Below are positions 1-33,831 of a stretch of 33,831 nt of DNA, one piece after another. The notes under the pieces were generated by a model. The model ran no database searches and had not been told where the DNA came from. It saw only the letters and a list, made by a program, of their open reading frames with translations. Position numbers and translations under genes: made by a program. How positions within the stretch are numbered: position 1 is the stretch's first letter; every line of letters begins with the position of its first letter. Origin of the DNA: an uncultured Prevotellaceae bacterium (GTDB taxonomy: Bacteria; Bacteroidota; Bacteroidia; Bacteroidales; Bacteroidaceae); assembly GCA_900319225.1 (NCBI GenBank), contig ONNV01000017.1, positions 1 to 33,831 on the forward strand, given 5' to 3'.

Positions 1-73
1 TTGATATACGAGAAGCTTTTAGCCTCGTCCCAAGCTTGTTCAATATGGCTGTATCACTAAGTTCTGTCCACAT
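1..73 (-). CDS. XRE-like regulator, N-terminal fragment (cut by window edge)
   Basis: Only the first 24 codons are inside the window, from an ATG at 73 reading off the left edge. The peptide MWTELSDTAILNKLGTRLKA followed by SRIS resembles the start of Xre-family helix-turn-helix regulators of Bacteroidetes, where a helix ending in G-x-R-L-K-x-x-R leads into the Cro/C1-type fold. Some relatives partner HipA-like kinases, but no partner is visible. An in-frame TAA lies four codons upstream of the ATG, so this start is the only good one. A TATATTTG -7-like box is at 164-171 on the same strand. The call is homology by eye on a very short segment. Confidence 0.45.
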   Translation of the reverse strand, partial: MWTELSDTAILNKLGTRLKASRIS

Positions 74-163
74 ATTATCAAAGTCTTATGTATTTCGGTC
101 ACAAGGATATAAATAAAAACTGTAAACGCAAAGATAAAACACAAAAAGGATATTATATTGTTG

Positions 164-200
164 CAAATATAGTGATTATATTTGTTTTCTGTGTCAAAAA
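164..200 (-). promoter_or_regulatory. Putative Bacteroidetes promoter for the left-edge regulator
   Basis: On the minus strand TATATTTG (164-171) matches the TAnnTTTG -7 consensus, and a TTTG sits 23 bp upstream, slightly wider than the usual 19-21 bp. A second TAnnTTTG match, TATCTTTG at 129-136, has no good -33 box. Either could drive the left-edge gene; its leader would be about 50-90 nt. Confidence 0.35.
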
Positions 201-379
201 AGGCATCCTACTACTTTTGTTGTAGTTGAATGCCCTTTCAATTGGAATTCCATCTTCATTATAGCCTCAATCATTTTCTTCGAAGACATCTTGGCAAAGA
301 TCTGTGTGCTTGATACCTGCCGGTGTCCGAGTAGGGCTGCAATGGTGTAAATGTCACCTCCCTTATCCATGCAGAAACT
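194..379 (-). pseudogene. Tyrosine recombinase C-terminal remnant
   Basis: Reading on from the mnmE stop codon in the same frame, about 60 residues match the end of a phage-type integrase: a GGDIYTIAALLGHRQV block (LGHR, box II) followed by SSTQIFAKM, then stop at 194-196. In the family the nucleophilic tyrosine occupies the place of the Phe in STQIF, so even this remnant has lost its catalytic residue. The N-terminal domain and the first catalytic Arg are absent. The segment starts exactly where mnmE ends, suggesting an integrated element lost except for this edge. A terminator hairpin at 196-234 overlaps the 3' end of the remnant. Confidence 0.7.
196..234 (-). terminator. Intrinsic terminator of the mnmE operon
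   Basis: On the minus strand GGCATTCAACTAC and GTAGTAGGATGCC form a 13-bp stem with one mismatch and one G-T pair. The loop is about 7 nt and six T follow directly. It lies 146 bp after the mnmE stop codon and would end transcripts of the TPR gene-udp-mnmE operon. Confidence 0.6.
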
Positions 380-1741
380 CTACTTTCCGATACAGAAGTG
401 CTGGAAGATGTTGCCTAGGATCTGGTCAGTGGTGATATCGCCGGTAATGGTGGAGAGGTGGTGGATGCACTGGCGGATGTCCTGACTCAGGAAATCGCCC
501 GATATGCGGTCCTTTAGGCCCTGGCGGACGCGGCGGATGCACTCCTGCGCCTTGACTAAGGATTCGTAGTGACGCATGTTGGTCACAATCACATCCTGAT
601 CACTGATTTCCGGTATGGCGGCTGCCTTGACCAAAAGGTCATTGAGTTGTTGCAGACCGTAACCGTATTTGGCCGATATCCAGACGTCGGTATCTGTGGG
701 CCGTGGCAGGGACTTGGCATCGTCACATTTGTTGTGAACGCGAATGAGGTGCTTGCCTGCGGAGAGTTCAAGTATCTTGCTTTCAGTCTCCGGGTCTGAT
801 GGATGTTTCTCATCGGTCATCCAGAGTATGATGCCGGCCTCACGTGCCTTGCGGTAGGAACGTTCAATTCCCATGGACTCGACGGTATCGGTAGTCTGGC
901 GTATGCCGGCGGTATCTATAAAGCGGAACAGCACACCGCCTATGGTGGTGGTGTCCTCGATGCTGTCGCGGGTGGTACCCTGGATATCGCTTACCAGTGC
1001 GCGGTCATCATGCAGCAGCTGGTTCAGGAGGGTGCTCTTGCCGGTGTTGGTCTGGCCGATGATTGCTACGGGCACTCCGTTTCTTATGGCATCGCCTGTG
1101 CTGAACGATTGGGCCAGACGGGTTATGATATCATCTATCTGAGCGGCCAGTTGCTCCAGCTGTGAACGGTCGGCAAACTCCACATCCTCCTCGCTGAAAT
1201 CAAGTTCCAGCTCTATGAGTGATGTAAACTGCAGAAGCTGGTCACGCAGGGAGCGCAGCTCACGGCTGAATCCGCCTTTCATCTGGTTCATGGCCAGACG
1301 GTGTGATGCGGCCGATGTGGATGCAATAAGGTCTGCCACAGCCTCGGCCTGGCTAAGGTCCATCTTGCCGTTAAGGAATGCACGCTGGGTGAACTCGCCG
1401 GGTTCTGCCTGACGGCAGCCGGCATTTATGAGCAACTGACATACTTTCTGCAGTATGTACTGGGATCCGTGGCATGATATCTCGGTGCTGTCCTGACCGG
1501 TAAAGGAACGGGGCGCACGGAACACGCTTACCAGCACATCGTCAATCACAGAACCCGTGTCGTCTGCTATCTGTCCGTAACAGAGAGTGTAGGGCGCGGC
1601 GCTGGCAAGCGGATGTCTTGAAGCGGAGCGGAATATGCTGTCGGTAAGGCGTATGGCATCGGGGCCCGATACGCGGACCACACCCAGCGCTCCTCCGGCG
1701 CGGGTTGCCACAGCACAGATAGTATCGTTAATGTCTGTCAC
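380..1741 (-). CDS. mnmE: tRNA modification GTPase MnmE
   Basis: MnmE (TrmE) works with MnmG to place the carboxymethylaminomethyl group on U34 of tRNAs, using a GTPase domain embedded in a helical domain and a tetrahydrofolate-binding N-terminal domain. The 453-residue protein has the full length of the family. The N-terminal folate domain covers about 1-120. The G domain shows GQTNTGKST (229-237), GTTRD (255-259), DTAG (276-279) and NKCD (337-340). The C-terminus is the invariant FCIGK (449-453), whose Cys is essential in characterised MnmE proteins. The start is GTG at 1741, four bases after the stop of the upstream phosphorylase gene; no in-frame ATG fits. The conserved 3' end is a known integration site for tyrosine-recombinase elements such as SGI1 in Gammaproteobacteria, and here it abuts an integrase remnant. 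Confidence 0.97.
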   Translation of the reverse strand: MTDINDTICAVATRAGGALGVVRVSGPDAIRLTDSIFRSASRHPLASAAPYTLCYGQIADDTGSVIDDVLVSVFRAPRSFTGQDSTEISCHGSQYILQKVCQLLINAGCRQAEPGEFTQRAFLNGKMDLSQAEAVADLIASTSAASHRLAMNQMKGGFSRELRSLRDQLLQFTSLIELELDFSEEDVEFADRSQLEQLAAQIDDIITRLAQSFSTGDAIRNGVPVAIIGQTNTGKSTLLNQLLHDDRALVSDIQGTTRDSIEDTTTIGGVLFRFIDTAGIRQTTDTVESMGIERSYRKAREAGIILWMTDEKHPSDPETESKILELSAGKHLIRVHNKCDDAKSLPRPTDTDVWISAKYGYGLQQLNDLLVKAAAIPEISDQDVIVTNMRHYESLVKAQECIRRVRQGLKDRISGDFLSQDIRQCIHHLSTITGDITTDQILGNIFQHFCIGK

Positions 1742-1745
1742 TTTA

Positions 1746-2624
1746 TCAGATTCGGTCCAGAACGGTGGTTATAAGATCTCTCATCAGGGGTTTGTAGTCA
1801 GTGTTCATCTCCTTGGCATAGCGGTTGGCTATGACCATGCAGACTGTCATGGCCCTATGGCCAAGAATTGATGCCAGTCCGGCCACGGCCGAACTCTCCA
1901 TTTCAAAGTTTGTGATCTTAAGGCCCTTGTATTCAAAACTCTCAACCTTGGCATTCTGGTTGGGGTCGGCCAACGGGGCGCGTAGCACGCGGCCCTGAGG
2001 CCCGTAGAATCCGCCGCAGGCAATGGTCACGCCGGGTACCATGCGTTTGTCATCGGCCATGATACGCTTTAGCAGGTCAGGGTTGGCATTGGCTACATAG
2101 GGGGCGCCTTTCTTGAGTGACCACTCCATATGGGCTACGAATGCACGTTCCAGATCCAGGTCGCAGACGTTGTCGCGTCCGGCATAATAGTTGAGCAGGC
2201 CGTCAAACCCTATGCTCTTGACCGAGCAGAGCCATGTGCCCAGCGGGGTGTATGGCTGCAGCCCTCCGCAGGTTCCTATGCGTACTATGTCAAGGGTGCG
2301 GTGTGCGGGTTTCTCTGTGCGGGTATTGTAATCGATGTTGGCCAGGGTATCCAGCTCATTCATCACGATGTCAATGTTGTCACAACCTATTCCGGTGGCC
2401 TGTACGGTAATGCGTTTACCTTTGTACAGTCCTGTTGCGGTGCGGAACTCGCGGTTGCTTACAGTGCACTCCACACTGTCCAGCATAGCGGCAATTATAT
2501 CCACGCGGCCGGGGTCTCCTACCAGAATCACCTTATCGGCCAGCTGCTCAGGCTTGAGATGCAGGTGGAAACATGAACCGTCTTCATTTATTATAAGTTC
2601 TGATGGTGCATAGTAGGTACTCAT
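1746..2624 (-). CDS. udp: Nucleoside (uridine) phosphorylase
   Basis: This 292-residue protein belongs to the PNP/UDP phosphorylase family, which splits nucleosides with phosphate into a free base and ribose 1-phosphate in pyrimidine or purine salvage. The phosphate-binding motif VGDPGR is at 35-40. The RIGTCGG segment and the late FEMESSAV segment, which carries the ribose-contacting Met-Glu pair, are typical. The nearest type is the uridine phosphorylase-like branch common in Bacteroidetes; base specificity cannot be fixed by eye. The gene begins with ATG four bases after the stop of the TPR gene and ends four bases before the mnmE GTG, so all three are probably one transcript. Confidence 0.88.
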   Translation of the reverse strand: MSTYYAPSELIINEDGSCFHLHLKPEQLADKVILVGDPGRVDIIAAMLDSVECTVSNREFRTATGLYKGKRITVQATGIGCDNIDIVMNELDTLANIDYNTRTEKPAHRTLDIVRIGTCGGLQPYTPLGTWLCSVKSIGFDGLLNYYAGRDNVCDLDLERAFVAHMEWSLKKGAPYVANANPDLLKRIMADDKRMVPGVTIACGGFYGPQGRVLRAPLADPNQNAKVESFEYKGLKITNFEMESSAVAGLASILGHRAMTVCMVIANRYAKEMNTDYKPLMRDLITTVLDRI

Positions 2625-2628
2625 AGGC

Positions 2629-4065
2629 TTATCGGTTTAGGAAGTTGATCTCTGTTGTACGGATATCGTTCTCCATCTTAGTGACCTGCTGCTCTAACTT
2701 GAGAACCTTCTCCTCAAATTCCAGCAGCTGGCTGCGCATACGCTCTTTCTCCTGGCGCGATGCGTTAGCGAATTCGTCACGCTGTCTCTCCAGCTTGGCC
2801 AGGTCTGTCTCATACTGGTCCTTGAGTTCTGTCCAGCGCTGGAACAAATCGGCAGCCTCCTTGCTCTTAAAGTCACTCAGCTCATGATAGGTGGTAAGGT
2901 CATCTATGATGTATGTGAACGATCCTTTCTGTGCTTTCTCTGTGAGTTCATAACGCAGCAGTGTGAGACGCTGGCGGGCAGCACGAACTGCAACCAGGTC
3001 AGACTGTGTATCGGCTATGGATATGATGCGGGCGGCCTTGTGGATAGCCAGAGTGTCGCCCTCCTCATAGTTGAACTTGGAGAACCTCTCTGAGGGGATG
3101 AACACGTATATGCATACGGTATCCTTAGGCTGACGGCGGTCAGTGGCGAACCATCCCAGGTCATTGGCCTCATCAACCACGTAGAGGTAGTCATTGGCCT
3201 CGGAGTTGAACGGCATGCCTATATTCTCAGGCTTGAGGTATCGTCCGGTGGCGGTGTTGTAACGTGATACGAATATGTCCAGACCTCCCAGTGACTCGCT
3301 GCCTGTAGCGGCGTAGTAGATTGTCACACCGTCATTTAGAAGGAACGGGTATCGAAGGTCACCATCAGTATCAAGTCCCTGGATGGGAGTCTCATCGGTC
3401 CAGCGGTCAAAACTCTTGAATTTAGAGAACAGGCGGAACTGACCGTAATCGTCAGGGCGGCTGTATAGTATGCTCTGCTCCATCTCGGGCAGGAATACCT
3501 CGCCCTCGCTGTCATCGTCAAAGAATGAGCCGGCAGGGTAGAACGATCCGGTTGACTCTCCCAGGATGTAGTTCTCAAACAGTTGCTCCTTGCTTACCTG
3601 GAAACTGTCTATGAAACATACGCGGCTGGTGTTGCGGAGCATGCGGAACAGCACCTTGAGGCTGTCGGTGGCACGGGTCAGACTGTCCTCAAGAGCGGCG
3701 TCATGGAGCTCCTTATCGGTGGATATGCCCTTTACGAATGCCTCATAATTGTTTATGGCGGGCTGATAATCCTCCTTGCCCAGATAGTAGTCACCAAGAG
3801 CCCGGTAGGCTTTGAATATCTTCTTGGCTGCAGCTTTCTCAAGGTAGGGGACGGCCTTGTCTTTTTCGCCCGTCTCCATACAGCAGATTCCGTACCAGTA
3901 GTTGCGGTCGGCGGCATCCGGTTTCTGCTTGAGGTATTTGAGCATTATGGGCTTGGCTTTTTCATAGTCGCCCTGTAAGAAGTAATTCCGGCCCTGCTGC
4001 AGAGTCTGAGCGTTTGATAAAACGCAGATCAATGCAGATATGATGAGTAGTTTGATGCGTTTCAT
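2629..4065 (-). CDS. Exported TPR / PD40 beta-propeller / coiled-coil protein
   Basis: This 478-residue protein starts with a signal peptide (about 1-19, cleavage near SNA-Q). Tetratricopeptide-like repeats follow (about 23-110, for example YFLQGDYEKAKPIM and ALGDYYLGKEDYQPAINNYE). A PD40/WD40-like segment (about 230-325) contains DGVTIYYAATG, GGLDIFVSRYN and LGWFATD. The end is strongly charged coiled coil (about 400-472). The TPR-plus-PD40 order resembles Bacteroidetes periplasmic proteins associated with OmpA-like or gliding/secretion systems, but no OmpA peptidoglycan-binding domain follows. The role is unknown; a periplasmic scaffold is an inference. It is the first gene of the udp-mnmE operon. 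A TACCTTTG box (4071-4078) lies five bases before the ATG, so the message may be nearly leaderless. Confidence 0.8.
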   Translation of the reverse strand: MKRIKLLIISALICVLSNAQTLQQGRNYFLQGDYEKAKPIMLKYLKQKPDAADRNYWYGICCMETGEKDKAVPYLEKAAAKKIFKAYRALGDYYLGKEDYQPAINNYEAFVKGISTDKELHDAALEDSLTRATDSLKVLFRMLRNTSRVCFIDSFQVSKEQLFENYILGESTGSFYPAGSFFDDDSEGEVFLPEMEQSILYSRPDDYGQFRLFSKFKSFDRWTDETPIQGLDTDGDLRYPFLLNDGVTIYYAATGSESLGGLDIFVSRYNTATGRYLKPENIGMPFNSEANDYLYVVDEANDLGWFATDRRQPKDTVCIYVFIPSERFSKFNYEEGDTLAIHKAARIISIADTQSDLVAVRAARQRLTLLRYELTEKAQKGSFTYIIDDLTTYHELSDFKSKEAADLFQRWTELKDQYETDLAKLERQRDEFANASRQEKERMRSQLLEFEEKVLKLEQQVTKMENDIRTTEINFLNR

Positions 4066-4070
4066 AGGCT

Positions 4071-4078
4071 CAAAGGTA
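4071..4078 (-). promoter_or_regulatory. -7 box of the TPR gene-udp-mnmE operon
   Basis: TACCTTTG on the minus strand matches the TAnnTTTG consensus. It ends five bases before the ATG at 4065. No convincing -33 TTTG was found at 19-21 bp. Confidence 0.4.
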
Positions 4079-4090
4079 TATAATTTTTGC

Positions 4091-4098
4091 TACTTTTG
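4091..4098 (+). promoter_or_regulatory. -7 box of the DUF486 gene
   Basis: TACTTTTG on the plus strand matches TAnnTTTG and lies 27 bp before the ATG at 4126. It shows that the earlier in-frame start at 4087 cannot be used, because that codon precedes the promoter box. Confidence 0.45.
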
Positions 4099-4125
4099 CG
4101 CGCAGAATCCAAAATACGGTCAAAG

Positions 4126-4494
4126 ATGAGGGGAATAGGGACAATATTGCTTTTGGTTGTATCCAATGTCTTTATGACTTTTGCGTGGTACGGAAACCTT
4201 AAGCTTCAGGAGATGAAGATCAGTACAGACTGGCCTCTTATCCTTATTATACTGGCATCCTGGGGTCTGGCTCTGTTTGAGTACTGCTTTATGGTTCCCG
4301 CCAACCGACTGGGGTCCGATATCAACGGCGGCCCGTTCAACCTGGTTCAGCTTAAGGTCATTCAGGAGTGCGTCTCACTCATCGTATTCTCGCTTATTCT
4401 GGCTTTCTGCTTCAAGACCCAGTCTCTGCACTGGAACCATTTGGTATCCTTTGTATTCCTGGTAATAGCGGTATTTTTCGCATTCCTAAAATAG
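4126..4494 (+). CDS. DMT-family membrane protein (DUF486)
   Basis: This small integral membrane protein of 122 residues has four hydrophobic segments: IGTILLLVVSNVFMTFAW, LILIILASWGLALFEYCF, SLIVFSLILAFCF and LVSFVFLVIAVFFAFL. It matches the DUF486/DMT-superfamily proteins found widely in bacteria, with the conserved tract ending in FMVPANRLG. The substrate is unknown. The start is placed at the ATG at 4126 (MRGIGTI) because the -7 box at 4091-4098 lies between it and the next upstream start. The gene is divergent from the TPR operon. A repeat copy begins three bases after its stop codon. Confidence 0.85.
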   Translation: MRGIGTILLLVVSNVFMTFAWYGNLKLQEMKISTDWPLILIILASWGLALFEYCFMVPANRLGSDINGGPFNLVQLKVIQECVSLIVFSLILAFCFKTQSLHWNHLVSFVFLVIAVFFAFLK

Positions 4495-4496
4495 CA

Positions 4497-4906
4497 AGGT
4501 TTCCATCTGCACCCAGTAAAACGGAATGAAATGGGAAAAACACCTATAACCCAGCCAATTCATTGGCTGGATCTTTCCAAACATAAATACGTTTCCACAT
4601 GCGTGTCCCAAATCCGCACAATGTTTCCAGCTTGGTATACCTAGGTGCACAAAGGTTTCCAGCTGCACCCAGTAAAACTAAGGCCTCGCGAGCAAAGCTA
4701 GCGAGGTCTTAGTTTTACCCGGAACGTAGTGGAATGAAACGGGTTTGGGGCGTCGCCGCCCCAAACTAAAAAAAGGTAAAATGCTTCTAATACAAAAATC
4801 GGTTTCCAGCTAGCGACTTTTGAGGCCCTACGGGCCATAAAAGTCAAAAAACACCGAGCGTCGCGAAGCAGCGAGCTACCCGCCCGATGGGTACAAAAAA
4901 TATCAA
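4497..4906. repeat. Composite intergenic repeat, copy A
   Basis: The 460-bp gap before blaI holds no gene but several modules shared, in inverted orientation, with 20829-21271. At 4623-4722 are the motif CAGCTGGAAACC (read on the minus strand), a TAGGTATACC segment and a 12-bp hairpin (AAGGCCTCGC type, 4679-4713). Another hairpin is GTTTGGGGCG/CGCCCCAAAC at 4743-4766. A long hairpin at 4815-4845 (GACTTTT-GGCCC/GGGCC-AAAAGTC) is flanked by an A tract, and a GAAGCAGCGAG segment follows. A degenerate second copy of the CTGCACCCAGTAAAAC end is at 4497-4522. No transposase is present. Confidence 0.85.
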
Positions 4907-4907
4907 A

Positions 4908-4925
4908 TTTAGTTTGCAAACTAAA
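4908..4925. promoter_or_regulatory. Palindromic operator upstream of the BlaI-type repressor
   Basis: TTTAGTTTGCAAACTAAA is a perfect 18-bp palindrome (9-bp half-sites). It contains the TTTG -33 element of the promoter (4913-4916) and lies 38 bp before the ATG of the repressor gene. BlaI/MecI-type repressors bind dyad sites in their own promoters. Its position over the -33 box makes autorepression the natural reading, though binding itself is inferred. Confidence 0.7.
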
Positions 4926-4943
4926 AACTTAGTTATATATTTG
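4913..4943 (+). promoter_or_regulatory. Promoter of the blaI-M56-tlpA operon
   Basis: TTTG (4913-4916), a 19-bp spacer and TATATTTG (4936-4943) match the Bacteroidetes primary promoter consensus exactly in both boxes and spacing. The ATG at 4963 is 19 bp after the -7 box. Confidence 0.8.
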
Positions 4944-4962
4944 CATCGTTAATTTGAAAACA

Positions 4963-5343
4963 ATGGACAACAACAAACCCAAAATGCAAGAGCTGACCAA
5001 GGTCGAGCTGGAGATAATGCAGATCATCTGGAAGCTTGACGGAGAGTTCATAATTCGTGACGTACATGACAATATGCCGGAGCCCAAACCAGCCTACAAC
5101 ACCGTATCGACTATGGTACGCATATTGGACTCAAAGGGATTCCTTACCCATAAGACATACGGCCATACCAACGTATATATGGCAGCCGTGACCAAGAATG
5201 AGTATACCGGACGTTTCATGCAGGGTGTACTTAACTCCTTCTTTGGCGGTTCTGTAAGCCGTCTTGTGACTTTTTTCTCCGACAACAAGAATCTGTCGGT
5301 CAAGGAGGCCGATGAGATCATCAATATGCTGAACAAGAAATAA
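4963..5343 (+). CDS. BlaI/MecI/CopY-family transcriptional repressor
   Basis: The 126-residue protein is a typical BlaI-family winged-helix repressor. The N-terminal half carries ELTKVELEIMQIIWKLDGEF, then the recognition-helix region KPAYNTVSTMVRILDSKGFL and the wing segment HKTYGHTNVYMAAVTK. The C-terminal half is a helical dimerisation domain with SFFGGSVSRLVTFF. In characterised systems the repressor is cleaved or released after an M56 membrane protease is triggered. The next gene is such a protease. The start is the ATG at 4963; a TTG three codons upstream is possible but less likely. The palindrome at 4908-4925 is its probable operator. Confidence 0.93.
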   Translation: MDNNKPKMQELTKVELEIMQIIWKLDGEFIIRDVHDNMPEPKPAYNTVSTMVRILDSKGFLTHKTYGHTNVYMAAVTKNEYTGRFMQGVLNSFFGGSVSRLVTFFSDNKNLSVKEADEIINMLNKK

Positions 5344-5372
5344 CCTGAACAAGAAAAATCCTAATTACTACT

Positions 5373-7454
5373 ATGTCTCAAATCGTATTCTACTCCTTTT
5401 CCGTTATAGCTTGCAGCGGACTCTCCATGCTGCTCTATAACCTGTTTGTGTCACGTAAGGCAGGTTACACTTTCTGCCGCAGGTACCTGCTTATTGCAAT
5501 GTTGTTGTCAGTGGTAATACCAACCCTCAACATCCCTTTATACCATATTAATAATACTCAGCCTCAGCCTGAGATGCGTCTTGTATCCAACTCAAGCGCC
5601 GGTTACTCCCTGTTGCAGGAACCCGTTCAGACAACAGCTGGCACTCCGGCTGCATCGGCCGTAGAGGTGTCAGGTACTGCAACCTCAAATACCGTATCAG
5701 ATGCGGCGACATTGCGGGGTAGGGCATTCCGTCTGCCGGGCTTTGTCATGATGAGACTGATACTCTTTGTAATGTATCTGGCCGGTGTCCTGATATCCCT
5801 TGGACTGATAATAAAGAGCATCATTTACATATCAAGGATAAAGAACAGGTCACTCCTGACCAGCCAGGAAGGCTATATGATTGCAGAGAACGTAGACGTC
5901 AAATCACCTTTCTCATTCCTGCACACCATATTCATGGGAAGTGAGTACAGCAGTACTGAGCGCAGCCAGATCCTGAGCCATGAGATCAGTCATGTCAAGC
6001 ATCATCATTCACATGAGAAACTGGTCATGTCCGTTCTCCGCTCCGTTTTCTGGTTCAACCCGTTCATGCTGATGGCCGAGAAGAGCCTGGAGGAGGTTCA
6101 GGAATGGCAGGCCGATAATGACGCGCTTTCATGCGGTTACAGCGTTGATGACTATCGTGATACCGTTATCCGTATGCTGTTTGGAATCAGCCCCCTTACC
6201 ACAGCCGGTATGGGTACGTCATTCACAAAGAAAAGACTGCTCCGTATGAGTGAGAAGGAGTCTAGCGGACACATGGCGGTAGTATGGGTGTTCTCGATAA
6301 TGCTTGCATCGGTCCTGTTCTTCTGCTTTGGATGCAAGGCCGTGATTGATGAAAGGTTCGTCAGGGATGATGACAAGGAGATGCCTGACCATCCCCAGTT
6401 CAACAAGACTGAAGGTGAATACCGCAAGTATATTGAGAAGGATGACAGGATGTTCCTTATGATAGACAACTTTGTTTATGGCAAGAAGGGTGATTCCGAG
6501 CCTATAAAGAGGACCTTCTTTGATGAGAGTCATGACTCATGGACCGATCTGTCAAGAGGACTTGAATTTGTAGAGAACACCACCATTGATACATACCCCA
6601 CGATGATCTGCATCAATGGTTACAAATGTGCCGATTTCCCCACGTCCAAATCGCTCAAATGGGTTGATGACAAGACAATCATCGTGATAGGTGACAGACT
6701 TGCCACAGTTGATGAGTTCCGCCGTCTCAGGCCCGATGATTACATGTGCATAGTCTATTACAGGCCCAGGGCCGGCAAGCGTGATGAGATCCCGTCACTT
6801 GTATATGCCATAACCCCGCAGAGCGTTGACTACTACGGCTGTTATAACTATTGGTCACTGATTGATACTCCAGATGCCGACCTGCCCGATGTGGTATCAC
6901 CCGGTACCTATGGCATACATGGAAGATATTTTGTCTATTCCTGCAATAAGCATATGGTAGCTGTCACACCTCATTATGCCGTTAACGGCAGTCTGGTAAG
7001 CCTTGAAGAGTTCAAGGAGTTATATGGCAGCCGCAAATACGGTTTCCCGCACGTACTCAGGAATGCACAGGCCAAGAGGTTTGGTGATGATGTCCGCGTT
7101 GTAGTGGAGATAAGCAGCAATCAGAATGTATATATCCATTTCTCAAACTATGATGGGTTGATTAAGCCCGTAATCAACAATGTGGAATCCAACCTGGATG
7201 ACCTTAAGAACCTGTCCAAGAGATTTGTATCGGACCAGAAGTTTAATGACCACATATATGTGGACATCGCGTTTGACCAGACTTTTGAATGGATGACCGA
7301 TGAGTTCATTGAGAATGCAAAGGGATACATTCCATGGGATGACCCCTCTCTGGTTATAAACGCATACCGCAAGGTCTGGACTACAAGCAAGCCCGATCCC
7401 AGCATCGGATTTAACAGATACACACGTGAAGACCTGATTCCCGTACTCAACTGA
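5373..7454 (+). CDS. BlaR1-like M56 membrane metalloprotease with novel sensor region
   Basis: This 693-residue protein has N-terminal membrane segments at about 3-27, 37-55 and 123-150. The zinc-protease motif HEISH (203-207) follows, with a candidate third ligand Glu244 in EVQEWQAD, and a fourth membrane segment lies at about 301-320. This is the BlaR1/MecR1 layout, in which a cytoplasmic M56 protease domain transmits an external signal and inactivates a BlaI repressor. Residues 321-693 should be periplasmic. They show no penicillin-binding SxxK/SxN/KTG set; instead two similar elements appear, GDRLATVDEFRRL and NGSLVSLEEFKEL. The ligand is unknown. The gene follows the repressor gene by 29 bp and precedes the thioredoxin lipoprotein gene by 25 bp. 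Confidence 0.88.
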   Translation: MSQIVFYSFSVIACSGLSMLLYNLFVSRKAGYTFCRRYLLIAMLLSVVIPTLNIPLYHINNTQPQPEMRLVSNSSAGYSLLQEPVQTTAGTPAASAVEVSGTATSNTVSDAATLRGRAFRLPGFVMMRLILFVMYLAGVLISLGLIIKSIIYISRIKNRSLLTSQEGYMIAENVDVKSPFSFLHTIFMGSEYSSTERSQILSHEISHVKHHHSHEKLVMSVLRSVFWFNPFMLMAEKSLEEVQEWQADNDALSCGYSVDDYRDTVIRMLFGISPLTTAGMGTSFTKKRLLRMSEKESSGHMAVVWVFSIMLASVLFFCFGCKAVIDERFVRDDDKEMPDHPQFNKTEGEYRKYIEKDDRMFLMIDNFVYGKKGDSEPIKRTFFDESHDSWTDLSRGLEFVENTTIDTYPTMICINGYKCADFPTSKSLKWVDDKTIIVIGDRLATVDEFRRLRPDDYMCIVYYRPRAGKRDEIPSLVYAITPQSVDYYGCYNYWSLIDTPDADLPDVVSPGTYGIHGRYFVYSCNKHMVAVTPHYAVNGSLVSLEEFKELYGSRKYGFPHVLRNAQAKRFGDDVRVVVEISSNQNVYIHFSNYDGLIKPVINNVESNLDDLKNLSKRFVSDQKFNDHIYVDIAFDQTFEWMTDEFIENAKGYIPWDDPSLVINAYRKVWTTSKPDPSIGFNRYTREDLIPVLN

Positions 7455-7479
7455 TTAACCAACCTAATTACAATCCAAA

Positions 7480-9927
7480 ATGAATAAGAACTCCTTTGTT
7501 AGCCTTCTTTCCTTGTCTCTTGCGCTGCTTTTCCTGAACGGATGCAGCAAGAGTAATGTTGAATCAGTCATTTGGGATACTCCCATTGTGGAGAGTAATG
7601 CCCACAATGATTTCTGGGACCCCGAGCTGCGCCTGACGCGTGTTGAGCTTAACAGCCGCGAGACAGTGATTGACCTGACAGTATACGGATTCAGTGAAGA
7701 CGGTTACCTTTTCAGCTTCCAGCCGCGGCTCTGTCTTAAAGCTGGTGATGCGGTATACGCGCTGGACAGCATAGAGGGCATGAAACCCGGAGAATTGATC
7801 AAGACTCCTATAGATACTGAGGAGAAACATCTGGTATTCCATTTCAAGCCCATGCCGTTGGATACCAGACAGTTTGATTTCATAGAGGGTAACAGCCCCA
7901 GTGACTGGAACATCTACGGGATTCACAACTTTGATCCTAACTCTGATGTGCTGTTCAAGTCCCATTGGCGTGATGCCAGGAGCGGTGACTGGATTATCAG
8001 TTTCCACGATGATTTTGCCATAGCTGAGAACCAGGTGTGGAAGTATGCCTCAAAACCGGACGGCACCAGCGGTCAGGTAATCCTGGAGCGTGACGGAGAG
8101 CAGCTTGAAGTGGAGGTCAGTCCCATCAGGAACGGCTCCCGCAAGATAAAGGTGGGATCAAAGAGATATACCTGCGTACGTTTTGATACGGACAAGTTCC
8201 CCGATTATCCCCGTAAGGACCGCAGCCGTTTCAAGGACAACGGATTCCGTGATGGAGACAGCGTTACCATTAACGGTATCATACTGAACAGTGCCGTAAG
8301 TACCTGCAGCGTGTTGTATGATGATCTTTACGGAACGGACAGCTATCCCAAATTTGCAGGAACGGTGAATCCTGACGGCACATTCCATGTCAAGTTCCCG
8401 GTCAGGAACAGCCAGTCCATACGTCTTCAGGTTGAAGGCGGCTATTTTAGCCGCGGATGCACTTTTGACATACCTGTTGAACCGGCCGAGGAGTATTTCA
8501 TCTATTGTGACCGCAGCCGTGGCCAGAAGATGGTTATGGGCCCCAATGCACGTGTAGTGAACGAGTATCTCTCATACGGCCACTATATCAGGTTTGAGTC
8601 CCTGATAGATATGGCACCGGACAAGACTGTTGATGCAGAGTCCTATCTGGAATACCTGGAGATGAGGAGATCACAGGGGGAGAGGATACTGGACAGCATC
8701 GCAGCCCTTCATCCCACACTGTCGCGTAAGTTCAGGGTTCTTGACAAGGTGTTCCTTAAATGGGAACTGGCGGCTGACCTGGGACAATCCAGGTTCCGTC
8801 TGGACAACCGTGGCGGAAACCCTGTGCTGCCCGCAAATCTTTCAGAATTCGCACATCGGGAGATATGGAACTCGAATCCCATCTGTGTACCTCTGCCTCT
8901 GTTCAATTTATCCCATTTCATGAGGGATTATCTACAGTCATGTGAGGGTGAATGGGGTGGTTCAGACGACCTTGATATGATGGGTATTCTTAAGCTGGGC
9001 AGAGAACGCGGTAAGATCAGTATGACCGATGCCGATCTGGATGCCGTAGCATCATATATGGATGCAGTTACCCGGATAGCTACTGAACTTGATTCCATAC
9101 GCAGGGCCGATAACGTTCCTCTGGACAAACTCAATGACCTGAGCCTGAGTCTGACGGAGAAGCATAAGGATGTCATTGAGAAGGGCAGTGAAGTAATAAA
9201 ACGGTATGAGAATGAATTCAAGGCTTTCTCTGATGAACTGAGCGATGAGCAGAAGATAGAGGATTTCAAGACCAGGGTTGCCATAATAGATTCCTTGGGT
9301 GGAGATAAACTTATGAGGCAGATTGCCATCACCAAGAGCTGTATGCAGATAATGGACTGGGGCAAGCATTCACTTGCGGCTCCCATCAAGGAGATATTTG
9401 ACCGTGAGGTAAAGATTGAGGCTGCCGTAAATGTTGTCAATGCAATGCATGACAAATATCTGGCGCTGGAGAACGTTGATATCGCCGCACTGGGAAGTAT
9501 CCGTGACGCAAAGAGTCTGGCGGGCATGAGTGACGGAGAGAAGATCCTTGCTGAGATAGTCAGGCCGTTTGAGGGAAAGATTGTCTGGATAGATGTATGG
9601 GGTTCATGGTGTCATCCTTGCCTGGAGAACCTTTCACATGCAGCCGAGGTGAGGAAAGCACTTGAGGACTATGATATAGTATATCTCTATCTTGCCAACA
9701 ATACTACCGATGAAGCAATGAAGAGCATCATCGCCGAGTACGGCCTCTCGGGCGATAACATAGTGCACTACAATCTGCCCGCCATCCAGCAGAATGCCGT
9801 AGAGAACTACCTTAACGTAAGTGCATATCCGTCATACAGACTAATAAACCGCCACGGAGCCCTCCTTGACGTCCAAGCCAGTCCCCACGACCTTATGGCA
9901 CTAAAAAAGGTATTGGATAAACTATAA
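7480..9927 (+). CDS. TlpA-like thioredoxin-fold lipoprotein, large
   Basis: This 815-residue protein starts with a lipoprotein signal (lipobox FLNGC, Cys22), so it should be anchored in the outer or inner membrane facing the periplasm. The C-terminal domain (about 685-815) is thioredoxin-like, with KIVWIDVWGSWCHPC; the redox pair is Cys711/Cys714, followed by a typical TlpA/ResA fold. A helical region rich in charged residues covers about 500-680. The middle (about 260-350) has a beta-rich DUF4369-like segment (VTINGIILNS to VPAEEYFIYCDRS-like). About 250 N-terminal residues are not recognised. Bacteroidetes have many such proteins; roles in disulfide reduction are inferred. It is the last gene of the repressor/protease operon and probably its regulated output. 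A terminator follows at 10007-10044. Confidence 0.85.
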   Translation: MNKNSFVSLLSLSLALLFLNGCSKSNVESVIWDTPIVESNAHNDFWDPELRLTRVELNSRETVIDLTVYGFSEDGYLFSFQPRLCLKAGDAVYALDSIEGMKPGELIKTPIDTEEKHLVFHFKPMPLDTRQFDFIEGNSPSDWNIYGIHNFDPNSDVLFKSHWRDARSGDWIISFHDDFAIAENQVWKYASKPDGTSGQVILERDGEQLEVEVSPIRNGSRKIKVGSKRYTCVRFDTDKFPDYPRKDRSRFKDNGFRDGDSVTINGIILNSAVSTCSVLYDDLYGTDSYPKFAGTVNPDGTFHVKFPVRNSQSIRLQVEGGYFSRGCTFDIPVEPAEEYFIYCDRSRGQKMVMGPNARVVNEYLSYGHYIRFESLIDMAPDKTVDAESYLEYLEMRRSQGERILDSIAALHPTLSRKFRVLDKVFLKWELAADLGQSRFRLDNRGGNPVLPANLSEFAHREIWNSNPICVPLPLFNLSHFMRDYLQSCEGEWGGSDDLDMMGILKLGRERGKISMTDADLDAVASYMDAVTRIATELDSIRRADNVPLDKLNDLSLSLTEKHKDVIEKGSEVIKRYENEFKAFSDELSDEQKIEDFKTRVAIIDSLGGDKLMRQIAITKSCMQIMDWGKHSLAAPIKEIFDREVKIEAAVNVVNAMHDKYLALENVDIAALGSIRDAKSLAGMSDGEKILAEIVRPFEGKIVWIDVWGSWCHPCLENLSHAAEVRKALEDYDIVYLYLANNTTDEAMKSIIAEYGLSGDNIVHYNLPAIQQNAVENYLNVSAYPSYRLINRHGALLDVQASPHDLMALKKVLDKL

Positions 9928-9944
9928 TGCATTGCCGCCCCCCC

Positions 9945-9987
9945 AAGCGTCTTTTTAGGCCCTGAAAGGGCCATAAAAGTCAAAAAA
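9945..9987. repeat. Composite intergenic repeat, short copy C
   Basis: This holds the AGGCCC/GGGCC hairpin (9951-9979) with TAAAAGTC and an A tract, matching the module at 4815-4850 and the inverted one at 20868-20905. Only this part of the repeat is present. It sits between convergent genes. Confidence 0.75.
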
Positions 9988-10006
9988 TCCCGAGCTGCGA
10001 AGCAGC
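9982..10006 (-). terminator. Terminator for the minus-strand oxidoreductase gene
   Basis: On the minus strand a GCTGC-TTC-GCAGC hairpin is followed by TCGGGA and six T. It lies 67 bp beyond the stop codon of the gene ending at 10073. Confidence 0.55.
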
Positions 10007-10055
10007 GAGAGCCCGCTGTTGTACAAACACAACAACGGGCTCTCAACCTTTTATT
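10007..10055 (+). terminator. Terminator of the blaI-M56-tlpA operon
   Basis: GAGAGCCCGCTGTTGT and ACAACAACGGGCTCTC form a 16-bp stem with one mismatch and a 6-nt loop (10007-10044), followed by a T-rich tract. Confidence 0.65.
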
Positions 10056-10072
10056 TTCCTACCTGTGTAACC

Positions 10073-12424
10073 TTATTTTGAAAGGGATTCATGCATGCTG
10101 GCGGCAGCTTTGCGGCCGTCACCCATGGCCAGGATTACGGTAGCACCTCCGCGTACGATGTCACCACCGGCAAAGATTGTGGGTATTGATGACTGCATGC
10201 TCTCGTTTACGGCGATGGTGTTCTTGCGGCCCAACTCCAGACCCTCGATTGACTTGGGTACGATGGGGTTGGGTGATACACCTACTGCAACGATTACCAT
10301 ATCCACATCAACTGTGATTGTCTCACCTGTGGGAACCGGGCTGCGACGACCGCTGGCATCGGGCTCACCAAGCTCCATCTTCTCAAGTACAGCCTGCTTT
10401 ACGCGGCCGTTCTCATCGCCGATGTAGCGGATGGGGTTGTGCAGGGTCATGAACTCTACACCCTCCTCCTTGGCGTGCTTAACCTCCTCAAGACGGGCGG
10501 GCATCTCCTCCTCACTGCGGCGGTAAACGATCATGGCGCGGTCGGCACCCAGACGCAGGGCTGTACGGACAGAGTCCATAGCGGTGTTACCGCCACCTAC
10601 AATCATTACGTTCTTACCGAATATGATAGGAGTATCGGCCTCCTTGCTGGATGCATCCATCAGGTTGACACGGGTCAGGTACTCGTTTGATGACATTATA
10701 TTGATAAGGTTCTCACCCTCAATGCCCATGAAGTTGGGCAGACCGGCACCTGAGCCTACGAATATGCCCTTGTAATCCTCAGCCTCAAGCTCCTTGACGG
10801 TGATGGTCTTACCTACGATGCAGTCCTTAACGAACTTTACACCCATCTTCTCAAGGTTCTCAATCTCAACGTCAACGATCTTGTTGGGCAGACGGAACTC
10901 AGGAATACCGTACTTGAGCACACCGCCAATCTCATGCAGGGCCTCGAATACGGTTACATCGTAACCAAGCTTAGCCATATCACCGGCGAATGAGAGGCCT
11001 GAAGGACCTGAACCGATGACTGCGATCTTCTTGCCGTTTGATGCTGCAACCTCAGGTACTGAGATGTTGCCGCTCTCGCGCTCGTAATCAGCAGCAAAGC
11101 GCTCCAGATAACCGATGGCAACCGGCTTCTTACCCATCTTAAGATGGATACACTTGCTCTCGCACTGCTTCTCCTGCGGGCATACACGGCCGCAGACAGC
11201 AGGCAGGGCGCTGGTCTTCTTGAGCACCTTGGCAGCAGCCAGATAGTTGCCGCGCTCAATATTCTTGATGAATGAAGGAATCTCAATGTTTACGGGGCAG
11301 CCCTCCATGCAAGAGGGGTTGGCGCAGTCAAGGCAGCGCTTGGCTTCCAGCAGAGCCTGCTCCTCGGTGAGGCCCTGGTTAACCTCCTCCTTACGGCTGT
11401 GACGACGGTAGTCAGGTGCCAGCTCGTTCATCACACAGCGCTCGATGGCGGTGCGGTCCTTGGGTTTCATTGTGGCACGCAGGTCAGCTCTCCACTGTGC
11501 GTTGCGGTCAGTCAGAACCTCGATGGGCTCAACCTCAGCCTTAGCCTTGGAGCCACCGCAGCAGCAAGCAGCCTTATCGGCAGCGGGAGCGGCGCTCTGG
11601 GTTGCATACTCCTCAAGTTTCTTCATCTCCTCGCGCTCAACCTCCTTGAATGCGCCCATACGCTTCATCATACCGTCCCAGTCAACTTCATGACCGTCAA
11701 ACTCAGGACCGTCTACGCATACGAACTTGGTCTTGCCGCCTACGCTTACACGGCAGGCACCGCACATACCGGTACCGTCAACCATAATGGTATTGAGTGA
11801 TACATCGGTAGAGATGTTATATTTCTGTGTGAGCAGGCAGCAGAACTTCATCATGATGGCAGGGCCGATGGCGAAGCACTTGTCAACCTTCTCTCTCTGG
11901 ATTACCTGTTCCATACCGACAGTTACGACACCCTTGTTACCGTATGAACCGTCATCGGTCATGATGATGGTCTCATCGGCATACTTGCGTACCTCATCCT
12001 CAAGAATGATGAGCTCCTTGGTACGACCTGCAAGTACGGCGATTACCTTGTTGCCGGCCTCCTTAAGAGCCTTGATGATGGGGAGCATGGGAGCTGTACC
12101 TACACCGCCGCCGGCGCAGAGTACAGTGCCGAACTTTTCAATGTGGGTAGCCTGGCCCAGAGGTCCTACAACGTCGGTGATGTAGTCACCCTCATTGAGC
12201 AGGCAGAGCTTGTTTGTTGAGAGACCGATGCGCTGTACGACCAGTGTGATGGTGCCGCGCTTTACATCGGAATCAGCAATGGTAAGCGGAACACGCTCAC
12301 CTTTCTCTCCTATACGGATGATTACAAAGTGACCGGCACGGCGTGACCTTGCAATAAGCGGTGCCTCTACTTCAAACTTGAAAACGTTCTCTGAAAACTG
12401 TTGTTTGGATACAATCCTGTTCAT
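10073..12424 (-). CDS. Bifunctional FNR-like NAD(P)-binding subunit / GltD-like NADPH oxidoreductase
   Basis: This 783-residue fusion is well known in Bacteroidetes, where it is annotated as dihydroorotate dehydrogenase B NAD-binding subunit / NADPH-dependent glutamate synthase; it resembles the two subunits of NfnAB joined. Its N-terminal third is a ferredoxin-reductase-like FAD/NAD domain ending in a Cys-rich 2Fe-2S site (MCGACRVSVGG with a later FVCVDG). A linker with ACCCGG follows. The GltD-like part has 4Fe-4S cysteines (CLDCANPSCMEGCPVN, GRVCPQEKQCESKC), an FAD-binding GSGPSGLSFAG and an NADP-binding GGGNTAMDSVRTA. The physiological electron partner is uncertain. The start is the ATG at 12424, because an upstream ATG at 12475 precedes the TAACTTTG promoter box. 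Confidence 0.92.
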   Translation of the reverse strand: MNRIVSKQQFSENVFKFEVEAPLIARSRRAGHFVIIRIGEKGERVPLTIADSDVKRGTITLVVQRIGLSTNKLCLLNEGDYITDVVGPLGQATHIEKFGTVLCAGGGVGTAPMLPIIKALKEAGNKVIAVLAGRTKELIILEDEVRKYADETIIMTDDGSYGNKGVVTVGMEQVIQREKVDKCFAIGPAIMMKFCCLLTQKYNISTDVSLNTIMVDGTGMCGACRVSVGGKTKFVCVDGPEFDGHEVDWDGMMKRMGAFKEVEREEMKKLEEYATQSAAPAADKAACCCGGSKAKAEVEPIEVLTDRNAQWRADLRATMKPKDRTAIERCVMNELAPDYRRHSRKEEVNQGLTEEQALLEAKRCLDCANPSCMEGCPVNIEIPSFIKNIERGNYLAAAKVLKKTSALPAVCGRVCPQEKQCESKCIHLKMGKKPVAIGYLERFAADYERESGNISVPEVAASNGKKIAVIGSGPSGLSFAGDMAKLGYDVTVFEALHEIGGVLKYGIPEFRLPNKIVDVEIENLEKMGVKFVKDCIVGKTITVKELEAEDYKGIFVGSGAGLPNFMGIEGENLINIMSSNEYLTRVNLMDASSKEADTPIIFGKNVMIVGGGNTAMDSVRTALRLGADRAMIVYRRSEEEMPARLEEVKHAKEEGVEFMTLHNPIRYIGDENGRVKQAVLEKMELGEPDASGRRSPVPTGETITVDVDMVIVAVGVSPNPIVPKSIEGLELGRKNTIAVNESMQSSIPTIFAGGDIVRGGATVILAMGDGRKAAASMHESLSK

Positions 12425-12463
12425 ATTTTGTCTATTTTCTCTGCAATCTGATTTTTTGTCGCG

Positions 12464-12471
12464 CAAAGTTA
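12464..12471 (-). promoter_or_regulatory. -7 box of the bifunctional oxidoreductase gene
   Basis: TAACTTTG on the minus strand matches TAnnTTTG and lies 39 bp before the ATG at 12424. The -33 region is weak. The box rules out the ATG at 12475. Confidence 0.45.
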
Positions 12472-12493
12472 TCAAATTAAACTTTTTTGTAAT

Positions 12494-12501
12494 TATATTT
12501 G
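12494..12501 (+). promoter_or_regulatory. -7 box of the glycogen debranching operon
   Basis: TATATTTG on the plus strand matches TAnnTTTG. The ATG at 12588 would have a leader of about 80 nt. No clear -33 box was found at the usual distance. Confidence 0.4.
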
Positions 12502-12587
12502 TGTAATCTATTTTTTAACAAAGGACTGATATTTTGCATTTATTTGCAGAATAATAGGATAACTAATTAGTATTTATACAGAAACAC

Positions 12588-14525
12588 ATGAGCTATCTGC
12601 GTTTTGACAAGACATTTATGACCAATCTGGAAGAGACCCTTCCCAGAGAGATTCTGCGTACAAACCGATCAGGCGCTTACCATTGCACAACCATTGTGGA
12701 CTGTAACACCCGTAAATACCATGGGCTGCTGGTCGTACCCCTGCCTGAGCTGGATAATGAGAACCATGTGCTCATATCCTCACTTGACGAGACGGTCATA
12801 CAGCATGGAGCAGAGTTCAATCTTGGCCTACATCAGTACTGGGGTTACAATTTCAGCCCCAAGGGACATAAATATATCCGTGAATTCAACTGTGACAAGG
12901 TTCCTACTACCATATATCGTGTAGGCGGCGTGCTGCTCAAGAAGGAGAAACTGTTTGAGCACAATGAGAATCGCATACTTATACGTTATACACTTTTGGA
13001 GGCACATTCTGAGACCACTCTGCGTTTCCAGCCTTTCCTGGCATTCCGCAGCGTACGCCAGTTTACGCATGAGAACAGCAACGCCAGCCGTGAGTACCAG
13101 ATGGTGGAGAACGGCATAAAAACATCCATGTATCCCGGTTATCCGGAGCTCTACATGCAGTTCAGCAAGGAGAATGAGTTTGTGTTCCGTCCTGACTGGT
13201 ACCGCAAGTTCGAGTATTCAAAGGAACTTGAGCGCGGATATGACTTTAATGAGGACCTCTATGTCCCGGGTTATTTTGAGATGCCTATTAAAAAAGGTGA
13301 GAGCATAGTGTTCTCGGCCGGTCTACAGGAAGTAAAGACCAAGGGACTCAAGCGTACCTTTACCGTTGAGGCTGGTGAGCGTACCCCGCGTGACAATTTC
13401 TACCACTGTCTTAAGAATGCCGCCCACCAGTTCCACAATAAGGTGGGAGGTCACCATTACATACTGGCCGGATACCCGTGGTTCAAGTGCCGTGCGCGTG
13501 ACCTGTTCGTGTCGCTGCCGGGTATTACCCTGTCACTTAAGGAGATAAGTGAGTTTGAGAGCGTCATGTTTACCGCTCAGGAGGCCATCCGTGATTTCAT
13601 AAAGGGTGTCCCTAGCAAACTCCAGATATATGAGATTGAACAGCCGGATGTAATGCTTTGGGCCGTTTGGGCCATTCAGCAGTATTCCAAGGCTACATCC
13701 CGTGAGCAGGCCTGGAACAAATACGGCAAGATCCTGACCGAGATGATGGATTTTCTGCGTCATAACCGCCACTACAACTTCTTCCTGCACAGCAACGGAC
13801 TTGTACACATTAACGGTAAGGAAAAAGCCGCTACCTGGATGAACTCTACCGCAAACGGTGTTCCGGTAATACCGCGTACAGGATATGTGGTTGAGATAAA
13901 CGCTTTGTGGTACAACGCCCTGATGTTCGTGGCCGACCTTACACGTGAGTATGGCAAGCCCGATTACTCCAAGCGACTGGAGGCCCTGGCTGCAAATGCA
14001 GGCAAGGCATTCGTAAAGACATTCCTCAACCAGTACGGTTACCTGTATGATTATGTGGATAAGGATGCCCCGGATTGGAGCGTACGTCCCAACCAGATAT
14101 TCGCAGTGGCCCTGGATTACTCTCCGCTTGATCTCAAGCAGCAGAAATCTGTGGTTGATATAGTGACCAAGGAGCTTCTTACCCCCAAGGGCCTGCGTTC
14201 ACTGAGCCCCAAGAGCATGGGCTACAACCCAAATTATGTGGGTCCGCAACGTGAACGTGACTATGCGTACCATCAGGGTACGGCATGGCCCTGGCTTGCC
14301 GGGTTCTATTTTGAGGCTTACCTCAAGGTGTTCAAGATGAGCGGTCTGTCATTCGTGGAGCGCCAGATGATTGGTTATGAGGATGAGATGACATCTCACT
14401 GTGTGGGCTCCCTGCCTGAGCTGTTTGACGGCAACCCGCCGTTCAAGGGCCGTGGCGCCGTATCATTTGCCATGAATGTGGCCGAGATACTGAGAACAAT
14501 TAAGATGATAAATGAATTTCAATAA
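12588..14525 (+). CDS. Glycogen debranching enzyme (amylo-alpha-1,6-glucosidase)
   Basis: The 645-residue protein matches the archaeal/bacterial glycogen debranching family. A beta-rich N-terminal domain (about 15-240, starting TNRSGAYHCTTI with the conserved KYHGLLVVPL) precedes an (alpha/alpha)6 catalytic domain (about 280-640). The catalytic domain shows GYPWFKCRARD (295-305), PNQIFAVAL and HQGTAWPW (from His562), which are hallmarks of the family. It removes alpha-1,6 branch stubs in glycogen. It is the first of three plus-strand genes; the GT4 gene starts seven bases after its stop. The catalytic acids were not assigned. Confidence 0.92.
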   Translation: MSYLRFDKTFMTNLEETLPREILRTNRSGAYHCTTIVDCNTRKYHGLLVVPLPELDNENHVLISSLDETVIQHGAEFNLGLHQYWGYNFSPKGHKYIREFNCDKVPTTIYRVGGVLLKKEKLFEHNENRILIRYTLLEAHSETTLRFQPFLAFRSVRQFTHENSNASREYQMVENGIKTSMYPGYPELYMQFSKENEFVFRPDWYRKFEYSKELERGYDFNEDLYVPGYFEMPIKKGESIVFSAGLQEVKTKGLKRTFTVEAGERTPRDNFYHCLKNAAHQFHNKVGGHHYILAGYPWFKCRARDLFVSLPGITLSLKEISEFESVMFTAQEAIRDFIKGVPSKLQIYEIEQPDVMLWAVWAIQQYSKATSREQAWNKYGKILTEMMDFLRHNRHYNFFLHSNGLVHINGKEKAATWMNSTANGVPVIPRTGYVVEINALWYNALMFVADLTREYGKPDYSKRLEALAANAGKAFVKTFLNQYGYLYDYVDKDAPDWSVRPNQIFAVALDYSPLDLKQQKSVVDIVTKELLTPKGLRSLSPKSMGYNPNYVGPQRERDYAYHQGTAWPWLAGFYFEAYLKVFKMSGLSFVERQMIGYEDEMTSHCVGSLPELFDGNPPFKGRGAVSFAMNVAEILRTIKMINEFQ

Positions 14526-14531
14526 TTAGAT

Positions 14532-15794
14532 ATGCGTGTACTGATGTTCGGCTGGGAGTTCCCGCCCCATATCCTGGGAGGTTTGGGTACCGCCAGCTTC
14601 GGATTGACAAGAGGACTAGCCAACCAGGGGGATGTGGATATCACGTTCTGCCTGCCTAAGCCCTGGGGTGATGAGGACCAGAGCTTTATGAAGATTGTTG
14701 GCATGAACACCGTTCCGGTGGTGTGGCGCAACCCTGACAACAGTGTGCTTAAGGAGCGTTATCCGTGGATGGACAGTGAGGACTACTACAGGTTCCGTGA
14801 CCACATCTATGCGGATTTCAACAATCTGTATACCAATGACCTGGGCTGCATAGAGTTCTCAGGCCGTTATCCGGATAACCTGCATGAGGAGATAAACAAC
14901 TACTCCATCGTGGCAGGAGTTGTAGCACGTACCGAGCAGTTTGACATTATCCATTCACATGACTGGCTTACATACCCTGCAGGTATCCATGCCAAGCAGG
15001 TGAGCGGCAAACCTCTGGTAATCCATGTACACGCCACGGATTTTGACCGTAGCCGCGGTAATGTCAATCCTACCGTCTATGCCATTGAGAAAAACGGTAT
15101 GGACTATGCCGATCACATAATGTGCGTAAGTGAACTGACTCGCCAGACTGTGATAAACAAGTACCACCAGGATCCGCGTAAGGTATCTACCATGCACAAT
15201 GCGGTTGAGCCTCTGCCTCAGGAGATTCAGGATATCAAGCCTATGCGTAAACCGCATGAGAAAGTGGTTACGTTCCTAGGGCGTATCACCATGCAGAAAG
15301 GTCCCGAGTATTTTGTCGAGGCTGCCGCATTGGTTCTTAAGCGTACCCATGACATACGTTTCTGCATGGCCGGAAGCGGTGACATGATGAATGCCATGAT
15401 TACCATGGCTGCTGAGCGTGGCATTGCTGACCGTTTCCATTTTCCGGGGTTCATGAAAGGCCGTCAGGTTTACGAATGCCTTAAGGCCAGTGATGTATAC
15501 ATTATGCCTTCGGTATCTGAGCCCTTTGGTATTTCACCTCTGGAGGCTATGCAATGCGAGGTTCCCACTATTATCTCCAAACAGTCTGGTTGCGCTGAGA
15601 TACTGGACAAATGTATCAAGGTTGACTATTGGGACATACACGCCATGGCCGATGCCATATACTCCATCTGCAACTATCCTGCTCTGTATGAGTACCTCAA
15701 GGTTGAGGGCAAGAAGGAGGTGGATGCCATAACATGGGATAAGGTGGGCGAGCGTATACTGGCACGCTACAAGAAACTGCTTGGCATAAAGTAA
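14532..15794 (+). CDS. GT4-family glycosyltransferase (glycogen-synthase-like)
   Basis: This 420-residue GT-B fold enzyme opens with MRVLMFGWEFPPHILGGLGT, the nucleotide-sugar glycosyltransferase N-terminus with a Gly-rich loop. It carries IIHSHDWLTYPAG, VTFLGRITMQKGPEYF and the acid pair of EPFGISPLE (Glu330 and Glu338, the EX7E motif of retaining GT4 enzymes). Its place between a debranching enzyme and a GH57 amylase supports an alpha-glucan role. It may elongate glycogen or make a related glucan, alongside the shorter GT5-type protein encoded at 18733-19527. The donor is unproven. Confidence 0.87.
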   Translation: MRVLMFGWEFPPHILGGLGTASFGLTRGLANQGDVDITFCLPKPWGDEDQSFMKIVGMNTVPVVWRNPDNSVLKERYPWMDSEDYYRFRDHIYADFNNLYTNDLGCIEFSGRYPDNLHEEINNYSIVAGVVARTEQFDIIHSHDWLTYPAGIHAKQVSGKPLVIHVHATDFDRSRGNVNPTVYAIEKNGMDYADHIMCVSELTRQTVINKYHQDPRKVSTMHNAVEPLPQEIQDIKPMRKPHEKVVTFLGRITMQKGPEYFVEAAALVLKRTHDIRFCMAGSGDMMNAMITMAAERGIADRFHFPGFMKGRQVYECLKASDVYIMPSVSEPFGISPLEAMQCEVPTIISKQSGCAEILDKCIKVDYWDIHAMADAIYSICNYPALYEYLKVEGKKEVDAITWDKVGERILARYKKLLGIK

Positions 15795-15819
15795 TGTTGA
15801 AAAATTAAAGAAACTGGAT

Positions 15820-17130
15820 ATGAAAACAATCTGTCTGTATTTTGAGATCCATCAGATAATCCATCTCAAGAGGTATCGCTTCTTTGATATCGGAACGGAT
15901 CACTATTACTATGACGACTATGCGAATGACACAAGCATTTCAAATATTGCTGAAAATTCGTATATACCTGCGCTCAAGACCCTGATAGAAATGGCCCGTA
16001 ACAGTGAAGGTGCCTTCAAGGTGGCGCTTTCGCTCTCAGGAGTAGGTCTGGAGCAGTTGGAGCGTTATGCTCCGCAGGTGATAGACCTCTTACAGGAACT
16101 GGCTGGAACCGGATGCTGCGAATTTATAGCTGAGCCGTACTCCCATGGTCTGGCTTCGCTGGCTCCAAACGGAGAGAAATCATTTCGTGAGGAGGTCAAG
16201 CGCCAGGTTGACAAGATAAACCAGCTTTTTGGCCAGAAGCCCAGGATATTCCGTAACTCAAGCCTTATCTATGATGATGAGATAGGCGGACTGGTGGCCG
16301 ATATGGGATTCAAGGGAGTACTGACCGAGGGTGCCAAGCACATACTTGGTTGGAAGAGTCCGCATTATCTCTACCACTGTGCCGTCAACCCCAACCTTAA
16401 GGTTCTTACCCGTGATTACAAGCTGTCTGATGACATAAGTCTCAGGTTCTCCAACACGTCATGGGAGGCCTATCCTCTCATGGCCGACAAATATATGGAC
16501 TGGATTGCCGATAGCCCTGAAGAGGATGGCGTATTCAACATTTTCATGGAGTTATGCGCACTGGGTATCTATCAGCCGCTCAGTTCAAATATTCTTGAAT
16601 TCATGAAGAATCTGCCGCATGCTGCCAAGGAGCGTGGTATTGGTTTCCAGACACCGTCGGAGGTTATCAAGACGCACAAGTCCGTATCGGCCATTGATGT
16701 TCCGTACCCCATGTCATGGAATGATGAGGAGCGTGACATAAGCTGCTGGCTTGGTAACGTGATGCAGCGTGAGGCTTTCAACAAGCTCTATTCAATAGGT
16801 GAACGCGTGATCCTGAGTAAGGACAAGCATCTGTTGCAGGACTGGGATTATCTGCAGGCCAGCAATAACCTGCGTTTCATGACCACCAAGAACAACGCTG
16901 TTTCAATGGACCGCGGTATTTATGAGTCACCGTATGACGCATTCACCAACTACATGAACATACTGGGTGATTTCCTGCAGAGAGTGAACTGGGCAATGCC
17001 TCTGGATATTGATACAGAGGAGCTCAATGCTTTCCAGACCACAATCAGTAACCAGGATAAGAAGATACAGGCCCTTGAGAGACAGGTTGCCCGCCTTAAG
17101 GCTGCATCGGACAAACCAAAGAAATCATGA
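15820..17130 (+). CDS. GH57-family alpha-amylase-like protein
   Basis: The 436-residue protein opens with KTICLYFEIHQIIHLKRYRF, where the HQ-containing N-terminal beta strand matches glycoside hydrolase family 57. The EFIAEPYSHG block (Glu101 to His109) matches the conserved E-x5-Y-x-H region. The KPRIFRNSSLIYDDEI and FKGVLTEGA segments follow. The C-terminal part (about 405-436) is coiled coil. It probably hydrolyses or rearranges alpha-glucan inside the cell. It is the last gene of the debranching operon; its TGA stop is the first three bases of the inverted repeat at 17127-17277. The nucleophile was not assigned with certainty. Confidence 0.85.
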   Translation: MKTICLYFEIHQIIHLKRYRFFDIGTDHYYYDDYANDTSISNIAENSYIPALKTLIEMARNSEGAFKVALSLSGVGLEQLERYAPQVIDLLQELAGTGCCEFIAEPYSHGLASLAPNGEKSFREEVKRQVDKINQLFGQKPRIFRNSSLIYDDEIGGLVADMGFKGVLTEGAKHILGWKSPHYLYHCAVNPNLKVLTRDYKLSDDISLRFSNTSWEAYPLMADKYMDWIADSPEEDGVFNIFMELCALGIYQPLSSNILEFMKNLPHAAKERGIGFQTPSEVIKTHKSVSAIDVPYPMSWNDEERDISCWLGNVMQREAFNKLYSIGERVILSKDKHLLQDWDYLQASNNLRFMTTKNNAVSMDRGIYESPYDAFTNYMNILGDFLQRVNWAMPLDIDTEELNAFQTTISNQDKKIQALERQVARLKAASDKPKKS

Positions 17131-17277
17131 CCCAAAAGGGGCCAAAGGGGACGGTTCTGTTTGGCCCCTTTCCGGGAAACTAAAAAGCAGTGAGGGTATC
17201 AACCTTCACTGCTTCTGTTTATGTAAGAATAAAAGGGGCCAAACAGAACCGTCCCCTTTGGCACCCTTTTGGGTCAT
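17127..17277. repeat. TGACCC-ended inverted-repeat element (MITE/REP-like)
   Basis: The arms 17127-17171 and 17232-17277 are inverted copies differing by one base insertion. They share the features ATGACCCAAAAGGG, GGGGACGGTTCTGTTTGG and CCCCTTT. The 60-bp centre holds its own hairpin with a T-rich tail. The element fills nearly the whole gap between convergent genes and supplies the stop codon of the GH57 gene. The GGGACGGTTCTGTTTGG motif resembles sequences associated with REP/RAYT-type elements, but no transposase is present. Confidence 0.85.
17185..17220 (+). terminator. Hairpin terminator inside the inverted repeat
   Basis: AAGCAGTGAGGG-TATCAA-CCTTCACTGCTT forms a 12-bp stem with one G-T pair, followed by CTGTTT. 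It would end the debranching operon. Confidence 0.6.
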
Positions 17278-17280
17278 TGA

Positions 17281-18717
17281 TCAAAACTTTGACCTGATTG
17301 TCTTAATCTTTATCGGGGTGCTGCCGCCTATCAGTTTGGCCTGTCGCATATCAGTGTCAATACTGTAGCTTATTACGGCATTCTTTGAGTCAAGAGTGGG
17401 TTTTACGGGAACCAGCAGTACCTTGTTCCAGTCCGGATTGGCTGCCTCAAATGCGTTGGCATCGGCATTGTTGGCGGTCATCCACTCCTCACGCTCGCTG
17501 TATATGGTCTCAACCATTGCGGCGATGTTGTCATATGAGTATGTGCCGTATTTGGTTGAGTAGACAGCTGCCATTGATTCCATGCCGTCTATGGTGCTGT
17601 TCCTGGAGAAGAACTCCTGAGCCTTGTCCTTACGGATAAGCAGCAGGTAACTGGGCAGGGCGGGTTTGTATTTGTTTGACGGTGTCACTGCCGTTGAAAA
17701 GCGTAACTGAGCGGCGTTGAGCACGTAACCGTCAACCTTCATGCTGTCAATGGGTAGTGTTATCTCAGTGAGCAATCCGAACGGGCCGCGAATCCAGCTG
17801 CAGCTGTTGTCGGCAAGCTCAGCGTCCAGCCCGGTCCATTTGAATGAGTTGAGCTGCATCACCTCCTTGTTGCCGGGGAACTCGGCCATGGCCGATATCA
17901 GGGCAGGCTCGTCATCGTCATTGAGGCCGATATACTTGAAATTGACCTCAAGTATGGTGCGGTCTACGTAAAGCATGGTGCCGTCACCTTGTGAGCAGCG
18001 TACATAGAGGCCCTTCATGACGTTTTTCATGAATGACTCGGAGTCAGCAAAGTAGTGCCTGCGGGCCGGATCATAATAGGCCTCAAGTATGAACTTGGCG
18101 ATTGAGTCGGGCAGGGGGATGACTATCTTGGGGTAGTAATTGCTCTGGTAACGTACGGAGTCATTGTCCTGCAGGTTCCATCCGGATGCGGTGTATGTGA
18201 CCAGAGGCTTGCTCATGTCACAGAACTGGGTCAGGTCCGTGTTGGGATAGTACTTGATATCCGTGTCAAGCAGGCTGTCCAGCTGGAAAATCTCAATCCT
18301 GATGGGGTTGGCGGGATCACCCAGATATTTTGAATAGTATATCTTGATGTTTGCGTAGTAGGGCTTCTGGTCACCCAGAGTGTCTATGAACCACTGCGGG
18401 AACTTATGGTCACCTATTCCATATACGGAGTCGGCCAGCTGATAGTTCTCCATGCATGCCAGCTGAGTTATGTATGCAGCCTCTAAACAGGCTCCGCTCT
18501 CCTGCTCGGTAAAACGGCCCAGATTGCAATGCGAGGAGATTATGGTAAGTGAATCTGCTGACTTTATGGTGCGAGACGTAGCAAAGCATGAGTCTGCCTT
18601 TACGTTAATCACATCATCGGGTGGGGTAAGGGATCCGCCCAGACCGGAGGTATCTTCATCACAAGATATCAGAAACAGGACGGCAAGTATGCCTAAGACC
18701 GTAGTCTTGATATTCAT
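17281..18717 (-). CDS. DUF4270 lipoprotein
   Basis: The 478-residue protein begins with a lipoprotein signal (lipobox LFLISC, Cys19) and then matches the DUF4270 family of Bacteroidetes surface or outer-membrane lipoproteins. Typical features are an acidic N-terminus (CDEDTSGLGG), AAYITQLACMENYQLADS with a repeated SDS-like strand pattern, and the run of beta strands around YYSKYLGDPANPIRIEIFQL. The function is unknown. It lies 15 bp after the glycogen-synthase gene in the same orientation, a neighbour pair that recurs in Bacteroidetes genomes as far as recalled. The ATG at 18717 is preferred over the TTG two codons upstream. Confidence 0.87.
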   Translation of the reverse strand: MNIKTTVLGILAVLFLISCDEDTSGLGGSLTPPDDVINVKADSCFATSRTIKSADSLTIISSHCNLGRFTEQESGACLEAAYITQLACMENYQLADSVYGIGDHKFPQWFIDTLGDQKPYYANIKIYYSKYLGDPANPIRIEIFQLDSLLDTDIKYYPNTDLTQFCDMSKPLVTYTASGWNLQDNDSVRYQSNYYPKIVIPLPDSIAKFILEAYYDPARRHYFADSESFMKNVMKGLYVRCSQGDGTMLYVDRTILEVNFKYIGLNDDDEPALISAMAEFPGNKEVMQLNSFKWTGLDAELADNSCSWIRGPFGLLTEITLPIDSMKVDGYVLNAAQLRFSTAVTPSNKYKPALPSYLLLIRKDKAQEFFSRNSTIDGMESMAAVYSTKYGTYSYDNIAAMVETIYSEREEWMTANNADANAFEAANPDWNKVLLVPVKPTLDSKNAVISYSIDTDMRQAKLIGGSTPIKIKTIRSKF

Positions 18718-18732
18718 AAACAAGCGTGTTTA

Positions 18733-19527
18733 TCAGATTTTGTCGTAGAATGCGTTTACTGCATCGGCATCGGTATTGCCCTCAAGTACGGGTTTGCCAA
18801 TCTGCTTGGCATATGCGGGCAGGGATGCGTCAACATCGGGATGGTTGCATATTACACCGTCAGAGAACTCAATTGCCTTTTTCATGACAGTATTGAAATC
18901 TATGGGAGTCTGGAATGTGCCCACATCGCCGGGGGTCATATCCTTGGTGGGTATGATGTCCGGGTATTTGTCATGGAAATTGTTCTTGAATGCCTGGTCA
19001 TACAACGAATATACAATCTTTGACTCACGGAACGCAGGTTCTTCGCGATAGGCGGTCTTTACATAGAGCGGAATCAGTGCGGAGAGCCATCCGTGGCAGT
19101 GTATGATATCGGGGTTCCAGCGCAGTTTCTTTACGGTCTCAAGTACGCCACGGGCAAAGAAGATGGTACGCTCATCATTATCCTCATACTCCACACCGTC
19201 CTTGTCAGTTACCTGGAGGCGGTTCTGGAAGAAATCCTCATTGTCAATGAAGTATACCTGAATGCGTGCCGACGGCAGTGATGCCACCTTTATTATGAGC
19301 GGATGGTCCGTGTCATCTATGATCAGGTTCATACCTGAAAGACGTATTACCTCATGCAGCTGGTTGCGGCGCTCATTGATGTTACCCCATTTAGGCATGA
19401 ATGTACGTATATCGTTGCCCAATTCCTGAATTCCCTGAGGCAGCTGCCTGCAGTAATCAGCCATTTGAGACTGACTTACAAAGGGTGAAATCTGATCAGC
19501 AATGATAAGGATTTTCTTTTCGCTCAT
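18733..19527 (-). CDS. Single-domain glycogen/starch synthase (GT5-type N-terminal domain)
   Basis: The 264-residue protein matches only the N-terminal (acceptor-side) GT-B domain of glycogen synthases. It opens with [20 protein letters not shown] and contains [26 protein letters not shown]-like and DNEDFFQNR segments. The C-terminal nucleotide-sugar domain is absent. This short form is widespread in Bacteroidetes, so it is not a truncation; whether it is catalytic, or helps the separate GT4 enzyme, is unclear. It is divergent from panC. An ADP-glucose donor is assumed from the family. A TAnnTTTG-like box lies near 19541-19548. Confidence 0.82.
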
Positions 19528-19602
19528 AGAGTGTATCTTTCAAAATTATATGCGAAGATACTAAAAAAAAATCTGATTTTGGCAAGCACTTTGACCGAAT
19601 CT

Positions 19603-19633
19603 TTTGATATCCCACAAATATTCACTTATTTTG
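19603..19633 (+). promoter_or_regulatory. Promoter of panCD
   Basis: TTTG (19603-19606), a 19-bp spacer and TTATTTTG (19626-19633, one mismatch from TAnnTTTG) lie 20 bp before the panC ATG. This position supports the start at 19654 rather than any upstream start. Confidence 0.5.
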
Positions 19634-19653
19634 CGGACTTTTTCAACTGTATT

Positions 19654-20502
19654 ATGATAAAGGTAATAACAACAGTAAAAGAACTTAAAGAGGCACTGGC
19701 TCCCTGCCGTGAGGCTGGGAAGTCAATAGGACTAGTGCCTACGATGGGTGCTCTCCATGAAGGACATGCATCACTGGTACGTCGCTCAGTAGCTGAGAAT
19801 GACATAACCGTTGTAAGTGATTTTGTAAATCCCACGCAGTTCAATGACAAGAATGACCTGCAGAACTATCCCCGTACACTGGAGGCCGATTGCCAACTCC
19901 TGGATAAGGTTGGTGCACAGTTCGTGTTCGCTCCATCGGTAGAGGAGATGTATCCGGAGCCCGATACCCGCACATTTGATTTCACACCTCTGGATAAGGT
20001 AATGGAGGGGCCCAACCGTCCCGGCCATTTTAACGGTGTCGCACAGATTGTAAGCAAACTGTTCTATGCCGTTGAGCCTGACCGCGCCTATTTTGGTGAG
20101 AAGGATTTCCAGCAGCTGGCTATCATACGTGAGATGGTCCGTCAGCTGGGTATCAAGATAGAGATTGTAGGCTGTCCCATCGTCCGTGAGGAGGACGGCA
20201 TGGCTCTGAGCTCACGTAACATGCTCCTGAGCAAGGCCGAGCGTAAGCTTGCAGCCAATATTTCACGCGCTCTCTTTGAGAGCCGTTACTACGCCCGTCA
20301 CAACACTCTGGCTGCAACACGCCAGTATGTGATTGACACCATCAACTCTCATGACGGACTTGAGGTTGAGTATTATGAGATTGTTGACGGCCGTACCCTG
20401 CAGCCTGTTGCCAACTGGGATGCATCGGACTATATTGTAGGTTGTGTAACCGTACACTGCGGTAAGGTTAGACTTATTGATAACATCAAGTATAAGGAGT
20501 AA
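19654..20502 (+). CDS. panC: Pantothenate synthetase
   Basis: PanC ligates pantoate and beta-alanine with ATP to give pantothenate, the precursor of coenzyme A. The 282-residue protein has full family length. It shows [11 protein letters not shown] (28-38, the HxGH nucleotide motif), [10 protein letters not shown] and the [11 protein letters not shown] loop. The ATG at 19654 starts [15 protein letters not shown], which matches the usual family start; an earlier in-frame start at 19531 would add 41 unlikely residues. Its stop overlaps the panD start (TAATG), so the two are coupled. Confidence 0.95.
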
Positions 20503-20828
20503 TGTTACTGACTGTTCTTAAATCCAAACTGCACCGCGTAAAGGTGACCGATGCCAATATCAACTATATTGGCAGCATAACTATAGACGGCAACTGGATG
20601 GATGCAGCCGGCATTATTGACGGCGAGCAGGTTCATGTGGTGGATGTCACCAACGGAGCCCGTCTGGTTACTTATGTTATCCGCGGGGAGCGCGGGTCAA
20701 AGTGTATCTGTTTGAATGGGGCGGCGGCTAGGCTTGTGTCTATTGGTGATACGGTTATTATTATTGCTTATGCTCAGGTTACCCCGGAGGAGGCTAAGAC
20801 GTTTAAACCTACGGTCGTTATCCCGTAA
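20502..20828 (+). CDS. panD: Aspartate 1-decarboxylase proenzyme, C-terminus shortened
   Basis: PanD converts aspartate to beta-alanine, the substrate of PanC. It is a pyruvoyl enzyme made by self-cleavage at Gly24-Ser25, and here YIGSITID shows both residues. Lys9, Arg54 and Tyr58 are present. At 108 residues it is about 8-10 shorter than most family members, ending FKPTVVIP where homologues continue a little further. The repeat copy B begins at the stop codon, so the tail may have been replaced by insertion or deletion. Core residues are intact, so activity is likely. Confidence 0.92.
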
Positions 20829-20848
20829 TTCCATCCGGCGGATTTCTC

Positions 20849-20873
20849 GCGCCTTGGGCGCTCGGTCTTTTTT
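20849..20873 (+). terminator. Terminator of panCD within the repeat
   Basis: GCGCC-TTG-GGCGC followed by TCGGTC and six T, 20 bp after the panD stop. Confidence 0.6.
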
Positions 20874-21117
20874 GACTTTTATGGCCCTTTGGGCCTAAAA
20901 AGTCGCTAGCTGGAATGTCAAGACATTCCTTGACCTCATTTTAGTTTCCTTCGGAAACACCCATCTTCCAGATGGGTTAGTCTGCGTATGGCGGCGACGC
21001 CCCAAATCCGTTCCGCGACATTCCATTTTATTCCATGTCGCTCCACTCTGCCGGCCTTCCAGGCCGGGTAAAATTAAGGCCTCGCTAGCTTTGCTCGCGA
21101 GGCCTTAGTTTTACTGG

Positions 21118-21199
21118 GTGCAGCTGGAAACCTTTTTATACCTTGGGTGGTGCAGCTGGAAACCTTTTTATACCTTGGGTGGTGCAGCTGGAAACCTTT
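21118..21199 (+). repeat. 32-bp tandem repeat array
   Basis: Two exact 32-bp units (21118-21149, 21150-21181) begin GTGCAGCTGGAAACC and end ATACCTTGGGTG. A third partial unit (18 bp, 21182-21199) then diverges. Copy A at about 4650 has only one such unit, so B has gained two. Confidence 0.9.
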
Positions 21200-21278
21200 G
21201 TGCACCTAGGTATACCTAGCTGGAAACCGAGTGCGGATTTGGGTCACGCACTTGGAAACGCAGGTGCGTTGGTATTGT

Positions 21279-22457
21279 TTATCCTAACATTGTGAGGAGG
21301 ATACCTGCTGCTACAGCTGAACCTATCACACCAGCAACGTTGGGACCCATGGCATGCATGAGCAGGAAGTTGCTGGGGTTCTCCTCCTGACCAACCTGCT
21401 GTGATACGCGGGCAGCCATAGGAACGGCTGATACACCGGCGGAACCGATAAGCGGGTTGATCTTCTCCTTTGAGAATACGTTCATCAGCTTGGCAAGCAG
21501 GATACCACCTGCAGTACCGCAACCGAATGCAACGATACCCATTGACAGGATCATGATTGTACGGATGTTGAGGAATGAACTTGCTGTTGCGGTAGCACCT
21601 ACGGTAAGACCCAGGAATATCACAACGATGTTCATCAGCTCATTCTGCATGGTCTTGCTAAGACGGTCTACAACACCGCACTCCTTAGCCAGGTTACCCA
21701 GCATGAGGCAGCCGATAAGCGGGGCTGCATCGGGCAGGATAAGAGCCACGATGGTGGTGATGGCAATCGGGAAGATAATCTTCTCGGTCTTGCTTACGGG
21801 ACGCAGCTGGCTCATCTTGATGGCACGCTCCTTCTTGGTTGTCAGGGCACGCATGATAGGCGGCTGGATAACCGGAACAAGAGCCATGTATGAGTATGCT
21901 GCGATGGCGATAGGACCAAGCAACTGGGGAGCAAGCTTTGATGTCAGGAATATTGATGTAGGACCATCGGCACCACCTATAATACCTATAGAACCGGCCT
22001 CTGCCTCGGTAAAGCCCATGGCGTTGGCGGCAAGGAATGTAAGGAAGATACCCAGCTGAGCGGCAGCACCCAGGAGCAGGCTCTTGGGGTTGGCAATCAG
22101 AGGTCCGAAATCTGTCATGGCACCTACGCCCATGAAGATGAGGCAGGGATATACACCGGCTTTTACACCTATGTACAATATATCAAGCAGACCACCGTGG
22201 CTCATGATAGCACCATAGCTGTGATAGTAGGGACTGCTTTCGTCCAGGAATGCTGTCCAAAGCTCTGAGTGGTACATCTCTGCACCGGGCAGGTTGGTAA
22301 GCAGCATACCGAATGCGATGGGGAGCAGCAACAGCGGCTCATACTGCTTCTTGATGGCCAGGTAGAGCAGGAAGAAACTGATGAGAAGCATCAGTCCCTG
22401 CTGCCAGGTCATATTCATGAAGCCCATCTTACCAAAGAATTCAAGAATATCAGCCAT
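21279..22457 (-). CDS. mmdB: Na+-pumping decarboxylase beta subunit (methylmalonyl-CoA/oxaloacetate type)
   Basis: This 392-residue integral membrane protein of the OadB/MmdB/GcdB family couples decarboxylation of the carboxybiotin carrier to Na+ export. It has multiple hydrophobic segments and the signature [19 protein letters not shown], where the Asp lies in the proposed Na+/proton site. Length fits the family. It is the last gene of the five-gene cluster, 30 bp after the biotin-carrier gene. The methylmalonyl-CoA rather than oxaloacetate assignment rests on the upstream epimerase and CoA-type alpha subunit. Confidence 0.93.
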
Positions 22458-22487
22458 TTCTTTTACTATTCAAATTGGAAATGTTGA

Positions 22488-23216
22488 TTAACCCAGAACA
22501 ATGAGCAGGTCATCCTGCATTACGTTCTGTCCGGCGGTTACGGCAATCTTGGTTACCTTACCGTCGCGGTCAGCCATAACGGCATTCTCCATCTTCATAC
22601 TCTCAAGTGTAAGCAGGGTGTCACCCTTCTTTACATCCTGGCCCTCAGATACGAGCACCTTGATGATTGAACCGGGCAGGGGGCTGGTTACCTTGTAACC
22701 GGCTGCGGGTGCCTCGGCTGCCTTGGGGGCTGCGGCCTTGGGAGCCGGAGCAGCCTTGGGAGCGGGTGCAGCAGCAGGTGCGGGCTCTGCGGCGGGAGCT
22801 GCGGCTACAGCCTCAGTCTCAAGCTCAAGCAGCTTGTCATCCTGCATAACGGTCTTGCCGGGCTCTACCAGTATACTCTTTACAGTACCGTCGGCCTCGG
22901 CGCAAACGTTGTTCTCCATCTTCATTGACTCCATGGTAAGGAGAATGTCGCCCTTCTTTACAGCCTGTCCGGCCTTTACCAGAACTTTTACTATTGATCC
23001 GGGCAGCGGTGACTTTACGGTCATTACGCCGGCGGGACGTGCTGCAGTTGATGCTGACGCAGCGGCGGGGCGGGCTGCTACAGCGGGAGCCTGCTCCTTC
23101 TCAATCTCTACCTTGTAGGTCTTGCCGTTCAGTGTAACCTCGGCAAAGTTGTCCTCAAGTTCATTGACGGCAGCGTTGTACTGCTTGCCTTCTATTGTAA
23201 ACTTAAACTCTTTCAT
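22488..23216 (-). CDS. mmdC: Double-domain biotin carrier protein of the Na+ decarboxylase
   Basis: This protein carries biotin between the carboxyltransferase and the membrane pump. Its 242 residues contain two biotinyl domains. The first is about 65-135 with ESMKMENNV, Lys99. The second is about 172-242 with ESMKMENAV, Lys208. They are separated by an Ala/Pro-rich linker (about 137-172) with PAPKAA repeats. The N-terminal 45 residues (EFKFTIEGKQYN) are the usual start of these carriers. Most homologues have a single domain of about 140 residues. Both lysines sit in perfect MKM motifs, so both are likely biotinylated. It is encoded between the gamma and beta subunits. Confidence 0.92.
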   Translation of the reverse strand: MKEFKFTIEGKQYNAAVNELEDNFAEVTLNGKTYKVEIEKEQAPAVAARPAAASASTAARPAGVMTVKSPLPGSIVKVLVKAGQAVKKGDILLTMESMKMENNVCAEADGTVKSILVEPGKTVMQDDKLLELETEAVAAAPAAEPAPAAAPAPKAAPAPKAAAPKAAEAPAAGYKVTSPLPGSIIKVLVSEGQDVKKGDTLLTLESMKMENAVMADRDGKVTKIAVTAGQNVMQDDLLIVLG

Positions 23217-23300
23217 TAAAATTTCATTTTAATAGATTGTAGGCTGCGCCTCAGTATAAGAACAAGTTCTTCTACATTCGGCTTGCACTACAATTCATAG

Positions 23301-23651
23301 TTAACGATCTAGGTTATTCATTCCATATAATTTGGAATTCCATCCTGAGCGCTCTACTCTCTTGATATGAATCTCGGTGGGCTCTACGTCATGTACTCCG
23401 TTAAAGTACAGATGCAGTGCCATTGCTATAGCTGCCAGGTCATCATCGGCCGATGAGATGGCCGTAGCTGCGGGTGCTGCTGCAGGAGCTGCTGCCTTGG
23501 GGGCATCGGCCTTAGGAGCCTTAACTGCACCGCTGATAACTGATCCAAGCAGTTTCAGGATGAAGATAAGAACCACCAGAAGTGCAATGACCATGCAGAA
23601 ACCTACTCCTGTAACCATCCACACGTGAGGCCAGTTTATTGCAAGTATCAT
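23301..23651 (-). CDS. Na+ decarboxylase gamma subunit (OadG family)
   Basis: This 116-residue protein has one N-terminal membrane helix (about 10-37, VTGVGFCMVIALLVVLIFIL), then an Ala/Pro/Lys linker (43-60). A soluble segment (DDDLAAIAMALHLYF, residues about 68-83) matches the OadG family, which anchors the alpha and beta subunits. It starts 12 bases after the stop of the alpha-subunit gene. An 84-bp gap separates it from the biotin-carrier gene. Confidence 0.85.
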   Translation of the reverse strand: MILAINWPHVWMVTGVGFCMVIALLVVLIFILKLLGSVISGAVKAPKADAPKAAAPAAAPAATAISSADDDLAAIAMALHLYFNGVHDVEPTEIHIKRVERSGWNSKLYGMNNLDR

Positions 23652-23663
23652 AATATCCGGCTT

Positions 23664-25220
23664 TTAGAGTGGAATGTTGCTGTGTTTCTTGAGCGGGTTG
23701 GTCAGACGCTTGGTCTGCAGCATCTCAAATGCGCGGACAACGCGTGCACGTGTAAACCTGGGCTCAATTACATCGTCAATATAACCGCGGTTGGCAGCCT
23801 GGTAGGGAGATGCGAATTTCTCCTTGTAAGCAGCCTCCTTCTCGGCAATGAATTTCTTCTTCTCCTCGGGATCCTCGATAGCCTTGAGAGCCTTGGCCTC
23901 AAGTACGCCAACTGCACCGCTGGCACCCATAACTGCAATCTCGGCGTTAGGCCAAGCGTAGCAGAGGTCACCGCGCAGCTGCTTGCAGCTCATTACGATG
24001 TGTGAACCACCGTAAGACTTACGTATAGTTACGGTTACCTTAGGAACGGTAGCCTCACCGTAAGCGAACATCAGCTTAGCACCGTGATCTATGATACCGG
24101 CGTACTCCTGACCTGTTCCGCAAAGGAATCCGGGAACATCGACCAGGGTAAGGATCTGGATATTGAATGCATCGCAGAAACGTACAAACCTTGCGGCCTT
24201 ACGTGAAGCGTCGCAGTCAAGCACACCTGCAAGCCAGTTGGGCTGGTTGGCTATGATACCGGTTGAGCGGCCGTTGAAACGGGCAAAACCGCAGATTACG
24301 TTCTTGGCGAAATCCTTCTGAACCTCCATGAAGTCACCGTTATCTACGATTGAGTAGATGATGTTCTTCATATCGTAAGGTTTGTTGGGATCGGCCGGAA
24401 CCATATCGTTCAGAGCGTCCTCCAAGCGTGCGGGGTCATCGGTGCACTCAACAACAGGAGCCTCCTCCATGTTGTTCTGCGGGATGAAGCTTACCAGACG
24501 GCGAACCTCCTTAACGGCCTCCTCCTCAGTTGCGGCAACAAAGTGTGTTACACCTGACTTGGTTGCGTGAACGCGGGCACCGCCCAGCTCCTCAACTGTT
24601 ACGTCCTCACCGGTAACGCTCTTTACTACCTTAGGACCTGTAATGAACATGTATGAGTTCTGCTCGGTCATCATGACAAAGTCTGTCAGGGCAGGGCTGT
24701 ATACTGCACCGCCGGCGCAGGGGCCGAATATTACTGAAATCTGGGGGATAACGCCCGATGCCAGGATGTTGCGCTCAAAAATCTCACCGTAACCGGCAAG
24801 TGCGCAGGCGCCCTCCTGGATACGTGCACCACCTGAATCGTTCATGCCGATAACGGGAGCGCCCATCTTCATGGCCATATCCATAACCTTGCATATCTTC
24901 TGTGACATGGTCTCAGAGAGAGAACCGCCGATAACTGTGGCATCCTGTGCGAATACAAATACCAGACGGCCGTCAATTGTACCTGAACCAACGGCTACGC
25001 CGTCACCCAGGAATACCTTCTTCTCCATACCGAAGTCTGTGCAACGGTGTGTCAGGAACATGTCCACCTCCTCAAATGATCCCTCGTCAAGAAGCATGTT
25101 TATACGCTCGCGGGCAGTGTAGCTGCCTTTAGCGTGATGCTTCTCAATCGCTTTCTCGCCGCCTCCGGCCATTGCCTCGGCGCGCTTGTCTACCAGCTTC
25201 TGAAGCTTGCTGTTTTCCAT
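23664..25220 (-). CDS. mmdA: Methylmalonyl-CoA decarboxylase alpha / acyl-CoA carboxyltransferase
   Basis: This 518-residue carboxyltransferase is of the PccB/AccD5/MmdA family with two crotonase-like halves. It shows the oxyanion GGARIQEG and FGPCAGGAVYSPALTDF in the N-half, and VDVPGFLCGTGQEYAGII and RKSYGGSHIVMSCKQL in the C-half. It moves the carboxyl group of methylmalonyl-CoA to biotin, giving propionyl-CoA. The start is ATG 25220 (MENSKLQKLVDKRAEAM); an ATG at 25253 would overlap the upstream epimerase gene. Neighbouring beta, gamma and biotin subunits point to the Na+ decarboxylase rather than a propionyl-CoA carboxylase. Confidence 0.9.
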   Translation of the reverse strand: MENSKLQKLVDKRAEAMAGGGEKAIEKHHAKGSYTARERINMLLDEGSFEEVDMFLTHRCTDFGMEKKVFLGDGVAVGSGTIDGRLVFVFAQDATVIGGSLSETMSQKICKVMDMAMKMGAPVIGMNDSGGARIQEGACALAGYGEIFERNILASGVIPQISVIFGPCAGGAVYSPALTDFVMMTEQNSYMFITGPKVVKSVTGEDVTVEELGGARVHATKSGVTHFVAATEEEAVKEVRRLVSFIPQNNMEEAPVVECTDDPARLEDALNDMVPADPNKPYDMKNIIYSIVDNGDFMEVQKDFAKNVICGFARFNGRSTGIIANQPNWLAGVLDCDASRKAARFVRFCDAFNIQILTLVDVPGFLCGTGQEYAGIIDHGAKLMFAYGEATVPKVTVTIRKSYGGSHIVMSCKQLRGDLCYAWPNAEIAVMGASGAVGVLEAKALKAIEDPEEKKKFIAEKEAAYKEKFASPYQAANRGYIDDVIEPRFTRARVVRAFEMLQTKRLTNPLKKHSNIPL

Positions 25221-25236
25221 TTCTTTATTATTGTGT

Positions 25237-25650
25237 TTATTTGGGTTGTTCACAAATCTCAGTCAGCACTCCGCATGTTGATTTGGGGTGCAGGAAAGCA
25301 ATCATGAGGTTCTCGGCGCCCTTACGCGGCTTGAGGTCGATAAGCTGCAGACCGGCAGCCTCAGCCTCCTTAAGAGCCTCCTCAACACTGTCAACATTGA
25401 AAGCAACATGGTGAATACCGCCTCGGCCTCCGTTCTTCTCAATGAACTTGGCAATAGTTGACTCGGGGCAGGTGGGCTCCAGGAGCTCTATCTTGGTCTG
25501 TCCAACCTTAAAGAAAGCGGTCTTGACCTTCTGGTCTGCAACCTCCTCAATGCTGTAGCACTTACTGCCTGTCAAAAACTCAAAGAACGGCATAGTTGCC
25601 TCAAGAGAGGTCACTGCTATACCCAGATGCTCAATGTGTGATGGTTTCAT
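25237..25650 (-). CDS. mce: Methylmalonyl-CoA epimerase
   Basis: This 137-residue vicinal-oxygen-chelate protein interconverts (R)- and (S)-methylmalonyl-CoA, allowing the decarboxylase to act after methylmalonyl-CoA mutase. The two beta-alpha-beta-beta-beta modules begin HIEHLGIAVTSLEATMPFF and GIHHVAFNVDSVEEAL. Candidate metal ligands are His8, His80 or His81 and Glu131. It is the first gene of the cluster, 16 bp before the alpha-subunit start. The mutase genes are not in the window. Confidence 0.93.
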   Translation of the reverse strand: MKPSHIEHLGIAVTSLEATMPFFEFLTGSKCYSIEEVADQKVKTAFFKVGQTKIELLEPTCPESTIAKFIEKNGGRGGIHHVAFNVDSVEEALKEAEAAGLQLIDLKPRKGAENLMIAFLHPKSTCGVLTEICEQPK

Positions 25651-25722
25651 AACTCTCTAGTAATTATAGTTAGTACTTGTTTAGATGATTGCTTGCCTTT
25701 GTCACTGTCTGTTAATAGGATA

Positions 25723-25730
25723 CAAAAATA
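25723..25730 (-). promoter_or_regulatory. -7 box of the methylmalonyl-CoA decarboxylase operon
   Basis: TATTTTTG on the minus strand matches TAnnTTTG, with a TTTT near 19 bp upstream as a weak -33. The leader would be about 70 nt. Confidence 0.45.
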
Positions 25731-25769
25731 CAAATTATACCTTATAATAAAAACGAAAACAATCTTAAA

Positions 25770-25840
25770 AGTGACCCATTAGGGACAGTCCCCCTGTGTC
25801 ATCTTGCATGTCACAGGGGGACTGTCCCTAATGGGTCATT
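25770..25840. repeat. TGACCC-ended perfect inverted repeat
   Basis: Arms 25772-25798 and 25812-25838 are a perfect 27-bp inverted repeat (ends TGACCCATTAGGGAC, inner CCCCTGTG). One mismatch, three more pairs and a 5-nt loop extend the stem. The nuclease gene stop codon is the TGA of its right end. It could also act as a transcription terminator for the nuclease gene, although there is no strong T tract. Confidence 0.9.
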
Positions 25841-26621
25841 GGGCTAGCCAGATGAGCTGGTTGAACGTGGATTCTACGCGGGATTCAACATCATCGGACA
25901 GGGCGGGAAAGAAATCCAGCCCTGTTCTGGATTCTACCTCATCGACTGTTACTGCATAGGTCGAGAGGGGCTTATGGCCTGCTTTGTTGTCCATAATGAA
26001 GCCGATGGACTCATATCCGTTGGGGGTCAGCACAAGCATCACTTTGTAGAAAGCATCGGGTACAACGACCTTATTGGGGCCGATGCTCCCGTACTTGTTG
26101 TCCGTAATAATCGGACCGCAGGTTACGTAGATGCTGCCATACTTGTTGGCGTATTCGCGAACCAGTTCCTCTAGCGCTTTCCAGTCACCGCTGTTCAGGT
26201 TGTGGTTCTGAGGGCAGATATTTGTAAAGTAGAAACTCTCGCGCATCATCTGTTCTGTCAGTTTCATATCGGCAGCAGGTGCCATGTGGCCGCGGTCCCA
26301 ACCGGAGTTGCGGTAGTCATTGTCATCGGCCTGAAGACCGTTGAAATTGGGGTCGGTGCGAAAATGGTTTGAACGCGGATTCGTGCCCGATACCTCCTCA
26401 TCGGTCAACTCGTAGGCCACCCACTCCGGGATGCGGTAATTCTCATTCAAGACCACCTCATATCCTTCATAGACCAGATGCTTTTTGTAAGATGCCTCGG
26501 TATAGGCCGGAATTTCAAGTTTGTTAATACTTTGTCTGCCGGTTTGCAACGGCGTCCTGCACCACCACAACACCAGGCAAAGCACAACAAAAACCAGCAG
26601 CTTTAACAGTCCTTTTTTCAT
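25836..26621 (-). CDS. DNA/RNA non-specific endonuclease (NUC1 family), membrane-anchored or exported
   Basis: The 261-residue protein has an N-terminal hydrophobic segment (MKKGLLKLLVFVVLCLVLWW), so it is exported or anchored. Its core shows DRGHMAPAAD, the catalytic His motif of the beta-beta-alpha metal nucleases, and NICPQNHNLNSGDWKALE with the Asn that binds the metal. It cleaves nucleic acid without sequence specificity, probably in the periplasm for nutrition. The start is ATG 26621, with a TATCTTTG box four bases upstream. It is divergent from the zinc-finger gene. Its stop codon lies in the inverted repeat. Confidence 0.92.
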   Translation of the reverse strand: MKKGLLKLLVFVVLCLVLWWCRTPLQTGRQSINKLEIPAYTEASYKKHLVYEGYEVVLNENYRIPEWVAYELTDEEVSGTNPRSNHFRTDPNFNGLQADDNDYRNSGWDRGHMAPAADMKLTEQMMRESFYFTNICPQNHNLNSGDWKALEELVREYANKYGSIYVTCGPIITDNKYGSIGPNKVVVPDAFYKVMLVLTPNGYESIGFIMDNKAGHKPLSTYAVTVDEVESRTGLDFFPALSDDVESRVESTFNQLIWLAQ

Positions 26622-26625
26622 ATCA

Positions 26626-26633
26626 CAAAGATA
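26626..26633 (-). promoter_or_regulatory. -7 box of the nuclease gene
   Basis: TATCTTTG (TAnnTTTG) ends four bases before the ATG at 26621, suggesting a leaderless or very short-leader message. A TTTG about 24 bp upstream could be a wide -33 box. Confidence 0.5.
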
Positions 26634-26648
26634 ATGAAATATAATCAC

Positions 26649-26656
26649 TACATTTG
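26649..26656 (+). promoter_or_regulatory. -7 box of the zinc-finger gene
   Basis: TACATTTG matches TAnnTTTG and lies 19 bp before the ATG at 26676. It excludes the earlier in-frame ATG at 26634. It faces away from the nuclease promoter, 15 bp from it. Confidence 0.5.
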
Positions 26657-26675
26657 TCAAAATGACACTGTAACT

Positions 26676-27605
26676 ATGTCCTTTTTCAAATGCAAAAGCA
26701 ATGACCGCTTTCCGGCAATGGTTGAAAGACAGAACTGGAAGGGGATTCTGAACGCGCTGGGTGAGCGTATGGGAAATGCACACGGTGTGGGTAATGACGC
26801 TGTTATCACTCAAGTCAAGGAGTATGATGCCCTAAGGGTTGAGGCCGAATTCCACAGCAGCGCCATTTCATATGACAACCATAAGGAGAACGGTCAGCGC
26901 CTGACTGCAAATAATGATTATCAGGTCTTTAGCGACATCCCTGATCATGAGGTTCTGCGCAACATCCAGATCATACTTGGCGGTACGCTTGCAACCCATA
27001 CATGCATCCATTGCGGAGGTTCCGGAAATATGACATGCCCCATGTGTAACGGCCGCGGTCACAGCATGAAGGACGGACATGTCAACCACTGTTCCAGATG
27101 CGGAGGTTCAGGCCACGTATCGTGCAACCATTGCGGCGGAACAGGCAGATACCAGACATTCAAGACAGTCACAGTATCAGACAAGACGGATTTTTATTCT
27201 TTCTGTCCTACCGATGCATTGTCCGTAATGATCAGGAAACAGAACATTAAGACCGATGTACTGCATGACGGCACCGTTCAGAATGAAGAGCTTTACTCCA
27301 CGATAGGCGAAAGGCTGGGGCAGGAAGTAAAGGAAAACTTCCGGGAGGATTTTGAAAAGATGCATGATGCCGTAAAAGACAGACCGGACAATCGTCTTGA
27401 AGATATAACCGCACGTGCCGAGTGCTCACCCCTTATTGAGATTCAATACAAATACCGGGACAAAGACTATACGCTGTTCATATCAAGACAATCCCCCACA
27501 GTATACTGCTACAAAAGGTTCCCGGGCAGATTCCTGCAGAGAATCCGCGAGTTGTTCAGTTCCGATAAGAGTAAGGACAGCTACGGCAGCAAGTATCAGA
27601 AGTGA
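26676..27605 (+). CDS. Stand-alone DnaJ-type zinc-finger protein of unknown function
   Basis: This 309-residue protein has four CxxCxGxG-like motifs (CIHCGGSG 110-117, CPMCNGRG 121-128, CSRCGGSG 139-146, CNHCGGTG 150-157), as in the cysteine-rich domain of DnaJ, which binds two Zn ions. No J domain (HPD) or DnaJ C-terminal domain is visible. There is no signal peptide. The N-terminal 105 and C-terminal 150 residues are not recognised. A role in protein folding or redox is only suggested by the zinc finger. It is divergent from the nuclease gene, with promoters back to back. Its stop TGA is the start of a GTGACCCATTA remnant of the inverted-repeat family. A four-base gap separates it from the convergent TonB-receptor gene. 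Confidence 0.75.
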   Translation: MSFFKCKSNDRFPAMVERQNWKGILNALGERMGNAHGVGNDAVITQVKEYDALRVEAEFHSSAISYDNHKENGQRLTANNDYQVFSDIPDHEVLRNIQIILGGTLATHTCIHCGGSGNMTCPMCNGRGHSMKDGHVNHCSRCGGSGHVSCNHCGGTGRYQTFKTVTVSDKTDFYSFCPTDALSVMIRKQNIKTDVLHDGTVQNEELYSTIGERLGQEVKENFREDFEKMHDAVKDRPDNRLEDITARAECSPLIEIQYKYRDKDYTLFISRQSPTVYCYKRFPGRFLQRIRELFSSDKSKDSYGSKYQK

Positions 27606-27612
27606 CCCATTA
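27602..27612. repeat. Remnant end of the TGACCC inverted-repeat family
   Basis: GTGACCCATTA is identical to 25771-25781, the left end of the perfect inverted repeat. It lies in the four-base gap between convergent genes and overlaps both stop codons. Confidence 0.5.
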
Positions 27613-30000
27613 ATGTGAGGCTATGATGCGCAGATTCAGCATGCGGCCGGTCAGGTAGTTGGGTACGGCATACTGGTTGTTCCGGATGTCGGTGATCCAG
27701 TAGTAGGAGTTGACGTTGTTTATGCCCAGCAGGTTAAGGCAGTCCGCACCAAGCCAGATATCCTTGAAAATTCCTGACTTTCCATATACGTGGGGGTGCT
27801 TGTTGTAATCAAATATCTTGTATGAAAGGCCTATGTCCACACGCTTGTATGCGGGGGCGCGGAACACCCGGCTCTCGCGGCCGCTGTGGGTGGGTCCGAA
27901 TGGCAGACCGTCGGCCATGGAGCAGCGCAGTGACATTTTCCAGTTCTCGCGGTGCGGGAAATAGTCTGTAAAGTAAAGTGACAGGTTATAGAGCTGGTCG
28001 GTGGGGCGGGGCAGCCACTTGCCGCCTATGTTCTCACGGGTGCTCATGAGAGAGAACGTGAGCCATGATGCGGTACCGGGTACAAACTCGCCGTACAGTT
28101 TCATGTCAATACCTGCGGCATATCCGTAGGCGCAGTTCTGGCCATAGTAAACTATCCTTACATTATCCAGATTGTACGGGATCAGGTCATCCAACTTTTT
28201 GTAGTAAATCTCAGTAGTGAACTTGAACGGACGTCCATAGACACGGAAATCATAATCTCCGCCCAGTACAAGCTGTATGGAACGCTGTGAGCGTATATCC
28301 TTGCTAAGCTGTACCTGATATATTCCGCCGGTGTTTACCGTGTCTTTTATCTCCTTATAGAAAGGTGTCTGGTAGTAGACGCCTGCCTGAAAACGGAATG
28401 TCAGGTCATCATTGAATGCTGGCGTGAAACCTACCATGATACGCGGGCTCACGTTAAACTGGTTGTTCCAGCTCCACCATGAAGCACGTACTCCGGCATT
28501 AAGTGTAAAGAGTCCCGCTCCGGTGGTAAACCGGTAGGTATCCTGGATATAGGCCGATGCCTTGTTGTTTGATACGCCATGATCGGACTTGAGTGAGTAT
28601 ATCATCTCCATGGGCCCGGTCTGGGTGTAGGGCAGGGTGTAACCGGCAGAGTCACGCATCTCCCACTCACGCATATGGTCGCTTACAGTCTCATGCCTGA
28701 ACTCAAGGCCCCAGTTAATGCTGCCTGCGTGCTCTGTGGCGTGGGTGGCCTTGAATGATGCGGTATAGACGTTTGATTTAAGGCGGTTACGGGCATGCTG
28801 CATGAATGACCCTACGGCCAGACTGTTGCCGTTACCGCTCTCATCTAGCCAGTACTGGCTCAGTATGTCAAACGTCTCGGTCTCGCGGCTGTTGAATGCC
28901 GACAGGTTGAAACGGTATATGGAGTTCTCCTCAATGCGTTTTATGTCAAGGGCACCGAACAGGGTGTTGAAACGGTCTTTCTCCCAGCCCTCATAGTAAA
29001 CCTTGAAACTCAGCGGGTTCTCCATGGTTCCAAATGACGTGTTACGGTCAGAGGGGCGGAAATTGTAGTTGTTTACCGCTGCGTTGCCTATCAGGCCAAT
29101 CTCCCATTTGGTGGTCGGAGTCCAGCACAGATAGGTCTGGTAATCGGTGAATGCCGGGTCATACTCACCTTTTGTCTGCATGGTGCCCAGCAGGTAGCGG
29201 GTGGTCTTGTATCTGGCACTGGCCGACAAACTTATCTTGTCATTACCCATGCCAACGTATGCGCTGCCTCCAAGCAGGCTTGCGGTGAGCACAGCCTCCA
29301 GTTTGCGCGGCTTGCGGTAGGTGATATCCAGGACCGATGACATCTTGTCGCCGTATGCCACACTGAATCCGCCGGTTGAGAAACTGATGCTTTCCACCAT
29401 ATCGGGGTTGATAAAGCTCAGGCCCTCCTGCTGTCCGGCACGTACCAGTAGCGGACGCAGTATCTCGGTGCCGTTCACATAGACGCTGTTTTCATCAAAG
29501 TTTCCGCCGCGGACATTGTACTGGCTGCTCAGCTCATTGTGTGTGCTCACACCCGCCTGTGTGGATATGATGGACTCTACGGAGCCTCCGCTGGCATCGG
29601 CCGTAAAACGTAAGCCCTGGGCGCTTATGTCCTGCATTCCGTCACTGCGACGGCGGGTTGCGGTTACATCCACGTTGTCAAGCGTATAGTTCGTGGTGGG
29701 CAGCAGCATATCCAGACGTACTGTATCCTGTGGGCCGATAAGCGTGCGGCGCCTGGTCTCATGCCCAATCATGCGGAATACCAGCGTGAGTGTATCGGAC
29801 GTGGAATTGACCGATAAAGAGTACTCACCCTTTAGGTTCGTAATGGCCGACCGCAGAGTATGCTCCTCATTCACTGTAGCCAGCTCCACCGGATCGCCTC
29901 CCTCATCATACACCCGTCCGTGCACATACACGCGCCGTGCCTGCACGGAAATTGTTAGGCACAACAGAATGACTGTGAGTATAATCCAATGCTTTGTCAA
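27610..30000 (-). CDS. TonB-dependent outer-membrane receptor with carboxypeptidase-like domain
   Basis: This 796-residue protein starts with a signal peptide (about 1-21, end VQA). A carboxypeptidase-regulatory-like beta domain follows (about 22-110, VYVHGRVYDEGGDPVELATV). The plug is at about 125-230 (LSSQYNVRGGNFDENSVYVNGTE, then FSTGGFSVAYGDKMSSVLDI), and a 22-strand barrel runs to the end. It imports an unknown ligand using TonB energy. No SusD partner follows, so it is not clearly a SusC-type polysaccharide system. The promoter was not clear; it is divergent from the transglutaminase-like pair with 267 bp between, which contains no gene. Confidence 0.9.
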   Translation of the reverse strand: MTKHWIILTVILLCLTISVQARRVYVHGRVYDEGGDPVELATVNEEHTLRSAITNLKGEYSLSVNSTSDTLTLVFRMIGHETRRRTLIGPQDTVRLDMLLPTTNYTLDNVDVTATRRRSDGMQDISAQGLRFTADASGGSVESIISTQAGVSTHNELSSQYNVRGGNFDENSVYVNGTEILRPLLVRAGQQEGLSFINPDMVESISFSTGGFSVAYGDKMSSVLDITYRKPRKLEAVLTASLLGGSAYVGMGNDKISLSASARYKTTRYLLGTMQTKGEYDPAFTDYQTYLCWTPTTKWEIGLIGNAAVNNYNFRPSDRNTSFGTMENPLSFKVYYEGWEKDRFNTLFGALDIKRIEENSIYRFNLSAFNSRETETFDILSQYWLDESGNGNSLAVGSFMQHARNRLKSNVYTASFKATHATEHAGSINWGLEFRHETVSDHMREWEMRDSAGYTLPYTQTGPMEMIYSLKSDHGVSNNKASAYIQDTYRFTTGAGLFTLNAGVRASWWSWNNQFNVSPRIMVGFTPAFNDDLTFRFQAGVYYQTPFYKEIKDTVNTGGIYQVQLSKDIRSQRSIQLVLGGDYDFRVYGRPFKFTTEIYYKKLDDLIPYNLDNVRIVYYGQNCAYGYAAGIDMKLYGEFVPGTASWLTFSLMSTRENIGGKWLPRPTDQLYNLSLYFTDYFPHRENWKMSLRCSMADGLPFGPTHSGRESRVFRAPAYKRVDIGLSYKIFDYNKHPHVYGKSGIFKDIWLGADCLNLLGINNVNSYYWITDIRNNQYAVPNYLTGRMLNLRIIASH

Positions 30001-30137
30001 TGGTTCTTATTATAGGAGCATGCGTGATAATAACGTTAATTCAAGTGTTTACGTATGTGCTTATGGAAAGAATATGCCATTTTGAATATAATGGTTAAAT
30101 GATGTTAATAGAATGGGGGGGTGTAATATTAATTGTT

Positions 30138-30145
30138 TACATTTG
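30138..30145 (+). promoter_or_regulatory. -7 box for the transglutaminase-like pair
   Basis: TACATTTG matches TAnnTTTG. The first ATG (30268) would have a leader of about 115 nt. No -33 TTTG was found at the usual distance. The surrounding 30001-30267 gap has no other recognised feature. Confidence 0.35.
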
Positions 30146-30267
30146 CCAAAAATCAGTAAAACAACATGCCGTTACTTGTTTGTTAAGTGATTTGTGAATT
30201 CAGCTTAAACTTGTTTGTAACGGAATTGAGCTTACTGATATTTACGATAGCCCTAATAAACCAATTA

Positions 30268-31617
30268 ATGAAATTGTTATTGCCAGCTATACATGTGGCT
30301 GTACTCTCTTTAGTCTGTTCCTGCACATCCGGCTCAGCCCTGGAGCGTGCTCTGGAATCCGCCGGTGCCAACAGAGCGGAACTTGAATCCGTCCTGGCTC
30401 ACTACCAAACTATAGACCCAAATCCCCAGAAACTCCAAGCTGCAGAGTTCCTAATAGAGAACATGCCAGCCCATTACTCATACGCAGGCAAAGAAATCAA
30501 CCAGTACTACGAATACGCATCCCATATACTATCAGACCAAACACTGACTCCAGAACAGCAGCGTGACAGCCTGCTAGCCATAACCGACCTCAAGTATCGT
30601 GACCTACCCAATCATACCATCCCCGACGCCCAGATAATCAAGGCCGATTACCTTATAGACAACATAGACAAATCCTACAACCAGTGGACCACCTGCCCAT
30701 GGGCTAGCCAAGTCACCTATGAACAGTATCTGGAGTGGATGCTACCCTACAAAGCCGTCGAACTGCAGGAACTTGACCATTGGCGCGACACCCTGATAAC
30801 CCATTTCGGTAAAGGCCTGGACAAGCCCATAAAGAATGATGTGGAATACAACACTACCATGGGCGTTGCCGATATGATACGCAATGATACATATAACGGA
30901 CTACATCGCTACGGACTCTACACCCGTGCCGGACTCCCGCTACTCTCCGCCCACCTGCAGGCACACCAGACCTATGGAGACATACCAGACTACGCACTCA
31001 CCGCCGTCCTAGCCATGCGCAGCGCCGGCATACCCGCAGTACTGGATGAAACCCCCGTAGGCTCCCGTGGCACCGCCGCCACCAAATGGTACGTGATAAT
31101 CTCAGACCGTGGCGAGCAACTCACCTCCGAGTGGGACCTGGCCACCACGATAGGCGGCAGCTTCTTTCCATATGAACGAGGCCCCAAAGTCTACCGCAAC
31201 ACATACGCCATCAACAAAGAGCGTGAACAGTACAGACATAAAGCCAAGTACCAGTATCCATTTGAACTTGGAAAGAAAGACGTCACCTCACAGTACTTCC
31301 TAACCAGTAACCTAAAAATCCCCATAGACAAAAACACCGTAAAGAAACTCAAAGACAAATACCTATATATAGCCTCCGCCGTACGCAGTAAAGACAACCC
31401 CTGGCAAATAGTAGATATTGGAACACTCAGCCATGGCAAAGCCCGTTTCCATGACATGGGCCGAGAAGTACTCTATACAGTCATGGGCTATGACGGCACC
31501 GGACTCATACAAATAACAGCCCCATTTATCCTCCATAAAGATGAAAGCATAGAATACGTGAATGCAGACAGTATCAATTCACCCAGCCTTGACAGATGGA
31601 AAAACAACGCCTTATGA
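30268..31617 (+). CDS. Transglutaminase-like lipoprotein lacking the catalytic Cys and His (probable pseudoenzyme)
   Basis: The 449-residue protein has a lipoprotein-type signal (LSLVCSC, Cys17 or Cys19). It is clearly homologous to the next gene product: NMPAHYSY, TCPWASQVTYEQYLEWMLPYK against RPWSQHLSFEEFRDWILPYK, then KYQYPFELGKKDVTSQY. In the core the Cys of the partner (Cys249) is replaced by Ile239, and the His (His282) by Thr272. The fold may remain as a binding or regulatory subunit. The C-terminal discoidin-like part of the partner is missing. The ATG at 30268 is used. Its codons are unusually rich in C- and A-ending forms such as CTA, ATA and CCA. It ends in an ATGA overlap with the next gene. 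The transglutaminase-like assignment is by motif only. Confidence 0.72.
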   Translation: MKLLLPAIHVAVLSLVCSCTSGSALERALESAGANRAELESVLAHYQTIDPNPQKLQAAEFLIENMPAHYSYAGKEINQYYEYASHILSDQTLTPEQQRDSLLAITDLKYRDLPNHTIPDAQIIKADYLIDNIDKSYNQWTTCPWASQVTYEQYLEWMLPYKAVELQELDHWRDTLITHFGKGLDKPIKNDVEYNTTMGVADMIRNDTYNGLHRYGLYTRAGLPLLSAHLQAHQTYGDIPDYALTAVLAMRSAGIPAVLDETPVGSRGTAATKWYVIISDRGEQLTSEWDLATTIGGSFFPYERGPKVYRNTYAINKEREQYRHKAKYQYPFELGKKDVTSQYFLTSNLKIPIDKNTVKKLKDKYLYIASAVRSKDNPWQIVDIGTLSHGKARFHDMGREVLYTVMGYDGTGLIQITAPFILHKDESIEYVNADSINSPSLDRWKNNAL

Positions 31618-33611
31618 AAAACAGACACAAAAAACATACAATAGTATTGTTTGGCATATTATCACTCATGGTGATAACCGGCTGTAGCAAGGAAGACATA
31701 TACCTTCATTACGCCCTTAAAGCAGCCGGAGAAAACAAGACCGAACTCAAGGCTGTACTCAGACACTACCGCACCGAAGATCCTGACAAGGAAAAACTTC
31801 GTGCCGCAAAGTATCTTATCGCCAATATGCCGGCTCACTATTCATATCGTGACACTGCAGCCATAAACAGTTACTACCGTAAGGCACTTGAGATACTTGG
31901 CACCGGTCCCAGCCCAGACTGGCAGCGGGATACCTTAAACCAGATAAGCGGCTATTATTATTGGGGACTTTCCGAAGATACCATTTCAGATGTAAAAGTT
32001 ATTAAAGCTGATTACCTGATATACAACATAGACCACGCATTTAATCAGTGGCGTACCAGACCATGGTCACAACACCTTAGTTTTGAAGAATTCCGCGATT
32101 GGATTCTGCCCTATAAGGTAACTGAACTGCAGAGTTTCGATTTATGGCGTGATATTCTGTCTTCATATTATAGTGACAGCCTGAGTAAAGTTCAGCCTAC
32201 TGATTATGAACGTAACACCATATACGGCGCAATTGAGATAGCCCGTAATGAGATACAGTCCAATCAGTACTCCATAGGACACCGTGTGATATGGGATCCC
32301 AGCGACATAATTCCATTACGTAGTGCCGATACCTGGAAACGCATGACATATGGCAGTTGCATGGAGTATGTAATTATGGGAACTGCCGTATTCCGCAGTC
32401 TTGCAATGCCTGCAGCCATTGATATGGTTCCAATTTGGGGAAGGAACAGTGCCGGACACTGCTGGTACACTTTTCTGGATGACCGTGGCCGTGAGCAAGT
32501 TACTATCAATTCCCTGATAATGCCGGCTGGTCAGCAGTTCTATCCATACGAGCGTATACCCAAGGTATGGCGCAGTTCATATACCATTAACCGTGATTTG
32601 TATGAATATCGTAATCGTGCTAAGTATGTATATCCATTTGATCTTTGCCGTGTGGATGTCACGGACCGTTATAATTTGACATCGGACCTGGAGATTGAAA
32701 CGAAACCGGAAACTGTAAAATGTCTTGTAGATAAAAAGTATGTCTACATAGCAATGGCGGTCAATTCATTCGGCCCGGAATGGTTTGTGCTTGATTATGG
32801 CAAGCTCAAAAAAGGAAAGGCATGTTTTAATAAAATGGGTCGTAATATGCTGTACATAGTACTTGGATTTGACGGTGAAGATCTTATACCCATAAGCCAT
32901 CCTTTTATTCTGCATAAGGATGGAAAGATTGAATATGTAGGTGATGAGGATACACAGCAGACCGTAAGCCGTGACCTGCGCCGTAAGTACTATGAGTCAT
33001 ATAATGTGGCGGATATGCGCCGCAGGATTCTGGGTGGCAAGTTACAGTGTTCGGATAGCCCTGACTTTAAGGATGCGGTTACCCTCTACACAATTGAAAC
33101 CACTGAGATACCTTATCTGATAGAGTTGAATGCCGAAAGGTCATACCGTTACTGGCGTTACTTAGCTCCAAACGGTTCGTGGGGCAGCATATCGGAACTG
33201 TCATTCCATGACGCTGATGGCAACAAATTGTTTGGCATAGGAATCGCCAACCCCGAAGCCGGGCAGGATGCCATTGACCGCGCCTATGACGGCAACCTGC
33301 TTTCAAACTTTGAGATTAATCAGCCTGACGGCAACTGGGTGGGCATGGATATGGGCAGACCAATAAATGTTACTTATGCAAGCGTATCACCACGTAGTGA
33401 TGACAATGATATATGCCCTGGTGACGAATATGAACTTCTGTACTATGACGGTGAAGACTGGAACTCGTATGGTTATCAGGTGGGTAAAGGCAATTCATTA
33501 CACTATGATGTAATTCCGCTCAATACGCTGTTGTGGATGCGTGACTATACCCGCGGCAACAATGAGCGCCCCTTCATAATAAGGGAGAATGGTGCAATTG
33601 AATGGTGGTAA
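31614..33611 (+). CDS. Transglutaminase-like lipoprotein with C-terminal discoidin-like domain
   Basis: This 665-residue lipoprotein (lipobox VITGC) is homologous to the preceding protein over about 440 residues. It keeps a transglutaminase-like pair, Cys249 in YGSCMEYV and His282 in SAGHCWYTF; the third residue is not assigned. Residues about 470-665 look like a discoidin/F5-8-type galactose-binding domain (YRYWRYLAPNGSWGSISEL, NWVGMDMGRPINVTYASVS). It should sit on the outer membrane or periplasm and act on, or bind, a glycan or peptide. The start is the ATG at 31614, overlapping the previous stop as ATGA. No terminator with a T tract was found downstream. Confidence 0.75.
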   Translation: MKNRHKKHTIVLFGILSLMVITGCSKEDIYLHYALKAAGENKTELKAVLRHYRTEDPDKEKLRAAKYLIANMPAHYSYRDTAAINSYYRKALEILGTGPSPDWQRDTLNQISGYYYWGLSEDTISDVKVIKADYLIYNIDHAFNQWRTRPWSQHLSFEEFRDWILPYKVTELQSFDLWRDILSSYYSDSLSKVQPTDYERNTIYGAIEIARNEIQSNQYSIGHRVIWDPSDIIPLRSADTWKRMTYGSCMEYVIMGTAVFRSLAMPAAIDMVPIWGRNSAGHCWYTFLDDRGREQVTINSLIMPAGQQFYPYERIPKVWRSSYTINRDLYEYRNRAKYVYPFDLCRVDVTDRYNLTSDLEIETKPETVKCLVDKKYVYIAMAVNSFGPEWFVLDYGKLKKGKACFNKMGRNMLYIVLGFDGEDLIPISHPFILHKDGKIEYVGDEDTQQTVSRDLRRKYYESYNVADMRRRILGGKLQCSDSPDFKDAVTLYTIETTEIPYLIELNAERSYRYWRYLAPNGSWGSISELSFHDADGNKLFGIGIANPEAGQDAIDRAYDGNLLSNFEINQPDGNWVGMDMGRPINVTYASVSPRSDDNDICPGDEYELLYYDGEDWNSYGYQVGKGNSLHYDVIPLNTLLWMRDYTRGNNERPFIIRENGAIEWW

Positions 33612-33831
33612 ATGATAGAAAAGAATTAGTGATCTGATAATTATCTGGAAAAAAGAAGGGGGACGGTCAAACTCCACCTCGCAAGTGATACTGAACGCCT
33701 CCCTTCTATCCAGTCTCAAGTCGTTAACTTAAAATACTGAATGCCGCAAAGATAGTTCTTATTTACGGTATGACATAGCTTGATCCCTGCATTGTCATAC
33801 TCTTGATTTACCGGCTTGTTGAGTTTACTCC
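33612..33831. other. Right-end non-coding or unresolved segment
   Basis: No supported gene was seen. A weak imperfect inverted repeat (AGAAGGGGGACG with CGCCTCCCTTCT, 33654-33715) contains GGGGGACGGTC, resembling part of the other inverted repeats. A TATCTTTG box on the minus strand lies at 33747-33754 without an assigned gene. The last 60 bases may enter another gene beyond the window. Confidence 0.3.

Follow-up and report, generated by a model that had tools for sequence, protein, structure and literature searches.

Results

The window analysed here, a 33,831-nucleotide stretch from an uncultured, gut-type Prevotellaceae bacterium (contig ONNV01000017.1), carries two overlapping genes on the forward strand, whose products we call A and B. 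The contig stops 220 bases past B. The features are as follows.

30268..31617, + strand: protein A, a 449-aa lipoprotein and putative transglutaminase-like pseudoenzyme (ORF reading, column alignment)
30982..30984, + strand: Ile239 codon of A, at the catalytic Cys column (alignment)
31081..31083, + strand: Thr272 codon of A, at the catalytic His column (alignment)
31614..31617, + strand: ATGA overlap of the TGA stop of A with the ATG start of B (sequence)
31614..33611, + strand: protein B, a 665-aa lipoprotein with a transglutaminase-like domain and a discoidin/CBM62-like end (ORF reading, alignment)
32358..32360, + strand: Cys249 codon of B (alignment)
32457..32459, + strand: His282 codon of B (alignment)
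32508..32513, + strand: Asn299-Ser300 codons of B, Trp-Asp in A and in unpaired relatives (alignment)
33018..33608, + strand: discoidin/CBM62-like region of B, residues 469-665 (match to CBM62, 2yb7)

Both proteins begin with a lipobox-like signal (VCSC in A, ITGC in B) and are 44% identical across 429 residues; alternative in-frame starts lie upstream at GTG 30187 (A) and ATG 31596 (B). In the pairwise alignment, Ile239 and Thr272 of A stand opposite Cys249 and His282 of B. A retains Glu288-Trp289-Asp290 despite these substitutions, whereas Asn299-Ser300 replaces Trp-Asp in B, and B continues into the discoidin/CBM62-like region past the point where A stops. The original prediction had described two homologous lipoproteins overlapping by ATGA, the first with Ile239 and Thr272 in place of Cys and His and without the discoidin-like end, and the reading frames and alignment bear this out. 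Counting the window, 20 of 27 junctions between tandem A and B genes have the same ATGA overlap, after one of 28 rows that compared two pieces of one broken A was set aside.

The end of B matches both halves of CBM62 of Clostridium thermocellum (2yb7; E = 6e-11, and 1.2e-18 with a profile), but in reversed order, residues 469-533 corresponding to the second half and residues 552-595 to the first. The Pfam F5/8 type C model scores 20.5 bits on B, below its cut-off of 28.2, and 29.1 bits on one relative.

Sequence and model comparisons support the placement of A and B in the transglutaminase-like superfamily through a chain of homology, since two unpaired relatives exceed the Pfam cut-off, profile-profile comparison agrees for B and the unpaired relatives, and the top fold matches, with weak scores, point the same way. 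Pfam Transglut_core (PF01841, cut-off 23) gives 13.2 bits with B and no match to A at E ≤ 1. Two unpaired relatives lie above the cut-off (L053, 24.0 bits; L055, 24.6 bits), and at E ≤ 0.1 the model matches 16 of the 28 aligned members; a search of the window's genome at E ≤ 0.001 returned no PF01841 match. Pfam and NCBIfam models matched A only far below their cut-offs (PRK09997, for instance, at 21 bits vs. 465), which we take as chance. Profile-profile probabilities were 95.0 for the unpaired relatives, 94.3 for B, and 28.5 for A, the domain having been located with a simple pattern, which hit 17 of 30 loci (L131 is probably a wrong pick), and the Cys and His columns of B and the unpaired relatives line up with those of ordinary transglutaminase-domain proteins.

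A long helical N-terminal part precedes the transglutaminase-like domain. For the predicted model of B (pLDDT 84.7), the 16 best fold matches were factor XIII or TG2 chains (best E 1.7e-4, with a TM of only about 0.1). The model of A (pLDDT 78.9) had 3kd4, TG2, protein 4.2, Rad4, and 3isr on top, none at E ≤ 0.001, and unrelated folds from rank 14 on. PDB sequence searches gave a good match for the C-terminal part and none for the catalytic domain, and no relative was found among viral contigs.

The catalytic columns were compared in an alignment of 84 rows, each 380 residues or longer, with the window's A among them. The Cys column of the A clade holds 28 Ile and one Ala (n = 29), and its His column holds 24 Thr, two Ala, one Val, one Ser, and one His; both Cys and His are present in every B protein (31/31 each) and every unpaired relative (18/18 each). 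At H+18, our presumptive third triad position, which lies beyond the end of the profile-profile alignment, Asp is found in 29/29 A proteins, 18/18 unpaired relatives, and 4/31 B proteins, the other 27 B proteins having Ser. Glu-Trp-Asp is invariant in all 29 A proteins, and the mean modal frequency in A is 0.86 around Ile239 and 0.77 around Thr272, compared with 0.74 overall. The loss is not a chance event, given that Cys is absent from 29/29 and His from 28/29 A proteins and that 20/27 junctions share ATGA. The dead/live pair is conserved: the A orthologues do not keep Cys and His, a single one retaining His, so that the condition named originally as refuting the proposal did not hold. That B is an active enzyme, as predicted, is not assured: its Cys and His are universal, but 27/31 proteins have Ser in place of a triad-type Asp, and B could be impaired as well.

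The A proteins form a single clade of 29 (support 94/98, recovered in 94% of bootstrap trees), and none of 500 label shuffles gave clustering as tight; the B clade of 31 has support of 100/99. The tree leaves out L080, a partial unpaired protein, and places six distant outgroup rows unsurely, on long branches. Six places (G002:C48, G007:C87, G007:C95, G035:C6, G035:C98, and G049:C62) stand outside all clade and co-occurrence counts. On this tree, the loss of catalytic residues in A is one old event among the relatives.

dN/dS was estimated in six locus comparisons, of which three draw on one set of three loci and some have dS >1; it came to 0.08-0.17 for A and 0.07-0.11 for B. Each of the 24 genomes from which a B-clade protein was fetched also has A, and B was found in 24 of 25 genomes with A (three of these counted on a fragmentary or broken A), the exception being a contig cut within A. 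In three genomes the two genes are unlinked, yet both are retained. The trees of A and B are correlated (Mantel r 0.56) but not mirror images, and at some loci A has close relatives and B distant ones. A is broken into two pieces in one draft genome (G026) and is a shortened 338-residue frame in another (G023, C5); unpaired relatives exist without any A. These comparisons make A a paralogue of B that lacks the catalytic Cys and His yet is conserved and under selection. It thus combines lost catalytic residues with maintained selection as a pseudoenzyme does, in agreement with the dead member of the pair first proposed. A has stayed intact beside an apparently working copy in relatives, and therefore probably has a job of its own.

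Export of lipoproteins to the surface is signalled by acidic residues beside the lipid Cys, in the form C-X-K-(D/E)2-X or CS(D/E)2 (PMC5080379, PMC6222051). The sequence after this Cys in the window is CSKED in B and CTSGSA in A. Among rows with a recognised lipobox (that is, leaving out 3/31 B, 2/29 A, and 2/18 unpaired), D/E occupies +4 in 27/28 B proteins, 2/27 A proteins, and 2/16 unpaired relatives. By this rule B, unlike A, carries a surface-export signal, and A and B may accordingly sit on opposite sides of the outer membrane; the cell-surface location predicted for the pair fits B but not A.

A TonB-dependent receptor with a confirmed plug domain lies divergent from the pair at 27610-30000, as originally noted. 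Nothing related to it was found next to the other 60 loci compared, and we rejected it as a general partner. In part of the family, the genes cluster with NVEALA-type small secreted proteins, which contain Cys, and with 6-bladed propellers, an O-antigen-ligase protein, and signal peptidase I. Using a motif pattern set after inspection of some of these proteins, NVEALA-type ORFs were found within 2.5 kb downstream in 9/25 B loci and anywhere in the fetched stretch in 13/25. Ten neighbours scanned with PF14055 (NVEALA) gave one match above the cut-off (27.7 vs. 27), four weak matches (E < 0.03), and five without a match, two of which were not candidates. In the window's genome PF14055 had no match at E ≤ 0.001, and no NVEALA-type gene is in view beside the window's pair in the 220 bases left after B; none of the papers searched mentions the word NVEALA.

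RND efflux genes come next after 7 of the 21 pairs for which sufficient sequence lies downstream. The RND, outer-membrane-factor, and membrane-fusion labels, like the TonB plug, held on one protein scanned per label. Propeller scans placed two cluster representatives above the cut-off, a third below it, and a fourth without a match; the propeller-labelled cluster c19 is among those not above the cut-off, and c28 was outside the scanned set. The neighbours of ~190 residues matched no Pfam family, and neither glycosidase nor SusC/SusD families appeared among the recurring-neighbour representatives scanned, which cover some clusters. Neighbouring genes were called by greedy ORF picking with a 90-aa minimum, a procedure that may miss small genes.

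A Phocaeicola vulgatus plasmid has NVEALA, propeller, redoxin (the source of our label), lepB, O-antigen ligase, and transglutaminase genes annotated consecutively. The 'transglutaminase domain-containing protein' of Phocaeicola/Bacteroides NVEALA clusters (plasmid pPvulCL10_1) is distantly related to A and B, with 25-29% identity, and its gene has similar neighbours: a 6-bladed beta-propeller gene and those for NVEALA, redoxin, lepB, and O-antigen ligase. By eye, it has Glu at H+18. Its upstream partner, of 189 residues, comprises the N-terminal helical part only and is no full pseudoenzyme. On two Phocaeicola plasmids, the opposite strand past the transglutaminase gene encodes an alpha-L-fucosidase, a SusD protein, and a TonB-dependent receptor.

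Discussion

Starting from what was observed in the residues, clades, selection, co-occurrence, and gene neighbourhood of the relatives, we propose that A is a scaffolding or regulatory pseudoenzyme for B, a surface cysteine hydrolase or transamidase, perhaps in the maturation of secreted peptides, an account to which we give about an even chance. A single transglutaminase-like lipoprotein was probably duplicated once in this genus of uncultured Bacteroidaceae. A would have lost its nucleophile first and its base next, and would have been maintained as a pseudoenzyme; B kept Cys and His and bears the surface-export signal, its third residue presumably changing from Asp to Ser in most lineages. 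B would then act as a surface-displayed hydrolase or transamidase, with its discoidin/CBM62-like end predicted to bind sugar. A, translationally coupled to B where the genes are adjacent, would assist it without catalysing anything itself, whether as scaffold, chaperone, or presenter of substrate, and may sit on the outer membrane's periplasmic face. The substrate may be a product of the NVEALA-type clusters. Several observations sit less easily with this account: NVEALA-type ORFs lie within 2.5 kb downstream in only 9/25 B loci and RND efflux genes follow 7/21 pairs, PF14055 is silent in the window's genome, unpaired relatives manage without A, and the two trees are not mirror images.

The pair shares with the superfamily the Cys and His columns of B and the unpaired relatives, and departs from it in the sub-threshold score of B, the Ser third residue of most B proteins, the long helical N-terminal part, and the absence of Cys and His from A. 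The usual triad is Cys-His-Asp/Glu, although non-canonical triads are known, and a Cys-His-Ser triad has been proposed for vasohibins of the same superfamily (PMC4866520). Since Ser takes the place, in 27/31 B proteins, of the triad-type Asp seen in A and the unpaired relatives, B resembles Cys-His-Ser enzymes such as these transglutaminase-like cysteine proteases more closely than a canonical transglutaminase; vasohibins are animal proteins, and the likeness noted here is one of triad residues. For A, a parallel is an inactive structural member reported among the transglutaminases (PMC13073648). The ten best fold matches of A include human protein 4.2 (chain 7uzs; TM 0.27/0.20). We take protein (band) 4.2 of red cells to be this inactive member; it is structural, with a transglutaminase fold and no activity, but is eukaryotic and has no coupled active paralogue gene.

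Such inactive transglutaminases, together with the Asp-to-Ser change, also suit a pair that is non-catalytic throughout, in which most B proteins would likewise only bind peptides or glycans. We regard this as quite unlikely, for the retention of Cys and His in 31/31 B proteins would be unexpected without chemistry, and the triad proposed for vasohibins offers a precedent for Ser. A role in nutrient scavenging, with B a surface amidase or peptidase acting on glycopeptides in glycan or glycoprotein utilisation, A restricted to binding, and the divergent TonB receptor serving the window's pair, would account for the CBM62/F5/8-like end and export signal of B, for the receptor itself, and for the fucosidase, SusD, and receptor genes on the Phocaeicola plasmids. 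The receptor is without a relative near the other 60 loci, however, and glycosidases and SusC/SusD were absent from the representatives scanned; we consider this role unlikely but not negligible.

The missing C-terminal part of A and the interrupted frames in G026 and G023 might instead mark a decaying duplicate heading for loss, but A evolves with dN/dS about as low as that of B, its substitutions are fixed with Glu-Trp-Asp invariant, and it is present wherever a B protein was fetched; on dN/dS and co-occurrence we rejected decay as scarcely credible. The complementary residues could also be read as one catalytic unit split between the copies after duplication, A giving Glu-Trp-Asp and B Cys-His. 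Full activity would then need both halves, which might meet across or around the outer membrane, their task being to modify secreted NVEALA-type peptides. This arrangement is disfavoured because the difference in export signal would part A from B, and four B proteins keep their own Asp though their A partner lacks Cys; we consider it very unlikely.

Pseudoenzyme/enzyme pairs are a known theme, of which we met no bacterial transglutaminase-like lipoprotein version, dead beside live, in the literature, among the matches listed. The division of labour between A and B can be tested directly, given their co-occurrence, their fixed and reciprocal losses at catalytic positions, and the changed export signal. 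The NVEALA-type link of part of the family would offer a candidate enzyme to test for these small-protein clusters, in a set that includes relatives on plasmids of human-gut Phocaeicola strains.

Tandem transglutaminase-like lipoproteins

The window encodes two homologous lipoproteins, A and B, whose genes share an ATGA overlap:

30268–31617: A, 449 aa
31614–33611: B, 665 aa
33018–33608: CBM62-like end of B, residues 469–665

The overlap, the homology, the exchanged residues and the missing discoidin end of A, all claimed in the original prediction, were borne out: the proteins are 44% identical across 429 residues, Ile239 and Thr272 of A align with Cys249 and His282 of B, and A terminates at the point from which B extends into a discoidin/CBM62-like end that A lacks. 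Within this end the second half of CBM62 comes before its first half, as if residues 469–665 were circularly permuted or assembled from one and a half domains.

The window is the entire contig C1 of a 2.53-Mb genome (84.7% complete) and stops 220 bases past B. This genome contains three A–B pairs (C1, C13 and C15) and two further A/B-like N-terminal fragments at contig ends (G000:C3:1–394 and G000:C15:1–418; loci L061 and L062). These fragments and the window's B thus all lie at or close to the end of a contig; having several copies of the family may break the assembly. Elsewhere in the window, a DNA/RNA non-specific endonuclease gene (25836–26813, minus strand; PF01223, 194 bits) is overlapped on the opposite strand by a frame (26634–27605, plus strand) with a weak, below-cut-off DnaJ CXXCXGXG match.

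Reciprocal loss of catalytic residues

Our alignment comprises 84 proteins from fetched loci, each 380 residues or longer, and our tree 83 of them; the tree contains A (n = 29, support 94/98), paired-type B (n = 31, 100/99) and long relatives standing without a tandem partner, hereafter unpaired (n = 17 in the tree and 18 in column counts, 96/84); six distant rows fall outside these groups. We infer one duplication for A and B, with the branching order among the three groups unsettled in the tree. Profile comparison aligned the Cys and His columns with canonical transglutaminase-domain proteins and stopped short of the third residue, for which the column eighteen residues after the catalytic His (H+18) is the putative triad position.

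Both Cys and His are kept in 31/31 B and 18/18 unpaired proteins, while A has 28 Ile and 1 Ala in the Cys column and 24 Thr, 2 Ala, 1 Val, 1 Ser and 1 His in the His column. At H+18, Asp occupies 29/29 A and 18/18 unpaired proteins; B has Ser in 27/31 and Asp in 4/31, preceded by Asn in 29/31. The loss is thus reciprocal, the residues gone from A being kept in B and the acidic residue gone from most B being kept in A, and the residue pattern behind the proposed dead/active pairing recurs across the two groups. The pair of genome G027 (C1 near 382429), in which A retains His and B retains Asp, looks intermediate, suggesting that in A the Cys went before the His, the exchange in B being a later event. 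Each of the four Asp-bearing B proteins is accompanied by an A lacking Cys, evidence against an active site that the two proteins would have to share.

Relatives of A (E ≤ 0.001) occur in 40 of 101 genomes, comprising the window's own and its relatives; those named are uncultured Bacteroidaceae/Bacteroidales, and several record titles mention horse, sheep, water buffalo or red deer. A search of 399 genomes from the bacterial family gave a match to A at E ≤ 1e-60 in 32. A-type matches, judged by frame length and identity and not by tree, are confined to the window's genus, matches at this threshold in two other genera being long or partial frames. Within the genus, A is present in 25 of 37 genomes (the window's own plus 36 relatives). 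One A gene is split over two frames (L096:8951–10316; G026:C85), and a 338-residue frame begins like A and ends like B (L064:6887–7900; G023:C5); either oddity could be a true change or an assembly error.

Maintenance of A

A is very probably a maintained pseudoenzyme, and its proposed standing as a catalytically dead paralogue kept alongside B is supported by the absence of Cys from 29/29 proteins, by low dN/dS and by co-occurrence with B. In six locus comparisons, three of them drawn from the same three loci, dN/dS was 0.08–0.17 for A and 0.07–0.11 for B, with dS >1 in two A comparisons and one B comparison. Conservation near Ile239 is 0.86, against 0.74 for A overall, and near Thr272 it is 0.77, little above that mean. 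Counting three fragmentary or broken A records entered by hand (G007, G026, G031), A was found in 24/24 genomes with a fetched B-clade protein, and B in 24/25 genomes with A, the lone exception being a contig that ends inside A. Both proteins are still present in three genomes where they are non-adjacent. Distances within A and B are correlated over 26 tandem loci (Mantel r 0.56, 0/2000 permutations as high), some of which is expected from common ancestry alone.

Predicted fold and location

Structure models were obtained for B (pLDDT 84.7, pTM 0.78; 28 aligned sequences) and A (pLDDT 78.9, pTM 0.80; 23 sequences). Foldseek searches of solved structures with B returned factor XIII and TG2 chains as the top 16 matches (best E 1.7e-4, TM ~0.1). 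With A, the leading matches were 3kd4 (a putative Parabacteroides protease), TG2, protein 4.2, Rad4 and 3isr (a putative Cytophaga cysteine protease, with a probability reaching 0.98 across 124 columns), all at E ≥0.02, with unrelated folds from rank 14 onward. We take 3kd4, Rad4 and 3isr to have transglutaminase-like folds. For the expected fold these matches are right in kind, with transglutaminase chains at or near the top for both models, and weak in score.

Two studies indicate that in Bacteroidetes acidic residues beside the lipid-bearing Cys send lipoproteins to the surface (PMC5080379, PMC6222051), the signal being C-X-K-(D/E)2-X in Capnocytophaga (PMC5080379) and CS(D/E)2 in B. thetaiotaomicron (PMC6222051). 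Asp or Glu stands at +4 in 27/28 B, 2/27 A and 2/16 unpaired proteins (Fisher values 3e-12 and 1.5e-8, which are not true probabilities given the relatedness of the sequences). The window's own signals are CSKED in B and CTSGSA in A. By this rule B is predicted to lie on the surface and A to face the periplasm, a prediction in which the proposed surface location of the pair fits B and not A.

Gene neighbourhood

The TonB-dependent receptor (plug domain) divergent from A is present in the window as described, and has no relative beside the other 60 loci compared. Recurring neighbours in the 61 neighbourhoods were clustered and labelled from one scanned representative each. The commonest, beside paired and unpaired proteins alike, is an O-antigen-ligase-like membrane protein (c1; L059:14880–16496 and relatives; Wzy_C above and TPR below cut-off), with 36 genes in 35/61 neighbourhoods; it may be the true hub of these clusters. 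The window's genome has just five c1 matches, two adjoining A–B pairs. Other clusters are signal peptidase I (c2, 24), a BT3442-like lipoprotein (c3, 19 loci, scoring far under the cut-off of that model), small upstream proteins (c14, DUF3244; c11, no family) and 6-bladed propellers (c13 and c22 clear the DUF5128 cut-off, c19 matches under that threshold if at all, and c28 is a putative member). Recurring neighbours of ~190 residues had no Pfam match. Of the 21 pair loci that extend 6 kb or more beyond the pair, 12 have c1 downstream and 10 have signal peptidase I; a propeller-labelled cluster lies there in 8 (c13 or c22 in 4 of these) and RND efflux genes in 7. Unpaired proteins often precede two other lipoproteins (c6, c8) and c1 instead.

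Small proteins with an NVEAL motif recur downstream of B. The motif pattern was picked after viewing some of the proteins, and counts cover 25/31 B loci and 15/18 unpaired loci. NVEAL-type ORFs with a hydrophobic start lie within 2.5 kb after B in 9/25 B loci, and they make up 9/32 of the 80–260 aa ORFs there vs 5/375 elsewhere in the same loci. Anywhere in the locus they occur in 13/25 B loci and 1/15 unpaired loci. Pfam NVEALA scans gave one candidate above cut-off (27.7 vs 27 bits), four weak matches and three without match; for the window's own pair this part of the neighbourhood would lie beyond the contig end.

More distant relatives occur on plasmids. Public annotation of Phocaeicola vulgatus plasmid pPvulCL10_1, from a human-gut isolate, lists in a row NVEALA, a 6-bladed propeller, redoxin, lepB, O-antigen ligase and two further proteins. 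Genes for fucosidase, SusD and a TonB-dependent receptor come further along. The last two proteins of the row are:

L149:8929–9498: 189-residue protein
L149:9543–11435: transglutaminase-domain protein

The 189-residue "hypothetical protein" is just the N-terminal helical part of the A/B family, making this another tandem in which one partner is cut down. A Bacteroides finegoldii plasmid carries a distant discoidin/transglutaminase-like relative (L151:8992–12165) near TlpA and O-antigen ligase, two genes ahead of a "bacteriocin fulvocin C-related protein".

Proposed roles of the pair

The pair probably descends from a lipoprotein whose active site was Cys-His-Asp. Once duplicated, B would have gained a surface signal and retained nucleophile and base, with Ser or Asn perhaps orienting His, as in the Cys-His-Ser triad proposed for vasohibins (PMC4866520). 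A would have held on to the fold together with the acidic element and given up the chemistry, probably to hold, present or fold the substrate or to stabilise B. That B is catalytic seems likely, and joint action of A with B comparably so. For the substrate, a secreted peptide of the cluster is the most plausible candidate, if a tentative one; its main rival is that the pair acts on nutrient glycopeptides.

Among the papers listed in the literature searches, none was seen to describe such a pair. Dead/live paralogue pairs are already known in general; what is new here is one that is bacterial, transglutaminase-like and overlap-coupled, in which the two members have lost catalytic residues reciprocally and have predicted split export signals.
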